DNA of 64,000 nucleotides, from contig JAQURD010000001.1 of NCBI GenBank assembly GCA_028749115.1, positions 152,218 to 216,217 on the forward strand. The letters are read 5' to 3'. Of the stretch, positions 1-64,000 are shown in pieces. The notes under the pieces were generated by a model, which searched no databases, was not told the origin of the DNA, and saw only the letters and a program-made list of their open reading frames with translations. Position 1 is the stretch's first letter. Each line of letters opens with the position of its first letter. Source of the stretch: Acidobacteriota bacterium (GTDB lineage: Bacteria > Acidobacteriota > Aminicenantia > Aminicenantales > Saccharicenantaceae). The translations under genes were made by a program, and so were the position numbers.

Positions 1-534
1 GGAAATTATAGTTTTTGGAACTTTATGAAATTCAGTTGTAGCAAAAATAAATATCGTTCTGGTTGGTGGTTCTTCCAGAGTTTTGAGCAGGGCATTAAAA
101 GCATCCCGGCTAAGCTGATGGACCTCATCAATAATAATTATCCGGTAGCGGCTATGCATCGGCTCATATTGAATGCTCTCCCTTAAGGCTTTAACGTCTT
201 CGATACCACGGTTAGAGGCACCATCAATTTCGATAAAATCAATGAGTCTGTCGTCATTTATAGCCTGACACAGGTCACATTGATTACAGGGCTCGGGGGC
301 GGGTCCTGATTGGCAATTAAGCGCCTTAGCCAGAATTCTGGCCACTGTCGTCTTACCTACGCCCCTCATGCCAGAAAATAGGTAGGCATGGCTGATTCTA
401 TTTTCTTTTATAGCATTTTGAAGTGTTCTGACGATTGCCCCCTGACCAATAACTTCAGCAAATGTTTTTGGCCGGTATTTTCTGGCCAGGACCAGATAAG
501 GTCCCGCACTATTCTTAATCAGTTCTTCCATCAT
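1..534 (-). CDS. dnaX: DNA polymerase III subunit gamma/tau, N-terminal part (cut by window edge)
   Basis: Clamp-loader ATPase of the replicative polymerase. I translated it directly because the ORF track omits it: 178 codons are open from ATG 534 to the window edge. Visible are the Walker A motif GMRGVGKT (about residues 55-62), the zinc-binding cysteines (C74 and the CNQCDLC cluster at 83-89), and the Walker B motif DEVH (136-139) followed by QLS where DEVHMLS is usual. The start is an ATG-ATG pair and I take the first. Upstream only a weak GAG purine tract is seen. The rest of the AAA+ module, the collar domain and any tau-specific domain lie outside the window. Identity is firm. Confidence 0.95.
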   Translation of the reverse strand, partial: MMEELIKNSAGPYLVLARKYRPKTFAEVIGQGAIVRTLQNAIKENRISHAYLFSGMRGVGKTTVARILAKALNCQSGPAPEPCNQCDLCQAINDDRLIDFIEIDGASNRGIEDVKALRESIQYEPMHSRYRIIIIDEVHQLSRDAFNALLKTLEEPPTRTIFIFATTEFHKVPKTIIS

Positions 535-654
535 GTTCTCAAGTCTGAATAGAAATCATTTTTATCTTATCATAATCAGTCTAAAATTCAACTGATAACA
601 ATGCGCTGGCCAGCTTGATTCCGGGATGAATTTTGGCCAGGAAGAGATTACAAT

Positions 655-1545
655 GTGGCTGAGATGAATCAAAGAAAAAGAGGTCTGATTTTTGTTCATC
701 TAGCTGTTTTTTTATTTGGTTTTCCGGGCGTCATTAGTCAGCTGGTTGACTTGCCCTCTTATGGCCTGACCTTCTGGCGGGTAACGCTGGCCAGTTTTGC
801 TCTTTTTTTGCTTATCAAAATTAAATCTGAAAAAATTTCCTGGCCGACTCAACTGCTTGATGGCTGCCTGATTGTTTGTTCCGGGCTTCTTCTCGCTTTT
901 CACTGGACGGCATTTTTTAAATCAATTCAGGTTTCAACCGTGGCTATTGGTTTGCTCTCCTATTCATCTTTTCCTATTTTTACAGTTTTCCTTGAACCCT
1001 GGCTTCTGGCCAGCCGGTTTAAAAAAATAAATTTATTTCTGGCTGTCATCTGCCTTTCGGGAATATATTTGATTATTCCAGAATTCAATTTAAGGAATAC
1101 CGTCTTTATTGGAGTTCTCTGGGGAGTGGCTGCTGGTTTTTCTTTTTCCTGGCTGACTATTATCAATCGAAAGCTGAGCAGACACTACTCAAGCCTGATT
1201 CTGGCCTTTTATCAAGAAATCCTGGCCATGCTTTTTTTACTGCCTGTTTTCCTGTTCAAGAAGTTCACCTGGCCGGGAACCCTAAAAAGCCTGGGCTTGG
1301 TTATTTTTTTAGGAGTCTTTTGCACAGCCCTGGCCCATACCCTCTTTATTAGAGGTTTAAGGGAGATTGAAGCCCAAGTTTCCAGTCTGATTAGCCTGCT
1401 GGAACCAGTTTATGGAATCATTCTCGGTTATTTGATACTTAAAGAAAAGCCTGGCTTAAAAACGCTGGCTGGCGGCCTGCTGATTTTAGGCTCAATTCTC
1501 TGGTTGTCTTATCATGGCGCTCGCGAAGCTAATGGACAGAGTTAA
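655..1545 (+). CDS. EamA/DMT-family transporter
   Basis: Inner-membrane permease of the drug/metabolite transporter superfamily. The 296 residues form two EamA repeats of about five hydrophobic helices each. The first starts around residue 10 (LIFVHLAVFLFGFPG) and the second around 150, ending with the typical SLISLLEPVYGIILGYLILKE block followed by a short tail. The start is GTG 655, preceded by GGAAGAG eight bases upstream; ATG 664 is an alternative. It stands alone, divergent from dnaX and converging within 9 bp on the lipoprotein gene. Substrate cannot be read from sequence; homologues export amino acids, metabolites or drugs. Confidence 0.85.
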   Translation: MAEMNQRKRGLIFVHLAVFLFGFPGVISQLVDLPSYGLTFWRVTLASFALFLLIKIKSEKISWPTQLLDGCLIVCSGLLLAFHWTAFFKSIQVSTVAIGLLSYSSFPIFTVFLEPWLLASRFKKINLFLAVICLSGIYLIIPEFNLRNTVFIGVLWGVAAGFSFSWLTIINRKLSRHYSSLILAFYQEILAMLFLLPVFLFKKFTWPGTLKSLGLVIFLGVFCTALAHTLFIRGLREIEAQVSSLISLLEPVYGIILGYLILKEKPGLKTLAGGLLILGSILWLSYHGAREANGQS

Positions 1546-1554
1546 TTTCAATTT

Positions 1555-2691
1555 TTAAGTATCTTTTTGTCTTAAAGATTCTGGATTGATAGTCTTCTTT
1601 TCCTTCTCCTGTCTTTGTAAGAGCTGTTGTTTTTCCTCCTGGTGCTGCTGTTTCAACTGCTCAACTTTTTGCTGGAGATCATCTAATTTTTTTTGCTTTT
1701 CTTGAGGAGAAGCAGTTTTAATCTCTTTATCAGCCTCTTTTTTTAATTTATCTATTTCCTTTTTCTGAGTTCTTTCCAGTAAGACCTGTTCTCGCTGATG
1801 ATATGAATTAAGAGAGTCTGTATCGTAGCTTAACCTGTCTGGTGTTACCTTTTGCTCTATTTCTTCTCCGCTCATAACTCTTCCCGGCGTAACTGATTCT
1901 TTTTTAATAACCGGCCTGTATATTCTAACTTCGTTCTGGCTGACCTTTTCCTCATCTGGTTGCTTGATTTCTCTTAACTTTACGCTGTTTACCGGCCTGC
2001 CCGTTACCCTCTCTACCTGCTGCGGACTCAATCCATCATTAACAATAACATTATTTTTTATTCTAACCCGGTCGCCGATGACTGTTGAATTAATTATTGT
2101 TCTGTTTCTTTCAGGAGGTAAGACCCAATTTGCCAGATGGCGATCATGAAAATGACGGCCTTCTACAAAAACCCACAGCTCATAGTGGATGTTCTTGTTT
2201 CTCCAGTCAAATCCATATCCCGGCCTGAATGGGATATCAGGAGGAACAGGTGCCCAGCCTAGATAAATATCATTGTATCTCCAGATGACCCAGGCTGGAG
2301 CCCAGTCAACATCAGGCACCCAAAACCAGCCCAGACGTGCGTCCCGACCCCAGCGGCCATAATGGAAGGGCAGCCAGCCCCATTTATAAGCTGAAACCCA
2401 GGTCCAGCCATAATCGGTCCAGGCCCAGTAGCCATGAATATAAGGATGCCAGCGGGCACCCACTCCCTTTGGCACCCAGACATAACCGAATGGAGAGTAG
2501 TTTATCCAGAAACCAAATCCGTCCAGATAATTATAAATATAGCCAAAGGTTATTTCCGGAGCTACCGGTTGCCCATAATAAGAGCTCGTTTCATATGGGT
2601 GACTGGATGGTCTTTCTTCAGGCGGAACATATATCAAACAACTAACTGAAAGAAAAAGGGCCAGAGCCACTAAAAGAATTGATTTTTTCAT
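1555..2691 (-). CDS. Exported lipoprotein with Trp/Tyr-rich DUF6600-type domain and C-terminal coiled coil
   Basis: The first 18 residues are a lipoprotein signal with lipobox LSVSC, so the mature protein should be lipid-anchored. Residues about 45-165 are very rich in W, Y, G and P, with repeated motifs such as GYVWVPKGV, GYWAWTDYGWTWVS, GRWG and YLGWAPVPP. This pattern matches what I know of DUF6600. The middle is a mixed segment (VIVNDGLSPQQVERVTGRPV). The last 90 residues are a charged coiled coil rich in K, E and Q. SD GGGAGG precedes ATG 2691. Function is unknown; a structural or surface role at the envelope is inference. The family name is from memory of the motif pattern. Confidence 0.7.
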   Translation of the reverse strand: MKKSILLVALALFLSVSCLIYVPPEERPSSHPYETSSYYGQPVAPEITFGYIYNYLDGFGFWINYSPFGYVWVPKGVGARWHPYIHGYWAWTDYGWTWVSAYKWGWLPFHYGRWGRDARLGWFWVPDVDWAPAWVIWRYNDIYLGWAPVPPDIPFRPGYGFDWRNKNIHYELWVFVEGRHFHDRHLANWVLPPERNRTIINSTVIGDRVRIKNNVIVNDGLSPQQVERVTGRPVNSVKLREIKQPDEEKVSQNEVRIYRPVIKKESVTPGRVMSGEEIEQKVTPDRLSYDTDSLNSYHQREQVLLERTQKKEIDKLKKEADKEIKTASPQEKQKKLDDLQQKVEQLKQQHQEEKQQLLQRQEKEKKTINPESLRQKDT

Positions 2692-2822
2692 CTTTTCCTC
2701 CCGTCCTTAGCTTTGCAAAAAACGGGTATTAAGCCTTTCACTTTGTTCAACCTATAAAAAAGCCATGATCTGTCAGTTTTATCCTCCCGGCTGTCCTTAA
2801 AAAAGGGCAGCTGTCTGGCATT

Positions 2823-4028
2823 TTAGTTTAGCTTTTTAAAGACTCTCTTTATCTTTTTATAGGCCCAATCCAGATCTTTTTTATTGATTATTAATGGCGG
2901 AGCAAATCTAATCACGTTTTCATGAGTCTCTTTGCAGAGCAGTCCCTCTTTCATCAGCTCTTCACAAAAACGGCGAGCCCCGCCTGCCTCAGGATAAAGC
3001 TCAAGGCCAATCAGCAGGCCGCGGCCTCTGATTTCTTTTATATGCTTGCTTTTAATGGTTCTAAGCTTTTCCAAAAAATAAGAGCCTTTTTCGAATGCAT
3101 TTTCAACCAGTTTCTCATCCTGAATAACTCGAAGGGATTCTCGAGCGACAGCACAGGCTAATGGATTACCGCCAAAAGTTGAACCATGCTCACCAGGCTT
3201 AAATAATCCCATAATTTCGCCGGTTGATAAAACGGCCGAAACAGCATAACATCCTCCGCCCAGGGATTTGCCGATAACCATGATGTCAGGTTTAACACCT
3301 TCATAATCGCAGGCAAACATTTTGCCGACCCGGCCGAGTCCAGTTTGAATTTCATCAGCAACAAAAAGGACATTATTTTTTTGACAGATTTCCTTTGCTT
3401 TGTTCAGGAAACCATCTGGTGGTATTAAAATTCCAGCTTCAGCCTGAATAGGTTCAACCAGAAAGGCTGCTGTCCGTGGAGTAATAGCTGCCTCCAGGGC
3501 GGCAATATCACCAAAGGGAATAATTTTAAAACCAGGAGTAAATGGCCCAAAATCCTGACGGTAAAGAGGATCAGTTGAGAAGCTGATGATAGTGACAGTT
3601 CGTCCATGAAAATTATTAGTGCAGGCAATGATTTCTGCTTCATCCTGAGGGATACCCTTTTTCTGGTAAGCCCATTTTCTGGCCAATTTGATGGCTGTTT
3701 CCACTGCTTCTGCCCCAGAATTCATGGGCAAAACCATGTTGAATCCGGTCAATTCGCACAGCTCCTTAGCCAAAAGAGGCCATTGATCATTCCTGAAAGC
3801 TCTGGAAGTCAGGGTCAACTTCCTGGCCTGATTCTGCAGCACCTTGACAATTCTGGGGTGACAATGTCCCTGGTTAACAGCTGAATAAGCACTTAAAAAA
3901 TCGAGATATTTTTTCCCTTCTATGTCCCACATCCAGATACCTCTGGCTTTAGTAATAACTACATCCAGCGGCAGATAGTTATGGGCTCCATAGATACCCT
4001 CCAGAATAATGTAATCTTGGCTATCCAT
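2823..4028 (-). CDS. rocD: Ornithine aminotransferase (class III, PLP-dependent)
   Basis: Transfers the delta-amino group of ornithine to 2-oxoglutarate, giving glutamate-5-semialdehyde in arginine/ornithine breakdown or proline formation. At 401 residues it has the usual length. Seen: GIYGAHNYLPLDVV and FLSAYSAVNQGHCHP near the N-terminus, which are ornithine-aminotransferase hallmarks; the PLP-contact segment NSGAEAVETAIKLARKW; DEIQTGLGR with the PLP aspartate at about 225; and the Schiff-base lysine at about 254 in GKSLGGG. SD GGAG lies eight bases before ATG 4028; an ATG four bases earlier runs into a stop at once. It sits alone downstream of a tRNA-Ser gene. Other class III aminotransferases are less likely given the N-terminal motifs. 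Confidence 0.9.
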   Translation of the reverse strand: MDSQDYIILEGIYGAHNYLPLDVVITKARGIWMWDIEGKKYLDFLSAYSAVNQGHCHPRIVKVLQNQARKLTLTSRAFRNDQWPLLAKELCELTGFNMVLPMNSGAEAVETAIKLARKWAYQKKGIPQDEAEIIACTNNFHGRTVTIISFSTDPLYRQDFGPFTPGFKIIPFGDIAALEAAITPRTAAFLVEPIQAEAGILIPPDGFLNKAKEICQKNNVLFVADEIQTGLGRVGKMFACDYEGVKPDIMVIGKSLGGGCYAVSAVLSTGEIMGLFKPGEHGSTFGGNPLACAVARESLRVIQDEKLVENAFEKGSYFLEKLRTIKSKHIKEIRGRGLLIGLELYPEAGGARRFCEELMKEGLLCKETHENVIRFAPPLIINKKDLDWAYKKIKRVFKKLN

Positions 4029-4051
4029 CCATAGCTCCTTTCCAAAAATTA

Positions 4052-4146
<95 letters not shown>

Positions 4147-4220
4147 GGCTCAAACTTTATTCAAAAAGAAAGGTTACCAAAATAATTCAACGAAATCAAT
4201 TTGCCAGGAACAGAAAAAAA

Positions 4221-5246
4221 CTATGGCCTGTAGATTGAGATTATATCTTTCAGAAGAGCTGCGGCTGCGCCTTTGGGATTGGACTGTCCGCCGCTAACAG
4301 CTATCCAGCCCATTGTATCAGTATAAAAAACAATGCCTTTGCTTGTTCCATTAATCATGGCCAGGGGATGATGGCGTTCAAGCAGGGCCAGGCCGACTTC
4401 AATTTTCCAGGGAGATCCTGCCTTTTCCTGATAACATTTTCCGAACAGCTTTAAAATCTTGTTCAAGCTATTTGCCTTTTCCATTATATCCCGGTTGATT
4501 CCACGAATACCTCTGACCTGAACATCACTCAGTTTGATCCGGCTATCCAGCACTTCATTAGCAATTATGATCATTTTGGCCGCAGTATCCCAGCCATCAA
4601 TATCTATTGACGGGTCAGGCTCGGCTATGCCTTTTTCCTGGGCCTCCTTCAGAGCCTGGTTAAAATCAAGACCGCCAGCCATTCTGGTCAGGATATAATT
4701 GGTGGTGCCGTTCAGTATCCCCTCCATTGTCATTATCTCAGTTCCAGCCAGTGCGCGCTGTCCAACATCAATTGTTGGTAAAGCAGCGGCGGCGGCGGCG
4801 CTGGCTTTGATAACCAACCCTTTTTCTTTAGCCAGGTCTTTTAACTCATCGGGCTTCAGCACCAGTGCCCCTTTACTGGCGGTAGCCACATGCCAGCCTT
4901 TTTCCAGAGCCAGTCTGATCAAAGACAGGCCAGGCTCGCCGCTGGTCAGATTAGAAGGAGTGCAATCAACCAGAACTCCCTGGTTAAATTCGTTCAGTAA
5001 ATCAGAAATAGTAATTTCCTTTATCCAGTCATCCAGATTATCGAGTTCTCCTTCTGAAAAGTATGAAGGAGATAAAACTTTTTGAGTACTGGAAAGAAGC
5101 ATAATGCCTTTTTGGCGGGCAATTCCCCGCAGCTCAAGCTGCAAGCCATAGCGAAACTGACAGGCATCATATGTTGTCTTGAGAAGTTCAAAGAAAGCCC
5201 GACCGACATGGCCAAAGCCAACTAGAATGATGTTTATTTTTTCCAT
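4221..5246 (-). CDS. hom: Homoserine dehydrogenase
   Basis: Reduces aspartate-semialdehyde to homoserine, the branch point to threonine and methionine. At 341 residues it is a short, monofunctional form: no aspartokinase fusion and no C-terminal ACT domain, so allosteric feedback through ACT is not expected. The N-terminal Rossmann motif GFGHVG is at residues 10-15. ALEKGWHVATASKGALVL and GILNGTTNYILTRM are the conserved catalytic-domain blocks, and ISDVQVRGIRGI follows. An alanine run (ASAAAAAALPT) encoded by GCC/GCG repeats replaces the usual more varied segment. SD GAGG is five bases before ATG 5246. The gene sits between two tRNA-Ser genes on the same strand. Confidence 0.9.
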   Translation of the reverse strand: MEKINIILVGFGHVGRAFFELLKTTYDACQFRYGLQLELRGIARQKGIMLLSSTQKVLSPSYFSEGELDNLDDWIKEITISDLLNEFNQGVLVDCTPSNLTSGEPGLSLIRLALEKGWHVATASKGALVLKPDELKDLAKEKGLVIKASAAAAAALPTIDVGQRALAGTEIMTMEGILNGTTNYILTRMAGGLDFNQALKEAQEKGIAEPDPSIDIDGWDTAAKMIIIANEVLDSRIKLSDVQVRGIRGINRDIMEKANSLNKILKLFGKCYQEKAGSPWKIEVGLALLERHHPLAMINGTSKGIVFYTDTMGWIAVSGGQSNPKGAAAALLKDIISIYRP

Positions 5247-5277
5247 ATTAACCTCAGTTCAGGGCAATTATTTCCTG

Positions 5278-5308
5278 ACTGGCGGAGAGGGCGGGATTCG
5301 AACCCGCG
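5278..5308. repeat. 31-bp direct repeat, copy 2 (tRNA-Ser 3' half)
   Basis: Identical to 4052-4082. It spans the CCA end, acceptor strand and T-arm of tRNA-Ser(CGA). The pair of repeats is about 1.2 kb apart in the same orientation. Confidence 0.85.
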
Positions 5309-5374
5309 ATTCCGGTAATTAACCGGAATAACGGTTTTCGAGACCGTCGCCTTCAACCACTCGGCCACCTCTCC
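5280..5374 (-). tRNA. tRNA-Ser (anticodon CGA)
   Basis: A minus-strand 95-nt type II tRNA. The acceptor GGAGAGG/CCTCTCC, discriminator G and encoded CCA are the same as in the neighbouring tRNA-Ser. The anticodon stem ACGGT/ACCGT holds loop CTCGAAA, giving anticodon CGA for UCG codons. The long variable arm (TTCCGGTTAATTACCGGAA) folds as a strong hairpin. Confidence 0.95.
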
Positions 5375-5418
5375 TTTGCCTGTAATTTACTTTAACTTCT
5401 TCAAGTTTTCAACTTTTC

Positions 5419-5889
5419 TTAAACTTTTTTCATCCGCCGCCTGGCTTGAAAAAATTCACTCATCAGATGACTGCAAGCCTGGCTCAATATCCCTGAACAA
5501 ATTTCAAGCTGATGATTGGACTCCTTAAGTGGAATGGCTAACCTGGAAACGATGGCTCCCTGCTTTTTATCATTTGTTCCATAGACGAGCCTTTTTATTC
5601 GAGCCTGAAGAATAGCCCCCAAGCACATCGGGCACGGCTCAACGGTTACATATAAGGTCAAGCCCTTCAGCCGGTAATTCATAAGCTTCCTGCCTGCTTT
5701 CCTCAGAGTGATAATTTCAGCATGACCGGCTGGATCACAGCGAGAAATTGATTGATTATGCCCTCGGGCGATAATATAATCATCTTTAATCAGAACCGCC
5801 CCTACCGGGACTTCGCCTTTAGCTCCAGCCTTTCTAGCTTCGGCCAGAGCCTTTTTCATGAAAAACATATCCCTTTTTTCATTTTCCAT
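5419..5889 (-). CDS. tadA: tRNA(adenine34) deaminase TadA
   Basis: Deaminates the wobble adenosine of tRNA-Arg(ACG) to inosine. The zinc-binding cytidine-deaminase signature is complete: HAE at residues 56-58 (H ligand, E proton shuttle) and PCPMC with two cysteine ligands at 86 and 89. The 156-residue product from ATG 5889 matches family length. The ORF track start at 5970 would add 27 residues unlike the family. A later ATG (MKKALAEARK) has AAGGG eleven bases upstream and is another possible start. KGEVPVGAVL is the usual TadA N-terminal block. It follows directly downstream of nothing recognisable and lies just upstream of a tRNA-Ser gene. Confidence 0.9.
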   Translation of the reverse strand: MENEKRDMFFMKKALAEARKAGAKGEVPVGAVLIKDDYIIARGHNQSISRCDPAGHAEIITLRKAGRKLMNYRLKGLTLYVTVEPCPMCLGAILQARIKRLVYGTNDKKQGAIVSRLAIPLKESNHQLEICSGILSQACSHLMSEFFQARRRMKKV

Positions 5890-6085
5890 CAGGAAGATTA
5901 TTTTAGACTTAATTTGAAAAGCAAACAACTGCCATGAAGTGAATTGCCTGTCTTTACGCCCTCTGCACAATTGAATAGACTCTTTTGGTGAAAAGAAGAA
6001 GAATGAACCGGCAGGGCAAATTATTAAATGTATAATAGCCAGATGATATTGACAGCCGGTTGAAATCCATTTAAGATAACTGCTT

Positions 6086-7252
6086 ATGCTTCAACTAGAT
6101 CAAGACTTCAGGCAGTCGCGACCGGTTTTTACCGTTAGCCTGATTTTGGCCATATTATTTTTCTCTTTACTTATGCCTCTTCTGGCCGAAGATAAAGCTG
6201 ACCAGCCGGCTGACCACCAGACTGAAGAAGAAAAGACAGAAAGCAAGAAAATTGGCCTGACAGCCTTGCCTATTTTATATTACACGCCAGAAACCAAACT
6301 GGCTTTTGGAGCGGGCGGGATTTTGACTTACCGCTTTGGGCTGGTTTTTAAAGAAACCAGGCCAAGTACTCTTTATTTTGCTGGGCTTTATACTCTGATG
6401 AAGCAATATAGTTTCCAGATTAAACCTGAAGTTTATCTTAAAAATAATTCTTTTTTTTTGGCGGCGAATTTTTTAGCAGAAAGATTTCCGACTAAGTTCT
6501 GGGGCATTGGACCTCAGACAACCGAAGATCAGGTAGAAGAGTACACCCCTCAAACCTATTTTATGGAATTAGGCTATCAGGGAAGATTTTTCCATAACCT
6601 GCCGCTCTACCTGGGGATTAGATATCATCTGGAAAAAACTTACATAGTTGAGAAAGAACCAGGTAAACTTATTGATCAAGGATTAGTTCCGGGCAGTCAG
6701 GGCGGCTGGATCTCTGGACCGGGGCTGATTGTCAACTATGACAACAGGGACAACATTTTTTACCCTTCCTCTGGCTATTATCTTCAGTTCTTTGGCTTCT
6801 GGAATAATAGAATATTCGGCAGCAGTTTTAATTATCTCAACTTTGTCTTAGATGCCCGTCGTTATCTTGAAGTTGGTGCCAAACAGGTTCTTGTTCTGCA
6901 GGGATTTTTAGAAACGGCAAGTGGCAATGTCCCGTTCTACAAATTCCCTAAGATAGGGGGAAATTTGCTCAGAGGCTATTATGGCGGCCGCTTTCGTGAC
7001 CACAATATACTGGCTTTTCAGACTGAATACAGATTTCCTATCTGGAAAAAGCTGAGTGGTGTAGCCTTCGCTGGCCTGGGAACACTGGCTGATAGTATTA
7101 AACATTTTTCCTGGGATAATCTAAAATATTCGGCTGGCTTTGGCCTCAGATTTAAGGTTATACCCCGGGAAAAAGTCAACATTAGGATTGATTTTGCTTT
7201 CGGGCCCGGAGGCACTTCCGGCATCTATATGAGTGCAGGGGAAGTTTTCTAA
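6086..7252 (+). CDS. BamA/TamA-family outer-membrane protein (barrel domain only)
   Basis: A signal-like hydrophobic stretch (about residues 17-35, VSLILAILFFSLLMPLLA) is followed by a charged linker rich in D, E, K and Q. About 330 residues of alternating beta-strand pattern ending in Phe follow. Blocks typical of the D15/bacterial surface antigen barrel are visible: GPGLIVNYDNRDNIFYPSSGYY, then FPKIGGNLLRGYYGGRFRD (the conserved RG..R region), then EYRFPIWKKLSG. There are no POTRA repeats, so it is probably not the core BamA. Role is unknown; export or anchoring at the outer membrane is inference. No good SD is seen before ATG 6086. A TATAAT at 6031 lacks a clear -35. Confidence 0.8.
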   Translation: MLQLDQDFRQSRPVFTVSLILAILFFSLLMPLLAEDKADQPADHQTEEEKTESKKIGLTALPILYYTPETKLAFGAGGILTYRFGLVFKETRPSTLYFAGLYTLMKQYSFQIKPEVYLKNNSFFLAANFLAERFPTKFWGIGPQTTEDQVEEYTPQTYFMELGYQGRFFHNLPLYLGIRYHLEKTYIVEKEPGKLIDQGLVPGSQGGWISGPGLIVNYDNRDNIFYPSSGYYLQFFGFWNNRIFGSSFNYLNFVLDARRYLEVGAKQVLVLQGFLETASGNVPFYKFPKIGGNLLRGYYGGRFRDHNILAFQTEYRFPIWKKLSGVAFAGLGTLADSIKHFSWDNLKYSAGFGLRFKVIPREKVNIRIDFAFGPGGTSGIYMSAGEVF

Positions 7253-7268
7253 TTCTAATTTTTTGTTC

Positions 7269-8162
7269 CTATCTGTTTTCGGCGGCACAAGTTGCCTTTT
7301 TTCCTGGAGATTTATTCCCTTTAAGCTTGAAGCCTGATGAAATACAGGATGTCGGGCAGGCCCCCTGACATTTCAAGCATCTGACACAGCGTGAATTAGC
7401 GGCGTTTTCATATATCTTAATATCAACCGGGCAAACTCTCTGGCAGGCATTACATCGAAGGCAGTTATCAAGGTCAAGTTTTATCTGAAAAGCACTTATC
7501 TTATTAAAAAAGCCGAGAATTGTCCCCAGAGGACAGATCGTCCGGCAAAATGGACGTTCGCTTAAGGCCATCCAGATGAAAAAAAGCCCCAGCCAGCTGG
7601 CTTTCCAGGTAAAAAGAAATCCAAGTTGAGATCTTATACCCGGATTGAATAAAGCCAGAATTATGCCCGCTTCGAGGGTCCCGGCCGGGCATAACCACTT
7701 ACAGAACCAGGGAAGCCCGAAGCCAAGGCTGTCAACAATCAATAAGGGCAGCAAAATGACAAGGATAAGAAGAACAGCATATCTAAGATAACTTAAAAAA
7801 GCTGGTATTTTTAATTTTGGGATAGGGATTTTATATACCACTTCCTGGAAAAATCCAAAAGGGCATAACCAGCCGCAGGGCAAGCGGCCGCCGGCAACAC
7901 CGATGAGTCCCAGACTGCCCGCCACGTAAAGGCCAATCTTTTTATGACCAAGGCTCAGGTTGTATCTTAAAGAATCAAAGGCATTCTGAAGTGAACCGAT
8001 CGGGCAGGCCCCGATAGCTGCTGGGCAGGAATAGCAATTAAGAACCGGCAAGCAAAGGCCCTTAGTTTTGACCTGACTGATCTGGCCTTTGAGAAGCGAA
8101 GGGATATCCAGATTAAAACCCAGTGCGGCCAGTAGCTGTACTACTCTTCTTTTCATAGCCAT
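7269..8162 (-). CDS. Membrane-bound 4Fe-4S ferredoxin protein (NapH/YccM-like)
   Basis: An integral-membrane electron-transfer protein. About four to five hydrophobic helices (for example around residues 78-92 and 125-150) are interspersed with cysteine motifs. NCYSCPAAIGACPIG and PCGWLCPFG are the NapH/NosR/RdxA-type membrane cysteine motifs. FCKWLCPAGTLE and FCRTICPLG follow. The C-terminus carries two ferredoxin clusters: CLRCNACQRVCP and CVRCLKCQGACP. It follows the small CXXC protein gene on the same strand, so an operon is likely. Family members pass electrons between quinone or periplasmic partners and cytoplasmic redox enzymes; the partner here is not shown by sequence. Confidence 0.8.
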   Translation of the reverse strand: MAMKRRVVQLLAALGFNLDIPSLLKGQISQVKTKGLCLPVLNCYSCPAAIGACPIGSLQNAFDSLRYNLSLGHKKIGLYVAGSLGLIGVAGGRLPCGWLCPFGFFQEVVYKIPIPKLKIPAFLSYLRYAVLLILVILLPLLIVDSLGFGLPWFCKWLCPAGTLEAGIILALFNPGIRSQLGFLFTWKASWLGLFFIWMALSERPFCRTICPLGTILGFFNKISAFQIKLDLDNCLRCNACQRVCPVDIKIYENAANSRCVRCLKCQGACPTSCISSGFKLKGNKSPGKKATCAAENR

Positions 8163-8183
8163 GGCTAATTTCTCTATCAGGTC

Positions 8184-8324
8184 TTAACCAAGCCCAATGC
8201 ACTCGAGGCAAATAGTTCTGGCTTTCTGCCAGACGATCTGAAATTCTCCAGCCCACAGGCCAAAAACAATACACAGGACGGCAAGGCTTAGCACTGCCCA
8301 GAACCATAACTGCTTTCTTTTCAA
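8184..8324 (-). CDS. Small CXXC membrane protein (CD1871A-like)
   Basis: A 46-residue product: one transmembrane helix (LWFWAVLSLAVLCIVFGLWAG) followed by EFQIVWQKARTICLECIGLG. This matches the pattern I know for CD1871A-type CXXC proteins, which end in a C-L-E-C-I-G motif and often sit beside membrane 4Fe-4S proteins. I choose TTG 8324 because GGAG stands five bases upstream, directly after the TAA of the preceding small ORF. The ORF track's ATG 8378 would read through that upstream gene. The next gene, the 4Fe-4S protein, starts 21 bp downstream. The CXXC pair could be a thiol redox switch; that is inference. Confidence 0.7.
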   Translation of the reverse strand: MKRKQLWFWAVLSLAVLCIVFGLWAGEFQIVWQKARTICLECIGLG

Positions 8325-8335
8325 CGTTTCTCCTT

Positions 8336-8560
8336 TTATTGGGTTGCCATCGCCAGCCAATCTTTTCTGCTCCTCCACTCATTAAAACTATCAGCAAAAA
8401 TTTTAACTCCGGGAAACTTTAAAACATTTTTTAATGATAGCCAGTTATGAGAAGACATAAATCCCTGGCCGCCATGGAGGACAACAATCCTGTCAGGTGT
8501 AATCTTCATAACCAGGCATATGGAGGCTAATAAAATGGAGAAAAGGCCTCTTTTTTTCAT
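8336..8560 (-). CDS. Hypothetical small protein, first of the Fe-S/CXXC operon
   Basis: 74 residues that I do not recognise. The first 18 (MKKRGLFSILLASICLVM) look like a signal or membrane segment. The rest is soluble with HGGQGF and W/N-rich patches. Its TAA lies two bases before the GGAG of the CXXC gene, so the three minus-strand genes 8560-7269 look like one transcript. Upstream of ATG 8560 only GAGAG is seen. A real gene is favoured by this packing, but codon content alone does not prove it. Confidence 0.5.
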   Translation of the reverse strand: MKKRGLFSILLASICLVMKITPDRIVVLHGGQGFMSSHNWLSLKNVLKFPGVKIFADSFNEWRSRKDWLAMATQ

Positions 8561-8666
8561 TTTCTCTCACAACTGTTCTTCTATTTAAGCACATTCTATT
8601 TAAATTTTCTATGTGTGAATCCTGGCCAGTTTTTTCCTGCCCTGTATTCTATCTAATTTTATCTTG

Positions 8667-8675
8667 TGATATAAT
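8667..8675 (+). promoter_or_regulatory. Extended -10 promoter element
   Basis: TGATATAAT matches the extended -10 consensus (TGnTATAAT). It lies about 84 bases before the likely start of the FAD dehydrogenase operon. No good -35 is visible, which extended -10 promoters tolerate. Confidence 0.4.
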
Positions 8676-8758
8676 CCACCTCTTAATTTTAATAAGGATA
8701 TTTTAGTTATCTGGTATTTGATTTTTAAATAGTGCATTCTCGATTAGAGGAGTCTCCT

Positions 8759-10867
8759 TTGATCAACAATCGCCTTGATAAACATCCAATCCTCCTGGTC
8801 ACTGACCGGCCTCTATTTAATTTTTACTGGCGTGGTCAGAAACTAACAGCCAGAGAAGGCGAAACTATTGCCTCGGCGCTTTTTGCCAACGGCATCAGAA
8901 TCTTTGGCTTTCATCACAAAGATGGCGCTCCTCAAGGTATTTTTTGTGCAAATGGCCAGTGCGCTCAATGTCTGGTTCTAGTTGATGGCTTTCCGGTTAA
9001 ATCATGTATGGAAATGATTAAACCGGGAATGCAAATCCAGCCGCTTCTTGGTTTGCCCGAACTACCAGTGCTCAATCCCGAAGAGAAGGCCGAGTTTCAT
9101 CCAATTAAAGAAGTTGAAGTTACTGTCCTGATCATTGGCGGCGGGCCGGCCGGCCTGGCTGCAGCTATTGAACTGGGCAGCCGTGGCGTTAATTGCCTTT
9201 TGATTGATGATAAGCACCGCCTCGGGGGAAAGCTTATCCTGCAAACTCACCGCTTCTTTGGCTCAGTGGAGGCTGTTTATGCTGGAACTCGTGGTATTGA
9301 TCTGGCTACCAGACTGGAGAAAGAGGTCAGAAAATTTCCGACGGTTGACATCTGGCTGCAAACGACCGCCCTGGCTGCTTTTAGCGATAAAAAAGTTGGA
9401 ATCCTGAAAGAGGGTAAAGAATATGTTCTGGTCAAGCCAGAAGTCATTTTGACTGCAACCGGAGCCAGGGAAAAATCCTTGGCTTTCCCGGGCAATACAC
9501 TGCCTGGTGTTTATGGGGCTGGTGCCTTTCAGACTCTGGTCAATCGCGACCTCGTCCGGCCAACTGAAAAACTATTCATTGTCGGTGGCGGTAATGTTGG
9601 CCTGATAGCTGGCTATCATGCTCTCCAAGCCGGGATCAAGGTTGTCGGGCTGATCGAAGTCATGTCTGAAGTTGGAGGTTATAAAGTCCATAAGGATAAA
9701 CTGGCTCGCCTGGGCGTTCCCATCCTGACTTCTCATACGATTTTAAGTGCTAATGGCCAGGCATCAGTTGAATCGGTCACTATTGCCAGAGTAGATGAAC
9801 AGTTCAAACCGATCAAGGGGACAGAAAAGACCTATGCCTGCGATACAGTGCTGATTGCCGTTGGGCTTGATCCGGTAAATGAGTTTTATTTAAAAGCCAG
9901 GGAGTTCGGCTTCCCGGCCTATGCCGCCGGTGACGCCGAAGAAATCGCTGAAGCTTCGGCTGCCATTTTTTCCGGAAAAATCCGCGGTTTAGAGATAGCC
10001 AGAGATCTTGGCCAGTATTCAGGGCAGATTCCTGACACATGGGAAAAGACAGCCGAAATTCTGAAATCAAAACCCGGTCAGACTTATCCGGAAAGCTATC
10101 TAGAGAAGGAGACTGGAATCATGCCGGTAATCCATTGTCTTCAGGAAATCCCATGCGATCCCTGTTCGGCCGTCTGCCCCCGGAAGTTAATCGAAGTCGA
10201 CAAAAATGATATCAGAAAAATACCGGCTTACCGCGAAGAAAACGACAGCCGAGGCTGCAGTGGCTGCGAACGTTGTGTGGTCATCTGCCCGGGCCTGGCC
10301 ATTACTTTAGTTGATTACCGTCAGAATCCAGACTGGCCGGAAGTAACCATTCCTTTTGAGTTTCTAAAAGAAACTATCAATCCCGGCCAGGAAATTATTC
10401 TGGTTGATTTAGAAGGTCAGGAATTAGCCCGGTCACGGGTGAATTCAGTTAAATCTATTAAGGTTAATGATCGCACCATTCTTATTAAGGCTCAGGTGCC
10501 AAAAGAGGTAGCCAAAAAGGTTAGCGGCTTGCGGCTTCAGACCCAAATAGAAAGAGCTGATGAAAAATATGTAGAAAATATTCCGGATGAAGCTATCATC
10601 TGCCGCTGCGAGCGGGTAACAGCCGGAGAAATAAGAAAACTGATCAGAGACGGAGTAAGAGATATTAATGAAATTAAAACTATAACCAGAGCCGGGATGG
10701 GCCCCTGTGGAGCCAAGACCTGCACTCCCCTTGTTCACCGTCTCTTCAGAGAAGAAGGCGTGCCTGAAAATGAAATAATTGATCAGACTAAAAGGCCTTT
10801 GTTTATTGAAGTCCCCCTCGGGGTTCTGGCTGGCCTAAACATGAAAAATGAAGAAAGGAAGCCCTGA
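8759..10867 (+). CDS. FAD-dependent dehydrogenase alpha subunit with 2Fe-2S, 4Fe-4S and BFD-like domains (SoxA/HcnB-like)
   Basis: Large subunit of an amino-acid/imino-acid dehydrogenase of the sarcosine oxidase alpha / HcnB family. In the ORF-track numbering: a 2Fe-2S ferredoxin-like domain (C72, C77, C80, C92 pattern); a pyridine-nucleotide-disulfide-oxidoreductase FAD domain with GGGPAGLAAAIELG near 135 and a second dinucleotide motif GGGNVGLIAG near 290; an inserted ferredoxin region (CDPCSAVCP, CSGCERCVVICP); and a C-terminal BFD-like 2Fe-2S domain (CRC, then CGAKTC). I place the start at TTG 8759, six bases after AGAGGAG; the track's GTG 8732 lacks an SD. It is followed by the DAO-type beta subunit. 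Substrate is open: proline, hydroxyproline, sarcosine and glycine are all possible. Confidence 0.85.
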   Translation: MINNRLDKHPILLVTDRPLFNFYWRGQKLTAREGETIASALFANGIRIFGFHHKDGAPQGIFCANGQCAQCLVLVDGFPVKSCMEMIKPGMQIQPLLGLPELPVLNPEEKAEFHPIKEVEVTVLIIGGGPAGLAAAIELGSRGVNCLLIDDKHRLGGKLILQTHRFFGSVEAVYAGTRGIDLATRLEKEVRKFPTVDIWLQTTALAAFSDKKVGILKEGKEYVLVKPEVILTATGAREKSLAFPGNTLPGVYGAGAFQTLVNRDLVRPTEKLFIVGGGNVGLIAGYHALQAGIKVVGLIEVMSEVGGYKVHKDKLARLGVPILTSHTILSANGQASVESVTIARVDEQFKPIKGTEKTYACDTVLIAVGLDPVNEFYLKAREFGFPAYAAGDAEEIAEASAAIFSGKIRGLEIARDLGQYSGQIPDTWEKTAEILKSKPGQTYPESYLEKETGIMPVIHCLQEIPCDPCSAVCPRKLIEVDKNDIRKIPAYREENDSRGCSGCERCVVICPGLAITLVDYRQNPDWPEVTIPFEFLKETINPGQEIILVDLEGQELARSRVNSVKSIKVNDRTILIKAQVPKEVAKKVSGLRLQTQIERADEKYVENIPDEAIICRCERVTAGEIRKLIRDGVRDINEIKTITRAGMGPCGAKTCTPLVHRLFREEGVPENEIIDQTKRPLFIEVPLGVLAGLNMKNEERKP

Positions 10868-10868
10868 T

Positions 10869-12026
10869 ATGGGAGGGAATAATTATGATGTAATTATTAT
10901 TGGTGCTGGCAGTGTTGGTACCCCGGCTGCCTTGTTTCTGGTCAGGGCCGGTTTTAAGGTTCTTGTTGTGGAGAAAAATTCGAGTCCGGGACAGAGTTCG
11001 AATAAGAGAGCCATAGGCGGACTGCGGGCCACTCATTCTGACCCGGCAAAAATCTGCTTAGGGCTGAGAAGCCTTGATATTATCTCCGGTTGGAAAGAAA
11101 AATATGGTGAAGACCTGGAATGGTATAAAGGCGGCTATTGTTTTGTTACTTACCGTGAAGAAGAAGAAAAAACTCTAAAAGAAGTCTTGCCTCTTCAGAA
11201 GAGCCTTGGCTTAAATATTGATTGGCTGGAAGCTAAAGAATTAAGGCAGCTTCTGCCTGATCTCAATCCGCATGATCTCCGGGGTGGTACTCTTTCTCCT
11301 GATGATGGTCATGCTTCTCCCCTGCTGGCCAACGAAGCCTTTTACTGCCGGGCTAAAAAAGCGGGAGCTGAGTTCCGGTTTCAGGAAAACGTTGTCGGCC
11401 TCAAAATAGAAAGCGGAAAAATAAAAGGTGTGACGACTGACCATAGTCATTATGGTGCCGGGATTGTTATTAATGCTGCCGGAGCCTGGGCAGCAGAAGT
11501 AGCTAAAATGGCCGGGGTGGCTATTCCAGTCACACCTGACTCTCATGAAGCTGCGGTCACCGAGCCAGTTCAGAGGTTTTTTCACCCGATGGTGGTTGAT
11601 ATTCGCCCTGTTTCTGGCTCGGCTAACTATTATTTTTATCAACATGCAACCGGTCAGATTATCTTTTGCATTACTCCCAATCCGAGCATCTGGGGCTTTG
11701 ATGTCAGAGAAACCAGCCAGTTTCTCCCCATGGTTTCTAAAAGAATGATTGATCTTATGCCCAGGTTAAAAAATATCAGGGTCAGGCGAACCTGGCGTGG
11801 TTTGTATCCTATGACGCCCGATGGCTTTCCTATCGTTGGCTGGACAAAAGAGGTGGAGGGCTTCTTGCTGGCGACAGGTATGTGCGGGCAGGGTTTTATG
11901 CTTGGACCGGGAGTGGCTGAGCTTTTAGCCAGGTTGGTTTCCGAGAAGCCAGAGCCAGCCGATGAAGAAGTCCTTTCCTATCTCTCTCCTTATCGTTCCT
12001 TTGTCAGCGAAGAAAAATTAAAATAA
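10869..12026 (+). CDS. FAD-dependent oxidoreductase beta subunit, DAO family (SoxB/HcnC-like)
   Basis: The 385-residue D-amino-acid oxidase-fold protein starts almost at once with the FAD motif IIIGAGSVGTPAALFL. Blocks of the sarcosine oxidase beta / HcnC / hydroxyproline dehydrogenase group are seen: SSNKRAIGGLRATHSDP after the FAD motif, GGTLSPDDGHASPLLA in the middle, and RTWRGLYPMTPDGFPIVGW with FLLATGMCGQGFMLGPG at the end. ATG 10869 has AAAGGAAG seven bases upstream and lies just after the alpha-subunit stop. The ORF-track start at 10848 overlaps that gene and lacks an SD. It should form an alpha-beta flavoprotein that oxidises an amino acid at this subunit's FAD; the substrate is not determined. 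Confidence 0.85.
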   Translation: MGGNNYDVIIIGAGSVGTPAALFLVRAGFKVLVVEKNSSPGQSSNKRAIGGLRATHSDPAKICLGLRSLDIISGWKEKYGEDLEWYKGGYCFVTYREEEEKTLKEVLPLQKSLGLNIDWLEAKELRQLLPDLNPHDLRGGTLSPDDGHASPLLANEAFYCRAKKAGAEFRFQENVVGLKIESGKIKGVTTDHSHYGAGIVINAAGAWAAEVAKMAGVAIPVTPDSHEAAVTEPVQRFFHPMVVDIRPVSGSANYYFYQHATGQIIFCITPNPSIWGFDVRETSQFLPMVSKRMIDLMPRLKNIRVRRTWRGLYPMTPDGFPIVGWTKEVEGFLLATGMCGQGFMLGPGVAELLARLVSEKPEPADEEVLSYLSPYRSFVSEEKLK

Positions 12027-12040
12027 CCGCCACTGAGATA

Positions 12041-14158
12041 CTATTTTTTCAGGCAGTCGAGAAGCGCTTTAACTCCTGGCCAGATAGCCAGCTGACATTC
12101 AGCAACTGATTTCCGGGCTTCTTCTAATTGCTTAAACTTTTCCTCAAGCCATGATGGCTCAGCAGGCTTACCTTTCATCAAAAGGTCAACAGCTTCAACC
12201 CCTATCTGAGATAATGTCAGCAATGATGCGGATAATGGGACTGTTTCCTTAAGTATTGGAGAAAAGTTGGCCAGTCTAACTATCTTTTGATGATTTTCCT
12301 GCCAGAGGCGGAAACAGCCTTTAATTTCCTCTGCCTGTCTTAAATCCCGATTGCCAATAAATTTCTCAACCTTTTGCCTGAAGTCTCTGGCTTCAAGTGA
12401 CTCGGGAAAACAGGCATCAACAAACCGGGTTAAAGGAGCCAGAGAATTATAGGTTTTCCCCTGGCTATGACGGGCATAACCTTTAACCGGCTCGGCAACT
12501 CTGGCCAGAACCTCAAGCCCTCCAATCTCATAAGATTGTGCTAGCCGGCGCAACATCATTGGTTGATTCTTAAGGTGATTTATTCCATTCTCTTCCAGGC
12601 TCAGGCTTATTATTCTCAAGCGTTTATACATATCATCTACATCTCTAATTTCCTTTGGAGACCAGAATCTTTCAGCTATAGCTGCGCTTCGCGGCCAGAG
12701 CCGGGAGTCAACCGTTTCAGGAGTAACCAGTTCGGCCCACATGGTGGCCTCTCCTCCGAGAATTAGCTTTTTTTCCTCCGGAGTAAGGAGTGAATCAGAC
12801 GGAAGAGGGTCATTAAGGTAATGCCTTTCTGCACTTTCCACCAGGTCAATATAATAGCCATTGGACAGGATACCCTGATAGCCCTTTTTTGCCCCGTCCA
12901 CCAGTGCTTGCTGGCCGCGCCATGACTGGATAACAATGTTCTTCGGCAATCCGGGCTGATAAATTTCATCCCAGCCAATCATTTTTTTGTGATATTTGGT
13001 CAATAGCTGAAGAAGCCTACGGTTAAAATAGGCCTGCAGGCCAGCTTCATCGGAAATCTTATTTTTTTTCATAAATTTCTGAATCTCAGGATTTTCCTTC
13101 CAATGCTTCGGTTCAACCTCATCACCTCCCAGGTGAAAATAGGGATCAGGAAAGAGAAAGGTCATTTCCTTTAAAAAACGGTCAAAAAATTTGTAAGTTT
13201 TTTCTTCAGCTGGATTAAAGACTGGAGAGCTAACCCCGAATTTTCTCTCTAGCTGATAAGGACCCGGGAGACTGCCATATTCAGGGTAAGCAACAAGCCA
13301 GCTGGTCGAATGCCCGGGCAAATCAAATTCGGGAACAACTCTGATGCCCAGGTCAGAGGCCAGTTGAATTATATCTATAATTTCTGCCTGACGGTAATAC
13401 AGTCCATCCGAACCAAGTTGATGAAGCCGTGGAAAACTTTTGCTTTCTACTCTAAACCCCTGATCATCTGACAGATGCCAGTGAAGAACATTGAGTTTGA
13501 CTGCTGACATGGCCAGCAAATTTCTTTTGATAACCTCTACTGGCATAAAATGCCGACTGGAGTCAATTAACAGTCCACGCCAGGTAAAACGGGGGCTATC
13601 TTCGATCTGCAGGCAGGGAAAGTAATAGCCAGCACTGTCAGCAGACAGAACCTGCAGCAGTGTTTCCAGACCGTGTAACAGGCCGAGATCAGTTTTAGCT
13701 TTTAGCTCAATTTTTTCCGGATTTATTTCCAGAAGATATGATTCATCCTCACCGGGCACAAGCTGGCCTGGTCTTTCAAAGTGATAGAGGAATACCGTCT
13801 GATCATTGACTGGCTGGCCAGCTAGATAATCCTGCTCAAAAAAGAGCCCGGTTCGTGCAGCTAATCTTGACATAAAACGGCAGGCAGCTTTAAAAACCCG
13901 GTGGTCTGGCTTGACATGTCCGCCAACATAAAATTTTTCAGTCAGGCGAAATTCCCCGCCTGTTAAATTAACCCTGGCCGGATAAGGCATAAGATTAAGA
14001 TTCAGGGCTCCTGGTTGATCTGCTCTCAGGCTGACAGGCAATATTGAACTAAAGCTGAACATGAAAAGAGCCAGAATTACCGAATAATAGACTCTGCTCT
14101 TAACAAAAAACCTTGCACCTGGAAAAAAGCCAGCTTTACTTATTTCTGATGAAAGCAT
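12041..14158 (-). CDS. Exported beta-N-acetylhexosaminidase (GH20)
   Basis: Removes terminal GlcNAc/GalNAc residues from glycans, outside the cytoplasm. ATG 14158 follows AAAGGAG by seven bases. The track start at 14200 is 14 codons further out without an SD. From this start a signal segment around residues 23-42 (VYYSVILALFMFSFSSILPV) is seen. The GH20 N-terminal domain 2 covers about 55-180. The catalytic barrel follows, with RGLLIDSSRHFMP, LNVLHWHLSDDQGFRVE, VVPEFDLPGHS and the catalytic D-E pair in HLGGDEV. The C-terminal 200 residues are helical. It stands alone, converging on the dehydrogenase operon. Confidence 0.92.
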   Translation of the reverse strand: MLSSEISKAGFFPGARFFVKSRVYYSVILALFMFSFSSILPVSLRADQPGALNLNLMPYPARVNLTGGEFRLTEKFYVGGHVKPDHRVFKAACRFMSRLAARTGLFFEQDYLAGQPVNDQTVFLYHFERPGQLVPGEDESYLLEINPEKIELKAKTDLGLLHGLETLLQVLSADSAGYYFPCLQIEDSPRFTWRGLLIDSSRHFMPVEVIKRNLLAMSAVKLNVLHWHLSDDQGFRVESKSFPRLHQLGSDGLYYRQAEIIDIIQLASDLGIRVVPEFDLPGHSTSWLVAYPEYGSLPGPYQLERKFGVSSPVFNPAEEKTYKFFDRFLKEMTFLFPDPYFHLGGDEVEPKHWKENPEIQKFMKKNKISDEAGLQAYFNRRLLQLLTKYHKKMIGWDEIYQPGLPKNIVIQSWRGQQALVDGAKKGYQGILSNGYYIDLVESAERHYLNDPLPSDSLLTPEEKKLILGGEATMWAELVTPETVDSRLWPRSAAIAERFWSPKEIRDVDDMYKRLRIISLSLEENGINHLKNQPMMLRRLAQSYEIGGLEVLARVAEPVKGYARHSQGKTYNSLAPLTRFVDACFPESLEARDFRQKVEKFIGNRDLRQAEEIKGCFRLWQENHQKIVRLANFSPILKETVPLSASLLTLSQIGVEAVDLLMKGKPAEPSWLEEKFKQLEEARKSVAECQLAIWPGVKALLDCLKK

Positions 14159-14524
14159 TTTATTCTCTCCTTTATTGGCTTGTCTAAAAGCCTTATACAA
14201 TTAACGCGGATGGTTTTCAATCAATAGATAATGGGATTAGCAGATTAGTTAACAGAGTTAATTCAGGCTGGCCACTCCCCGTCCTTCCGGGGAGATGGCC
14301 TCTAGCCTATCTTTGGTTTTTGGCCATGATCAATTAAACCTGATCTTGGGGCAACCAGCGCAATTATAAATCTTGAAACATCTTTTTAGCCACTAAAAGA
14401 TATTAAGCCTGGCTTCTGAGCTGTCTGGCAGTTCAGGACTCTAATCAATCAGACTAGCCCTTTAACCTGATATCGAATATTTATACCAACTGCTGGTTAA
14501 AATAAAAGACTCTAACCGGCTATA
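14159..14524. other. Intergenic region with hairpins, no gene seen
   Basis: 366 bases without a convincing ORF. It holds a long GC-rich hairpin (14265-14308) and an AT-rich stem (14380-14401; ATCTTTTTAG, loop CCA, CTAAAAGAT with one bulged T). The DUF2892 gene ends at its right edge. Confidence 0.5.
14265..14308. other. Long imperfect hairpin
   Basis: Nested arms are seen: AGGCT/AGCCT, GGCCA/TGGCC and CTCCCCG/CGGGGAG around loop TCCTTC. Small internal bulges separate them. The flanks are not T-rich enough on the minus strand for a clean terminator; on the plus strand a TTTGGTTTTT follows. It could be a terminator, RNA processing signal or repeat element. Confidence 0.5.
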
Positions 14525-14734
14525 TCAGGCTTTCGGCCGGCGATTGGTAGAAATCTTAAGCGGGACATACAGAGGGCAAAAGCCGATCAAACTGGTAACA
14601 AGCAGAAGAGCGACCAGAATTACCAGGACATAAGCCAGCACTCCCTGAACGACCTTAGCAATAACCAGAATGGCCAGAATAATAGCCAGAATTGTCCGTA
14701 TTGTTCTGTCCATAGCCCCCATGTTTTTTTTCAT
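14525..14734 (-). CDS. DUF2892 small membrane protein (YgaP-like transmembrane domain)
   Basis: 69 residues. The N-terminal MGAMDRTIRTILAI and the LLLVTSLIGFCPLYVPLKI end are the DUF2892 signature (N..DR.IR and G.CPLY). Two hydrophobic helices lie between. SD GGAGG is five bases before ATG 14734. It is on the same strand as DUF4342 and DUF2207, but a palindrome and about 200 bp separate it from DUF4342, so it may have its own transcript. Function is unknown; in other proteins this domain is fused to rhodanese domains. Confidence 0.8.
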   Translation of the reverse strand: MKKNMGAMDRTIRTILAIILAILVIAKVVQGVLAYVLVILVALLLVTSLIGFCPLYVPLKISTNRRPKA

Positions 14735-14877
14735 TCTTGCCTCCTCATTATTCTGTTTTTGTTCTTTGCTACTTCAATTCTAAATTATCCAGATATTTTA
14801 GCCAATAACTTTTTTCTTATCTTTTTTATAACAGTTATTGAAATATATTGTTCCCCTGCCTATAAACAGAAACCGCC

Positions 14878-14903
14878 CTGAAGCAGGCTTAAGCCAGCTT
14901 CAG
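14878..14903. terminator. 26-bp palindrome between DUF4342 and DUF2892, possible terminator
   Basis: CTGAAGCAGGCTT is followed directly by AAGCCAGCTTCAG; 12 of 13 positions are symmetric. On the minus strand, downstream of DUF4342, it is followed by GGGCGGTTTCTGTTT, a weak T tract. A terminator is the simplest reading; a protein-binding site is possible. Confidence 0.4.
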
Positions 14904-14942
14904 ACTAATTCTGGACTGTTCCTGTTTTTTACAGCTTTTATT

Positions 14943-15206
14943 CTACTGGCTTTTTTTCTCTTCACGCTCGACCACAATAGTCAGATTAGAGGCTAGAGCA
15001 GCTATCGCCCCGATGGCTGCCCACAGGGGAGCAATCAATGTTCCCGCCAGGCCAATTGTCAGTGGAATTTCCATGAAGGTTCTTCCCTCTTCTGTCTTAA
15101 AAATAATCCGGTGAGCGTTGCCTTCTTTAATCACTTCTTTAATCTTTTCCAGAATTTCAGAGCCAGAGACTTTGAATTCTTCTGTCCTTGTTTTCTTTTC
15201 TTCCAT
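14943..15206 (-). CDS. DUF4342 domain protein
   Basis: 87 residues. EEFKVSGSEILEKIKEVIKEGN, RIIFKTEEGRTFMEIPL and the hydrophobic LAPLWAAIGAIAALASNLTIVVERE-like end match the DUF4342 pattern as I know it: an N-terminal helical part, a beta hairpin, then a membrane-like alanine-rich segment. The start ATG 15206 has GGAAAG seven bases upstream. It lies 58 bp after the DUF2207 gene on the same strand and may be co-transcribed. Function is unknown. Confidence 0.75.
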   Translation of the reverse strand: MEEKKTRTEEFKVSGSEILEKIKEVIKEGNAHRIIFKTEEGRTFMEIPLTIGLAGTLIAPLWAAIGAIAALASNLTIVVEREEKKSQ

Positions 15207-15263
15207 TTATCTTTCCTTCTCCTTAAGATTTTTATCAATAACCACCTTTATATCGGACTCCTC

Positions 15264-17126
15264 TTAACCAGCCGAGATGCCACCTCCGCCGCCACCTCCG
15301 CCGCCACCGCTGCTAAAACCGCCGCCCCCACCCGAAGAATAATGTGCGGCCGAAGTGCTGGCTTGACTGATAGCCGTTGCTGCTCTTTCAATAGAAGCAA
15401 TCATGTCAGAAATTGAACTGATTTTCTGGTTGGCAGCAGAAACCGAGGCCAGCCCACCTAACCAGGCAGTGTTAACCGCTTTCTCGTCGCTTAGAATTTC
15501 AGGTATCATTTTAACCAGCTTTTTCGCCTGTCCAAATAGAATGCCGAAAACCAGATACTGATCCCAGAGTTTATAGGCTTCGGCCGGAATTTCCTTAAAA
15601 TCAGAAAAATCCTTTAAAAATCTTTCCAGGGCGATCCATAGTTTGTTTTCTTTAGCCCAATCTTTTCGGCGGCGCTTAAGAGTGGGCGAAAGAGCTATAA
15701 CCATAACTATCAATACTGGCGAGAAAGTAATAACAGCCAGAGGCAGAGAAATAAACAAAAAGAGCTTGTAAGCCTTGTGACTGGCAGGTTCGATAAAACC
15801 CAGTTCTTTAGCCTGGCGGGCCACCTCTTTACTCCAGTTTTGAAACCAGGTCTGAAATTTTGTTGGTGATTTCTTTAGATAAGCAGTGAAGTCGTCCAGG
15901 CTTAATCTGCTTTCTTCCTTCAGGCCATTTTCAACTGCGGCCTCAGACATTAAATCTAGAACCTGTTGCTCGAAGTCTTTCAAACCTGCCTGATTTTTAG
16001 AAAATTTTTTCAAAATAAAAATGACCTGATCTATAAATTTAGATCCGAATAAGCCTTTTCTTTCTACTTGCTCCGTGACAATCTCTAAATATCCCCGCCT
16101 GGCCAGGTCAAAGATAGTAGCCGTTAAAGCCACGGGCTCGACTTTGCCCCCCTGTTTTCTCAGCACCTGAACTAGAGCTGGTGGCAAGCTTGATGGCATT
16201 TCCCGGTAATATTCAGGAATATCATCGAAGTGATAGTCTTCACCGACTTTTTTCCAGAAATAGAAATAAAAAAGCAGCCAGATAAGCGGCCCAACAATCT
16301 GCCAGCTTGCCCAGGCGAGTCCCAGCTGCTTCAAGGTCTGCTTCATCTTCTGTTCTGCTTCTCTGGCCTCTTCTGCTTTTTTCATGGTCGCTCTTACCAG
16401 CTCCTGTTCCTCCTCTATTATTTTTTCCCGGGTATAGCCACTGGCAGGCACTCCAGCTACCAGCCTGGCTGGCCAGATTACCCTTATTTCAAAAAATTGA
16501 TGAGCAGGGATATTTACCGCCTGAAATTTTACCGTCCGACGGTCTATGATCTCCGATTTTCCCGACAGCGGTCCATGGCCATAGACAAGAAAATCCTCCA
16601 GGCTTTTAACCTCTTCAGGCAGGTGAACAAAAACTTCTGCTCTGGCAGTTGGCCGGTCAACCTGATCGCCAATCACCTGCCAGTACAATTCTGATATATC
16701 AGCATAATCGAGTATGGCCCCTTTGACCAGATAAGAAACGTGAAAAGTTCGGCGCTCATTCCTGGCTCGAAAATGCCAGCGTGCTTCTAATCTTTCCCCG
16801 TTAATCGTTGTTTCCAGGGGTAAAGGCTGCCCATTTTCATCTCTCACCTGAAAATTGGCGATGTCCACTTTGCTACTCTGGTGCTTACCCTTTCTAACTT
16901 CCAGAGGATGCCAGAGAGAAGCCCAGGAAAAATCTCCCTGGAATTCAAAAGTCAGATATTCATCCAGCAGGAAGGAGCCGTCTTTTTGAACGTAGATATC
17001 GGCCTTGATAAGGGGCAAGTAAAAATCTTCCTCCTGGGCAGCTAACGGCAAAGATAAAAAAATAAAAACAACAGACAATAAGATTCCAGCCGCTAACTGG
17101 CTTAAAACTGGCCTGGCCTTAACCAT
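15264..17126 (-). CDS. DUF2207 membrane protein with Gly-rich tail
   Basis: 620 residues. An N-terminal signal helix is followed by an extracytoplasmic beta domain with YVQKDGSFLLDEYLTFEF and FSWASLWHPL, the usual start of DUF2207. A transmembrane helix near 270 (IVGPLIWLLFYFYFW) comes next. A cytoplasmic winged-helix-like part (PVALTATIFDLARRGYLEIV) and a pair of helices near 465 follow. The tail ends in SSGGGGGFSSGGGGGGGGGG, which is common in this family. SD GGAGG precedes ATG 17126. The function of DUF2207 is unknown. Confidence 0.85.
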   Translation of the reverse strand: MVKARPVLSQLAAGILLSVVFIFLSLPLAAQEEDFYLPLIKADIYVQKDGSFLLDEYLTFEFQGDFSWASLWHPLEVRKGKHQSSKVDIANFQVRDENGQPLPLETTINGERLEARWHFRARNERRTFHVSYLVKGAILDYADISELYWQVIGDQVDRPTARAEVFVHLPEEVKSLEDFLVYGHGPLSGKSEIIDRRTVKFQAVNIPAHQFFEIRVIWPARLVAGVPASGYTREKIIEEEQELVRATMKKAEEAREAEQKMKQTLKQLGLAWASWQIVGPLIWLLFYFYFWKKVGEDYHFDDIPEYYREMPSSLPPALVQVLRKQGGKVEPVALTATIFDLARRGYLEIVTEQVERKGLFGSKFIDQVIFILKKFSKNQAGLKDFEQQVLDLMSEAAVENGLKEESRLSLDDFTAYLKKSPTKFQTWFQNWSKEVARQAKELGFIEPASHKAYKLFLFISLPLAVITFSPVLIVMVIALSPTLKRRRKDWAKENKLWIALERFLKDFSDFKEIPAEAYKLWDQYLVFGILFGQAKKLVKMIPEILSDEKAVNTAWLGGLASVSAANQKISSISDMIASIERAATAISQASTSAAHYSSGGGGGFSSGGGGGGGGGGISAG

Positions 17127-17240
17127 TTTCGTTTCCTCCTGGTTATCACTGCTCTTCTTAATATTCTCACTTTTTAACTAAGACTCTATTGATTAAGCAG
17201 TTCTTATCTGTTAATCAAATATTTTATCAGCCTACAAGGC

Positions 17241-17588
17241 TTAATGATCAATTATTTTCTTATAGACATGCTCCATCAGGAAAATTTTGCTCTGAGGATC
17301 AAGGTCAATGAACTCTAATCCCATCTCGTAAACTTCATCCTCAAACAGGCTCTTGATCCAGCGGACCTCGACCTGTCCAGAAATTATCTTTTTTGAATCG
17401 GAAAGCATAATTTCCATTTTTAACCTGGTTCTGACCGGCAAGGGTGAATCCGTCATGATTCGTAAGCCGCCGGCCGAAATATCTCGTGAAAAAGAATAAA
17501 ATGATTGAACCTCATGATCTTTATTCCACCGGACATGCAGCACGACCTTGTTCTCTTCATCGAGTCTTTTTTCCCTTCTTTTCTCCAT
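17241..17588 (-). CDS. PilZ-domain protein
   Basis: A single PilZ domain, expected to bind cyclic-di-GMP. Both halves of the ligand signature are present: RREKR close to the N-terminus and DISAGGLRI (D.S..G) about 35 residues later. I start at ATG 17588 because PilZ proteins usually begin just before RxxxR. The track start at 17630 adds 14 residues; AAAGGAG lies between the two starts, too far from 17588 to be ideal. A TATAAT at 17672-17667 with a weak -35 lies upstream. No cyclase or phosphodiesterase is in the window. Confidence 0.8.
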   Translation of the reverse strand: MEKRREKRLDEENKVVLHVRWNKDHEVQSFYSFSRDISAGGLRIMTDSPLPVRTRLKMEIMLSDSKKIISGQVEVRWIKSLFEDEVYEMGLEFIDLDPQSKIFLMEHVYKKIIDH

Positions 17589-17630
17589 AACTGAAATTGC
17601 TGACCCGCTCCTTTTAAGTATGATTAGCAT

Positions 17631-18054
17631 AGACTAAAAAAAATAGCAAATATTTTGGCTTTGGATATTATATTAATTATTTTCTGGCCGGACAGAAATA
17701 GCTGGAACACAAAACAGCAGTCATGGTCATTATCTGGTCTTTATTAAAATATTTGGCCAGGAAGCAGGCTCTTTAAGAGTTAAAATAATTTATCGCTTCT
17801 CTCTATCATGATTAAGCCTGGCTAGAGGTCAGCTAATAGAATCTTATTGGGTGTTTTCCTACTGGCAGCCTGTTGAGGCTTGATATAGCTATCAGATAGA
17901 CCTTTTTGATTAATCCGGCTGACCAGTTCACCAGAATTAATGGTTTTAGCCGGCGTATATTAGATTTAAAAACTTAGTGAAACACCCTGTCTGAAGATAT
18001 TCACCAGCACAAGAATGCCTGAATTCATAATATTCAACCTTGAGCAGTCCAGGG
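17631..18054. other. Intergenic region, nothing convincing
   Basis: 424 bases, AT-rich. Apart from the possible PilZ promoter (minus-strand TATAAT at 17672-17667, CTGTCC 17 bases upstream) I see no gene, RNA or strong hairpin. The 64-aa track ORF at its right edge is a shadow of the barrel gene. Confidence 0.5.
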
Positions 18055-21000
18055 CTAAAAGCCTGGGGAAATAGTAAATTGTAAATGCCAGCCTTTAATT
18101 GGGCGATCAAACGGATAGACATAATCAAGCCCCAGGACAACCACGCCGAAGAAATTGGTTCTCAGTCCAAAGCCGGCGCTTGAGACTGGTTTTTTCGATC
18201 CGCCAAAAACTGATGGCTTTTCGCCATTAAACCAGGCGGTGCCGATATCATAGAAAGCCAAAAATTCCAGCGGCCAGACACCATAATAGCCTTTACCCAG
18301 GCCAAGTAAGCCAAAAACTGGAAACCTCAATTCAGCATTGGCGACTAACATCCGGCTTCCCTCCAGCCGGTTAAAATCAAAAACATCAGGGCTTTCACTA
18401 TCAAATTCATCGTACTCAAAACTGTTATAATCGTAACCCCGGACAAGGCTTTCGTAGCCAAGAAATAGAGGCCAGAGCCGACTGTCATCCGAGCCGCTCC
18501 CATAACGTCCGTAATGGAGAACCCTGAAGGCCAGAGTAAAAGGTTTGGCCGGGACAAAATAACGGCGATAATCAGCCATAACTGAAATGAAGTTTAAATT
18601 ACCAAAAGTCGGTTCAGCCTGAAGGACATAACTCTGACCAATAATTGGGCTACAGGCACCAAAAAGAGAGCTATCATAAACTACAGCAGCAGACACATAG
18701 CCATACTTTATACTGGGAGGGGCGGGCATGGATAAATCATAGTAACCAATTGGGATAAGATCTAGATCGTAAATATAACGATAAAGATGCCGGTCAAAAT
18801 CAATGTAATTAAATCCAGTACCAAATTCCAGGCGGCGGAAGGTATTAAGTGGATAAGAAGCGAAGCCCCCAATTTCATAATTTATCTGGCGATCCAGGTA
18901 TTCCTCCTGGACATAAACAGGGGTCCCCTCTAATTCATCATAGTAAGCGGCATAGGAGGCATAAACATAAGGAACCCTTTGAGCCACCAGTCCCCAGTTC
19001 AAACGTTTTTGAGAGTTCTGATAACCAACCAGAGCATAACTATCGTTGAGCTGGTTATCAGTCTGTGCCATAGTAACCAGGGTATGATAACCGAGCATAT
19101 CACTCCAGATAGCAGCTATTCCACCGCCGGCATAGGTGCCATAACGGTCAACGCCCACGGCTACCGTCGGCTGGGTAACATAATCTAAACTCAACTTTGG
19201 CTTGTAACTGGTGACCGGAAAATCGGTTTCTTTGGGCAAACCATAGAGAGAATTGCGCAGTAATCCTAAAAGAGCCCCTTCCATCTGCTGACGGGGCGGA
19301 AGAAGCCCAACTGGTCTTTGATCAAGTTGAGCCAGTGTAGCCTGGCCGGCCAGATTATCTGGCTGTTCTATCAGATAAACCGAATAGCAGCCGTTTTCAT
19401 AGACTGACATGGCCAGTAAGCCTGACCCGATTGAATAAGAGAAAGCCGGGCTGAGTTGAGTTATTCCGCCAATTCCAGAAAACAAGTTGGTAATCTGATA
19501 AATTTTCCCGTCAGCTAGATCCAGCCGGAAAAGGTCAGTCTTACCCTGGTAATCAGACAGGAAAAAGAGGCTTTGACCATCAGCGGACCACTGGGGGTTA
19601 ATATTCTTACCTGAGGGAAAAGCCAGAGCTCTGGTTACTTCACCCGTGGCGACGTCCAGCAGGGCCAGCTCATAATGCCCATAATCCAGCCAGTTTATAT
19701 TGGCACTGAATCTTTCACTGACAAAAGCTATTTTTGTCCCATCCGGCGACCAGACAGGATGAATATCTCCAAAGCTATCATTGGTCATTTTTTTTAGCGT
19801 ATTATCCTCAAGATTATAGATATAGATATCACTGACCCCACCCGCTAAGGCCGAAAAGGTAATTTCTCTGCTGTCAGGAGACCAGGAAGGATTAAGGATT
19901 TCACCCAGTTCAGGAAAAGGAATTTCTTTTTCAACTTTACCTTTGTTTATATTGATAATAGTCAGGTAGGGCTTGCCATGAGAAATTGTCCCCAGGACAA
20001 AGCGCTGGCTGCCGGCTTCCCAGGATCCAGCCGACCGGATAAATTGAATGCTTTCAAAATGAGGATCAATAGCTGTGGAGGTTAATTTTTTAATAACCTT
20101 GCCTGTCCTGGCCTCAGCCAGGTAAAGATCGACAGAAAAAAGATCACGGGAAGAAAGAAATATCATATAACGACCATCGGGGCTAAGAACCGGGGAAACG
20201 TTATAAACATTTTCATCTGTGCCTTTTAATAACAGCTTTCCGTACTTATCAGGAGTTTGAGTCAATGGCACCAGGGGTCCATAGGCAGCCTCATTGGCTT
20301 TATGCCAGTCTTCAGATATTTTTTTAAGAGGCTCTCCCAGAACTCCCTGGAGAACAGACTCGTAATCATTAGTTCTGGACAACATCCGGAAGATCTTACC
20401 AATCATCTCATCTCCGTACCGGCCGCCAATATAGGCCCAGATCGCCTGGCCATACCGGTAAGGGAAATATTTATAATAGTCTTCAAGCTTTTTAATCTGA
20501 GGGAGAAACTTTCTTTTCCAGGCATCTCTCATCCACATGGAAGTTTCTGGGTCATAGGGACCAATAGACAGATATTCAGCCAGGCCTTCGATCAGGAATA
20601 ATGGGATTCTTAAGTCAGCACCGGTATATCTGGCATCATCCGAATGCCCCTGCCCGGCCAGATCATATTGAAAGGCGTGAACCAACTCGTGACCAATAAC
20701 GTGATCGGTTTCAGCCATGGTAACACCGTAAGGCACGACAATTCTTCTTTTAAAGGACTCGGTTACACCACCAGTTCCTTCACCCATAAGTTCAGGAATA
20801 ACCGTTGTCTGCTGGAACTCGGGGCTACTGGCATAAATGATAAGAGGCTGACGTCCTTTTAGCTCGTGATTAAAAATCCGGCTGAAACGGGCATACCAGC
20901 GCTCCGCCATCTCAGCCGCCTGCTTTACAACCTCAGTGTCCTGTTGATAAAAATACACATCAAAATGTTTGGTTTTCATAATCTTGAAATCAAATTTCTT

Positions 21001-21117
21001 GTATTGAACCTTGTTCCGACCGAAATATTGAGCCTGCAGCCCGGAAGCCATGGCCAAAAGGAGAAAGCCAGAAATAAGCCAGCAGCTAATAGTTTTTTTA
21101 TTTTTAGTAAGAAACAT
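18055..21117 (-). CDS. Exported gluzincin-like/beta-propeller/outer-membrane barrel fusion protein
   Basis: 1020 residues in three parts. After a signal peptide, residues about 35-270 form a peptidase-MA-like domain with HELVHAFQYD (HExxH) and a third-ligand motif IEGLAEYLS downstream. Residues about 300-620 carry TolB/PD40 propeller repeats (SPDGRYMIFLSSRD, WSPDSREITFSA, WSPDGTKIAFVSE, WSADGQSLFFLSD). The last 370 residues are a D15/BamA-type barrel (PSVFGGSKKPVSSAGFGLRTN) ending in Phe. SD AAGGAGG is present before ATG 21117. Domains suggest a surface-anchored protease or processing factor with a propeller exposed to the periplasm. This is inference; the substrate is unknown. Confidence 0.8.
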   Translation of the reverse strand: MFLTKNKKTISCWLISGFLLLAMASGLQAQYFGRNKVQYKKFDFKIMKTKHFDVYFYQQDTEVVKQAAEMAERWYARFSRIFNHELKGRQPLIIYASSPEFQQTTVIPELMGEGTGGVTESFKRRIVVPYGVTMAETDHVIGHELVHAFQYDLAGQGHSDDARYTGADLRIPLFLIEGLAEYLSIGPYDPETSMWMRDAWKRKFLPQIKKLEDYYKYFPYRYGQAIWAYIGGRYGDEMIGKIFRMLSRTNDYESVLQGVLGEPLKKISEDWHKANEAAYGPLVPLTQTPDKYGKLLLKGTDENVYNVSPVLSPDGRYMIFLSSRDLFSVDLYLAEARTGKVIKKLTSTAIDPHFESIQFIRSAGSWEAGSQRFVLGTISHGKPYLTIININKGKVEKEIPFPELGEILNPSWSPDSREITFSALAGGVSDIYIYNLEDNTLKKMTNDSFGDIHPVWSPDGTKIAFVSERFSANINWLDYGHYELALLDVATGEVTRALAFPSGKNINPQWSADGQSLFFLSDYQGKTDLFRLDLADGKIYQITNLFSGIGGITQLSPAFSYSIGSGLLAMSVYENGCYSVYLIEQPDNLAGQATLAQLDQRPVGLLPPRQQMEGALLGLLRNSLYGLPKETDFPVTSYKPKLSLDYVTQPTVAVGVDRYGTYAGGGIAAIWSDMLGYHTLVTMAQTDNQLNDSYALVGYQNSQKRLNWGLVAQRVPYVYASYAAYYDELEGTPVYVQEEYLDRQINYEIGGFASYPLNTFRRLEFGTGFNYIDFDRHLYRYIYDLDLIPIGYYDLSMPAPPSIKYGYVSAAVVYDSSLFGACSPIIGQSYVLQAEPTFGNLNFISVMADYRRYFVPAKPFTLAFRVLHYGRYGSGSDDSRLWPLFLGYESLVRGYDYNSFEYDEFDSESPDVFDFNRLEGSRMLVANAELRFPVFGLLGLGKGYYGVWPLEFLAFYDIGTAWFNGEKPSVFGGSKKPVSSAGFGLRTNFFGVVVLGLDYVYPFDRPIKGWHLQFTISPGF

Positions 21118-21266
21118 CCTTGCCTCCTTATTGCATACGCATTAGGCCTTTCTCTGCTCTATTATAAACTATTTTTAGGAAAAAAAGATGCGTCAAGTTA
21201 CAGGCCAAAAACTTTTTACTACCTGGGCTTTCAATCAAGGGTCAGCTTGTGATAATCATAAATATA

Positions 21267-22019
21267 GTGAAGATAACTGAGAAAACTGCTAGAAGCATAC
21301 TTAATAAGTCTAAAGTCTTCGATTATTGCCTTAATCCTTATACCGGTTGCAGCCACAGATGCCGTTATTGCTATGCCTCCCTATTCATGCCCCGTTATTC
21401 TGGGCACACTGAGCCGTGGGGTCAGTTTCTCGAAGCTAAAATCAATGCGCCTGAGCTGCTCAGCCGTCAATTAGTCCGGGCCAGGCGCGGGACAATCTGG
21501 ATAGCTTCAGTCTGTGATGCTTATCAGCCGGCTGAAATTAAGTATCAGTTGACCAGAAAATGCCTGGCCGAAATCAGGCACTCGGATTTCCCGGTTTTTA
21601 TTCAGACGAAATCTGATTTAGTTCTGCGCGATCTCGATCTCCTCCAGGAGATAAAAGAAGTAGAACTCGGTTTTTCCATTGCGACTGATAGTGACAAGAT
21701 AGCGAGCCTTTTCGAACCTGGCGCCCCTTCAATCTCCAGGCGAATCAGAGCCCTGGAAAAAATAAGAAAACTGAACTTTAAAACCTTTGCCTTCATCGGC
21801 CCGATTTTGCCTCAAAATCCTGCAAGATTAATGTCTTTAGTCGGCGGTCTGGTGGATAAAATTTTTATTGATCGTCTGAATTACCGGAGCTATTTTATCA
21901 ACTTCTACCGTCAGCAGCAGCTCCAGGCTCATGTTTCTGATAGCTATTTTGAGCAGGTCAAAAAAGAGCTACAAGCTGCTGCCGAAGGTTATCATCTAAA
22001 GGTGGAAGCAATTTTTTGA
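21267..22019 (+). CDS. Radical SAM protein, spore-photoproduct-lyase-like (SPL/Rv2578c type)
   Basis: Contains YCLNPYTGCSHRCRYCYASLF with the radical SAM CxxxCxxC cluster, and IWIASVCDAYQPAEIKYQLTR, which are hallmarks of the SPL-like branch. About 250 residues is normal for the short members. I prefer GTG 21267 (MKITEKTARSIL) because homologues start there; the track's GTG 21249 adds six residues. Neither has a clear SD. These small proteins are not proven DNA-repair enzymes; the reaction is unknown. It is head to head with the barrel fusion gene. Confidence 0.8.
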   Translation: MKITEKTARSILNKSKVFDYCLNPYTGCSHRCRYCYASLFMPRYSGHTEPWGQFLEAKINAPELLSRQLVRARRGTIWIASVCDAYQPAEIKYQLTRKCLAEIRHSDFPVFIQTKSDLVLRDLDLLQEIKEVELGFSIATDSDKIASLFEPGAPSISRRIRALEKIRKLNFKTFAFIGPILPQNPARLMSLVGGLVDKIFIDRLNYRSYFINFYRQQQLQAHVSDSYFEQVKKELQAAAEGYHLKVEAIF

Positions 22020-22028
22020 AACTTTTAT

Positions 22029-23369
22029 TTGCCTTATTCAAAACAAATAAGTAAGATTTTTTTAATGATCATTCAAACTTTAATTATCTCAGCAGTCATA
22101 GTCAGTGCTTATTCGGTAGCCAAATGGCAAAGGCTTTCAGTGGAATTGAGCCTGTTTATCTCGGCTTTAGCTGGTGCCGCGGCCGGAGCACTGTTTAAAA
22201 CTCCTGCACTGGCAGAAATTCCACGGCATCTAGTTGAAGGCAGTTTCACCTACCTTGATGTTATTCTCGTCTTTTTCTCAGCTACTTTATTCATTACTAT
22301 TATCCAAGAATCAGGCGGTATAAACTATGCGGTGCGGAAAGCAGTAGCCAGCTTTGCCCGTTTTAGGTTTCTGGCTCTTTTCCTCCTGATGATAATTGTG
22401 CTAGTTCCTGGAGCCCTGACCGGTGCTGGCAGCGTTTCTCTCCTGGTAGTTGGAGCTCCGGTGGCCTTAGCCCTGAAGGGGCTGGGCGTAGATGAAAAGA
22501 AAATTCCAGCTATACTCTTTATTCTGGCCGGATTGGCCGCGGCTGCTCCACCGGTTAATATCTGGGCTATGATTTTGTGCGCTGGAACGGCTATACCTTA
22601 TGTCGGCTTTGAATTACCTCTGGCTATTCCTGTCCTTATTCTGGGGACCATAACCATTCTTATTCTTGGCCGGAGAAAGGGACAATCAGCCGAATTAAAT
22701 GAATTTCTGGAAAAAATAGAAATTATTCCGGGTATGAACTGGCTGAGATTGCTCTTGCCTTTTGCTGTCTTTTTTGGTCTGGTCATAGCTTATCGCCTAT
22801 GGCCGTTTTCTTTCCCCATCCTTGGCCTGCCCTTAGAATTTATCATAGCTTCACTGGCTGCTTATCTTTTGAGTCCGGTGAAAATCAATCTAATCAAGGT
22901 GGCCAGTAGTACAGTTGACAAGTTACTGCCTCTTCTCTCCATCATGGTTATAGTCGGGATGCTACAGCAGGTTATGGCAGCTACTGGAGTCAAAGGATTG
23001 ATTTCCTATTCTGTCTTGATTATTCCTCTCGGGCTTTTATTCTTTCTCCTGACGGTCATCATTCCATTTTCCGAAGGTATTCTCACCTATGGCGGGGCAG
23101 CTATTATTGGTATTCCGCTTGTTTGGTATCTCAATTCACTTGGTTATCATCCGACAATAGTTATCGCTGGACTCAGTTTGCTTTGGCCTCTGGGTGATGG
23201 CCTGCCGCCAACGGCACTTATTGGCCGGTTGAGCCTGATGGTTTCAGGCTATAAGGGTTCTTACTGGTCATCAATTAAAAAAGCCTGGCTACCATGGCTG
23301 ATTATAACGGCGACAGGCATCCTGATGATCGTCTTTAGCTCGAAATTAAGCTTTCTGGTCATTAGTTAG
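22029..23369 (+). CDS. Polytopic permease of the ion-transporter superfamily (DctM/CitM-like)
   Basis: 446 residues with about 12 hydrophobic helices. Two similar halves are visible, each with a re-entrant-like Gly/Ala/Pro-rich segment (VPGALTGAGSVSLLVVGAPVAL in the first, EGILTYGGAAIIGIPLVWYL and LWPLGDGLPPTALIGRL in the second). This is the pattern of TRAP large permeases and related anion transporters. No DctP or DctQ gene is adjacent, so a TRAP role is doubtful; it may act alone on a carboxylate or amino acid. TTG 22029 is the track start; ATG 22065 is an alternative. It leads the run of plus-strand genes to 29039. Confidence 0.65.
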   Translation: MPYSKQISKIFLMIIQTLIISAVIVSAYSVAKWQRLSVELSLFISALAGAAAGALFKTPALAEIPRHLVEGSFTYLDVILVFFSATLFITIIQESGGINYAVRKAVASFARFRFLALFLLMIIVLVPGALTGAGSVSLLVVGAPVALALKGLGVDEKKIPAILFILAGLAAAAPPVNIWAMILCAGTAIPYVGFELPLAIPVLILGTITILILGRRKGQSAELNEFLEKIEIIPGMNWLRLLLPFAVFFGLVIAYRLWPFSFPILGLPLEFIIASLAAYLLSPVKINLIKVASSTVDKLLPLLSIMVIVGMLQQVMAATGVKGLISYSVLIIPLGLLFFLLTVIIPFSEGILTYGGAAIIGIPLVWYLNSLGYHPTIVIAGLSLLWPLGDGLPPTALIGRLSLMVSGYKGSYWSSIKKAWLPWLIITATGILMIVFSSKLSFLVIS

Positions 23370-23427
23370 GTGAAGTGGAGAGATGAACTGATGAAAAATA
23401 TTTTGACTAGGTAAAATAGGTAGAGCA

Positions 23428-23589
23428 ATGATAGCCAAAATTATCATGATTTTTTATTATCTACTATGTCTGTTTTTTGTAGCTATAACCTTCAAAAACC
23501 TGTTAGAAGAAAGGACAAGCAAAGATAGAATTGTGCTTTATCTCATAACTTTGGTCCCGTTTGTAGCTCGCCTGTTGCGTTTTAAATGA
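23428..23589 (+). CDS. Hypothetical 53-residue membrane protein (below ORF-track cutoff)
   Basis: Read by eye: ATG 23428 to TGA 23589. The first half is a transmembrane helix (IAKIIMIFYYLLCLFFVAIT), then a charged loop (KNLLEERTSKDR), then a second hydrophobic helix (IVLYLITLVPFVARLLRFK). AGGTAGAG lies just upstream. It fits neatly between the permease and the M14-like gene: 58 bp after the first and 10 bp before the second. Not recognised. A small accessory membrane peptide is plausible. Confidence 0.5.
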   Translation: MIAKIIMIFYYLLCLFFVAITFKNLLEERTSKDRIVLYLITLVPFVARLLRFK

Positions 23590-23599
23590 AAGGTAAATC

Positions 23600-24766
23600 A
23601 TGAAAACAGCTTTATTGAGATTTAAAATCATAGCTATAGGAGTTTTTATCATTTTGATTATAACGGGCGGGTTACCCCTCTGGCAACACCGCCATTTTCG
23701 AGTTGACGTTGTCCTGGGGCCCGGAGTTAGTGAAGTCAAAAAGCTCAGCCAGTACTTCCCGGCCATAAGCGGAAGTCAGGCTGATACTGATGTTTTTATT
23801 CTTCGGGGAAAGGAACCAGGCGGCCAGGCATTAATTATGAGCAATACACATGCCAATGAACCAGAAGGTATGTTATCGGTACTGGTCATGATTGAAAATG
23901 CCATCGTCGAAAAAGGCACGCTCTACCTCATTCCCTTTTTCAATTACAGCGGCGGGCTAAACACGCGTCCGGGAGAAGGCTATCCGCTTTATTTTTCGGT
24001 CGCCACTCTCTGGGGTAAAAGAACTTTCCGGATGGGTAACAGAGATGCCTCTCCCCTTGATCAATGGCCTGACCCGGACGTTTATATTCATTACCCGGAA
24101 AGACAGATGCTTTCTTATCTGGATATCAGAAATACCAACCGTACCTGGCCGGGCCGGAAAAATGGCCTGCCCATGGAACAGGTAACTTTTGCGGTCATGG
24201 AACTTCTCAAGCAAAACAAAGTTGATCTGGCTATCGACCTTCACGGAGCAGAAACCATGTATGCTGTTACCAATTGCATTGTCGCCCCGGAAAAATCTAC
24301 CCGCCTGGCCATTATGGCCTCGCTGACCGTCAAATCAAAAGAAGGTTTTGAAAATCATGTTGAACCATCGCCAGAAGGCTATCGTGGATTATCTCACCGG
24401 GAAATAGGCGATGCTTCTGATACTCTACCTTTTCTTCTGGAGGCTCCTCTTCCTTTTCTTGATCAACCAACTGGCCCAAAAACAGAGGAATTATATCTTA
24501 CCGGCCAGGATGAATTTCTCTTAAGCCTGGCTAAAAAGAAAAAGCTTTTTGTTCCCTACGACCAGTCTGGCTGGCCGCTGGAAAAGCGGGTTGGTCAGCA
24601 TCTATCAGTCAGCCTGGAGATTATGAAACAGTACTCAAAAAAATTGCCTGAACGGGCTATTGTCATTAATAATGTCCCCCGTTATGCTGATGTCCTTAAA
24701 AATGGCCTTGGTTATTATTTTCATAATCCGGCCGAGGCAGATCCACACTGCCGGATGGTTGAATGA
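23600..24766 (+). CDS. M14-like exported zinc hydrolase (succinylglutamate desuccinylase/aspartoacylase type)
   Basis: 388 residues. An N-terminal membrane or signal helix (IIAIGVFIILIITGGLPLW) precedes a zinc carboxypeptidase-like core. NTHANEPEG supplies the HxxE zinc ligands and IDLHGAE, about 120 residues later, the third ligand region. The family cleaves C-terminal amino acids or acyl-amino acids. AAAGG precedes ATG 23600. The end is odd: the frame stops at 24766, but an alternative frame continues with protein-like sequence to 24869, just before the next SD. A frameshift near the end is possible. It sits in the peptide locus with two C69 dipeptidases. Confidence 0.7.
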   Translation: MKTALLRFKIIAIGVFIILIITGGLPLWQHRHFRVDVVLGPGVSEVKKLSQYFPAISGSQADTDVFILRGKEPGGQALIMSNTHANEPEGMLSVLVMIENAIVEKGTLYLIPFFNYSGGLNTRPGEGYPLYFSVATLWGKRTFRMGNRDASPLDQWPDPDVYIHYPERQMLSYLDIRNTNRTWPGRKNGLPMEQVTFAVMELLKQNKVDLAIDLHGAETMYAVTNCIVAPEKSTRLAIMASLTVKSKEGFENHVEPSPEGYRGLSHREIGDASDTLPFLLEAPLPFLDQPTGPKTEELYLTGQDEFLLSLAKKKKLFVPYDQSGWPLEKRVGQHLSVSLEIMKQYSKKLPERAIVINNVPRYADVLKNGLGYYFHNPAEADPHCRMVE

Positions 24767-24884
24767 ACAGGTAAAGCCTGGCCAAAAACTTAATAGATTG
24801 TTCAGTGGCCAGGTAAGGAAATTAGCGGAGAAGATTAAATTTAAAACAATGGGTTTTTGGCCCGACTAAAGGAGCATAACCTTC

Positions 24885-26588
24885 ATGAAAAAAATAACAA
24901 TCCTGAGCGGATTAACCGTCCTGCTATTTCTATTGCTACTGATTTTTTCTGCCCGCCAGCCAGGTGCAGGCGATTTATCAAATGGTTATCCTGGTTCTGA
25001 TGATAAATGCACGGTTATCATGGTTGGCAAAAGAGCGTCAGTCGATGGCTCGACTATAACCACCCACACAGCCGATTGCGGTCTGTGTGATTGGACCTGG
25101 CGTTATGTGCCAGCGGCAGATCACAAACCGGGAGAAACCAGAAGAATATTCAGGATTTCTCAGACTAAGAGCTGGCCGCCAGATCAAGGTCGGAAATGGG
25201 ACTTAATAAAGAATGATTTTACCGGAGTGGAAATCCCTGAAATCTCTCATACTTTTGGCTATATGCACGGAGTCTTTGGCTACATGAATGATCAGCAACT
25301 GGCCATGGGCGAATCAACCATAGGTAACCGCCCAAAAATGTCCAACCCAACAGCAACGCCTGCCATGAACTTGACCATGCTAACTATGCTGGCTATGGAA
25401 AGATGCCGGACAGCCAGAGAGGCCATAAAATTGATGGGCTCGCTGGCTGAGAAATATGGCTATGGAGGCGAGGATGAAGGCGAAATGCTGGCCGTAGCTG
25501 ATCCGGAGGAGGTTTGGGTTTTTGAAATCATGCCAGTCGGCCCTCTCTGGAATCAAAAATCCGGTAAGCCTGGTGCCATCTGGTGCGCTCAGAGGGTGCC
25601 GGACGACGAGGTCAGCATTTGTCCGAACGAGTCAAGAATTGGCGAGATAGATCTAGATCAACCTGATTTTTTTATGGCTTCTCCTAATGTGATTTCGTAT
25701 GCGGTGGATAATGGCCTCTGGCACCCAGAAAGTGGTCAGCCATTTAGCTGGAAAAAAACTTATTCGCCGGCGGCAGGCAGTGCTGCCTCCAACTGGAGAC
25801 GGGCCAGAATGTGGCGTTTCTTTGATCTCATTTCTCCTTCCTTAAAATTCACTCCTTCCCTCCCCAATATGGACTTTCCATTTTCTGTTAAGCCCGATCG
25901 TAAACTCTCTGTTAAAGATGTTATGAATCTCTGCCGGGACAAGGGTTATGGAAGCTTTTTTGATCCAACCCGCGGCATAAGAGGGGGACCATACAATAAT
26001 CCTAATTATGAGACTTCAGCCCGTTTAATCAGTGTCAAGCAAGCCGAATATACGACTGTCACTCAGTGCAGAAACTGGCTACCTGCCCCTGTTGGGGGCA
26101 TTGTCTGGTTGGCCTGGGGGGCCCAGGACACATCTTGCTTTATGCCGTTTTATGCCGGCCTGAAGGCTTTGCCTGGTTCTTTCAGTCTGGGTGATCATTT
26201 TGTTCTGAACCGGGAGGCTGCCCGCTGGGCTTTTGATTATGTTGATTTTCATACTCAGGTTTGTTATTCACCTGCTCTGAAAGAAGTCAAGAAGGCCCAG
26301 AGTACCTGGGAGGATGGAGCCTTAAAGCAAATTTCTGAGATAGACCAGAAAGCCCTTGAAATCTATAAAAAGAATCCTGGCCAAGCAGCTGATTTTTTGA
26401 CCGCTTTTTGTCTGAACAATGCTGAGCAGGTAGTCAAGGCCTGGTGGCAATTAGGAGATGAACTGCTGGTTAAGTTTGATCACTTTGGTTATTATGATTT
26501 AGAGCGTAGAACAGTCGAAAGAAAACCGATGGAATTTCCGGCTAGATGGAAAAAGGCAGTTAGAATTATTGATGCTCTATTGGACTAA
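24885..26588 (+). CDS. Exported C69-family dipeptidase, copy 1
   Basis: An Ntn-type cysteine dipeptidase (PepD-like, Peptidase_C69). A signal helix at residues about 6-25 is followed by a short pro-segment. The nucleophile cysteine is in DDKCTVIMVGKRASVDGS, the start of the mature enzyme in this family. ALSO seen: CGLCDWTWRYVPAADHKPGE, MGESTIGNRPKM, EVWVFEIMPVGPLW and CQRVPDDEVSICPN-type blocks. 567 residues is long but normal for this exported subgroup. AAAGGAG stands nine bases before ATG 24885. It is a tandem paralogue of the next gene, the two being similar along their whole length. Confidence 0.88.
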   Translation: MKKITILSGLTVLLFLLLLIFSARQPGAGDLSNGYPGSDDKCTVIMVGKRASVDGSTITTHTADCGLCDWTWRYVPAADHKPGETRRIFRISQTKSWPPDQGRKWDLIKNDFTGVEIPEISHTFGYMHGVFGYMNDQQLAMGESTIGNRPKMSNPTATPAMNLTMLTMLAMERCRTAREAIKLMGSLAEKYGYGGEDEGEMLAVADPEEVWVFEIMPVGPLWNQKSGKPGAIWCAQRVPDDEVSICPNESRIGEIDLDQPDFFMASPNVISYAVDNGLWHPESGQPFSWKKTYSPAAGSAASNWRRARMWRFFDLISPSLKFTPSLPNMDFPFSVKPDRKLSVKDVMNLCRDKGYGSFFDPTRGIRGGPYNNPNYETSARLISVKQAEYTTVTQCRNWLPAPVGGIVWLAWGAQDTSCFMPFYAGLKALPGSFSLGDHFVLNREAARWAFDYVDFHTQVCYSPALKEVKKAQSTWEDGALKQISEIDQKALEIYKKNPGQAADFLTAFCLNNAEQVVKAWWQLGDELLVKFDHFGYYDLERRTVERKPMEFPARWKKAVRIIDALLD

Positions 26589-26628
26589 ATGAGAGAGAAA
26601 GTTTATAAAGAAGATGGAGGTTAAAAAG

Positions 26629-28368
26629 ATGAAGATAAAAACAAAAAAAGCCAGGAGGTTTTATTTTCTGTTTCTGCCCGTTCTTTTAATTAGCCTGGCG
26701 GCGCTGCTGGCGGCTGTGCGGGCAGAAAAAAACGTAGCAGATTTAGGACTGGGGCAACCAGCCGACAACTGTACTTCCATTCTCGTTGGCAAGCTGGCCT
26801 CAACCGACGGGTCAACCATCACGACTCATACCTGTGATTGCGGCCAATGTGACTGGACGTGGAGGCATGTGCCAGCGGCGGATCACCAACCAGGGGAGAA
26901 ACGGAAAATTTATCATATATCTCAGTTTAAAGCCTGGTCGCCAGCAGAAGGCCTAAAATGGGACCTCTATAAAAATGATTTCACCGGCCTGGAAATTCCT
27001 CAAGTGGCTCACACCTATGCCTATCATCACGGGATGTTTGGCTACATCAATGAAAATCAGGTAGCCCTTGGTGAATCAACGATTGGTGTAGTTCGCAAAC
27101 TGGAAAACGAGACCCCAACTCCTGCTTTTGACCTCACCATGCTAACTATAATCGCCATGGAAAGAGCCACAACTGCTCGTGAAGCAATTAAAATTATGGG
27201 AGAGCTGTCCGAAAAATACGGCTATGGTTATTATGATTCGGGCGAAATGCTGGCCGTAGCCGATCCGAATGAAGTCTGGATATTTGAAATCCTGCCTGTT
27301 GGGCCTCTCTGGTCCCCCAGGACCGGCAAGCCAGGAGCTGTCTGGTGTGCTCAGAGGATCCCGGATGATGAGGTTAGTATCTGCCCGAATGAATCACGAA
27401 TCGGCGAGATCGATCTTAACCGTCCCGATTATTTTATGGCTTCTCCCAACGCAATTTCCTGTGCTGTCGAAAATGGACTATACGATCCAAAGAGCGGCCG
27501 GCCTTTTAGCTGGAAAAGAGCTTATTCTCCGATTAATGAGAGTGCCCAGGGTTCGCAGGGCAGATACCAGCGCCTGTGGCGGTTTTTCGACCTGGTGGCT
27601 CCTTCTCTCCAGCTTTCTCCATCTACACCAAATATGGATTTGCCTTTCTCGGTTAAACCAGACAGGAAATTGTCGGTAGAAGATATTATCAATTTTACCC
27701 GCGATAAAAGTTATGGCACCCCTTATGATCCAACAACAGGAATTCGGGGCGGGCCATTTAAAAACCCCAATTACTACCGCCAGACCAGGAATATCTGCGA
27801 CAGCCGGGCTGAATACACGACTGTTACCCAGAGCCGGGGCTGGCTTCCCAATCCGGTTGGCGGCCTGGTCTGGATCTCTTTTGGTGCCCAGGATACAGCC
27901 TGTTACATGCCTTTTTATGCCGGTGTCAGCGAGTTGCCCAGATCTTTTTCTATTGGTGATCACTGGCAAATAAACCGGGATTCAGCCCGCTGGGCATTTG
28001 ATTATGTAGATTATCATACTCAGGTTGTTTACTCAGAGGCCATAAAAGATGTTGCTGCTGCCCAGCTAATGTATGAAAAGACGGTTATCGACCAGTTGCC
28101 CGATCTTGACCGCCGGGCAGCCGAGCTTTATAAAAAGAGTCCGAAAGAAGCTATTAAGTTTATGACCGGTTTCTGCCTTAATAATGCTCAAACTGTGGTC
28201 AAAGCCTGGTGGACTCTGGGTGATCAATTGCTGATAAAATATAATCATCTTTATCATTATGATATTGAAAAGAGAACCTATGAACGGCGTTTTCCATCAT
28301 TCCCTGATATCTGGCAGAAGGCGGTCAAAGCTATAGATATCATGCTTGAACCAGAGGGGAAAAAATAA
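26629..28368 (+). CDS. Exported C69-family dipeptidase, copy 2
   Basis: Paralogue of the preceding gene. The signal helix (FLFLPVLLISLAALLAAVRA-like) is followed by NCTSILVGKLASTDGSTI, with the catalytic cysteine. The blocks CGQCDWTWRHVPAADHQPGE, LGESTIGVVRKL and ISICPNESRIGEIDL-like sequence match copy 1 closely. I take ATG 26629 because GGAGG is eight bases upstream; the track's ATG 26614 forms part of that SD. Both copies keep their active-site cysteine, so both may be active, perhaps with different substrate preference or expression. It is followed 14 bp later by the DUF6305 gene. Confidence 0.88.
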   Translation: MKIKTKKARRFYFLFLPVLLISLAALLAAVRAEKNVADLGLGQPADNCTSILVGKLASTDGSTITTHTCDCGQCDWTWRHVPAADHQPGEKRKIYHISQFKAWSPAEGLKWDLYKNDFTGLEIPQVAHTYAYHHGMFGYINENQVALGESTIGVVRKLENETPTPAFDLTMLTIIAMERATTAREAIKIMGELSEKYGYGYYDSGEMLAVADPNEVWIFEILPVGPLWSPRTGKPGAVWCAQRIPDDEVSICPNESRIGEIDLNRPDYFMASPNAISCAVENGLYDPKSGRPFSWKRAYSPINESAQGSQGRYQRLWRFFDLVAPSLQLSPSTPNMDLPFSVKPDRKLSVEDIINFTRDKSYGTPYDPTTGIRGGPFKNPNYYRQTRNICDSRAEYTTVTQSRGWLPNPVGGLVWISFGAQDTACYMPFYAGVSELPRSFSIGDHWQINRDSARWAFDYVDYHTQVVYSEAIKDVAAAQLMYEKTVIDQLPDLDRRAAELYKKSPKEAIKFMTGFCLNNAQTVVKAWWTLGDQLLIKYNHLYHYDIEKRTYERRFPSFPDIWQKAVKAIDIMLEPEGKK

Positions 28369-28382
28369 AGGAGGACAGGGAA

Positions 28383-29039
28383 ATGAAAACTAAAATTTTG
28401 GTCGTTGGGCTGGTGCTTTTAGGAGTTCTGTTATTTATCAACCCGGCCATTAACAGCCAGACCATTCTTAAGGCTAAATTGCCAATTCTGACTACTTCTG
28501 CCGGGCAGAGCTCAGATGTCACCACCGTCAATATTATCCTGGAAGAGGCGGGCCTTGGCTATGATTATTGTGATGTGCCAACAGTGGAAATACTGGCCTC
28601 AGGCACTGGCCTTGGCAACCGGCAATCTGGTTCTGGTTTCCATGCCGAAGTTTATACTGATTTGTCTAAGTTTCCTAAGGGTACTCCTTACAACACAGTT
28701 ATTTTTGCTATTGGCGCCAGTTTAAAAGGCATGGGCGCTTCCGGTCTGACAGTGGAGACAGAAGAAGCCCGCCTGAAATCACTGCTTAATTACTGCCGGG
28801 CACAAAAAATATTTACTATAGGTGTTCATCTTGGCGGAAGCTCGAAAAGAGGAGCGGCCGGCAGTGACAATGAGCGTATGATTGATGCTGTTGCTCCTTA
28901 TGTAAATTACTTGATTGTTACTGGCGAAGGAAATAAAGATGGGCGCTTTACAGAAATAGCCAGGAAGAACAATATTCCTCTTACCCAGGTTACTGATGCT
29001 CTAGATCTGGTAGAAATTTTGAAGCAAGTGTTCCAGTAA
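28383..29039 (+). CDS. Exported DUF6305-type protein
   Basis: 218 residues: signal helix (ILVVGLVLLGVLLFINPAINS), then PILTTSAGQSSDVTTVNIIL, which is the DUF6305 start pattern as I recall it. The body is a Rossmann-like alpha/beta fold (NTVIFAIGASLKGMGASG, KIFTIGVHLGGSSKRGAAG, VNYLIVTGEGNKDGRF). No catalytic motif is known to me. SD GGAGG precedes ATG 28383. It closes the locus with the C69 dipeptidases and M14-like enzyme, which suggests a role in peptide handling; binding rather than catalysis is a guess. Confidence 0.65.
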   Translation: MKTKILVVGLVLLGVLLFINPAINSQTILKAKLPILTTSAGQSSDVTTVNIILEEAGLGYDYCDVPTVEILASGTGLGNRQSGSGFHAEVYTDLSKFPKGTPYNTVIFAIGASLKGMGASGLTVETEEARLKSLLNYCRAQKIFTIGVHLGGSSKRGAAGSDNERMIDAVAPYVNYLIVTGEGNKDGRFTEIARKNNIPLTQVTDALDLVEILKQVFQ

Positions 29040-29076
29040 AAAAAGATAATAAACCGCCTCCTTTTGGCACTATCAT

Positions 29077-29092
29077 CTCATTTAAGAATGAG
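29077..29092. other. Small hairpin between converging genes
   Basis: CTCATT, loop TAAG, AATGAG, lying between the DUF6305 stop and the helical-protein stop. No T-run on either side; weak candidate bidirectional terminator. Confidence 0.25.
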
Positions 29093-29108
29093 AGCGGCTG
29101 TAAATAAA

Positions 29109-29639
29109 TTATTGGCTTCCGGCTAGAGAGGTTTGAAGCTTTTTCTTAGCCTGAGTGAATAAATCTTCCGCCTGATGAATAAGGTCATTCAAGCGGGCGA
29201 TGACCAGCCGGCACTTTAGATTTTCTAGTTTTCTTTTCCCCCTCTGCTGCTGGTCATAATAACGTCCCAGATAAGCTTCTAATTCTTCCGGGGAAAAAAG
29301 TTTTGGCAGGCAGGAATCTGACAGCATCATTTTTTTAATCTCTTCATATTCGACTTTATCACCCAGCATCAGCTTAACATCTCTGGTTGTTTCTTCCCGC
29401 CATTGTTGGTATTCAGGGGCAGAATAGGCTGGTAGAGGCCCAAGGAGTTTTTTAGATTCCTTCAGGATTTCCTCATAGATAACTTTCCCCTCATTCAGGA
29501 GGCTTTTTGCCCGGTAATATTCAGAGGAAGTAGCTGGGGTCTTATCATCAAGATAAATCTGAAATAAGCTCACCGCCCGTGAAAGAACTTCATAGGCAGA
29601 CTTAACTTTTATTTCATAATTAAAACTCAGGGGAGACAT
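29109..29639 (-). CDS. Hypothetical helical protein
   Basis: About 176 residues that I do not recognise, mostly amphipathic helix with charged stretches (KSAYEVLSRAVSLFQIYLDDK, SLLNEGKVIYEEILKESKKL). No signal, membrane helix or catalytic motif. GGAGGG lies six bases before ATG 29639; the track start at 29699 adds 20 residues without an SD. It begins 66 bp after the serine-hydrolase gene on the same strand and may be co-transcribed with it. Confidence 0.6.
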   Translation of the reverse strand: MSPLSFNYEIKVKSAYEVLSRAVSLFQIYLDDKTPATSSEYYRAKSLLNEGKVIYEEILKESKKLLGPLPAYSAPEYQQWREETTRDVKLMLGDKVEYEEIKKMMLSDSCLPKLFSPEELEAYLGRYYDQQQRGKRKLENLKCRLVIARLNDLIHQAEDLFTQAKKKLQTSLAGSQ

Positions 29640-29704
29640 TTTTTCCCTCCAGCCACTATATCTTTTAATAAGAATACCAGTTTTTTTTATTAAATTCAAA
29701 AATA

Positions 29705-30916
29705 TTACTTTTTTATAATAGAGCCAGCCACGATATTGGCTACTTCACTCCTCCTGGCGATGATTTCTCCCCCGTCTTCAGGATGGACACGATTGGTTAA
29801 AAAGATAACAGCTGTCTGAGTCTCCGGATCAATCCAGATAGAAGTTCCGGTGTAACCCGAATGCCCAAAAGACTTATAACTAAAAAGGTCACCCCGGACA
29901 GTTGAATAATCAGTGTTAATATCCCAGCCAAAACCCCGGCCTGAAGAGGTCAGGAGTGGGAAAACTTCAGTCATTCTGTCCAGAGCTAGAGGGCTGAGTA
30001 TCCTGACTCCTTTAAATTCGCCCTTATTTAGCATCATCTGGGCAAAAACAGCCAGATCGTCAGCCGTGGAAAACAGGCCAGCATTGCCTGAAATGCCGCC
30101 CTGGAGGCGAGCCAGCGGGTCGTGGACAACTCCACGGAGCGCCCGCCCGTTAATTACCTCGGTTGGCACACATCTTGGTTTTAGTTCAGCCGTGGGATTA
30201 AACATAGTATCTTTCATATGAAGAGGTTCAAAAATATGTTTCCTGGAAAATTCAGCCAGATTATCACCTGAAACAAGCCTAACAATCTCGCCCAGTGTAA
30301 TATAATTCAAACAGCTATAGACAAATTGCTGACCGGCTGGAGATTCTTTTCTTAGACTGGCCAGGTGTTTGACTAACTGTTCAGGCGGGCAGGGCTCTCC
30401 ATATTTAGCGGCCACTTCCTTTGGATCAGTATAAGGAGGCAAACCAGAAGTGTGGGTAAGAAGATGAAACAACCTCGCTTCTTCACCCGGCAAGCCACCT
30501 TCTTTTATATAGGGGATAAACTCAGGAATATAAGTTCTAACTTTATCCCACAGCCTGAGCCTTCCCTGTTCAACCAATATCATTATAGAAGTAGCAGTGG
30601 CTAGAGGCTTGGTCATAGACGCGAGATCAAACAACAGATCAATTTTCATTGGTTCAACGGCTGGAACAAGCTGGCTTTGCCCATAGGCCTTTCTCCAGAC
30701 AATTTTTCCCTGGCGGATAACCAGAATTACCGCACCCGGAAAATCCTTCTTCTCTAAAGCCTCTGACATCAACCGGTCTAAGGCAGCCAGCTTATGGGAA
30801 TTCATACCTGCTTCTTCCGGCCTGGCAGCTGGCAGAGGCAATTCAGCTAAGACTGGCTGTGAAGCTCCCATAATGATCAAAATTAAAATAAAAAAAAGTC
30901 TAATGTTGTTCTTCAT
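29705..30916 (-). CDS. Exported serine hydrolase, beta-lactamase family (class C/EstB-like)
   Basis: A signal peptide (residues about 4-25) precedes a penicillin-binding-protein-like transpeptidase fold. The catalytic SxxK is in DLASMTKPLATA, the tyrosine motif in QQFVYSCLNYITLGE, and the third box is HSGYTGTSIW rather than KTG, as in EstB esterases. 403 residues. AGAGGG lies before ATG 30916. It is 9 bp downstream of the CBM9-like gene. The function could be D-amino-acid peptidase, esterase or wall-fragment hydrolase; resistance is not implied by the sequence. Confidence 0.85.
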   Translation of the reverse strand: MKNNIRLFFILILIIMGASQPVLAELPLPAARPEEAGMNSHKLAALDRLMSEALEKKDFPGAVILVIRQGKIVWRKAYGQSQLVPAVEPMKIDLLFDLASMTKPLATATSIMILVEQGRLRLWDKVRTYIPEFIPYIKEGGLPGEEARLFHLLTHTSGLPPYTDPKEVAAKYGEPCPPEQLVKHLASLRKESPAGQQFVYSCLNYITLGEIVRLVSGDNLAEFSRKHIFEPLHMKDTMFNPTAELKPRCVPTEVINGRALRGVVHDPLARLQGGISGNAGLFSTADDLAVFAQMMLNKGEFKGVRILSPLALDRMTEVFPLLTSSGRGFGWDINTDYSTVRGDLFSYKSFGHSGYTGTSIWIDPETQTAVIFLTNRVHPEDGGEIIARRSEVANIVAGSIIKK

Positions 30917-30925
30917 TTTACCCTC

Positions 30926-32062
30926 TTATTTCGGGGCCGAACTGGTTTTCCAAATCAGTCCATCCTGCCGGATGTGCCATTTGTGTCCATTCTTGCCCGT
31001 ATAGCTGGCTTCAAAAAGATTATCGGTCGCCTGAATAAGAGGAGGATGGCTATAACCATTAACTTTTAGTTGCTTGTCCTTAGCTAAATTAAGTTCTGCC
31101 AGCTTTTCTCCCCACCGCCCTTGTTCAGCATAAAATTTCCTCTGCCGGTAATATATTTTGCGCAGGGCCCATTTGACTTCAGCCTCCCCGTCTTCATCAC
31201 AATATTCCCTGGTCTTTCCAGCTTCAGTAGCAGTAAACTGGACGTAACCCCACATTTCAGGATAATGAATATTAATGAGTCCCTGAGGTGCCCAGGTCCA
31301 ATTGTCCTCAGGTAAATCTCTTCCGGAGACAGGGTCTTTTTCTTTCTGATAGGTTCCATCAATCACTTTGACCCGGTACTCTACCCGCGAAAAATTCACA
31401 CGCCATAAATCGCCCGGTTCTGGTTTAGTTTTAAAAGGAGTAGCCTCTTTCAGCACTTCCCAGGGGATAGCCATTTCAACTGACCATCCCCTATCTTTAT
31501 CTTTAGGATCATTTAAGGTTCCATTAATGCTCACTGCCGTCTTTAGCCCCTTGATGTCCCAGCTATGGATGGCCGGCCCTCCATCTCGGTAGGGCTTGAC
31601 CAGAAGCAGATCCCAGACGGTATTCAGAGCATTTATTTCCAGCTCATAATAATGTTGAGTGTCGCCATCCGGATCGATAAATACTTCAAAATCATTGTCC
31701 AGATAAATGATATCATCCCTGCCGGTCAAAGTAGCCCAGACATGAGGTTCCTCCAGCTCAGCTCCAATATAAAAATACTCTTCATCCCAGAGGACTTTAA
31801 CCCTGGTTTTAAACCTTGGCCTGGCTTTGCTCTTTCCCTGAATATCCATAAAATCTTCCGACCAGTAGACCTTTTTCCAGGCCGCCTCTTCCAGCCGGCC
31901 GTCAATAGTCAAAGGTTGAGCTGTGCGATAACACATGTAATACCGAAGCTGCGGTGGAAAAACAGGCTCTTCCACCTGAAATAGTGAATCAGCCAGAAGA
32001 ATACCGGCTGCTCCAGGCAGGCTGCAGAAGATAATCAAAATTAAAGCTGCCTTGCTTCTCAT
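30926..32062 (-). CDS. Exported CBM9-like (carbohydrate-binding family 9) protein
   Basis: 378 residues with a signal peptide and the family's N-terminal pattern LTIDGRLEEAAWKKVYWSEDF. Blocks VLWDEEYFYIGAELEEPHVWA, YLDNDFEVFIDPDGDTQHYYE, GWSVEMAIPWEVL and RVNFSRVEY follow, typical of stand-alone CBM9-like proteins. The C-terminal 90 residues are separate and end with GLIWKTSSAPK. SD GGAGGG precedes ATG 32062. It heads a likely operon with the serine hydrolase and the helical protein. The glycan ligand is unknown. Confidence 0.85.
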   Translation of the reverse strand: MRSKAALILIIFCSLPGAAGILLADSLFQVEEPVFPPQLRYYMCYRTAQPLTIDGRLEEAAWKKVYWSEDFMDIQGKSKARPRFKTRVKVLWDEEYFYIGAELEEPHVWATLTGRDDIIYLDNDFEVFIDPDGDTQHYYELEINALNTVWDLLLVKPYRDGGPAIHSWDIKGLKTAVSINGTLNDPKDKDRGWSVEMAIPWEVLKEATPFKTKPEPGDLWRVNFSRVEYRVKVIDGTYQKEKDPVSGRDLPEDNWTWAPQGLINIHYPEMWGYVQFTATEAGKTREYCDEDGEAEVKWALRKIYYRQRKFYAEQGRWGEKLAELNLAKDKQLKVNGYSHPPLIQATDNLFEASYTGKNGHKWHIRQDGLIWKTSSAPK

Positions 32063-32573
32063 TTATTACCCTCCACTGGAAATTATTCATTTCCAGACAG
32101 TATCCTGGACCAGGATGATTGCCTGACGTCCTGTAAGTTTGATATTTTACTTAAAATAAAAAAACTTTTAAACAGGTTTTCACCAGAAAAATCATTTTAG
32201 GCTGGGAAGATAAGTGGAAATATCTATTTGAATTTTTTACTGAAACTTTATAATAATATATCTTAATATCATGATTGAACCTGAGATTATCTCCAGCCTT
32301 AAGCCCGCCACCAAAGGCAGGTTCCTGCCCGGGCGTCAGCCGGGCGGGGAAAAAATTAATATAAGTTATTACCAGAAGGCTCACCACCAACTGACTGGCA
32401 GGCTTCACCTTGCCAGCCTGGCTAGCGATCTCATCTTTAGAGATTATGATCATCCCGACGATAGTTCACCACCTGAAACTTTTCTTTTTATTGATGACTG
32501 GCGATGAGTGTCTTTGAGGTCTATCAAAGATATTTTTATTTATTAAAATAATAAATCATAAAGGAGTCAAAAA
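32063..32573. other. Intergenic region with doubtful ORFs and a hairpin
   Basis: 511 bases between divergent genes. It includes a GC-rich stem-loop at 32324-32348 (CCTGCCCGG, loop GCGTCAG, CCGGGCGGG, one G-U pair). A plus-strand 78-codon ORF overlaps it, and a 100-codon minus ORF overlaps in turn; at most one is real. Confidence 0.5.
32271..32507 (+). CDS. Doubtful small ORF
   Basis: 78 codons without an SD. The product is basic at first (PATKGRFLPGRQPGGEK) and acidic at the end (FRDYDHPDDSSPPETFLFIDDWR). It ends 66 bp before the BCAT-like gene. It resembles nothing I know. The acidic tail reads like protein, but the hairpin inside it makes a non-coding reading equally possible. Confidence 0.25.
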   Translation: MIEPEIISSLKPATKGRFLPGRQPGGEKINISYYQKAHHQLTGRLHLASLASDLIFRDYDHPDDSSPPETFLFIDDWR

Positions 32574-33665
32574 ATGGCAAATTTTGAAAATGCTAAATGG
32601 GCGGCAGGACAGATGCGCTATTTTCTCTACGATAAAAGCTTTGAAATGTTTGAAGCTCAGGCTAAAACCTATGCCGCCACCAGATCTGCTTATTATGCCA
32701 GTTTTCTTTGCTTCGAGGGAATTAGATACTTCTGCCACCGTAATGAGCGAGGAAAAATCGAACTGGTTTTTGTTAACTGGGAGCAGAATCTTGAGCGCTT
32801 TCGCCAGAGTATGGCTTTTAACCTTAGCCGCGAGCAGCAGTCTATTGTGCCGGCTAAAGAAGAACTTGAGGATCTCTTTATCCGTAAATATTTTTCTCAC
32901 CCGGTCATGAGGCCCTTTCTGGAAGAAATGACGGTGAAGGGAGTTCAGGGTTATCTTCGTCCATTTACACTTGATGAAGAACACTCTATGGGTGTCACCT
33001 TCCCCAATTTCCCGGCGATCAGGGCGGTCACCTGTATGTATGATCGATATTTGGGTGAACCATTCACCGGAGTCGTTATTCCCAATCTGGTTAGAGCTCT
33101 TGCTGCCAATGGCACCGGCTGCTTAAAGCTGGGAATAAATTATCTGATGAGTATTAAGGCTCTGGACCAGGCCAAAAGCATCGTTCCAGAAGCAGCTGCT
33201 GTCCTTTTTCTGGATGATAAACCTTATCTGCCAATTGAAGAAAGAGAAATATCTGAATGGGATTCTTCCTGCTGCCTGCTGGCTCTGAAAGATGGGACAG
33301 TGGTTAAAATCCCCGAAAGCAAATTAATTCTTCCTTCTATTACTATTAAAAGCATGGTAGCCATTCTAAAAAGCTTGAAAATTAAGGTTGAAGAAAGGCC
33401 CTTTACTTTCGGAGAGCTGCTTAATCGGGTCAAGAAGAATGAACTGGTAGCGGTAACCAGTGTAGGAACGGCTGGTATTCTTAACCGGGCGGACAAGCTT
33501 GTTCTAATAGATAATGATTTGCAGGTAGTAGGGCAGCATCTTCCAATGAAGACACATCCACTTTATGACAAACTAAGAGAAATCCGTGAATTATACTGGC
33601 ATGTTTATCAAGGGAAAGTAGAACCTTTACCTGGTCTTAAGGTTTCCAGATATGAAATTGCCTGA
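32574..33665 (+). CDS. Branched-chain aminotransferase-like class IV PLP enzyme
   Basis: 363 residues of the class IV (D-amino-acid/branched-chain) aminotransferase fold. The Schiff-base lysine lies in CLKLGINYLMSIKA, corresponding to the BCAT K.G.NY..S block. LILPSITIKSMVAILKSLKIKVEERPF and VAVTSVGTAGILNRADKLV match the BCAT C-terminal PLP phosphate-binding blocks. The usual E-x-GTxNIF segment is replaced by EISEWDSSCCLLAL, so substrate or even reaction may differ. AAAGGAG is eight bases before ATG 32574. It lies alone upstream of the POT transporter. Best named ilvE-like; the symbol is withheld because of this divergence. Confidence 0.7.
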   Translation: MANFENAKWAAGQMRYFLYDKSFEMFEAQAKTYAATRSAYYASFLCFEGIRYFCHRNERGKIELVFVNWEQNLERFRQSMAFNLSREQQSIVPAKEELEDLFIRKYFSHPVMRPFLEEMTVKGVQGYLRPFTLDEEHSMGVTFPNFPAIRAVTCMYDRYLGEPFTGVVIPNLVRALAANGTGCLKLGINYLMSIKALDQAKSIVPEAAAVLFLDDKPYLPIEEREISEWDSSCCLLALKDGTVVKIPESKLILPSITIKSMVAILKSLKIKVEERPFTFGELLNRVKKNELVAVTSVGTAGILNRADKLVLIDNDLQVVGQHLPMKTHPLYDKLREIRELYWHVYQGKVEPLPGLKVSRYEIA

Positions 33666-33819
33666 TTTTTTGTTCTGGTATAAAATGGCTAAACTGGCTG
33701 CCTAATATTTGAAGCCAAAAACGATTGAACAACCTGACTTTTAGCCTAGGTAAGATTGGCCATTGTCTGGATGTATATGGCAAGATGGTTATTTTGATGT
33801 GGAGAGGAATCGTCTAGAT

Positions 33820-35190
33820 ATGCTTAAAAAACACCCTAAAAGTCTCGCTTACATTTTCTTTACTGAAATGTGGGAAAGAGTTGGGTTCTATACGCTGATG
33901 GCTATTCTTGTCCTTTATATGGATAAGGTTCTGGGCTGGAATGACTCGAAAAAAGGTGACTGGTACGGTGCCTTCCTCGCCCTGTGCTATTTTTTCCCTT
34001 TAATTGGAGGCTGGCTGGGAGACCGCCTGTTTGGCCGCCTGAAAACAATCCGGGTCGGAGCCATTTTGATGGCCGCTGGCTATGTTGGACTGGCCTTATC
34101 TTCTTCAGATCAGATAATTTCTTTTATTCTAGGACTGCTGCTGATTGCCATCGGGACAGGCATCTTTAAAGTCAATATGGCAGTTATGGTCGGAAATATC
34201 TATAAAAATCAGCCTGAGTTAAAAGATGCCGGCTTTAATATTTATTATATGGGGGTCAACCTGGGAGCCATGATTGCTCCCATTATTGCTACCGTTAATA
34301 GCGCGGTGTTCCATAGTTATAACCTGTCTTTCTGGGTGGCAGCCGGCGGCCTGGTTATGGCTCTGGTTATTTTTCAGGCCGGAAAATTCCTTCTAAAGCC
34401 AGCCGATGATTTTAACCCTGGCCAGTCCGAAGAATTAACTGGCCAGAAAGGAATAAAGGAGAATCAGGCTGGAGACAGGAGAGAAAACACATCTTCTGTC
34501 TCTAATTCGGCAGAGACGATACCTGATTCTGCTACTACCCTTCAGAGCAACCAGGATAGAGATTTTTCAGACAGAATTTTAACTCTCAGTATTCTTTTTG
34601 CGATAGTCATTTTATTCTGGGTAGGATTCTATCAGAATGGCTTTGCGCTGACTCTTTTTGCCGACCGCTCAACTGTCAGGATAAACTGGCTAAAACCTGA
34701 AACCTATCAATTCTTTGAACCATTTTTTATTTTGATTCTAACCCCGCTCCTGCTGTCCTTTTTAACCAGCCTCCGCCAGCGGGGGAAAGAGCCGTCGACC
34801 CCGAAAAAAATCTTTTATGGTATGGCTTTCATGTTCGCAGCCATGTTAATTATGGTTATCGCCTGCCGGCAAGGAGGTAATAAAGACCTCAATATCATGT
34901 CGCCTCTCTGGCTGATTGGCACTTATTTTCTGGTCACCATTGCTGAAATTTTGATTTCTCCTATGGGGCAATCTTATGTCTCCAAGGTAGCACCGGATAA
35001 GATACGCGGTTTGATGATGGGCGGCTGGTTTGTGGCCACAGCTATTGGGAGTTATGGCAGCGGTTTGCTGGGAAAGCTTTATAGCCAGTTTCCTCACCAT
35101 CAATATTTTCTGCTTCTGGCCGGCCTGCTGGCTCTGGCTGGCGGCCTGGCTCTGCTATCCATGAAAAAACTGGAAAGATACGGACAATAA
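33820..35190 (+). CDS. POT-family proton-dependent peptide transporter
   Basis: Imports di- and tripeptides with protons. FFTEMWERVGFYTLMAILVLY is the POT helix-1 E..ER.G/SYY-type motif, and GGWLGDRLFGRLKTI and FNIYYMGVNLGAM (PTR2 signature) follow. About 14 helices are seen, with a long polar loop near 210-250 of the ORF. I start at ATG 33820, where the family begins; the ORF-track start at 33763 adds 19 residues without hydrophobic or family-like content. GGAGAGG is 12 bases upstream. The M24 peptidase follows on the same strand 36 bp downstream, linking uptake to cleavage. Confidence 0.9.
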   Translation: MLKKHPKSLAYIFFTEMWERVGFYTLMAILVLYMDKVLGWNDSKKGDWYGAFLALCYFFPLIGGWLGDRLFGRLKTIRVGAILMAAGYVGLALSSSDQIISFILGLLLIAIGTGIFKVNMAVMVGNIYKNQPELKDAGFNIYYMGVNLGAMIAPIIATVNSAVFHSYNLSFWVAAGGLVMALVIFQAGKFLLKPADDFNPGQSEELTGQKGIKENQAGDRRENTSSVSNSAETIPDSATTLQSNQDRDFSDRILTLSILFAIVILFWVGFYQNGFALTLFADRSTVRINWLKPETYQFFEPFFILILTPLLLSFLTSLRQRGKEPSTPKKIFYGMAFMFAAMLIMVIACRQGGNKDLNIMSPLWLIGTYFLVTIAEILISPMGQSYVSKVAPDKIRGLMMGGWFVATAIGSYGSGLLGKLYSQFPHHQYFLLLAGLLALAGGLALLSMKKLERYGQ

Positions 35191-35226
35191 AAAAAATTAA
35201 ATGAATCATCTGGAGGGAGGATCAAG

Positions 35227-36423
35227 ATGCTAAGAAAAGAAGTCTTAATCAAAGAAAAGACTGAACAGGCTGTCAATATACTTAAAGAGGCCGGAGTTGA
35301 TTGCTGGATAACTTTCACCCGGGAAAGCGAGATCTGCGGCGATCCGACTCTTGTTTTTCTGGCTCCCAGCCATGTTACCTGGCATTCAGCCTTCATTATC
35401 AGTTCGGATGGGAGAAAAAAAGCTATCGTTGGCCTGTATGATAAAAGGGCTATTGAAGATAGCGGGGCCTATGACTCAGTGGACAGTTATGTGACTGGCA
35501 TTAAGGAGCCATTTGAACATTATATGAAGGAGCTTCAGCCGCGGACCATCGCTATTAATTACTCGAAAACAAGTGAAATTAGCGACGGGCTGACTCATGG
35601 TCTGTATTTAGTGCTCTATGAGCTACTGCAGGAAATTGGCTTTGAAAACAGGCTGGTGTCGGCAGAAAAAATAATTTCAGCCTTGAGACAGAGAAAGTCA
35701 CCATCTGAGCTTCAGGCTATCAAGGCAGCTATTACTGAGACTGAAAATATTTTCCAGCTTGTCAAAAAGTTTATTGCTCCCGGGAAAACCGAAAAACAAA
35801 TTGCTGACTTCATGCTAAATGAGGTCAGGCAGCGTCATCTGGCCACGGCCTGGGGGGAAAGTACGTGCCCGGCTGTCTTTACCGGACCGGAGACGGCCCA
35901 GGCTCACTACTTCCCGACTGACCGTCAGGTCAAACCTGGCCATCTTCTCAATATGGATTTTGGAATCAAAGTTGATGGCTATTGCTCAGATCTTCAAAGA
36001 ACATTTTATATCATGGAGAAAGGTGAAAAAGGAGCTCCGCCTGAGGTCAAAAAAGGCTTTGAAACTATTACCAAAACGATTGAAGAAGCCAGAAAAGCCA
36101 TGAAGCCAGGGGTCAAAGGTCTGGTGATTGACGAACTGGCCAGACGAATTGTCACCGAAGCCGGCTATGAGGAATTTCCTCATGCTCTTGGCCATCAGGT
36201 TGGACGATTTGCCCATGATGGTACAGCTCTTCTTGGACCAGCCTGGGAAAAATATGCAGACAAACCTTTTCAGCCCTTAGAACCGGGCATGGTTTTTACC
36301 CTTGAGCCCCGATTGACTGTGCCCGGGAGAGGCGTAGCCACGATTGAAGATATGGTCCTGGTCACTGAAACCGGGGCTGAATTTCTGGATCATCCCCAGA
36401 CGGAGCTAATGTTAATAAAATGA
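35227..36423 (+). CDS. M24-family aminopeptidase (Xaa-Pro peptidase type)
   Basis: 398 residues: a creatinase-like N-terminal domain (about 1-155) and a pita-bread catalytic domain. The metal ligands are in place: D in LLNMDFGI, D in YCSDLQRTF, H in HALGHQVGRFAHD, E in FTLEPRLT, E in ATIEDMVL. It removes N-terminal residues next to proline, in the cytoplasm (no signal). SD GGAGGGAGG is present. It follows the POT peptide transporter closely and probably digests imported peptides. The exact specificity (Pro or other) is not certain. Confidence 0.88.
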   Translation: MLRKEVLIKEKTEQAVNILKEAGVDCWITFTRESEICGDPTLVFLAPSHVTWHSAFIISSDGRKKAIVGLYDKRAIEDSGAYDSVDSYVTGIKEPFEHYMKELQPRTIAINYSKTSEISDGLTHGLYLVLYELLQEIGFENRLVSAEKIISALRQRKSPSELQAIKAAITETENIFQLVKKFIAPGKTEKQIADFMLNEVRQRHLATAWGESTCPAVFTGPETAQAHYFPTDRQVKPGHLLNMDFGIKVDGYCSDLQRTFYIMEKGEKGAPPEVKKGFETITKTIEEARKAMKPGVKGLVIDELARRIVTEAGYEEFPHALGHQVGRFAHDGTALLGPAWEKYADKPFQPLEPGMVFTLEPRLTVPGRGVATIEDMVLVTETGAEFLDHPQTELMLIK

Positions 36424-36437
36424 GTCAGACCTTTGGT

Positions 36438-37364
36438 TCACAAGCCGTAGACACCTGGCTTTTTAGCAAATAATCTGGCCTCGGCTATATCCTCAAAACC
36501 ACAGACATATCTGGTCAGGCGTTCAAGGCCAAAACCAAAACCGGCTGAAGGATAAAGCCCCCGGTCAGCCAGCCGGAGATAAAGCTCATAGGTTCTTAAA
36601 TCAATGCCTTTCTCCTGGATTCGTTTCCTTATTTTGTCTGGTTGATATTCTCTTTCACCCCCGGATAAAGCCTCGCCGAAGCCCTCAGGGTAAATTAAAT
36701 CCATGTCAACCAGAAGACCAGGTTTTTTTTCATCCTGCCGGTCGTAAAATTCCCGGTGCTCAAGTGGGAAATCCACCAGCCAGGCTGGCCCGGCCAGTTT
36801 TTCTGATAACTTCATTTCAAAATCCTCTCCATAAGTCTCGACCGCCTGCTGATAGCTAATCCGTTCAAAGGGTGGCCGGAAGGACGGTAATTTTCTTTTG
36901 AGCATTTTTAGCTCACTAGCCGCCTCTTTTTTAATACCATTAATAACCCGAGAAAATAGTTTCTCGCCCAGCTCAATTATTTCCTGCCGGCTGGCTTGCC
37001 TGACTTCGAGATCAAGCTGCACAAATTCGATCAAGTGACGGCCACTGTTTTTTCTATCGGGCGTTTCAATCCTGACATTAGGCGAAAAACAAAATATTTT
37101 GGGAACAGTACGCAGGGCCAGTTGCTTGTGAAAAATCATGCTTTTGGTAATCTGATATTTAAAACCATAACATTCGACTTCCCCCCTCACCCGGTAGTCA
37201 GTCAAAGGATCAGTAATAGGAGAAATGATCACGGGCAAAAGCTCCTGGAAGCCTGACTCCACCAAAAACTCGCGAATGAGTGTAATTAATTTTGTCTGGA
37301 TAGAAATGGCCAGAGGCAAACGGGGCGAAGCAAGTTGCTGAATATATTTATCAGTGTCAATCAT
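36438..37364 (-). CDS. Asparagine synthetase-like class II aaRS paralogue (AspRS/AsnRS catalytic domain only)
   Basis: 308 residues, a class II synthetase core without the N-terminal OB anticodon-binding domain. Motif 2 appears as CFSPNVRIETPDRKNSGRHLIEFVQLDLE and motif 3 as GFGFGLERLTRYVCG, both of the AspRS/AsnRS subclass. This layout matches the archaeal asparagine synthetase related to AspRS (described in Pyrococcus abyssi), which makes asparagine from aspartate and ammonia with ATP. SD AAGGAG precedes ATG 37364. Alternatives are tRNA-like or elongation-factor modification (EpmA-like), less likely given AspRS-like motifs. It converges on the M24 gene. Confidence 0.75.
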   Translation of the reverse strand: MIDTDKYIQQLASPRLPLAISIQTKLITLIREFLVESGFQELLPVIISPITDPLTDYRVRGEVECYGFKYQITKSMIFHKQLALRTVPKIFCFSPNVRIETPDRKNSGRHLIEFVQLDLEVRQASRQEIIELGEKLFSRVINGIKKEAASELKMLKRKLPSFRPPFERISYQQAVETYGEDFEMKLSEKLAGPAWLVDFPLEHREFYDRQDEKKPGLLVDMDLIYPEGFGEALSGGEREYQPDKIRKRIQEKGIDLRTYELYLRLADRGLYPSAGFGFGLERLTRYVCGFEDIAEARLFAKKPGVYGL

Positions 37365-37452
37365 CTTTTACTCCTTGATTGGTGATTTGCTAAAAAAATA
37401 GATCAATAAAAATTAACCGGAAATAAGGTTTTAATGGCAGGTAGAAATAGAC

Positions 37453-37473
37453 ACGTCCCCTAGAGGGGGACGT
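37453..37473. other. Perfect 8-bp hairpin
   Basis: ACGTCCCC, loop TAGAG, GGGGACGT, followed on the plus strand by TATTATTGG. Role unknown: a weak terminator, operator or part of a leader. Confidence 0.45.
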
Positions 37474-37506
37474 TATTATTGGCATGATAAGATAAAACAA
37501 AGATTA

Positions 37507-37590
37507 CTGGCTGGTTGGTAGACACCACCCGAAAGAGAAGGTCTTGTGTTCTTGCTTTTTCTCTTTTCATCTTAGCCAGCTTTTTAATTT
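37507..37590 (+). ncRNA. Candidate structured RNA ending in a T-run
   Basis: A closing stem CTGGCT/AGCCAG (37507-37512 with 37574-37579) encloses two further stems: TGGT/ACCA around AGAC, and a perfect AAAGAGAA/TTCTCTTT (37532-37539 with 37559-37566). The closing stem is followed by CTTTTTAATTT, a terminator-like T tract on the plus strand. No known riboswitch or RNA family is recognised, and no promoter is clear. Confidence 0.25.
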
Positions 37591-37818
37591 CTTAATTAAA
37601 TATAGACCCTTAACTTCCAGCCGTCAAGTGGAATATTAAAATAATTATACTTATATAAACGGCTGATACCTTTTTTATCTATTAATTAACCTGATAGCCA
37701 GGAAAAGACATTTTGCTTTAGCCTTTCTTTAAATATTGATTTACAAAAAAGTCGTCAAGGGAAGATAAATAATTTGTCAATAGTTCAAAGGCAATTAGAG
37801 GTATAATATAAAGAGAAG

Positions 37819-37950
37819 CTGAGGCGGAAGGAGCAAAAAGACAGGAAGGAAGAAGCCGTTGTTGCTTTAGTTCTGGCCGGTGATATTGAAAGCGGTGATT
37901 GTCCAGAAACTCAGCCCAGCATTCAACCTGAGTATGATCATATTAGATAA
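37819..37950 (+). pseudogene. Start-less protein-like open frame
   Basis: From CTG 37819 to TAA 37950 a 43-codon frame reads LRRKEQKDRKEEAVVALVLA then GDIESGDCPE and ends EYDHIR. A charged helix plus acidic tail looks protein-like. No ATG, GTG or TTG is available, and a stop lies 12 bases upstream of the CTG. It could be a gene remnant or use a rare start. Confidence 0.3.
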
Positions 37951-37973
37951 TATTGGATTAAATAGGTTTAATC

Positions 37974-38675
37974 ATGAGAGTCACTTTTAGTCAGCCGGTT
38001 TTCATTCCCTATGGTGGTTTTTTTGGTCGTCAGCTTAATTCTGATCTTATGATCCTTCTTGATCAGACTCAATTTCCTCGCGGTTTTACCTTTGTTAACC
38101 GTAACCGTCTAAAAGGGCCGTCTGGAGAAATCTGGGTGTCTCTTCCGCTGAGAAAAAAGGGCCTTGGCCTGCAAACTATCGGTGAGCTCCGCCTTCACCA
38201 GCCAGAAACATCAGCAAAAAAGTTCCTGGCCTTGATCAAACATTACTATGGACATTCTATACACTATGAATCTGTTTCACTTCAGCTTAAGGCCGTTTTT
38301 GAGCTGGTTCAGGATAGATTCCTCGAGCTGTGTTTAGAATCAATAAATAAGCTTAAAAGTTGGCTTGGAATTGCTTCTCCCCTTCTCTTACAGTCAGAAG
38401 TCGGCTTAACTGGACGTGGACCACAGCTTTTAATTGACTTAGCCCAAGAGGTAAAAGCGTCTGAAATACTTTTTCCCTATCTGGCTAGTTGCCATTTTGA
38501 TATCTCTGGATTTAGAGCAGCCGGATTGAAGCTAGTATTTCAAAAATACAACCAGGTACCTTATCCTCAGTTCTGGGGGAATTTTCTAGCCAATTTATCG
38601 GCCCTTGATCTTTACCTTTGTTGCGGGCCTGAGGGCAGCCAGATTATTAAAAAAAGTTGCAGACTCATAAAATGA
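37974..38675 (+). CDS. WbqC-family protein
   Basis: 233 residues. The start FSQPVFIPYGGFFGRQLNSDLMILLDQTQF and NRNRLKGPSGEIWVSLPL match the WbqC-like family (normally QP.Y.PW.G...K....D.fv..DdvQf, then NR..i....g..wLtiPv). The usual K for a lysine at the first block is changed to R. It is a cytoplasmic protein often found in surface-polysaccharide clusters, with unknown reaction. No clear SD is present before ATG 37974. It converges on the TIGR03960 gene within 16 bp. No glycan cluster is nearby here. Confidence 0.8.
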   Translation: MRVTFSQPVFIPYGGFFGRQLNSDLMILLDQTQFPRGFTFVNRNRLKGPSGEIWVSLPLRKKGLGLQTIGELRLHQPETSAKKFLALIKHYYGHSIHYESVSLQLKAVFELVQDRFLELCLESINKLKSWLGIASPLLLQSEVGLTGRGPQLLIDLAQEVKASEILFPYLASCHFDISGFRAAGLKLVFQKYNQVPYPQFWGNFLANLSALDLYLCCGPEGSQIIKKSCRLIK

Positions 38676-38691
38676 TGCTGCAAGCAGACAG

Positions 38692-41256
38692 TCATGTCAA
38701 TTGCCTGGAGTCAAAGCCCTGACTAAAGACAAGATACTCACGGGTTAAAGCATAGACTGGATTTTTTATAGACAGCAAAGCTCCAACGATGTCTTGAATG
38801 CGGAGAGGTTTCTGCAAATTAAAAGCTAAATAAAAAAACAGGCGCTGAACCTCAGGTTTAAATTCAATTTTCACCTGCCCTTCATATCCGGCTGAAAAGT
38901 AATTAAGATAGCCAGCCTCCAATTTTTCTGGCAGCCAATCAATAGCTTTAACAACTGGATCTTCAAGATTCAAGGAATAAACCAATCCTTTGATATCCCG
39001 GAAAAGCGGCAGCCACTCGGCCGGGCAATCTTTCAAGCCAAGAAAAGACAGCCCCTGGGGTGTGGCCTTATTAATCTTATTTAAAAATTCAGACTGGTTA
39101 AGCTGTTCATGAGCTCTAAATTCCAGAACTTCAGCCTTAGCTTCCAGGCCAAGAGGCAGGGCTGGGCCATAGGTAATAAGCATTTTGGGGTGAAATCCCT
39201 GGGAAAAAGCTAATTTAAGGTCAGCCCTCCGGAAGCTTCTTTCTATCTGGTTTAATAAATCAATATGCGAAATAAAGCGAAGCAGTCCTCTTTTCTCATA
39301 AGTTGCCCGGTAGCGAAAAACAGGCGAAAGTTTTTCTGTTTCTTTTTCACTACTACTAATCAGGTTAATGGCAGGTCTAGGGCTTGATCCGGGACTGACC
39401 ATAGATGATCTGGCTGATTTATATTGAGGCCAGTAGCAGGCCTGGCAGCCAGAACAGGTTTTCTCCTGGCAGGGCGGAGTGTATTTGGCTTCTAATGAGG
39501 CTTGAGCCTCTTCCCATAGATGAGGCTTTTTAAGTCCAGTTTTGATTATGTCCCAGGGAAGAGCTGCTGCTGGATCGATAGCTTGAAGATAATTATGGTA
39601 ATCTATCTGGCCGCGGTCAAAAGCTTCCCTCCAGAGATTAAAATCGAACTCATCCCGCCAGCCATCAAATCTTGCTCCCAGCTGATAGGCTTCTTCCAAG
39701 ACGCGGCCTAGTTTCCGATCGCCGCGAGAAAAAACAGCTTCCAGGATAGAGGTCTCAACTTTCGATTCTTTTATTTCAATCTTTTTCCAGCGTTTTAGTT
39801 GATTTTTCAAATAATGCTGTTTTTCCAGCAGTTTGGCCGGTTCTTCCATCGGCAGCCATTGAAAAGGTGTATGCGGTTTGGGAATAAATGAAGAAACAGT
39901 CAGATTAATCGCCGGGGTGACCCTAAAGATCTTTTTACCTGATTCTATTAAGCGGGCAATAAGATCAATTATAGCCTCCAGATCTTCTTCCTTTTCGGTT
40001 GGCAAGCCAATCATAAAATAGAGCTTAAGCAATCTCCAGCCGTGGGCCAAAGCATAGCCAGCTGCAGTCATTAACTGTTCATTGGTAATCCTCTTATTAA
40101 TAACCTTACGGAGGCGTTCACTCCCGGCTTCTGGCACCAGGGTAAAACCTGTCTTTTTAATCTTTACTATGTCTTCAACTATTTCACCGGAAAGTGTTTC
40201 TGGCCGGAGTGAAGGCAGGGAAATTGAAATTTTATGGGTTTCTAAAAGAGGCAGCAAATTTTTTATTGATGGCTGGAGATAAGGGTAGTCGCCGACAGAC
40301 AGAGCGATAAACGATAGTTCTTCATAACCTGTCTGTCTTAAACCGGAATAGGCCAGATGTTCAACCTGCTGGCCAGGGCGGTAACGGTAAGGAAAGTAAA
40401 GACTAGCTGCCTGGCAGAACCGGCAATTCCATGGGCAACCCCTGGCCACTTCCACCTGCCAGCGGTCGAAGACAGATTGAATATTAGGAACGGCCATTTT
40501 TTCAGCCGAATTGACTTTATCCAATGGATAAACAATTCTCTTCTCAATTGTATCTGGTGCTCCGCTCACTGGCCTGGGAACAAGCAAAAAGCTTTTTTCC
40601 TGTTTCTCGGCCTGGTAAAAACATGGCACGTAAACCCCTTTGATATTGAGAAAACTTTTTAATAATTCTTCCCGGCTGCCTGCCTCAGATTTGACTTCAA
40701 AAAATCTATCAATTATCTCCAGAAAGACCTCTTCTCCGTCGCCCAACACAAAGAAATCAATAAAGTCAGCCAGTGGTTCTGGATTGAAAGCAGCCGGACC
40801 TCCAGCTATAATCAGTGGATGTGATAGCTGGCGATCAGCAGTCAGCCTGGGAACTTGCCCGAGTTCAAGCATATTCAATAAATTGGTATTATTAAGTTCA
40901 TAGAGGAGAGAAAAGCCAATCAGATCAAAACTGCCCAGAGGAATTTTATTTTCTAAGGAATAAAGAGGCAGTTGATGCTTCCGGAGCTGAAACTCGAAGT
41001 CAGGCCAGGGAGCGTAGACTCTTTCTGCCAGAATATCTGGCCTTTGATTAAGAATAAAATATAGAATTTTCTGGCCGAGATATGACATGCCAAGCTCATA
41101 AACTTCAGGAAAAGCCAGAGCCACTTTAATCTTTACTGACTCAGGATCCTTTTTGATTTGGTTTGATTCACCGCCAATATAACGGCCTGGTTTCTGCACC
41201 TCACGCCAGAGTAACTCGAGTTTTTCTGTTTCTAATCGAGTCAGCTTGTTCTTCAT
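38692..41256 (-). CDS. TIGR03960-type radical SAM protein fused to DUF2344
   Basis: 854 residues. The N-terminal B12-binding-like region (residues about 1-230; YLGQKILYFILNQRP, GFSLLYELNNTNLLNML) precedes a radical SAM core with VEVARGCPWNCRFCQAAS (CxxxCxxC). TPAINLTVSSFIPKPHTPFQW follows. The C-terminal 220 residues are a DUF2344 domain (RYRATYEKRGLLRFISHIDLL, FSQGFHPKMLITYGPALPLG). In many bacteria these are two adjacent genes or one fusion near ribonuclease G. It begins 31 bp downstream of rodA. The reaction is unknown; a role in RNA or ribosome modification is often suggested by context. Confidence 0.85.
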   Translation of the reverse strand: MKNKLTRLETEKLELLWREVQKPGRYIGGESNQIKKDPESVKIKVALAFPEVYELGMSYLGQKILYFILNQRPDILAERVYAPWPDFEFQLRKHQLPLYSLENKIPLGSFDLIGFSLLYELNNTNLLNMLELGQVPRLTADRQLSHPLIIAGGPAAFNPEPLADFIDFFVLGDGEEVFLEIIDRFFEVKSEAGSREELLKSFLNIKGVYVPCFYQAEKQEKSFLLVPRPVSGAPDTIEKRIVYPLDKVNSAEKMAVPNIQSVFDRWQVEVARGCPWNCRFCQAASLYFPYRYRPGQQVEHLAYSGLRQTGYEELSFIALSVGDYPYLQPSIKNLLPLLETHKISISLPSLRPETLSGEIVEDIVKIKKTGFTLVPEAGSERLRKVINKRITNEQLMTAAGYALAHGWRLLKLYFMIGLPTEKEEDLEAIIDLIARLIESGKKIFRVTPAINLTVSSFIPKPHTPFQWLPMEEPAKLLEKQHYLKNQLKRWKKIEIKESKVETSILEAVFSRGDRKLGRVLEEAYQLGARFDGWRDEFDFNLWREAFDRGQIDYHNYLQAIDPAAALPWDIIKTGLKKPHLWEEAQASLEAKYTPPCQEKTCSGCQACYWPQYKSARSSMVSPGSSPRPAINLISSSEKETEKLSPVFRYRATYEKRGLLRFISHIDLLNQIERSFRRADLKLAFSQGFHPKMLITYGPALPLGLEAKAEVLEFRAHEQLNQSEFLNKINKATPQGLSFLGLKDCPAEWLPLFRDIKGLVYSLNLEDPVVKAIDWLPEKLEAGYLNYFSAGYEGQVKIEFKPEVQRLFFYLAFNLQKPLRIQDIVGALLSIKNPVYALTREYLVFSQGFDSRQLT

Positions 41257-41287
41257 CTTCAGCTCTTTCCTTTCGGCAAATCATAGA

Positions 41288-42385
41288 TTAGAACCTGACA
41301 TAAACAAATCTTCGCATTCTAACATTAGCTACCAGGCCAACCAGTAAAACATTGGTCAAAAGAGATGAGCCGCCATAGCTTAAAAACGGAATAGGAATGC
41401 CTGTAATAGGAAAAAGTCCGACAATCATCATGACATTAATTAAGAATTGGCAGCCAATAAGCATGGCTGAAAGAAAGGCTAGATAAACCCCGGCCCGGTC
41501 AGGTGAAAGCTGGCTAACCGAAAATAGCCGGTAGAGAAAGATAAAATAGACAATAAAAATCCCTAGAATACCCAAAAAACCCAGATCCTCTCCAATGACA
41601 GCCAGAATAAAATCAGTGTGGCGGGCCGGCAGGAAACGAAGCTGGCTCTGAGTTCCCTTATGGTACCCCTTGCCTGTCAGGCCACCTGAGCCGATGGCTA
41701 TTCTCGACTGCTGGAGTTGATAGCCAGCCCCGCGAGGATCCTGGCCGGGCATTAGCAGGGTCTCAATTCTCTTCTTCTGATAATCTTTAAGCATATAATT
41801 CCAACCAAAAAAACCAACTAGAAAAGCAACAATTAAAATAATAGCTGCATATTTTTTAGGTAAGCCGGCAAGAATATAGGCTCCTAGCAGGACTGGTAGA
41901 AAAGTTATAGCTGTCCCCAGATCAGGTTGTATGGCAATTAATATAAAAGGCAGGCCAACCAGGCCAGAGCTTAAAAGGAAAGCTCTAAAAGACATCACAT
42001 CTTCCTTGTAGTCTGAAAAAAGCCTGGCCAGCAAAAGAATGACAGCCAGTTTGGTCAGTTCCGAAGGTTGAAACCGAAACGGCCCGATGACCAGCCAGCT
42101 CCGGGTATTGGCCACTCTCGTACCGAGGATCAAGAGCAGGATAAGCAAAACGTTCATGAAGACATAAAAAGGAAAAGCAAAATTCAGCAAGACTTTGTAA
42201 TCGATCATAAGCAAAACAAACAGAGCCAGGAGACTGACCCCCAGCCAGAGAACCTGCCGCCAGACATATTGACTTGCTTGATAATAGATGGCACTGTAAA
42301 CAAAGAAAATCCCGATAATGGCCATAAGAACCATTAATAGAATAGTCGGCCAGTCAATTTCCCTGAAGATTCGTCTGTCTAACAT
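41288..42385 (-). CDS. rodA: Rod-shape-determining peptidoglycan polymerase RodA
   Basis: A SEDS-family glycosyltransferase that works with PBP2 in lateral wall growth. Ten or so helices, with the SEDS end block ITGIPIPFLSYGGSSLL and QPDLGTAITFLPVLLGAY in the middle. Start at ATG 42385 (MLDRRIFREIDW) gives 365 residues, normal for RodA; the track's 42502 start adds 39 residues lying inside mrdA. GGGAAAAAT just before this ATG is a weak SD. The gene overlaps the mrdA end by 32 bp, so translational coupling is likely. Confidence 0.93.
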   Translation of the reverse strand: MLDRRIFREIDWPTILLMVLMAIIGIFFVYSAIYYQASQYVWRQVLWLGVSLLALFVLLMIDYKVLLNFAFPFYVFMNVLLILLLILGTRVANTRSWLVIGPFRFQPSELTKLAVILLLARLFSDYKEDVMSFRAFLLSSGLVGLPFILIAIQPDLGTAITFLPVLLGAYILAGLPKKYAAIILIVAFLVGFFGWNYMLKDYQKKRIETLLMPGQDPRGAGYQLQQSRIAIGSGGLTGKGYHKGTQSQLRFLPARHTDFILAVIGEDLGFLGILGIFIVYFIFLYRLFSVSQLSPDRAGVYLAFLSAMLIGCQFLINVMMIVGLFPITGIPIPFLSYGGSSLLTNVLLVGLVANVRMRRFVYVRF

Positions 42386-44162
42386 ATTTTTCCCGGTAAG
42401 CTTTAAAAATTTCTCCAGCCATAGGTGCCGCTGTCTGACCGCCCAGACCACCAAATTCGACCAGAATGGTGACAACAATTTGAGGTTGGTACCTCGGGGC
42501 AAAGCCGCTAAACCAGCTATGCGTTTTCAGAGCTTCTTTTCCTCTTTGAACCATTTTTTCAGCCTGTTCCCGGCTTATAACCTGAGTTGATCCAGTTTTG
42601 CCGCAGATATCAAAACCCGGTTGATAGGCACCATGTCCTGTACCGCCATCATTAACCGAACGCCACATGCCTTCAATAACTTTTTCAAATATTTCGGGCC
42701 TCAAGTCTGCTTTTTCTCGCTTAAGCTCCGTCTGATTATCAACCAGAGTCAATCTGGGCTTGACTTTTATCCCCCGGTTAGCCAGACAGGCAGTCATAGC
42801 TGCTATCTGTAGCGGAGTGACCAGAACAGGTCCCTGGCCTATGGCCACAGAAATAGTTTCACCTGGATACCAGGCTTCTCCCTGGGATTTTCTCTTCCAG
42901 TCAGTAGAAGGTACCAATCCTTCCTTTTCCCCGGGCATATCAACACCGGTAATTTTCCCCAGGCCGAGGCTACGGGCATAATTAGCAATAATATCAATAT
43001 TTAGACTCCGTCCCAACTGGTAGAAATAAATATTACATGAGTTTTTTATGGCCTCAGCCAAATCCAGGTTGCCATGACCTGGTTTGAACCAGCAGGTAAA
43101 ATCTTTACCATAAAGATTTATGCTACCCGAGCAAAAGAAAGCCGTTCTTTCAGAGATTAATCCTGTCTGAAGGGCAGTCAGAGCAGTTACGATCTTGAAA
43201 ATCGAACCAGGAGAATATAAGCCGCGAATGACCCGGTTTTCAAGGGGTCCGGCCGGATCATTCATAATTGACATCCATTCATCAGGAGAAAACCTGCTGA
43301 TAAAACGATTTGGATCATAAGAGGGCGAACTGGCCCAGACTAAACACTCCCCTGTTCCGGGATCAAGAACTACAATTGCACCTTCTTTTCCCTGAAGAAG
43401 CTCTTCCGCCCTTTTCTGTAAGTCTAAATCAATAGAGAGAATCAGATCTTTTCCTTTAACTGGCTCTATTCTATTTACTTCACCCATAGATCGGCCCAGG
43501 CTGTCAACAGTTTCTATCAACTGGCCATCCTGCCCGGTCAAATAGTCATCATATTGTTTTTCCAGGGCTGCTTTCCCGACCATTTCACCACCGCGCCATT
43601 TTCTTTGAGAACTTCCTTTTATTTCTTCAGCTGAAACTTCTTGCAGATAGCCAAGAACATGTGCTGCTGTCTGACCAAAGGGATAATAGCGCCTGGGCTC
43701 CACTTGAAGACGAAGTTCGGGAAATTCCTCCTTTCTCCCCTCAATGACGGCTACTTCGTCCAGCTTGAGGTTGTCTTTGATGACCACAGGTTCAAAACTC
43801 TGTAGCCAGCTATAGCGCTCAGTTCTGGCCTTTAGCTCATCCGGCCTTAAATTTAACAGACCACTCACCCGCTCGATAGTTTGATAACTATTCTTAAGCG
43901 ATTGTTTAAGCATAGAAACCTTAAAACTTGGTCGGTTATCAGCCAGAATAATCTTCTGGCGGTCATAGATCAAACCACGCGGGGCCGGGCTGGGCAAAGA
44001 GCGTAAATAATTAGCCTCTGACATTTTCAAGTATTTTTTATAATCAAAGATCTGTATTTTCCAGTAAAAGGCCATAACCAGAAATATAACTATAACCAGG
44101 ATAATAAAAGTCAGCCTGGATCTTTTTATGATCAGGCTCAAATCCTCGTAAATTTTAGCCAT
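42354..44162 (-). CDS. mrdA: Penicillin-binding protein 2 (transpeptidase)
   Basis: A class B PBP anchored by one N-terminal helix (LTFIILVIVIFLVMAFYW). The dimerisation domain is followed by the transpeptidase domain with all three motifs: SPGSIFKIV (SxxK), KNSCNIYFYQ (SxN) and ICGKTGSTQV (KTG). 602 residues, as expected. The gene lies between mreD and rodA, the standard order. No SD stands out before ATG 44162; it starts 12 bp after the mreD stop. Confidence 0.95.
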   Translation of the reverse strand: MAKIYEDLSLIIKRSRLTFIILVIVIFLVMAFYWKIQIFDYKKYLKMSEANYLRSLPSPAPRGLIYDRQKIILADNRPSFKVSMLKQSLKNSYQTIERVSGLLNLRPDELKARTERYSWLQSFEPVVIKDNLKLDEVAVIEGRKEEFPELRLQVEPRRYYPFGQTAAHVLGYLQEVSAEEIKGSSQRKWRGGEMVGKAALEKQYDDYLTGQDGQLIETVDSLGRSMGEVNRIEPVKGKDLILSIDLDLQKRAEELLQGKEGAIVVLDPGTGECLVWASSPSYDPNRFISRFSPDEWMSIMNDPAGPLENRVIRGLYSPGSIFKIVTALTALQTGLISERTAFFCSGSINLYGKDFTCWFKPGHGNLDLAEAIKNSCNIYFYQLGRSLNIDIIANYARSLGLGKITGVDMPGEKEGLVPSTDWKRKSQGEAWYPGETISVAIGQGPVLVTPLQIAAMTACLANRGIKVKPRLTLVDNQTELKREKADLRPEIFEKVIEGMWRSVNDGGTGHGAYQPGFDICGKTGSTQVISREQAEKMVQRGKEALKTHSWFSGFAPRYQPQIVVTILVEFGGLGGQTAAPMAGEIFKAYREKYVRQTNLQGN

Positions 44163-44174
44163 TTAAAAATTCAA

Positions 44175-44660
44175 TCAGCCTGTAACTTTTTTAACCGGGT
44201 GAAACAGGCCAACTAATAGACTTGCTATTATAGCATTCATGACCGGCTGAAAATAAAGGCCTGGCCGGCTAGAAAGCAGGCTCTTTTTAAAAATAAGGCC
44301 ATAAAGAATAGCCCAAATTAAAAGCTGAAAAAGACTCAGGAAAAACAAAATAGCCGTCCTTTTGCCAAAAGAATTAAGATCGACTTTGTGGCTGATCCAG
44401 CCAGCTAAAAAGCCAGTAATGGTCAGGCTCATACCAGCCAGGCCAAAGACACTATGTGAAAAAGAATCTTCCAGAAGTCCAGCCACCGTCCCCATTACTG
44501 CCCCTTCTACCTCTCCGTAAATCATGGCGCTCAGAAGAACAGCCAGACTGAAGGTATTTATTAAAACTACAAGGTCAGGGCTAAGCCTGCCCAGCAAGGA
44601 ATACAAAACAAAAGCCAGAACAAGTATTAAAAATAGAACCAGGCCTTTTCTGATTTTCAC
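44175..44660 (-). CDS. mreD: Rod-shape-determining protein MreD
   Basis: 161 residues with about five hydrophobic helices and the MreD-type VEGAVMGTVAGLLEDSF-SHSVFGLAG segment. GTG 44660 has AAAGG about nine bases upstream. The gene lies between mreC and mrdA in canonical order, which supports the call since MreD sequences are weakly conserved. Confidence 0.88.
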   Translation of the reverse strand: MKIRKGLVLFLILVLAFVLYSLLGRLSPDLVVLINTFSLAVLLSAMIYGEVEGAVMGTVAGLLEDSFSHSVFGLAGMSLTITGFLAGWISHKVDLNSFGKRTAILFFLSLFQLLIWAILYGLIFKKSLLSSRPGLYFQPVMNAIIASLLVGLFHPVKKVTG

Positions 44661-44666
44661 CAGTTT

Positions 44667-45503
44667 TTACCTTTTTAACTCCGGGCTGTTTTTTAAGATA
44701 GCCACCAGGGTCAACTCTTTAAAATTAAAATAGGGCTCGACTTTAATTTTTTTAAACAGGCCTACCTCGTTAGCAACTGATATTATTTTGCCTACCTTAA
44801 GCCCCGCTGGAAATATCTGATCGAAGCCAGATGTCAATATTTCATCACCAATTATTCCTCCAGGAGAAGAGGCCATAATATATTTAATCAGGCACATCCC
44901 CTGGCCATCACCGCTAAGAATGCCCGGCATCCTGTCTGTGGCCGACAAAACTGCCACACCGCTGTCTTCTGAGGTAATCAAGCTAACTTTTGCCGTATGG
45001 CTCGAAACAGGCTCGGTGGTTTTACCCAGCAAGCGGCCAAGATGATCACAGACAGGCAGGTTTTTAACTACCCCGTCATCTGACCCGCGGTCTATGACCA
45101 GTGAGCGGAAATAATTGGCTGTATCAAGTCCAATAACCCTGGCCGGGAGAACAGAGGTCTCAAGCCATTGCAAATTATTTTCAAGTTGCTGTTCGGCCAG
45201 TCTTAATCTGAATTGTTCCAGCAGGAGATCCCTCTCCTGGTAGAGAAAAAATATTTGTTTCTTAAGTTCCTGGTTTTCTCTTTGTGCCTTTTTTAGAAAC
45301 ACTATGTTCTTCCAGCTCTGAGTTAAATAGTTATAAGTAGAAACCGCTGCTTTTTGCAGCGGAGAAAAGGCAGCAAAGAAAACTTTTTCCAGCAAGCTCT
45401 GATGGCTGCCGGGAGGGATCTGAACTGAAATCAAAATTAAATTGAAAAAAAGAAGGAAGGTTCCTATCAAGTATTTATTTTTAGCCAGCCTGGATAGTGA
45501 CAT
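44667..45503 (-). CDS. mreC: Rod-shape-determining protein MreC
   Basis: 278 residues. One N-terminal membrane helix, a coiled coil (QRENQELKKQIFFLYQERDLLLEQ), then the beta-domain pair with VIGLDTANYFRSLVIDRGSDDGV and GRLLGKTTEPVSSHTAKVSLIT. It scaffolds the elongasome in the periplasm. The gene is 18 bp after mreB and 6 bp before mreD. Confidence 0.93.
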   Translation of the reverse strand: MSLSRLAKNKYLIGTFLLFFNLILISVQIPPGSHQSLLEKVFFAAFSPLQKAAVSTYNYLTQSWKNIVFLKKAQRENQELKKQIFFLYQERDLLLEQFRLRLAEQQLENNLQWLETSVLPARVIGLDTANYFRSLVIDRGSDDGVVKNLPVCDHLGRLLGKTTEPVSSHTAKVSLITSEDSGVAVLSATDRMPGILSGDGQGMCLIKYIMASSPGGIIGDEILTSGFDQIFPAGLKVGKIISVANEVGLFKKIKVEPYFNFKELTLVAILKNSPELKR

Positions 45504-45521
45504 CCGTCTTTAAAATTATTT

Positions 45522-46553
45522 TCATTCCAGGGAAATCTTGCGCAATAGATCCAGATCCTCCAGCAGTTTGCCCGCTCCCATAACTACTGAGGTTAGCGGG
45601 TCTTCAGTTAAAAAAACAGGTAGCTGGGTTTCTTCTCTCAATCTCTTGTCCAGATTTTTGAGTAAGGCTCCCCCGCCAGTCAGGACAATTCCCCGATCTA
45701 TAATATCGGCGGAAAGCTCAGGCGGTGTTCTTTCCAGTGCAATTCTAATGGCATTTAATATGCCGGACACCACTTCTTCTATAGCTTCTCTGATTTCCTG
45801 ATCATCAACGACAATAGTTCTGGGAATACCTTCCCTCAAATCCCTGCCTTTAATCTCCATGGTCAATGATTCATCTGGAGGATAGGCTGAGCCTATCTGC
45901 CATTTAACCTGTTCAGCTGTCTTTTCGCCGATTAACAGATTATATTTCTTTTTTAAATACTGGATGATAGCTTCATCCATTTCATTACTGGCAATTCTTA
46001 TCGAATGATTAAAAACAACTCCGGTTAATGAAATTACCGCAATATCCGTTGTCCCCCCTCCGATATCAACTATCATATTGCCAGTAGGTTCAGAGATAGG
46101 CAGATTAGCCCCCACAGCTGCCGCCATTGGTTGTTCGACAATATAAACTTCAGAGGCTTTCGCCCGGAGAGCGACATCTTTAACTGCTCTTCTTTCTACC
46201 TGAGTAATACCAGTTGGAATGCCAATAACAATTCTCGGACGCAGTAAAAAGCCACGGTTGTTCATTGCCTGTCTGATAAAATAGTCCAGCATCCGCTCAG
46301 CAATTTCAAAATCAGCGATCACACCATCTCTCATCGGTTTAACAGCCACTATATTGCTTGGCGTCTTGCCCAGCATTTCTTTCGCCCGGTTGCCGACAGC
46401 TTCAATCTTGCCACTCTGAATATTCAGGACCACAATTGATGGCTCCTGGACTACTATACCCTTCCCTTTAAGATAAACCAGAGTATTGGCCGTTCCCAGG
46501 TCAATAGCTAAATCACAAAAAAGGCTGCCCTTTATCCACTTCCAGACGTTCAT
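45522..46553 (-). CDS. mreB: Rod-shape-determining actin homologue MreB
   Basis: An actin-fold ATPase guiding lateral wall synthesis. DLAIDLGTANTLVYLKGKGIV, GNRAKEMLGKTPSNIVAVKPM, VDIGGGTTDIAVISL and GIVLTGGGALLKNLD are the phosphate and adenosine motifs. I prefer the second ATG (46553; MNVWKWIKG) because GAGG lies six bases before it and touches the first ATG (46559) directly. It heads the mre-rod operon, with a promoter at 46622-46594. Confidence 0.96.
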   Translation of the reverse strand: MNVWKWIKGSLFCDLAIDLGTANTLVYLKGKGIVVQEPSIVVLNIQSGKIEAVGNRAKEMLGKTPSNIVAVKPMRDGVIADFEIAERMLDYFIRQAMNNRGFLLRPRIVIGIPTGITQVERRAVKDVALRAKASEVYIVEQPMAAAVGANLPISEPTGNMIVDIGGGTTDIAVISLTGVVFNHSIRIASNEMDEAIIQYLKKKYNLLIGEKTAEQVKWQIGSAYPPDESLTMEIKGRDLREGIPRTIVVDDQEIREAIEEVVSGILNAIRIALERTPPELSADIIDRGIVLTGGGALLKNLDKRLREETQLPVFLTEDPLTSVVMGAGKLLEDLDLLRKISLE

Positions 46554-46593
46554 GCTCATCCTCGCTTTTTACCAGTAACTTTAGCAAAATAGA

Positions 46594-46622
46594 TATTTAA
46601 CATAAAATACAATATCTGGCAA
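46594..46622 (-). promoter_or_regulatory. Promoter of the mreBCD-mrdA-rodA operon
   Basis: On the minus strand TTGCCA, 17-base spacer, TAAATA, ending 41 bases before the mreB start. Good match to the sigma-70-type consensus. Confidence 0.5.
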
Positions 46623-46656
46623 ATGTTATGAGCACAAACCAGCTAATAAAATTGTC

Positions 46657-46686
46657 TTGACTTATCCCTGAATTTTTTAATATACA
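46657..46686 (+). promoter_or_regulatory. Promoter of the OPT transporter gene
   Basis: TTGACT, 18-base spacer, TATACA, 29 bases before ATG 46716, which also has a strong SD (AAAGGAGAGG). It is divergent from the mreB promoter with the -35 boxes 34 bases apart. Confidence 0.6.
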
Positions 46687-46715
46687 TAAGTAAAAAGAAT
46701 AGAAAGGAGAGGCCG

Positions 46716-48740
46716 ATGGATCAAAAGCCTATTGTTTCAGAAAAGACTGAACAGAGAGAATTTACCCTCCGGGCTATCTTGCTTGGACTGGTCATGACAA
46801 TTATTCTCGGCGCGGCCAATGCTTATCTTGGCCTCAGAGCCGGTATGACCATTGCTGCTACTTACCCGGCTGCCGTCATTGGTATGGCTCTGTTGAAAAT
46901 AATGAAAGGTTCTATTCTTGAAGAAAATATTGCCAGAACGGTTGGCTCTATTGGCGAGTCAGTAGCGGCCGGAGCTATTTTTACTATTCCGGCTTTTCTG
47001 ATCACTGGCGTCTGGACAAAATTTAACTCCTTCAGTGCCTATCTTCAGTCAACCGCTCTGATGTTTGTCGGCGGACTCCTGGGTATTTTGTTTGTCACCT
47101 TCTTGAGGCGCATTATGGTTACCGATCCGGAATTGCCTTTTCCAGAGTCAGTTGCAGCGGCTGAAATCCACAAGGCTGGCCAGAAAGGCAGTGCTGGTGC
47201 CAAACACTTATTTCAGGCGATGGGAGTCGGTGCCCTCCTCTATTCTTTGGGTGTAGTCCAGTTATTTTCTGCCTCTAAAGAATTCATCATTAAATTAGGA
47301 AAGATCGGCTCCAGCTTTGTTCGCCTGGGAGCCTCAAAAGAAGCAGGAACTGTCGGCACAGGTGGCGTAGTCAGTGTCTCTGGCCCTGGCATTTCACCAG
47401 CTTATATCGGCGTTGGCTATATTATTGGACCAAGGCTGGCTTCACTTAACTTTGCCGGCGGCGTTCTGGCCTGGGGCTTATTTGCACCGCTTCTAATGTA
47501 CTTTCTTGGGCCTCAACTGGTTGAAAAATTTTATGGTTCCTCCATGGCTATGGCCAGTGTTCCCTGGCCAGATCTGATTAGCAATGTCTGGAAGTTCATC
47601 ATCAGACCCATTGCGGTCGGAGGCATGCTGGTTGGTGCTGGCTATACCCTTTTCAAGATGAGAAAAAACCTGATGACCGGCATTAAGAGATCAATTGGCG
47701 ATGTTAAAAAGGCAGCTGGACAGACAGAAGTTACCACCAGAATCGAAAAAGACCTTAATATTAGACTGGTTTTATTTTTAATGGCTCTAACAGTTATTCT
47801 TATGATTTTTGTTTATAAGATTTTTATCGGAAGTTATGTGCCGGCAGTGGTAGCCGCAGTTATCATGGCCATTTTTGGTTTCTTTTTCGCTGCTGTCTCT
47901 GGCAACTTGGTTGGCACTATTGGCTCTTCCAATAACCCCATTTCGGGTTTGACTCTATCAACTTTAATTATCGCTGGCCTGTTAATGGTCCTCATTGGGG
48001 CTAAAGGGACAAGCGGGATTGTGGCTGTTCTGGGCGTGGCCTCTGTTGTCTGTGTCTCCTCGGCTGTAGCCGGTGAAATGCTTCAGGATCTAAAAGTTGG
48101 ACATATCCTTGGAGGCACTCCCTGGAAAATGCAGGTTGGAGATATTCTGGGTGTGCTGGTTGCATCTCTTGTTCTCTATTTTCCCTTAATGATTCTCCAT
48201 GGCGCCTTTACTTTCGGAAGTAAGGATCTGCCGGCTCCCCAGGCAGGATTAATGGCCGCCATTACTCAGGGAATTGTGGGGGGCGAAATGGCCTGGCCCC
48301 TGGTTATTGTCGGCATGATGATGGGCTTTGCCCTGATTCTGGTTAGAGTCAGCTCACCCATGCTGGTAGCCGTAGGGATGTACCTGCCGCTTGAAACTAC
48401 TTTTGCTATTTTCGTTGGCGGAATGATTAAGGGGATTCTTGATAGAACAACAGCCAGAAGAAAATTTAATCCGGCTCAAAAGGCCAGAGTGGAAAATGTT
48501 GGGATTCTCCTGGCTGCCGGCTTAATTGCCGGTGAAGCTCTTACCGGTCTTATCCGGGCAGCCTGGAAATTTTTCTTCCTCCAGGGTGTAGTTGGCCGCG
48601 ATATACCCATAATTTTTTCTCATCCAAGCTATCTAGCTGGCCTGGCTGTCCTGGTTTTAATCGCTTTGTACCTGGTATCTATTCCTTTAAAAAATGCTGG
48701 CGCCCCTGATGAGCCACCACCGCCATCGGCTGTTGTCTGA
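46716..48740 (+). CDS. OPT-family oligopeptide transporter
   Basis: 674 residues and about 15 helices. EFTLRAILLGLVMTIILGAANAYLGLRAGMTIAATYPAAV is the bacterial OPT N-terminal pattern (here quoted in pieces: GAANAYLGLRAGMTIA). NPISGLTLSTLI and GEMLQDLKVGHILGGTPW are the other signatures. The substrate is peptides or metal-chelates; in a peptidase-rich context peptides are favoured. Single-gene transcript with its own promoter. Confidence 0.9.
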   Translation: MDQKPIVSEKTEQREFTLRAILLGLVMTIILGAANAYLGLRAGMTIAATYPAAVIGMALLKIMKGSILEENIARTVGSIGESVAAGAIFTIPAFLITGVWTKFNSFSAYLQSTALMFVGGLLGILFVTFLRRIMVTDPELPFPESVAAAEIHKAGQKGSAGAKHLFQAMGVGALLYSLGVVQLFSASKEFIIKLGKIGSSFVRLGASKEAGTVGTGGVVSVSGPGISPAYIGVGYIIGPRLASLNFAGGVLAWGLFAPLLMYFLGPQLVEKFYGSSMAMASVPWPDLISNVWKFIIRPIAVGGMLVGAGYTLFKMRKNLMTGIKRSIGDVKKAAGQTEVTTRIEKDLNIRLVLFLMALTVILMIFVYKIFIGSYVPAVVAAVIMAIFGFFFAAVSGNLVGTIGSSNNPISGLTLSTLIIAGLLMVLIGAKGTSGIVAVLGVASVVCVSSAVAGEMLQDLKVGHILGGTPWKMQVGDILGVLVASLVLYFPLMILHGAFTFGSKDLPAPQAGLMAAITQGIVGGEMAWPLVIVGMMMGFALILVRVSSPMLVAVGMYLPLETTFAIFVGGMIKGILDRTTARRKFNPAQKARVENVGILLAAGLIAGEALTGLIRAAWKFFFLQGVVGRDIPIIFSHPSYLAGLAVLVLIALYLVSIPLKNAGAPDEPPPPSAVV

Positions 48741-48833
48741 GTAGCAGGCATTATCCAGGGCTAGCAAAAAGTTATTCTTCTGGTGGCGAGCATATTTGCC
48801 ACCGTCCTTTAGCTGAGATAAAATAAATTTATC

Positions 48834-49349
48834 ATGGCTAAACTTGAAATAATTAAAATCGGTCACCCCCGGCTGGCTCAGAAGGCCGAGCCCATAGCCA
48901 GTATCACCCAGGAAATTGTAGAATTAGCCCGGGACATGGTGGAAACCATGCAGGCGGCTCCGGGGATTGGCCTGGCTGCTCCTCAGGTGGACCGGGGAAT
49001 CAGGCTGATTACTGTTGATCTGTCTGCCGGTGAAAAAAAAGATGAACTCTTTATCCTGATCAATCCTGAGATCAAGGAAGAATCAGGTAAAAGCCTGGCT
49101 GAAGAAGGCTGCTTGTCAGTTCCAGGGATATATGAGAAAGTTGTCCGTCCAGAATTAGTAATCGTTAAAGGTTATGATCTCGATGGACGGGAGGTGACAA
49201 TTGAGGCCAGAGATCTTCTGGCCAGAGCTTTTGCCCATGAGATAGACCACTTAGAAGGCAGGCTATTTATTGACCGGCTTTCTCCTTTAAAGAAAAATTT
49301 GATAAAAAAAAGGCTAAGAAAAGAAGAGGAGAAAGGTTTGAAAGGATGA
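48834..49349 (+). CDS. def: Peptide deformylase
   Basis: Removes the formyl group from nascent proteins. All three motifs are present: GIGLAAPQV, EEGCLSVPG (Cys ligand) and HEIDHLEG (HExxH ligands). 171 residues. The stop overlaps the fmt start by 4 bp (ATGA), so translation is coupled. SD is weak. Confidence 0.97.
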   Translation: MAKLEIIKIGHPRLAQKAEPIASITQEIVELARDMVETMQAAPGIGLAAPQVDRGIRLITVDLSAGEKKDELFILINPEIKEESGKSLAEEGCLSVPGIYEKVVRPELVIVKGYDLDGREVTIEARDLLARAFAHEIDHLEGRLFIDRLSPLKKNLIKKRLRKEEEKGLKG

Positions 49350-50278
49350 AAATAGTCTTTTTTGGGAGTCCGGCTATTGCCCTGCCGGCCTTAAATAGCT
49401 TAATTCAAGTGGGACACGAGATAAAACTGGTTATTACTCAGCCTGACCGCCCGGCTGGCAGGGGGAAAAAGCTGACATCTCCGCCCGTTAAGGTCTTTGC
49501 TCAGAATCATGGACTACCCTGCCTTCAGTCAGAAAAAATCAAGAGGGATGATAAAGTGTTAGAAGCTATCAAACAGGCCGGGCCTGATGTCAATGTGGTC
49601 GTGGCTTATGGCCAGATCATACCGGCTTCTATCATTTATTTCCCTCCTTTAAAAACTCTTAACATCCATTTTTCCTTATTGCCCAGATATCGGGGAGCGG
49701 CACCGGTGGAGTGGGCTATTTTAAGTGGAGAGACAACGACTGGTGTGACTATTATTGAACTGAATGAAAAAATGGATGAAGGCCCAATCCTGGCTCAAAA
49801 AGAAGTTGGAATTCTACCAGGAGAAAATGCCCATGAACTTGAGATCAGACTATCCTATCTTGGGGCAGAACTTTTGATAGATACCCTGGCCAGAATAAAT
49901 GAAATAAGAAGAATTGATCAGGACCACGAGCAGGCCAGCTATGCTCCTAAGTTAACCAAAGATCAAGGAAAGATTGACTGGCAGGAGTCAGCTGGAGCGA
50001 TAGATCTCAAAGTCAGGGCTTTTTTCCCCTGGCCAGGAGCTTATAGCTTTTTCCACGGGCAGAAGGTTGAAATTTTAAGCGGGCAGGCTATTCCGGGAAC
50101 ATTCTCTGCCTCTTCTCCAGGAGAAATCCTCCATGTTGATAAATCAGGCCTCTATATCTCCTGCGGCCAGAACACAACCTATTTGATAGAAAAAATAAAG
50201 CCACAGAGCAAAAAGGAAATGAGCGCCTATGCCTTTAGCTTGAGTGGCAAAATTAAAAGCGGAACAAAACTTGGCTGA
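49346..50278 (+). CDS. fmt: Methionyl-tRNA formyltransferase
   Basis: Formylates initiator Met-tRNA from 10-formyl-THF. FFGSPAIALPALNSL at the N-terminus, NIHFSLLPRYRGAAPVEWAIL with the catalytic N-H-D type block, then GVTIIELNEKMDEGPIL. The C-terminal OB domain runs from about 205. 310 residues, normal. It overlaps def; AAAGG in the def end serves as its SD. Confidence 0.97.
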   Translation: MKIVFFGSPAIALPALNSLIQVGHEIKLVITQPDRPAGRGKKLTSPPVKVFAQNHGLPCLQSEKIKRDDKVLEAIKQAGPDVNVVVAYGQIIPASIIYFPPLKTLNIHFSLLPRYRGAAPVEWAILSGETTTGVTIIELNEKMDEGPILAQKEVGILPGENAHELEIRLSYLGAELLIDTLARINEIRRIDQDHEQASYAPKLTKDQGKIDWQESAGAIDLKVRAFFPWPGAYSFFHGQKVEILSGQAIPGTFSASSPGEILHVDKSGLYISCGQNTTYLIEKIKPQSKKEMSAYAFSLSGKIKSGTKLG

Positions 50279-50348
50279 AGGAATTACCCAGGATACAACC
50301 TTCTCCTTTTGGCTGTCTTAATCAATAATAAAACGAGGCGGCAGGCAG

Positions 50349-51242
50349 CTACTCTTCGATAATGTAATCAATCGGATTTATTTGCTTGCCATTTAAATGA
50401 ACTTCATAATGAAGGTGCGGCCCAAGTGCTTTGCCTGTCTGGCCAACATACCCCACGACCTGACCCCGCTCAACTCTTTGACTGGCTTTGACTATATATT
50501 TCTGAAGATGCCAGTATTCTGTTGATAATCCATTACCATGACTGACACATACAAAATTCCCTTTATACTTGTCAAAACCGACCTGAACTACAACTCCATT
50601 AGCCGTAGCCATTACCGGATTATTAAGATTGGTAGCGATATCAAGGCCCGTATGGAAGGCATTGCGGCCAGTAAAGGGATCAATCCTCGGCCCAAAGGAA
50701 GAAGAAACCCAGCCAATGGCCGGCCAGATAGTCGGAGTGGTAGCCAGAGTTACGGACTGGTTTTCAAAAAACTGATACATATAATTGAGGTTTTTCTCAA
50801 CAGATTCTGCCCTTTGCTTGATGGACTGAATAGCTCCAGGAGAAACTTCCTTACCGGACCTGCCACCTGAATTAGAGTCAACCCTTTCTCCACCGCCAAT
50901 ACCGGGCTCTCCTTCTATATTATTTGGAGATTGAATACCAGCCAGAACATTGATTTTTCTTGCATAACTTTCAAAGCTGGAGATAGTCTCTTTCATCCGG
51001 GCAATTGTATTTTCATAAGTGGAAATCGTTTCCTTTTGAGCCGCCGTCTCTTTAAGGAGTTCATTGTATTTGGCCTTGGTCATGGTCATCGAAAAATAAT
51101 CAATGAGAAAGAAGACAAAGATTATAGCCAAGGCCACACCAGCACCCCAGATCAGGCGCACCGCTTTTTGAGAGATATTTACTGTTTTAAAACTTGTTTT
51201 CCAGTTCGGAACTAGAACTATAGAGATAAACCTTTTAGCCAT
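50349..51242 (-). CDS. M23-family metallopeptidase (membrane-anchored, LytM-like)
   Basis: 297 residues: N-terminal anchor helix (AVRLIWGAGVALAIIFVFFLIDY), a coiled coil (about 60-95), a Gly/Ser linker, then a LytM domain with HTGLDIATN (H and D zinc ligands), GNGLSTEYWHL and GPHLHYEVHLNG (HxH). All ligands are present, so it should be an active peptidoglycan endopeptidase, unlike EnvC/NlpD-type activators. GAGGGG before ATG 51242. Confidence 0.9.
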   Translation of the reverse strand: MAKRFISIVLVPNWKTSFKTVNISQKAVRLIWGAGVALAIIFVFFLIDYFSMTMTKAKYNELLKETAAQKETISTYENTIARMKETISSFESYARKINVLAGIQSPNNIEGEPGIGGGERVDSNSGGRSGKEVSPGAIQSIKQRAESVEKNLNYMYQFFENQSVTLATTPTIWPAIGWVSSSFGPRIDPFTGRNAFHTGLDIATNLNNPVMATANGVVVQVGFDKYKGNFVCVSHGNGLSTEYWHLQKYIVKASQRVERGQVVGYVGQTGKALGPHLHYEVHLNGKQINPIDYIIEE

Positions 51243-51320
51243 TTTCCCCTCTAAATATCATATTAAAACCCTGTCTGTCAACCTAAATTTTAAATTTAGT
51301 CCAGATTCTTCCATGAGAAA

Positions 51321-51578
51321 TTATCCCGGAACCCTGAAGATTACATCGTTCTCTCTAACCGGTAAATCAACCTTAAAAGCAACTTCTTCGCCTGCTCCAG
51401 CTTCTTCAACAGGCAGGTGTTCGATTTGCATCGATTCAATTTTCTGGAAAAAATCCGAGCTGCGCCCTTTGATATGAACGATATCTCCCACCCTTAGCCT
51501 GTCACCAGTAATTCTGGCTACTCCTACCTGAATTTTCGAAAAATAATGACTGATTCTACCAATTTCCACCTCCTCCAT
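51321..51578 (-). CDS. Single-domain translation-factor-like protein (EF-Tu domain 2-like)
   Basis: 85 residues from ATG 51578, chosen because AAGGAGGG stands six bases upstream; the track start at 51614 lacks one. EIGRISHYFSKIQVGVARITGDRLRVGDIVHIKG is the beta-barrel domain-2 pattern of elongation factors, and the protein ends after the barrel. No GTPase domain is attached. Such proteins are annotated as translation-elongation-factor-like; function is unknown. Confidence 0.75.
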   Translation of the reverse strand: MEEVEIGRISHYFSKIQVGVARITGDRLRVGDIVHIKGRSSDFFQKIESMQIEHLPVEEAGAGEEVAFKVDLPVRENDVIFRVPG

Positions 51579-51638
51579 TTTGTCCCTCCTTATTTTTTGT
51601 CTTATAAATAGCAAAAAAGTTGAATTTTTTCAACAATT

Positions 51639-52406
51639 TTAACCGCCAACTAAAACTGCTCCTCCATTGACATTCAAAGTTTCACCAGTTATATGCCTGG
51701 CCAGGTCAGAGACCAGAAATAGTATTGGTCCGGCTACATCTTCCGGACCGGGGATTCTCTTGAGCGGTATTGATTGCCTGATTTGTTCTTTAAATCCAGG
51801 ATCGGTAAAAACCCGGGCATTCATGTCGGTATCTACCCAGCCCGGAGCAACGCTATTGACCAGAATGTTATAGGGAGCGAGTTCTACCGCCAGGGATTTG
51901 GTCAGAGCCACCAGTGCGCCCTTGCTGGCCGCATAATGAGAGTAAAAGGCCTCGCCCCTTATGGCAGCGGTCGAAGCCACATTGACTATCCAGCCTCGTT
52001 TATTTTTTTTCATAACCGGAACCACAGCATTAGTTACATAAAAAACGCCATCGAGATTAATAGCCATGGTCTCTTGCCAGATTTTTTCTGTCATACTTCC
52101 CATCTCACCATAGGTCCAGATGCCGGCATTATTGATCAGGATATCTATAGTTCCCCAGGCTTGCAGGCAGGCAGTCACCATCCGGTCTACTTTCTTCTGG
52201 CTGGTTATATCTGCCTGCACTACCAGGCATTTTCCTCCCCGGGCCTCAATTTCCCGCCTGGCCTCCATGGCTGCCTGATGGTTATTCCTATAATGAATGG
52301 CCACTTCCGCCCCGGCTCCGGCCAAAAAGCTGGCTGTCGCCCGGCCTATTCCCCTTGAACCTCCAGTAATTAAAGCCTTTTTCCCCTTCAGATTGATAAT
52401 GGCCAT
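51639..52406 (-). CDS. SDR-family oxidoreductase (FabG-like)
   Basis: A classical short-chain dehydrogenase: ITGGSRGIGRATASFL (cofactor loop), LINNAGIWTYGEM, catalytic S-Y-K in NVASTAAIRGEAFYSHYAASKGALV, and VNSVAPGWVDTDM. 255 residues. The segment after the first strand (HYRNNHQAAMEA) suggests NADP preference. GGAG precedes ATG 52406. It follows acnB on the same strand 52 bp downstream. Sequence resembles FabG, but a location away from fab genes makes a specific role unsure. Confidence 0.85.
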   Translation of the reverse strand: MAIINLKGKKALITGGSRGIGRATASFLAGAGAEVAIHYRNNHQAAMEARREIEARGGKCLVVQADITSQKKVDRMVTACLQAWGTIDILINNAGIWTYGEMGSMTEKIWQETMAINLDGVFYVTNAVVPVMKKNKRGWIVNVASTAAIRGEAFYSHYAASKGALVALTKSLAVELAPYNILVNSVAPGWVDTDMNARVFTDPGFKEQIRQSIPLKRIPGPEDVAGPILFLVSDLARHITGETLNVNGGAVLVGG

Positions 52407-52458
52407 TTTTCTCCTGCCTGTTTCAGATTTTCATTGGCCAGTTTCCCTGTCTTCAAGT

Positions 52459-54993
52459 TTAAGTCAAGCTAAAATTCTTCATCCGGTGAAATTCCAGATA
52501 ACGATAGATTTCACCAGCTTCAGGCAATATTTTACTTTCCATCACTGCGAAATAGTCAGCTGCTGAAGGAAGCTCACCTCTAATACCAGTTATAGCGGCC
52601 AGCTCGGCTGACCCCAGATAGACCCGGGCTCCATCACCCAGCCGGTTATCAAAATTTCTTGTCGAGGTAGAAATGACAGTACTGGCTGGCCTGACTCTGG
52701 CCTGATTACCCATACAAAGAGAACAACCCGGGATTTCGACCCGGGCTCCTACCTGGGCAAAAGAAGCCAGCAGACCTTCCTTTTTTAACTGCATTTGATC
52801 CATCCTGGTTGGTGGTGTAATCCAGATTCTGGCTGCCGGATAGGCAGCTCCTTCAAAAATACGGGCCGCTGCCCGGAAATGACCGATATTAGTCATACAA
52901 GAGCCAATAAAAACCTCATCTATTTTATCTCCAGCTACCTCTGACAGGTATTTAACATCATCCGGGTCATTGGGGCAGGCCAGAATTGGTTCTTTAATTT
53001 CAGCCAGGTCTATTTCCAGAGTGGCAGCATAAGTGGCCTCAGCATCTCGCTTTAAAAGAACCGGATTCTTTATCCAGTCTTCACAGGCTCTAATTCTTTT
53101 CTCCAGGGTGCCAGCTTCTCGATAACCAGCTTCAATCATTCTTTTCATTAAAGCTATGTTGCTTTTCAAATATTCAATGACTCTGTCTTCCTGGAGTGAA
53201 ATGACAGCGGCGGCGGCTGACCTTTCGGCCGAAGCATCGGTTAGCTCATAGGCTTGCTCAACAGTCAGATCCTCTAGGCCTTCCATTTCGAGCAAGCGGC
53301 CATTGAAAATATTTTTTTTGCCTTTTTTGGCCACAGTTAATAATCCTTTTTTAATGGCAAAATAAGGGATAGCATTAACCACATCCCTGAGCGTAATCCC
53401 CGGATTGAGTTTTCCTGAGAATTTAACCAGTACCGACTCCGGCACATCAAGAGGCATAAAACCCAGAGCGCCAGCAAAAGCTACCAGCCCGGAGCCGGCA
53501 GGAAAACTGAGGCCAACAGGAAAGCGTGTATGCGAATCTCCACCCGTACCAACTGTATCTGGCAGGAGCAAACGGTTAAGCCATGAGTGGATAATACCAT
53601 CGCCAGGTTTCAGGGCAATTCCTTTCCTCTCTATAACAAAGGCGGATAAACTTTGATGCATGTTGACATCAGTTAGCTTGGGATAAGCAGCCGTGTGGCA
53701 AAAAGATTGCATGAAGAGTTCGGTTTGAAACTCCAGGCAGGCCAGTTCTTTAAGCTCGTCGGCTGTCATCGGCCCGGTGGTGTCCTGAGAGCCAACTGTC
53801 GTCATCCTTGGTTCACAGGCTGTCCCGGGCAAGACTCCTTCCAAACCGCAGGCACGCCCTATGATTTTCTGACCAAGCGTGAAATCCTGGCCAGGCTTGA
53901 CTTCCGGGTTTATTACCTTAGTGAAAAATTCCGCCTCACCCTGTCCTAGCTCCTTCCTGGCCCGGCCAGTTAGTTGACGCCCGATAATCAGATTTAGCCT
54001 CCCGCCTGCCCGGAATTCGTCCTTAATGGTCACCGGCTTCCATTCAAATTTACTCAACACTTTTCCGGCTTCATTTTTAATCGTCCCGGTTTCGGTCTCA
54101 ATGACGATGACCTGACCGGTTTTGAGCTCGCCTACTTCAGCTTGAATCGGTAACCCGCCAGAATCTTCAGTCGTGTTGAAAAAGATGGGAGCAATTAACC
54201 CGCCGATAACTACTCCCCCGCGTCTTTTATTTGGAACATAGGGAATATCTTCACCAATGTGCCACATAAGGGAATTGCAAGCAGATTTACGTGAAGAACC
54301 AGTGCCCACGACATCGCCAACGAAAGCGACCTTATATCCTTCTTCTCTGAATTTCCTGATAGTTTCTATTCCTCCCGGAAAGCGTGTCTCACCCATAGTC
54401 ATGGCATGGAGAGGAATATCAGGGCGGCTCCAGGCATATCTGGCAGGAGAAAAATCATCTGTATTTATTTCTCCGTCAACTTTAAAGACTTTTAAGACCA
54501 TTTTTTCAGGAAATGCCGGGCGGGAATGAAACCATTCTGCCCCGGCCCAGGAAGCCAGCACTTTTTTAGCATAAGAACTCGCCTTTTGCCTGGAAATAAT
54601 TTTATCGTAGGCTCCATAAACCAGAATAATTTTCCCCAGGGCTTTAGCTGCTTCTTCCGCCAGTAATTCATCTTGAAGAAAAGCAACCAGAGGTTCAACG
54701 TTATATCCACCAAGCATGGTGCCAAGCAGGAAAACTGCTTGTAGTGGCTTGATAACAGGCGATTGCCTTTTTTTAAGGGCTACTTCTTCCAGCCAGCTGG
54801 CTTTGATTCTGGCGGCAGGATCAACTCCCGGCGAAACTCTCTGCTCCAAAAGATAGACTAGCTCCTTTTCCCGGCCAGCCGGAGGATTTTCCAGCAACTG
54901 GCATAACTCACTTGTTTCTTCTGTAGTTAGAGGCAGAGGCGGTAAGCCCGTCTTTTTCCTTTCTTCGGCTTTTTGATAATAACCATCCAGCAT
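52459..54993 (-). CDS. acnB: Aconitate hydratase B
   Basis: Citrate-isocitrate isomerase of the TCA cycle (this family may also act on 2-methylaconitate). The HEAT-like N-terminal domain of AcnB is present (YYQKAEERKKTGLPPLPLT at the start), followed by the swivel domain and the catalytic domains. The [4Fe-4S] ligands are in IGSCMTNIGHFR and PGCSLCMGNQ. 844 residues, as expected for AcnB. AGGAG is seven bases before ATG 54993. It diverges from icd-mdh across overlapping promoters. Confidence 0.95.
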   Translation of the reverse strand: MLDGYYQKAEERKKTGLPPLPLTTEETSELCQLLENPPAGREKELVYLLEQRVSPGVDPAARIKASWLEEVALKKRQSPVIKPLQAVFLLGTMLGGYNVEPLVAFLQDELLAEEAAKALGKIILVYGAYDKIISRQKASSYAKKVLASWAGAEWFHSRPAFPEKMVLKVFKVDGEINTDDFSPARYAWSRPDIPLHAMTMGETRFPGGIETIRKFREEGYKVAFVGDVVGTGSSRKSACNSLMWHIGEDIPYVPNKRRGGVVIGGLIAPIFFNTTEDSGGLPIQAEVGELKTGQVIVIETETGTIKNEAGKVLSKFEWKPVTIKDEFRAGGRLNLIIGRQLTGRARKELGQGEAEFFTKVINPEVKPGQDFTLGQKIIGRACGLEGVLPGTACEPRMTTVGSQDTTGPMTADELKELACLEFQTELFMQSFCHTAAYPKLTDVNMHQSLSAFVIERKGIALKPGDGIIHSWLNRLLLPDTVGTGGDSHTRFPVGLSFPAGSGLVAFAGALGFMPLDVPESVLVKFSGKLNPGITLRDVVNAIPYFAIKKGLLTVAKKGKKNIFNGRLLEMEGLEDLTVEQAYELTDASAERSAAAAVISLQEDRVIEYLKSNIALMKRMIEAGYREAGTLEKRIRACEDWIKNPVLLKRDAEATYAATLEIDLAEIKEPILACPNDPDDVKYLSEVAGDKIDEVFIGSCMTNIGHFRAAARIFEGAAYPAARIWITPPTRMDQMQLKKEGLLASFAQVGARVEIPGCSLCMGNQARVRPASTVISTSTRNFDNRLGDGARVYLGSAELAAITGIRGELPSAADYFAVMESKILPEAGEIYRYLEFHRMKNFSLT

Positions 54994-55042
54994 TCAATTA
55001 TCTCCTGAAAATATAAATAACCTTCCGAAACTTTCTTTTTAT

Positions 55043-55071
55043 ATCTTATGAATTCTAAAATATTTTGTCAA
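55043..55071 (-). promoter_or_regulatory. Promoter of acnB
   Basis: On the minus strand TTGACA (perfect -35), 17-base spacer, TAAGAT. It ends about 50 bases before the acnB start. The -35 overlaps that of the opposite icd promoter. Confidence 0.5.
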
Positions 55072-55092
55072 AGACTTCACATCGATTAGAAT
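55065..55092 (+). promoter_or_regulatory. Promoter of icd-mdh
   Basis: TTGTCA, 16-base spacer, TAGAAT. It would give a leader of about 120 bases before ATG 55215. The -35 shares five bases with the acnB -35 in opposite orientation. Confidence 0.35.
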
Positions 55093-55214
55093 AGAAAACC
55101 AGCAGCATATTCTTTGCCATCCAGGTAAAAGCTATGAGTTAGGCAAAAAGTGATTGATTTTATCGGGCTGAAATAATAAAATTTTAAGAATTAATAAAAT
55201 AATCAGGAGGTAAA

Positions 55215-56417
55215 ATGATTAATAAGACTGCTATTCAAAAAGCCCAGGAACACTTTGGCCGGTTGCTGGAGAACCAGATGTTAAGAATGGACAAGCTTAA
55301 GTCTGCACCTGACTGGATTGACTACCGCCAGTTGTCGCCAATCAAGATCGGTATCCTGCCCGGGGATGGCATTGGCCCTTATATCGCTACTGAAGCTGAA
55401 CGTATCCTTCGCTACATGCTAGAGGATGAGCTGAAAAAAGGCAAGGTTAGCCTGGCTACAATTGAAGGCTTAACCATAGAAAACCGGGCAGCTCACAACC
55501 AGGCCATTCCCGATGATGTCCTGGCTGAAATAAAAAAATACCAGGTCACGCTTAAAGGCCCGACCACCACCCCCAGGAAAGGTGATCCCTGGCCAAATAT
55601 TGAAAGTTGTAATGTGGCCATAAGGAAAGAGCTTGACCTATTTGCCAATGTCAGACCGGTCCGAGTTCCCAAACAGGGTATTGACTGGATTTTCTTCAGG
55701 GAAAACACTGAAGATCTTTATGCCCTTGGTCCCTATGGTCTGGATGTAGATGAAGATATTTCTATTGATTTTAAGCTCATCACCAGCCCTGGCTCTGACC
55801 GGATTTGCCGGCTGGCCTTTGAGCATGCCAGAAAAAACAAAAAGAACAGAATCACCTGCGTTACCAAGGCTAATGTAGTTAAAACCACAGATGGGCGTTT
55901 CCTGGAAAACTTCTACCGTATTGCCAAGGAATATCCGGAAATTCAAGCCGATGACTGGTATATTGATATCATGACAGCCAAGCTGGTGGATGAAAAAAGG
56001 CGCCGGGAATTCCAGGTACTGGTTCTGCCCAATCTTTATGGAGACATTTTAACAGATGAGGCAGCTGAATTTCAGGGTGGCGTTGGCACAGCCGGTAGTG
56101 CCAATATTGGAAAACAATATGCCATGTTCGAAGCTATTCATGGTTCAGCTCCCAGGATGGTTAAAGAAGGCCGGGCTCAATATGCCGATCCTTGCAGCAT
56201 GATCAGGGCCGCAGCCATGCTTATCGGGCATCTCGGCTATCAGGATAAGGCCAGTCAGCTTGAGATGGCTCTAGACATTTGCGGGCAATATGAGAAGAAG
56301 CTGGTTATTACCGGAAGACCTAATGGAGCCACTGGTAAAGAATTCACCGATTACCTGATAGATTGGCTAAAAAATCCAAAATTAAAAGCAACCTGGGAAA
56401 ATTACGTTAAGAGCTAA
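55215..56417 (+). CDS. icd: Isocitrate dehydrogenase (isocitrate/isopropylmalate family)
   Basis: Oxidative decarboxylation of isocitrate to 2-oxoglutarate. ILPGDGIGPYIATEAERIL at the N-terminus, then SCNVAIRKELDLFANVRPVR. The S.NV..R pattern in that block is the isocitrate-binding one, not that of isopropylmalate dehydrogenase. FFRENTEDLYAL, LPNLYGDILTDEAAEFQGG and EAIHGSAPRM follow. 400 residues. AGGAGG is four bases before ATG 55215. Co-factor choice (NAD or NADP) is unsure. Its position between acnB and mdh supports the TCA role. Confidence 0.88.
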   Translation: MINKTAIQKAQEHFGRLLENQMLRMDKLKSAPDWIDYRQLSPIKIGILPGDGIGPYIATEAERILRYMLEDELKKGKVSLATIEGLTIENRAAHNQAIPDDVLAEIKKYQVTLKGPTTTPRKGDPWPNIESCNVAIRKELDLFANVRPVRVPKQGIDWIFFRENTEDLYALGPYGLDVDEDISIDFKLITSPGSDRICRLAFEHARKNKKNRITCVTKANVVKTTDGRFLENFYRIAKEYPEIQADDWYIDIMTAKLVDEKRRREFQVLVLPNLYGDILTDEAAEFQGGVGTAGSANIGKQYAMFEAIHGSAPRMVKEGRAQYADPCSMIRAAAMLIGHLGYQDKASQLEMALDICGQYEKKLVITGRPNGATGKEFTDYLIDWLKNPKLKATWENYVKS

Positions 56418-56467
56418 AACAAATTATTAAATAATCTAACAAAAATTATCATTATAAGGAGTCACTC

Positions 56468-57400
56468 ATGAGAAAGAAGATAGCATTAATCGGCGGCGGT
56501 CAAATCGGTCAAATTCTGGCTATGCTGGCTGCCGAAAAAGAGCTGGGTGACATCGTTATTCTGGATGTTCCTCAGTATGCCAATGTGGCCAAAGGCAAGG
56601 CTCTTGATTTAATGGAAATGGCCCCTCATGGCAATTATGATGCCAATATTTCAGGCACCTCGGATTATAAGGACATTGAAGGTGCAGATGTGGTTATTGT
56701 CACGGCCGGCAAGCCGAGAGAAGCTGGCATGACCAGAGAAGATCTCTTGAATGTCAATATAAAGATCATAACTGATGTAGCCAATGGTGTAAAACAAAAT
56801 GCTCCTCATGCTTTTTGTATTATCGTTACTAACCCGCTTGATGCTATGGTCTATGTCTTTCACCAGATAACTGGTTTTCCCAAAAACCAGGTTGTGGGTA
56901 TGGCCGGTACTCTGGATACTGCCCGGTGGAGAGCTTTTATTGCTATGGAACTTGGTGTATCGGTAGCCGATATTTCCGGCACAGTTCTTGGCGGCCATGG
57001 TCCTGACATGGTTCCTCTACCCCGCCTGACAACCGTGGGAGGGGTTCCACTGACTGAGTTAGCTTCGGCCGAACAAATAAACCGGTTAATTGATAGAACC
57101 CGTGAAGCAGGAACTGAAATCGTCAAACTATTTGGCAAGGGTTCAGCTTTCTTCAGCCCAGCCTGGAGTGCTATTGTCATAGCAGAATCTTATCTTAAGG
57201 ACAAACGCCGTGTTCTCCCCTGTGCTGCTCTATGTGAAGGGGAATACGGCGTTAAAGGGCTGTTTATCGGCGTTCCCTGTCTGATTAGTGCTAAGGGTAT
57301 GGAAAAGATATATGAGATTAAGCTGACAGAAGAAGAAAAAGCTCAATTTGCTAAGACTGTCACTTCAGTTAGCAAGACTGTGGCTGAATGCAAAATCTGA
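56468..57400 (+). CDS. mdh: Malate dehydrogenase
   Basis: LDH-like NAD-dependent malate dehydrogenase, 310 residues. GGGQIGQILAMLAAEKEL binds NAD, with an acidic residue (LDV) at the end of beta-2. Substrate arginines are in GKPREAGMTREDLL. The catalytic histidine is in LGGHGPDMVPL. SD AAGGAG is six bases before ATG 56468. It lies 50 bp after icd, in one operon. Confidence 0.95.
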   Translation: MRKKIALIGGGQIGQILAMLAAEKELGDIVILDVPQYANVAKGKALDLMEMAPHGNYDANISGTSDYKDIEGADVVIVTAGKPREAGMTREDLLNVNIKIITDVANGVKQNAPHAFCIIVTNPLDAMVYVFHQITGFPKNQVVGMAGTLDTARWRAFIAMELGVSVADISGTVLGGHGPDMVPLPRLTTVGGVPLTELASAEQINRLIDRTREAGTEIVKLFGKGSAFFSPAWSAIVIAESYLKDKRRVLPCAALCEGEYGVKGLFIGVPCLISAKGMEKIYEIKLTEEEKAQFAKTVTSVSKTVAECKI

Positions 57401-57707
57401 AGTTTTAGGGCTGGCCGGAACTGCCTGCGTGTGAAAAAACTATAAAAAAGACTTAAAAGGCGGAATTAAGAAAGTAGCTTTGCCTTTTTTCTAAGCTCTT
57501 GATAAAGCCATAAAAAGACATAAGATTTAGTCTCCAGCATCTTCTGACCTGTGACCTTGGAATGCCAGTGGACTTTTAACTCAGCAAAAGAGGCACGCTG
57601 AACTAGCTTAGAATCTCCATCGTCCAGAAAACTATATTTCCGACCCTGAATATTGATTAAACTTAATTAATTACTGATTCTAATCTTAAATCTGTCTATT
57701 ATCTTTC
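57401..57707. other. Gap between mdh and the EF-G gene
   Basis: 307 bases between converging genes. Its main content is the start-less minus-strand frame 57466-57666. No clear terminator is seen. Confidence 0.5.
57466..57666 (-). pseudogene. Protein-like open frame without start codon, downstream of the EF-G paralogue
   Basis: 66 codons are open on the minus strand between stops. Reading NIQGRKYSFLDDGDSKLVQR, then ASFAELKVHWHSKVTGQKML, ending YVFLWLYQELRKKAKLLS, it looks like the C-terminal end of a real protein. No ATG/GTG/TTG occurs before an internal methionine near the end; ATC or ATT would be the only in-frame options. It may be a truncated remnant, or a short gene with a rare start. 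Not recognised. Confidence 0.4.
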
Positions 57708-59801
57708 TTATTCTTCTTCTGGTTTTACCCGGCCTTCTTTAACCGCTTCAGCAATTATTTTCTGTTGAAGCTGAACTGGTACTTCTTCATAATGGGAAAA
57801 TTCCATTAAAAATGAACCTCGTCCGCCTGTAATTGAGGTTAAAGTAGGCTCAAAATCTAACATTTCAGACATCGGGACAAGAGCTTTTAAAATTCTCATA
57901 TTCCCTTTTTGCTCCATGCCCTGAACCTTTCCTCTACGCCCGTTAAGGGCACCCATAATATCTCCCATATAAGCCTCTGGCGTATAGATTTCGACATTCA
58001 TAATCGGTTCGAGAATGGTCGGTCTGGCTTCTTTCATCGCCTTTTTAAAGGCCATGGAAGCAGCTATCTTAAAGGCTATATCGGAAGAATCGACTTCATG
58101 GTAGGAACCATCATAGAGTACCACCTTGAAATCAACTACTGGATAGCCAGCCAGCACGCCTTTCTTTCTGGCTTCCTGAATTCCTTTCTCAATCGAGGGA
58201 ATATAATTTTTTGGGATAGCTCCGCCAAAGATTTTATCCTCAAATTCAAAATCTTTACCCCTGGGCATGGCTTCCATTTTAATCTTTACATCGCCATACT
58301 GGCCGCGTCCGCCGGTCTGCTTTTTATATTTACCCTGAACATCTGATCTCCCTTTGATCGTTTCCCGGTAAGGGATCTTTGGCGGCTTGAGTTCGACATC
58401 AACATTGTAACGTTTTTTCAACTTTTCGGTCACAATCCGGACATGCAACTCGCCATTGCCAGAGATCAACAATTGATTGGTTTCTGGATCTCTTTCTATT
58501 CTAATCGTCGGGTCTTCTTCGGTAATGCGGTGCGTAGCTTGAGAAATCTTATCTTCATCTGCCCTGGTTTTTGGCTCAATGGCAAAAGAAATTGAAGGTT
58601 CGGGAAATTTAATCGGCTCAAATTCAATCCCGGTACCTTTGGCACATAAAGTGTCACCAGTCAAGGTGCCCTTAAGTTTGGCAGTAGCGACAATATCACC
58701 AGCTTTGACCAAACCGACAGGAATCTGCTCTTTTCCCTGAAGATAAAATAAGCCGCCTAACTTTTCTTCAATCTCCTTATTGGTATTATAAACGGTAGCA
58801 TCAGAATTGACTTTTCCAGAAAAAATTCTCATCAAGGTAATCCGTCCGGTATAAGGATCAGACAGGGTTTTAAACACCAGCATGGCCAGAGGCCCCTCAG
58901 GTATTAAATCCAATTCCTCTTCCTGGCCTTTGATCCTGGCTTTTATCTTGCCCTTTTCTGCCGGTGAAGGCATCAAATCTATCAGGCCATCAAGAACCAG
59001 TTGAGTTCCAATATTGATCAGAGCAGAAACAGCAAAAATCGGAAAAAGCTGGTGCTGGAAAACGCTTTTTTTCAATCCCTGAATAAGTTCCCCGCTAGCC
59101 AATTCACCCTGCTCGAAATATTTCTCCATTAGCTGTTCATCAGTTTCAGCCACAGTCTCGACGAGTTGGGTAAAACGTTTTTTGGCTTCCGCCTGCATCT
59201 CAGCCGGAATTTCAGTTTCTCTGAACTGGCCGCTTTCATCTTTTTCAAAGATATAGGCCTTCTGCTTCAGGAGATCAATAACGCCAGAGAAATTCTTTTC
59301 TTCGCCAATAGGAATTTGCACCGGAATAGCTTGCCTGCCAAAAAATTGTTGAATCTCTTCGACTGTCCGGTTAAAACTTGAATTTTCACGATCAAGTTTA
59401 TTGATAGCAATTATCCTGGGTAGCTTGAATTCCTCCAGCATCCCCCAGACTTTTTCTGTCCCAACTTCGACTCCGGCTACCCCGCAAACTACCATCAGAG
59501 CTGAATCTACGGCTCTTAAGCTCGACCTGGTATCCCAGAGGAAACTTGAATAGCCTGGAGTATCGACCAGGTTAATTTTATGGTCTTTCCATTCGACAAA
59601 ACAGGGTGTGGAATTGATGGAAATCTTCCTCTCTATCTCTTCCGGATCGTAGTCAGTAACCGTATTGCCCTTATCAACTTTAGTCAGCCGGCTGGTTACT
59701 CCGGCATTAAATAACATGGCTGCCGTCAAAGAAGTCTTGCCGGAAGAGCCATGCCCGATGATGGCTATATTCCTCAACTGTTCTGGGCTATAATCCTTCA
59801 T
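57708..59801 (-). CDS. Elongation factor G paralogue (EF-G-like GTPase)
   Basis: A five-domain EF-G-like translational GTPase of 697 residues from ATG 59801, which has GGAGG seven bases upstream (track start 59837 has none). G1 is GHGSSGKTSL rather than the GHVDAGKTT usual for canonical EF-G, G3 is DTPGYSSF and G4 is NKLD. Domain III-V blocks (ISGNGELHVRIVTEKL, GGRGQYGDVKI, PEAYMGDIMGALNGRRGKVQGM) are intact. It belongs to the second EF-G group found beside a canonical fusA in many bacteria. A role in translocation or ribosome recycling is inference. No rpsL/rpsG/tuf genes are near. Confidence 0.85.
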   Translation of the reverse strand: MKDYSPEQLRNIAIIGHGSSGKTSLTAAMLFNAGVTSRLTKVDKGNTVTDYDPEEIERKISINSTPCFVEWKDHKINLVDTPGYSSFLWDTRSSLRAVDSALMVVCGVAGVEVGTEKVWGMLEEFKLPRIIAINKLDRENSSFNRTVEEIQQFFGRQAIPVQIPIGEEKNFSGVIDLLKQKAYIFEKDESGQFRETEIPAEMQAEAKKRFTQLVETVAETDEQLMEKYFEQGELASGELIQGLKKSVFQHQLFPIFAVSALINIGTQLVLDGLIDLMPSPAEKGKIKARIKGQEEELDLIPEGPLAMLVFKTLSDPYTGRITLMRIFSGKVNSDATVYNTNKEIEEKLGGLFYLQGKEQIPVGLVKAGDIVATAKLKGTLTGDTLCAKGTGIEFEPIKFPEPSISFAIEPKTRADEDKISQATHRITEEDPTIRIERDPETNQLLISGNGELHVRIVTEKLKKRYNVDVELKPPKIPYRETIKGRSDVQGKYKKQTGGRGQYGDVKIKMEAMPRGKDFEFEDKIFGGAIPKNYIPSIEKGIQEARKKGVLAGYPVVDFKVVLYDGSYHEVDSSDIAFKIAASMAFKKAMKEARPTILEPIMNVEIYTPEAYMGDIMGALNGRRGKVQGMEQKGNMRILKALVPMSEMLDFEPTLTSITGGRGSFLMEFSHYEEVPVQLQQKIIAEAVKEGRVKPEEE

Positions 59802-59908
59802 CCTTGTTCCTCCAGTGATTTGCTTTTTCCAGCACAAGAAGCAATTCTTGGCTCTTGAAAGTATATATAATAGTAAAAAAACTGCTTAGACTCAAGGAAA
59901 AGGCACGA

Positions 59909-60832
59909 TTATTTTCCTGAGGCTTCTTCCTCCAGGATTTCCAGGAGTGCTGGAGGCAAAGGACTCTTAAATTCCAGCCATTCTTTCTTTAACGGATGTT
60001 CGAAGGATAAACTGAAGGCATGAAGAAACAGACGGGAAACAGGTTTACGCTTTTTTTCTCCTCCCTGGCCATAACGCCTGTCACCAAGCAGTGGATGACC
60101 AGTAGCAGCCAGATGAACTCTTAACTGATGTGTTCTTCCCGTTAAGGGTTTTAAGGCGAGAAGAGTTGAATGCTTGAATTCTTTCAAAACTTCATACCTG
60201 GTAATAGCTGTCCTGGGTTTTCTGCTGCTGACTGACATCTTTAGCCGCTCGGCCGGATGCCGCCCTACGGGCAGGTCAATTATGCCTTTTTTATTCCTGA
60301 AGCGGCCGGCGGCCAGGCCTAAATAAGTTTTATTAACCGCCCTTTCCTCAAATTGCTGCCTTAACGAATAATAAGCTCTCTCCGTTCTGGCTACCACCAT
60401 CAAGCCAGATGTCTCTTTATCAAGGCGATGAACAATACCCGGCCTCAGAGGAGAGCCAACGTTTTTTATTTCAGGATAAGAAAAAATCAGGCCATTGACC
60501 AGAGTCCCGCAGGAAATGCCTGCTCCCGGATGGACGACCAGCCCGGAAGGTTTGTCCAGAACTAAAATCTCCCTATCCTCATAAATAATAGCCAGCTTTA
60601 TTTCTTGCGGTTCAAGTTCTATCGTGGGAGGCTTATCTTCCAGTGAAATTTCCACCAGGTCGCCAGCTCTGAGTTTCTGGCCAGGTTTTCCGGCCAGGCC
60701 ATTGACCTTCACCTGACCATCTCTGATGGCCTTCTGAATTTTTGCCCGGCTAACTTCCGTAATTTTGTCCCTTAGATAAAGGTCTAACCTTCTAACCTCA
60801 GAAGCGCTAATCTGAAAACTGTGTTTAATCAC
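59909..60832 (-). CDS. RluD-family 23S rRNA pseudouridine synthase
   Basis: S4 RNA-binding domain at residues about 12-70 (LDLYLRDKITEVSRAKIQKAIRDGQVKVNG) and a catalytic domain with HRLDKETSGLMVVARTERAY containing the catalytic aspartate. PLTGRTHQLRVHLAATGHPLLGD closes the family. 307 residues, GTG start overlapping the lgt end by 8 bp with AAGGAAG just upstream. The exact rRNA position (RluD or RluC type) is not clear. It is third in the ileS-lspA-lgt-rlu operon. Confidence 0.9.
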   Translation of the reverse strand: MIKHSFQISASEVRRLDLYLRDKITEVSRAKIQKAIRDGQVKVNGLAGKPGQKLRAGDLVEISLEDKPPTIELEPQEIKLAIIYEDREILVLDKPSGLVVHPGAGISCGTLVNGLIFSYPEIKNVGSPLRPGIVHRLDKETSGLMVVARTERAYYSLRQQFEERAVNKTYLGLAAGRFRNKKGIIDLPVGRHPAERLKMSVSSRKPRTAITRYEVLKEFKHSTLLALKPLTGRTHQLRVHLAATGHPLLGDRRYGQGGEKKRKPVSRLFLHAFSLSFEHPLKKEWLEFKSPLPPALLEILEEEASGK

Positions 60833-61622
60833 TCTTCCTTGGTTTTAGAATAAAATACAGAGCCAGGCCAGCAACCAGACCAATCAAACAATAGAACTGC
60901 GGCATGGATAGACTGACCAGAGCGCTCTCCCCCTGGATGATATATGTTCCTTCTCCATGATCCCCGCGAAAATACTCGGTAAGAAAACGGATGACAGAAT
61001 AATTTATAATGTAAAAACTAAAGACCTGCCCGGAAAATTTTTTCTTTTTAAAGATGATAAAAAGAACTATAAAATTCAAGAAATTAAGGACAGCTTCGTA
61101 AAGCTGGACAGGATGCAAAGGAGTATTTAGAGGAATGCCGGTCAGTTCATGGGCATATTCATTTTTAAAGACTGTTCCCCAGGGCAGTGAGCATTCACGA
61201 CCATAGCAGCAACCAGCAGAAAAACAGCCCAGGCGGCCGAAACCGTGCCCCAGGGCAATGGCCGGAGCAATCAGATCGGCTACCGGCCAGAGCGGTATCC
61301 TTTTCTTTCTAAAGTAAAAGATGGCAAAAATAACGCCAAAAGTTAATCCACCCTGGAAAACGCCTCCTGAACGGGCCAGGCCAACCAGTTCAGAAGGATT
61401 GTTGACATAAAATGAAAAACGGCCAAAAAGAAGAACTAGCTTAGCTCCAATCAGCGAAACCAGAATTATCCAGAAAGCCGCATCCATCAGTTTATTGGGG
61501 TCAAAGCCGGCTTTTTTACCCTGAACATAAACAAACCAGATTGCGGCCGCCACGCCTAAGGCCATAAAAAAGCCATAGGTATGGACAGTCAGTGGTCCGA
61601 GCTTAAGAAGGATTGGATGCAT
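60825..61622 (-). CDS. lgt: Prolipoprotein diacylglyceryl transferase
   Basis: Adds diacylglycerol to the lipobox cysteine. Seven helices, the N-terminal HPILLKLGPLTVHTYGFFMALG block, and the signature GHGFGRLGCFSAGCCYGREC. 265 residues. It overlaps lspA by 20 bp and the pseudouridine synthase by 8 bp. Confidence 0.95.
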   Translation of the reverse strand: MHPILLKLGPLTVHTYGFFMALGVAAAIWFVYVQGKKAGFDPNKLMDAAFWIILVSLIGAKLVLLFGRFSFYVNNPSELVGLARSGGVFQGGLTFGVIFAIFYFRKKRIPLWPVADLIAPAIALGHGFGRLGCFSAGCCYGRECSLPWGTVFKNEYAHELTGIPLNTPLHPVQLYEAVLNFLNFIVLFIIFKKKKFSGQVFSFYIINYSVIRFLTEYFRGDHGEGTYIIQGESALVSLSMPQFYCLIGLVAGLALYFILKPRKSD

Positions 61623-62097
61623 GACCTTTGCTCCTGAACAAATTATAAATCAAGAGTATAACTCCAACCGTAATACAACTATCCGCTAAATTAAAAAATG
61701 GCCAGTGAAAATGTCCCGCATAAAAATCAAGAAAATCAATGACATATCCGCGGAAAATGCGGTCAATAATATTACCCAGAGCTCCACCGATAATCAGAGA
61801 AAGCGACAAGCGAGGAAAAATCATCTCCCGCGGCGTTTTATAAAAATAATAGATGACAATTCCCAGAGCGAACATGGCCCCAAGATTTATCAAAACCCTG
61901 CCCAGAGAGTGCTGGCTATTACCAAGGAATCCAAAAATTGCTCCCCGGTTATGCACTCTGGTTAAATTAAAAAAACCGGGAATAACGGTGACAACCTGAT
62001 AAAGCGAAATAGATCTGGCTACCAGGTACTTGGTCAGTTGATCAACGCCCAACCAGAATAAAATAAACAAAAAATAGAAATAATTTTTAATTTTCAT
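61603..62097 (-). CDS. lspA: Lipoprotein signal peptidase
   Basis: An aspartic membrane peptidase with four helices. Catalytic aspartates are in GGALGNIIDRIFRGYVIDFLD and WPFFNLADSCI. 164 residues. It overlaps ileS by 11 bp, the classic ileS-lspA order, and is next to lgt, so both lipoprotein-maturation steps are co-transcribed. Confidence 0.96.
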   Translation of the reverse strand: MKIKNYFYFLFILFWLGVDQLTKYLVARSISLYQVVTVIPGFFNLTRVHNRGAIFGFLGNSQHSLGRVLINLGAMFALGIVIYYFYKTPREMIFPRLSLSLIIGGALGNIIDRIFRGYVIDFLDFYAGHFHWPFFNLADSCITVGVILLIYNLFRSKGHASNPS

Positions 62098-64000
62098 TTA
62101 TCTTATAATCCGCCTTGAGTACCTGAAGACAGCGGGCACAAACCTGCGGGTAATCAGGATCCTCACCAACAGTGGTTGAAAAATTCCAGCACCGTTCACA
62201 TTTCTGTCCGGCTGCCCGGCCTACCATGATTTTCAATTCATTAGTAGAGACCGGTTCAACGCCGACCGCGGAAACAATGAAAATCATGGGTAAGTCTGGC
62301 CAGAATTCAGCTAACAGATCAAAATCCCCGGGCGGTGCTTGAATGACAATCTGTGCCTCCAGCGAATTTCCCACCAGTTTGTCTTCCCGCGCCTTTTCTA
62401 GTTCTTTTTGAACTTCAGCTCTTATGTGCAGCAACCGCCCAACCTTCTTCATACTGTCATCAGCCAGCCAGGCCTTTTTCTCTTCAGGAAAAGTGCTAAG
62501 ATGAACCGACTCTTCTTTTCCAGGGTAAGCCGGCATGACCTCCCAGGCCTCTTCACTGGTAAAAGGTACAATTGGAGCCATCAGGCGGAGAGTATTATTT
62601 AGAATTTGAAACATAGCTGTCTGCCCGGAACGCCTCTCAGCCGACCTGGTTCCAGAGCAATACATCCTGTCTTTTATAACATCAAGATAAAATGCGCTCA
62701 GGTCAACAGTAAAGAAATTATAAAGAGTATGAAAAACAATATGAAATTCATATTGATCATAAGCTTCCACCACTCTACTGGCCACCTGATGCCCTCTCTC
62801 CAGGATCCAGCGGTCAAGCCAGTGAAGTTTCCCGGAAGGAATCATGTCCTCAGCCGGCTTAAAATCAGACAGATTGCCCAGAAGAAACCGCCAGGTATTT
62901 CTAATTTTCCTGTAAGCTTCCACCAGGCGCTGAAGAATTTCCTGGCCAAAGCGAGCGTCCTCTTTATAATTGAGCATGGCTACCCAGAGCCTCAATATTT
63001 CAGCACCATGCTGCTTAATGATTTCTCCCGGTTCAATAACATTGCCAAGCGATTTAGACATGGCCCGACCCTGTTCATCTAATACAAAACCATGGGTCAG
63101 GCAGGTTTTAAAAGGCGAGCCCCGGCGTGCCCCCACGCCAATCACCAGGGAACTATTAAACCAGCCGCGATACTGGTCATGTCCCTCGACATAGAGATCC
63201 GCTGGCCAGGGAAGTTCCGGCTTTTTTCCCAGCAGGCCATGACTTGCTCCGGACTCAAACCAGACATCGAGAATATTATTTTCTTTTCTGAACTGGCTTG
63301 AATGGCACACCGGACATTTTGTCTCTGGAGGCAGCAGTTCAGAAGCTTCTTTCTTAAACCAGGCATTTGATCCTTCTTTCTCAAAAATATCGGCTACAAA
63401 ATTGGTCGTGCGCTCATCCGCCAGAATCTGACCGCAGTTTTCACAATAAAAAGCAGGAATGGGGACTCCCCAGGACCTCTGTCTGGAAATGCACCAATCA
63501 GGCCGAGCGGACATCATATTGGCTATTCTTTCCTCGCCCCAGTATGGAATCCACCTGACTTTTTTTATCTCATCAAGGACATTTTCCCTCAGGTTGCTTT
63601 TATCCATAGAAATGAACCACTGTTCGGTTGCTCTGAAAATAACCGGATTTTTGCATCTCCAGCAATGGGGATAGGAGTGGCTGATTTCGTCTGTCTTAAG
63701 AAGTGTCCCTTCCTTTTTCATATCTTCAATAATCAGGGCATTGGCCTGGAAAACGTTCATCCGGCTATATTTTTCCACCTGAGGTAAAAACTTACCTTCC
63801 TCATCCACAGGCGTATAAATATCAAGCCCATAGGCCAGTCCAGTCAGATAATCATCATAACCGTGACCTGGCGCGGTATGAACGCAGCCGGTTCCATCCT
63901 CCAGGGTGACATAATCAGCCAGGACAAGCAGAGACTCACGATCAATAAAAGGGTGTTTTGCCTTGAGGCCTTCCAGCTTCCTCCCGGGAAAAACCGCTAG
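62087..64000 (-). CDS. ileS: Isoleucyl-tRNA synthetase, C-terminal part (cut by window edge)
   Basis: The frame continues open to base 64000, so the track's start at 63808 is internal. Seen beyond that: VTLEDGTGCVHTAPGHG, part of the editing (CP1) domain. The catalytic end has AMSKSLGN (KMSKS variant with A for K), SWGVPIP and the helical anticodon-binding domain (IVPFTSEEAWEVMP). The C-terminal zinc module CERCWNFSTTVG...CARC is complete. The 5' part with HIGH lies outside the window. Confidence 0.95.
   Translation of the reverse strand, partial: LAVFPGRKLEGLKAKHPFIDRESLLVLADYVTLEDGTGCVHTAPGHGYDDYLTGLAYGLDIYTPVDEEGKFLPQVEKYSRMNVFQANALIIEDMKKEGTLLKTDEISHSYPHCWRCKNPVIFRATEQWFISMDKSNLRENVLDEIKKVRWIPYWGEERIANMMSARPDWCISRQRSWGVPIPAFYCENCGQILADERTTNFVADIFEKEGSNAWFKKEASELLPPETKCPVCHSSQFRKENNILDVWFESGASHGLLGKKPELPWPADLYVEGHDQYRGWFNSSLVIGVGARRGSPFKTCLTHGFVLDEQGRAMSKSLGNVIEPGEIIKQHGAEILRLWVAMLNYKEDARFGQEILQRLVEAYRKIRNTWRFLLGNLSDFKPAEDMIPSGKLHWLDRWILERGHQVASRVVEAYDQYEFHIVFHTLYNFFTVDLSAFYLDVIKDRMYCSGTRSAERRSGQTAMFQILNNTLRLMAPIVPFTSEEAWEVMPAYPGKEESVHLSTFPEEKKAWLADDSMKKVGRLLHIRAEVQKELEKAREDKLVGNSLEAQIVIQAPPGDFDLLAEFWPDLPMIFIVSAVGVEPVSTNELKIMVGRAAGQKCERCWNFSTTVGEDPDYPQVCARCLQVLKADYKINEN

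Follow-up and report, generated by a model that had tools for sequence, protein, structure and literature searches.

Attenuation by leader peptides has been recognized for His, Trp, Leu, Ile/Val, Thr, Phe and Cys, mostly in Proteobacteria and Actinobacteria (PMC1262725; PMC2965389). The asnA and asnS genes of Firmicutes carry Asn-specific T-box leaders, which sense charged tRNA(Asn). A survey of 2010 noted hardly any annotated attenuators for Acidobacteria (PMC2965389). Leaderless leader ORFs encoding poly-cysteine have been described in mycobacteria (Seliverstov 2005, PMC1262725; Canestrari 2020, cited in PMC9031893), and Rho-dependent attenuation was proposed for them (PMC1262725). The structured RNA motifs uORFC-8-2 (cysS) and ilvB-II were found to hold an upstream ORF with control codons (PMC8632094; PMC10272879). 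In the open-access literature we found no report of an asparagine-specific leader peptide or of attenuation in the Aminicenantia group.

The window, the whole stretch of 64,000 nt that was analysed, belongs to contig C27 in a draft genome of 2.25 Mb. The region 37365-37973 within it separates two divergent genes, that of an AsnA-type asparagine synthetase of 308 aa (36438-37364, minus strand; NCBIfam NF005054 asparagine synthetase A, 374.8 bits with a cut-off of 309; PF00152) and a WbqC-family gene (37974-38675, plus strand; PF08889). The part of the region proximal to the synthetase gene very probably carries a ribosome-stalling, leader-peptide attenuator which senses asparagine via Asn-tRNA(Asn) and controls the synthetase gene. 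The functional strand is, judged from the sequence comparisons below, the minus strand. A reading of the sequence alone had proposed a candidate RNA in this region, and it was right in doing so; however, it took the plus strand and overlooked a short minus-strand ORF which starts with ATG, is rich in Asn codons and overlaps the hairpin. The start-less plus-strand ORF and the three-stem structure which it also included do not belong to the element.

The predicted element shares several properties with the mycobacterial cysteine leaders: a short ORF with a run of end-product codons beside the stop codon, little or no 5' untranslated region before the ATG, and no intrinsic terminator, with Rho-dependent or translational control suggested. 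It differs in the amino acid (asparagine instead of cysteine) and in the phylum (theirs being Actinobacteria), and a conserved hairpin that includes the stop codon is not known to have been described for them. The proteobacterial attenuators (his, trp, leu, ilv, thr, phe) similarly have a run of control codons, an adjacent protector hairpin and a stop codon in or near that hairpin. In the present case, however, the amino acid is asparagine, the stem is invariant in sequence, and neither an antiterminator nor a terminator is visible in the Aminicenantia; the homologue in G161, a genome from another class of the phylum, has these too. The uORFC-8-2 and ilvB-II motifs are also similar in their architecture, but they concern other amino acids, genes and phyla, and a terminator-controlled read-out was proposed for them. 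The Asn T-box leaders also control genes of this type in response to charged tRNA(Asn), but they bind the tRNA directly without translation, and no match to the T-box family (RF00230) was obtained in the window at the gathering cut-off or in six homologous loci at E-values up to 1. If our interpretation is right, it extends leader-peptide attenuation to a further amino acid and to a deeply branching lineage of uncultured bacteria.

The predicted leader ORF in the window (37460-37570, minus strand) has 36 codons with an ATG start, encodes MKREKARTQDLLFRVVSTNQPVIFVLSYHANNNVPL and ends with Asn-Asn-Asn-Val-Pro-Leu-stop. Its three putative control codons, AAT AAT AAC (37472-37480), were assigned from the sequence and by comparison with relatives; the bases preceding the hairpin, AATAATAAC, are Asn codons. 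A homologous leader was present at all 20 complete loci. Nineteen of these are the orthologous Aminicenantia loci with complete upstream DNA ("Candidatus Saccharicenans" and relatives; two further synthetase genes of the class, truncated at contig ends, were left out of this count), and in all 19 the Asn-rich ORF ends with Asn-Val-Pro (once Val-His) shortly before the stop codon and is accompanied by the hairpin. The twentieth is the leader of G161, whose peptide ends with NNNNNIRPP-stop. Examples of the peptides are MKFEDRFEEYHGKVKIITSLISIISNFNNNNNNNVPLL (G100), MKRLSRTTRERASGVCLLSLPPAGNLNLANNNVPF (G052) and MESKMVGIANISNQNKVNNNNNIRPP (G161). The strict test, which required an ATG-initiated ORF of 18-65 codons with at least three Asn among its last nine residues, was passed by 18 of the 20 loci, compared with 0.14 expected from dinucleotide shuffles; the two failures were G055, whose frame is five codons longer, and G099, whose ORF starts with GTG.

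The hairpin (37453-37473, minus strand), which in the RNA reads ACGUCCCC-CUCUA-GGGGACGU and in the DNA ACGTCCCC-n5-GGGGACGT, consists of 8 bp. The perfect 8-bp hairpin noted earlier is thus confirmed: its energy is -13.9 kcal/mol (z -3.9) and none of 200 shuffled sequences folded as well. It is conserved in 19 loci with a loop of 4-9 nt, and no second copy was found within the window. GUCCCC starts directly after the last Asn codon; this 5' arm represents the Val-Pro codons GUC CCC, the 3' arm is GGGGAC, and both are nearly invariant, with a single exception, GUCCAC. The stop codon UAG (37462-37460) spans the loop into the 3' arm, and a stop codon lies in or at the loop in all Aminicenantia loci except one. 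The hairpin is closed by a pair between the base following GGGGAC and the third base of the last Asn codon (AAC or AAU). Read from the codon, this pair was C-G in 10 loci, U-A in six, U-G in two and a C-A mismatch in one (Fisher p 0.006, not corrected for relatedness), and since this pair covaries, the synonymous choice between AAC and AAU tracks pairing. As the MAFFT alignment of the hairpin misplaced the 3' arm, the pairs were counted using position-anchored sequences and a model-based alignment. In the latter, which includes some opposite-strand matches of the same hairpin as well as both the window and L032 copies, 98% of cells pair, and the pairing was lost when the partner was slid. Compensatory changes, which the sequence-only reading had proposed to look for, are seen as C-G/U-A exchanges of the closing pair, and a structured, conserved cis-regulatory RNA element with a covarying pair is present.

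The only promoter-like site in the region, TTGACG-17-TATATT, matches the consensus at 10 of 12 positions with a 17-nt spacer (predicted -35 element 37622-37627, predicted -10 element 37599-37604, both minus strand). Such sites were no more common in the promoter scan than in shuffled sequences, and the assignment is supported by the conserved placement: a σ70-like promoter (TTGACR, 16-18 nt, TATAWT-like) precedes nearly every homologous leader. From the usual distance between -10 and +1, transcription in the window probably starts at about 37592-37590. In 13 of 20 loci, only 8-10 nt separate the end of the -10 box from the leader start codon. Transcription should thus start nearly at the ATG, and the leader ORF is probably leaderless. 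The leader ATG in the window lies 28 nt from the -10 box. An in-frame ATT (37588, minus strand) is found at a distance of about 10 nt, where the relatives have the leader ATG; it may possibly represent a rare start codon or a shift of the start.

The element is closely tied to the synthetase gene, which in the window starts 95 nt downstream of the leader ORF and has its own Shine-Dalgarno sequence AAGGAG (37371-37376, minus strand). At 16 loci (the window and 15 relatives with 57-79% protein identity), GTCCCC-loop-GGGGAC begins 71-112 nt before the synthetase start. The pattern AAYGTCCCCN{3,8}GGGGAC matched in 23 of 142 genomes of the class, at most once per genome; 16 of the 23 matches were at the synthetase gene, and the other seven, with no synthetase gene nearby, were mostly inside long ORFs. 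The exact motif CAATAAYGTCCCCN{3,7}GGGGAC gave 11 matches in 85 thousand genomes, 10 before a synthetase gene and one unrelated (Olleya). The covariance model, partly built from these same sequences, detected six sites in 396 genomes of the phylum, all before the synthetase gene. No convincing element was found elsewhere with either the exact motif or the covariance model, and no second Asn leader was seen before the Asn-tRNA synthetase gene of the same genome. Although the AsnA-type synthetase is patchily distributed within the genus (11 of 19 genomes), the leader hairpin accompanies it there wherever upstream DNA is available. Sequence comparison shows a predicted leader ORF with its Asn run, a hairpin with a stop codon in or beside the loop, a conserved promoter placement and an exclusive linkage to the synthetase gene, and the sensing half of the proposed attenuator is well supported by it.

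We infer that the leader is translated, that ribosomes stall on it and that regulation has the following direction. The promoter at 37627-37599 would start a 5' leader of about 230 nt, and a ribosome would translate the 36-codon ORF. If Asn-tRNA(Asn) is plentiful, the ribosome should reach the stop codon at the hairpin and leave, whereupon the GUCCCC:GGGGAC hairpin would re-form and synthetase expression would be low. If Asn-tRNA(Asn) is scarce, the ribosome would stall on the Asn codons and cover the GUCCCC arm, GGGGAC would be freed and the synthetase would be switched on. Codon-position changes among closely related leaders, which gave no clear purifying pattern outside the Asn-Val-Pro end, speak against this model, as does a stem sequence that varies less than coding and pairing would demand.

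If our interpretation is right, the leader of G161 (L124, about 1243-1420) provides a clean natural comparison, since the same Asn sensor would be coupled to a classical terminator in its class and to some other output in the Aminicenantia. Its five Asn codons are followed by a protector hairpin, whose loop holds the stop codon, and then by a strong terminator and its T-run. In the folding models, the terminator formed when no ribosome was present or when the ribosome stood at the stop codon, and the antiterminator formed when the ribosome was stalled at the last Asn codon; a ribosome stalled at the first Asn codon still left the terminator, which counts against attenuation. By these folding models, G161 is predicted to use classical attenuation upstream of the asparagine synthetase gene, and it would link an Asn run to the control of this gene independently.

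In the Aminicenantia, no intrinsic terminator was seen by inspection in the 38-90 nt following the hairpin, and no conserved downstream partner (third strand) for a freed GGGGAC arm was found. Sequestration of the Shine-Dalgarno sequence was rejected as the output, since its pairing and accessibility did not differ between natural and shuffled leaders. The spacer between the hairpin and the ribosome-binding site of the synthetase gene (37377-37454, minus strand) is rich in C and poor in G and may be a Rho-loading region. C exceeded G in 19 of 19 homologous spacers and in 8 of 29 other upstream regions of the window (Fisher p 4e-7), these control regions coming from one genome only. The window genome encodes Rho (637 bits). 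Because of the C-rich, G-poor spacer, the Rho gene and the lack of a detected terminator, Rho-dependent attenuation would be the most economical output, and termination by Rho in the spacer is our best guess for the Aminicenantia, although a weakly supported one. More broadly, we consider it a tentative proposal, possible rather than probable, that these bacteria have a terminator-free Asn attenuator in which a leaderless Asn ORF ends in an invariant hairpin that either gates the loading of Rho onto the C-rich spacer or is recognized in some new way, for which a factor binding the stem, a pause signal or stalling at the NNVPF-stop end may be considered.

The invariance of the stem, which exceeds what pairing and Val-Pro coding require, would also suit a hairpin GUCCCC/GGGGAC that is bound by a protein, with the ORF being incidental. 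The regulator might be the synthetase itself, which is related to Asn-tRNA synthetase and thus belongs to a class able to bind RNA. However, a protein site leaves unexplained the Asn run, the stop codon positioned at the loop (in all Aminicenantia loci but one) and the maintenance of the frame over loops of 4-9 nt, and G161 retains the Asn leader without the Aminicenantia stem. We therefore consider this explanation unlikely. Less likely still is a DNA operator, in which the palindrome GTCCCC...GGGGAC would be recognized by a dimeric transcription factor: the palindrome is near-perfect and lies upstream of a biosynthetic gene, but it was rejected as an operator because its half-sites are only 4 nt apart at some loci and up to 9 nt apart at others, and it is located where the ORF ends, far behind the predicted promoter.

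A functional small protein acting in trans, to which the basic residues near the N-terminus, the hydrophobic middle and the fixed tail of many of the leader peptides might point, is equally improbable: there is little conservation of sequence or length ahead of the Asn-Val-Pro tail, and the ORF is always in cis to the synthetase gene. A metabolite riboswitch for asparagine or aspartate, which a structured 5' leader ahead of a gene for amino acid synthesis might suggest, is the most improbable alternative, since only one small hairpin is conserved, with no conserved junction or pocket and no Rfam family, and the conservation is accounted for by the coding signature. In agreement with the earlier statement that no known riboswitch is recognizable, a known RNA family was rejected as the identity of the element: Rfam 15 at gathering scores detected only two tRNA-Ser genes in the whole window, both outside the region, and relaxed E-values gave nothing credible in six homologous loci.

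The leader-peptide attenuator accounts for the 265 bp proximal to the synthetase gene in what had been called the largest unexplained non-coding block, and the remaining approximately 345 bp resemble unconserved spacer. The closing stem with two inner stems and a T-run proposed on the plus strand (about 37507-37592) is a possible fold, but one of unremarkable energy on both strands (z -1.46 on plus and -1.31 on minus, with 22 and 20 of 200 shuffles as good), and it was rejected as an element; the stretch falls inside the leader ORF of the opposite strand. The start-less frame of 43 codons exists as an open stretch of 47 codons with a protein-like composition (37807-37950, plus strand). It was rejected as a gene remnant, having no other match in its own genome, no Pfam family, and nothing convincing in the wbqC loci or syntenic regions of relatives. 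Assignment of the element to wbqC was likewise rejected, as the hairpin of relatives goes with the synthetase gene, with wbqC located elsewhere or behind a gene for a C69-type dipeptidase. The DNA beside wbqC differs in relatives, those of the genus having the dipeptidase gene there.

In at least three relatives (L129, L130 and L131), the synthetase leader is separated from wbqC by the dipeptidase gene, sometimes together with a further gene. This gene is missing at that place in the window genome, and the synthetase gene and wbqC are thus neighbours. No significant match for a remnant of the dipeptidase was found in the rest of the region, the plus-strand half of which is probably a leftover of rearrangement. 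At another locus (L047, genome G041), the leader is intact and an in-frame TAA occurs near the start of the synthetase gene, which reflects either a decaying gene or an assembly error.
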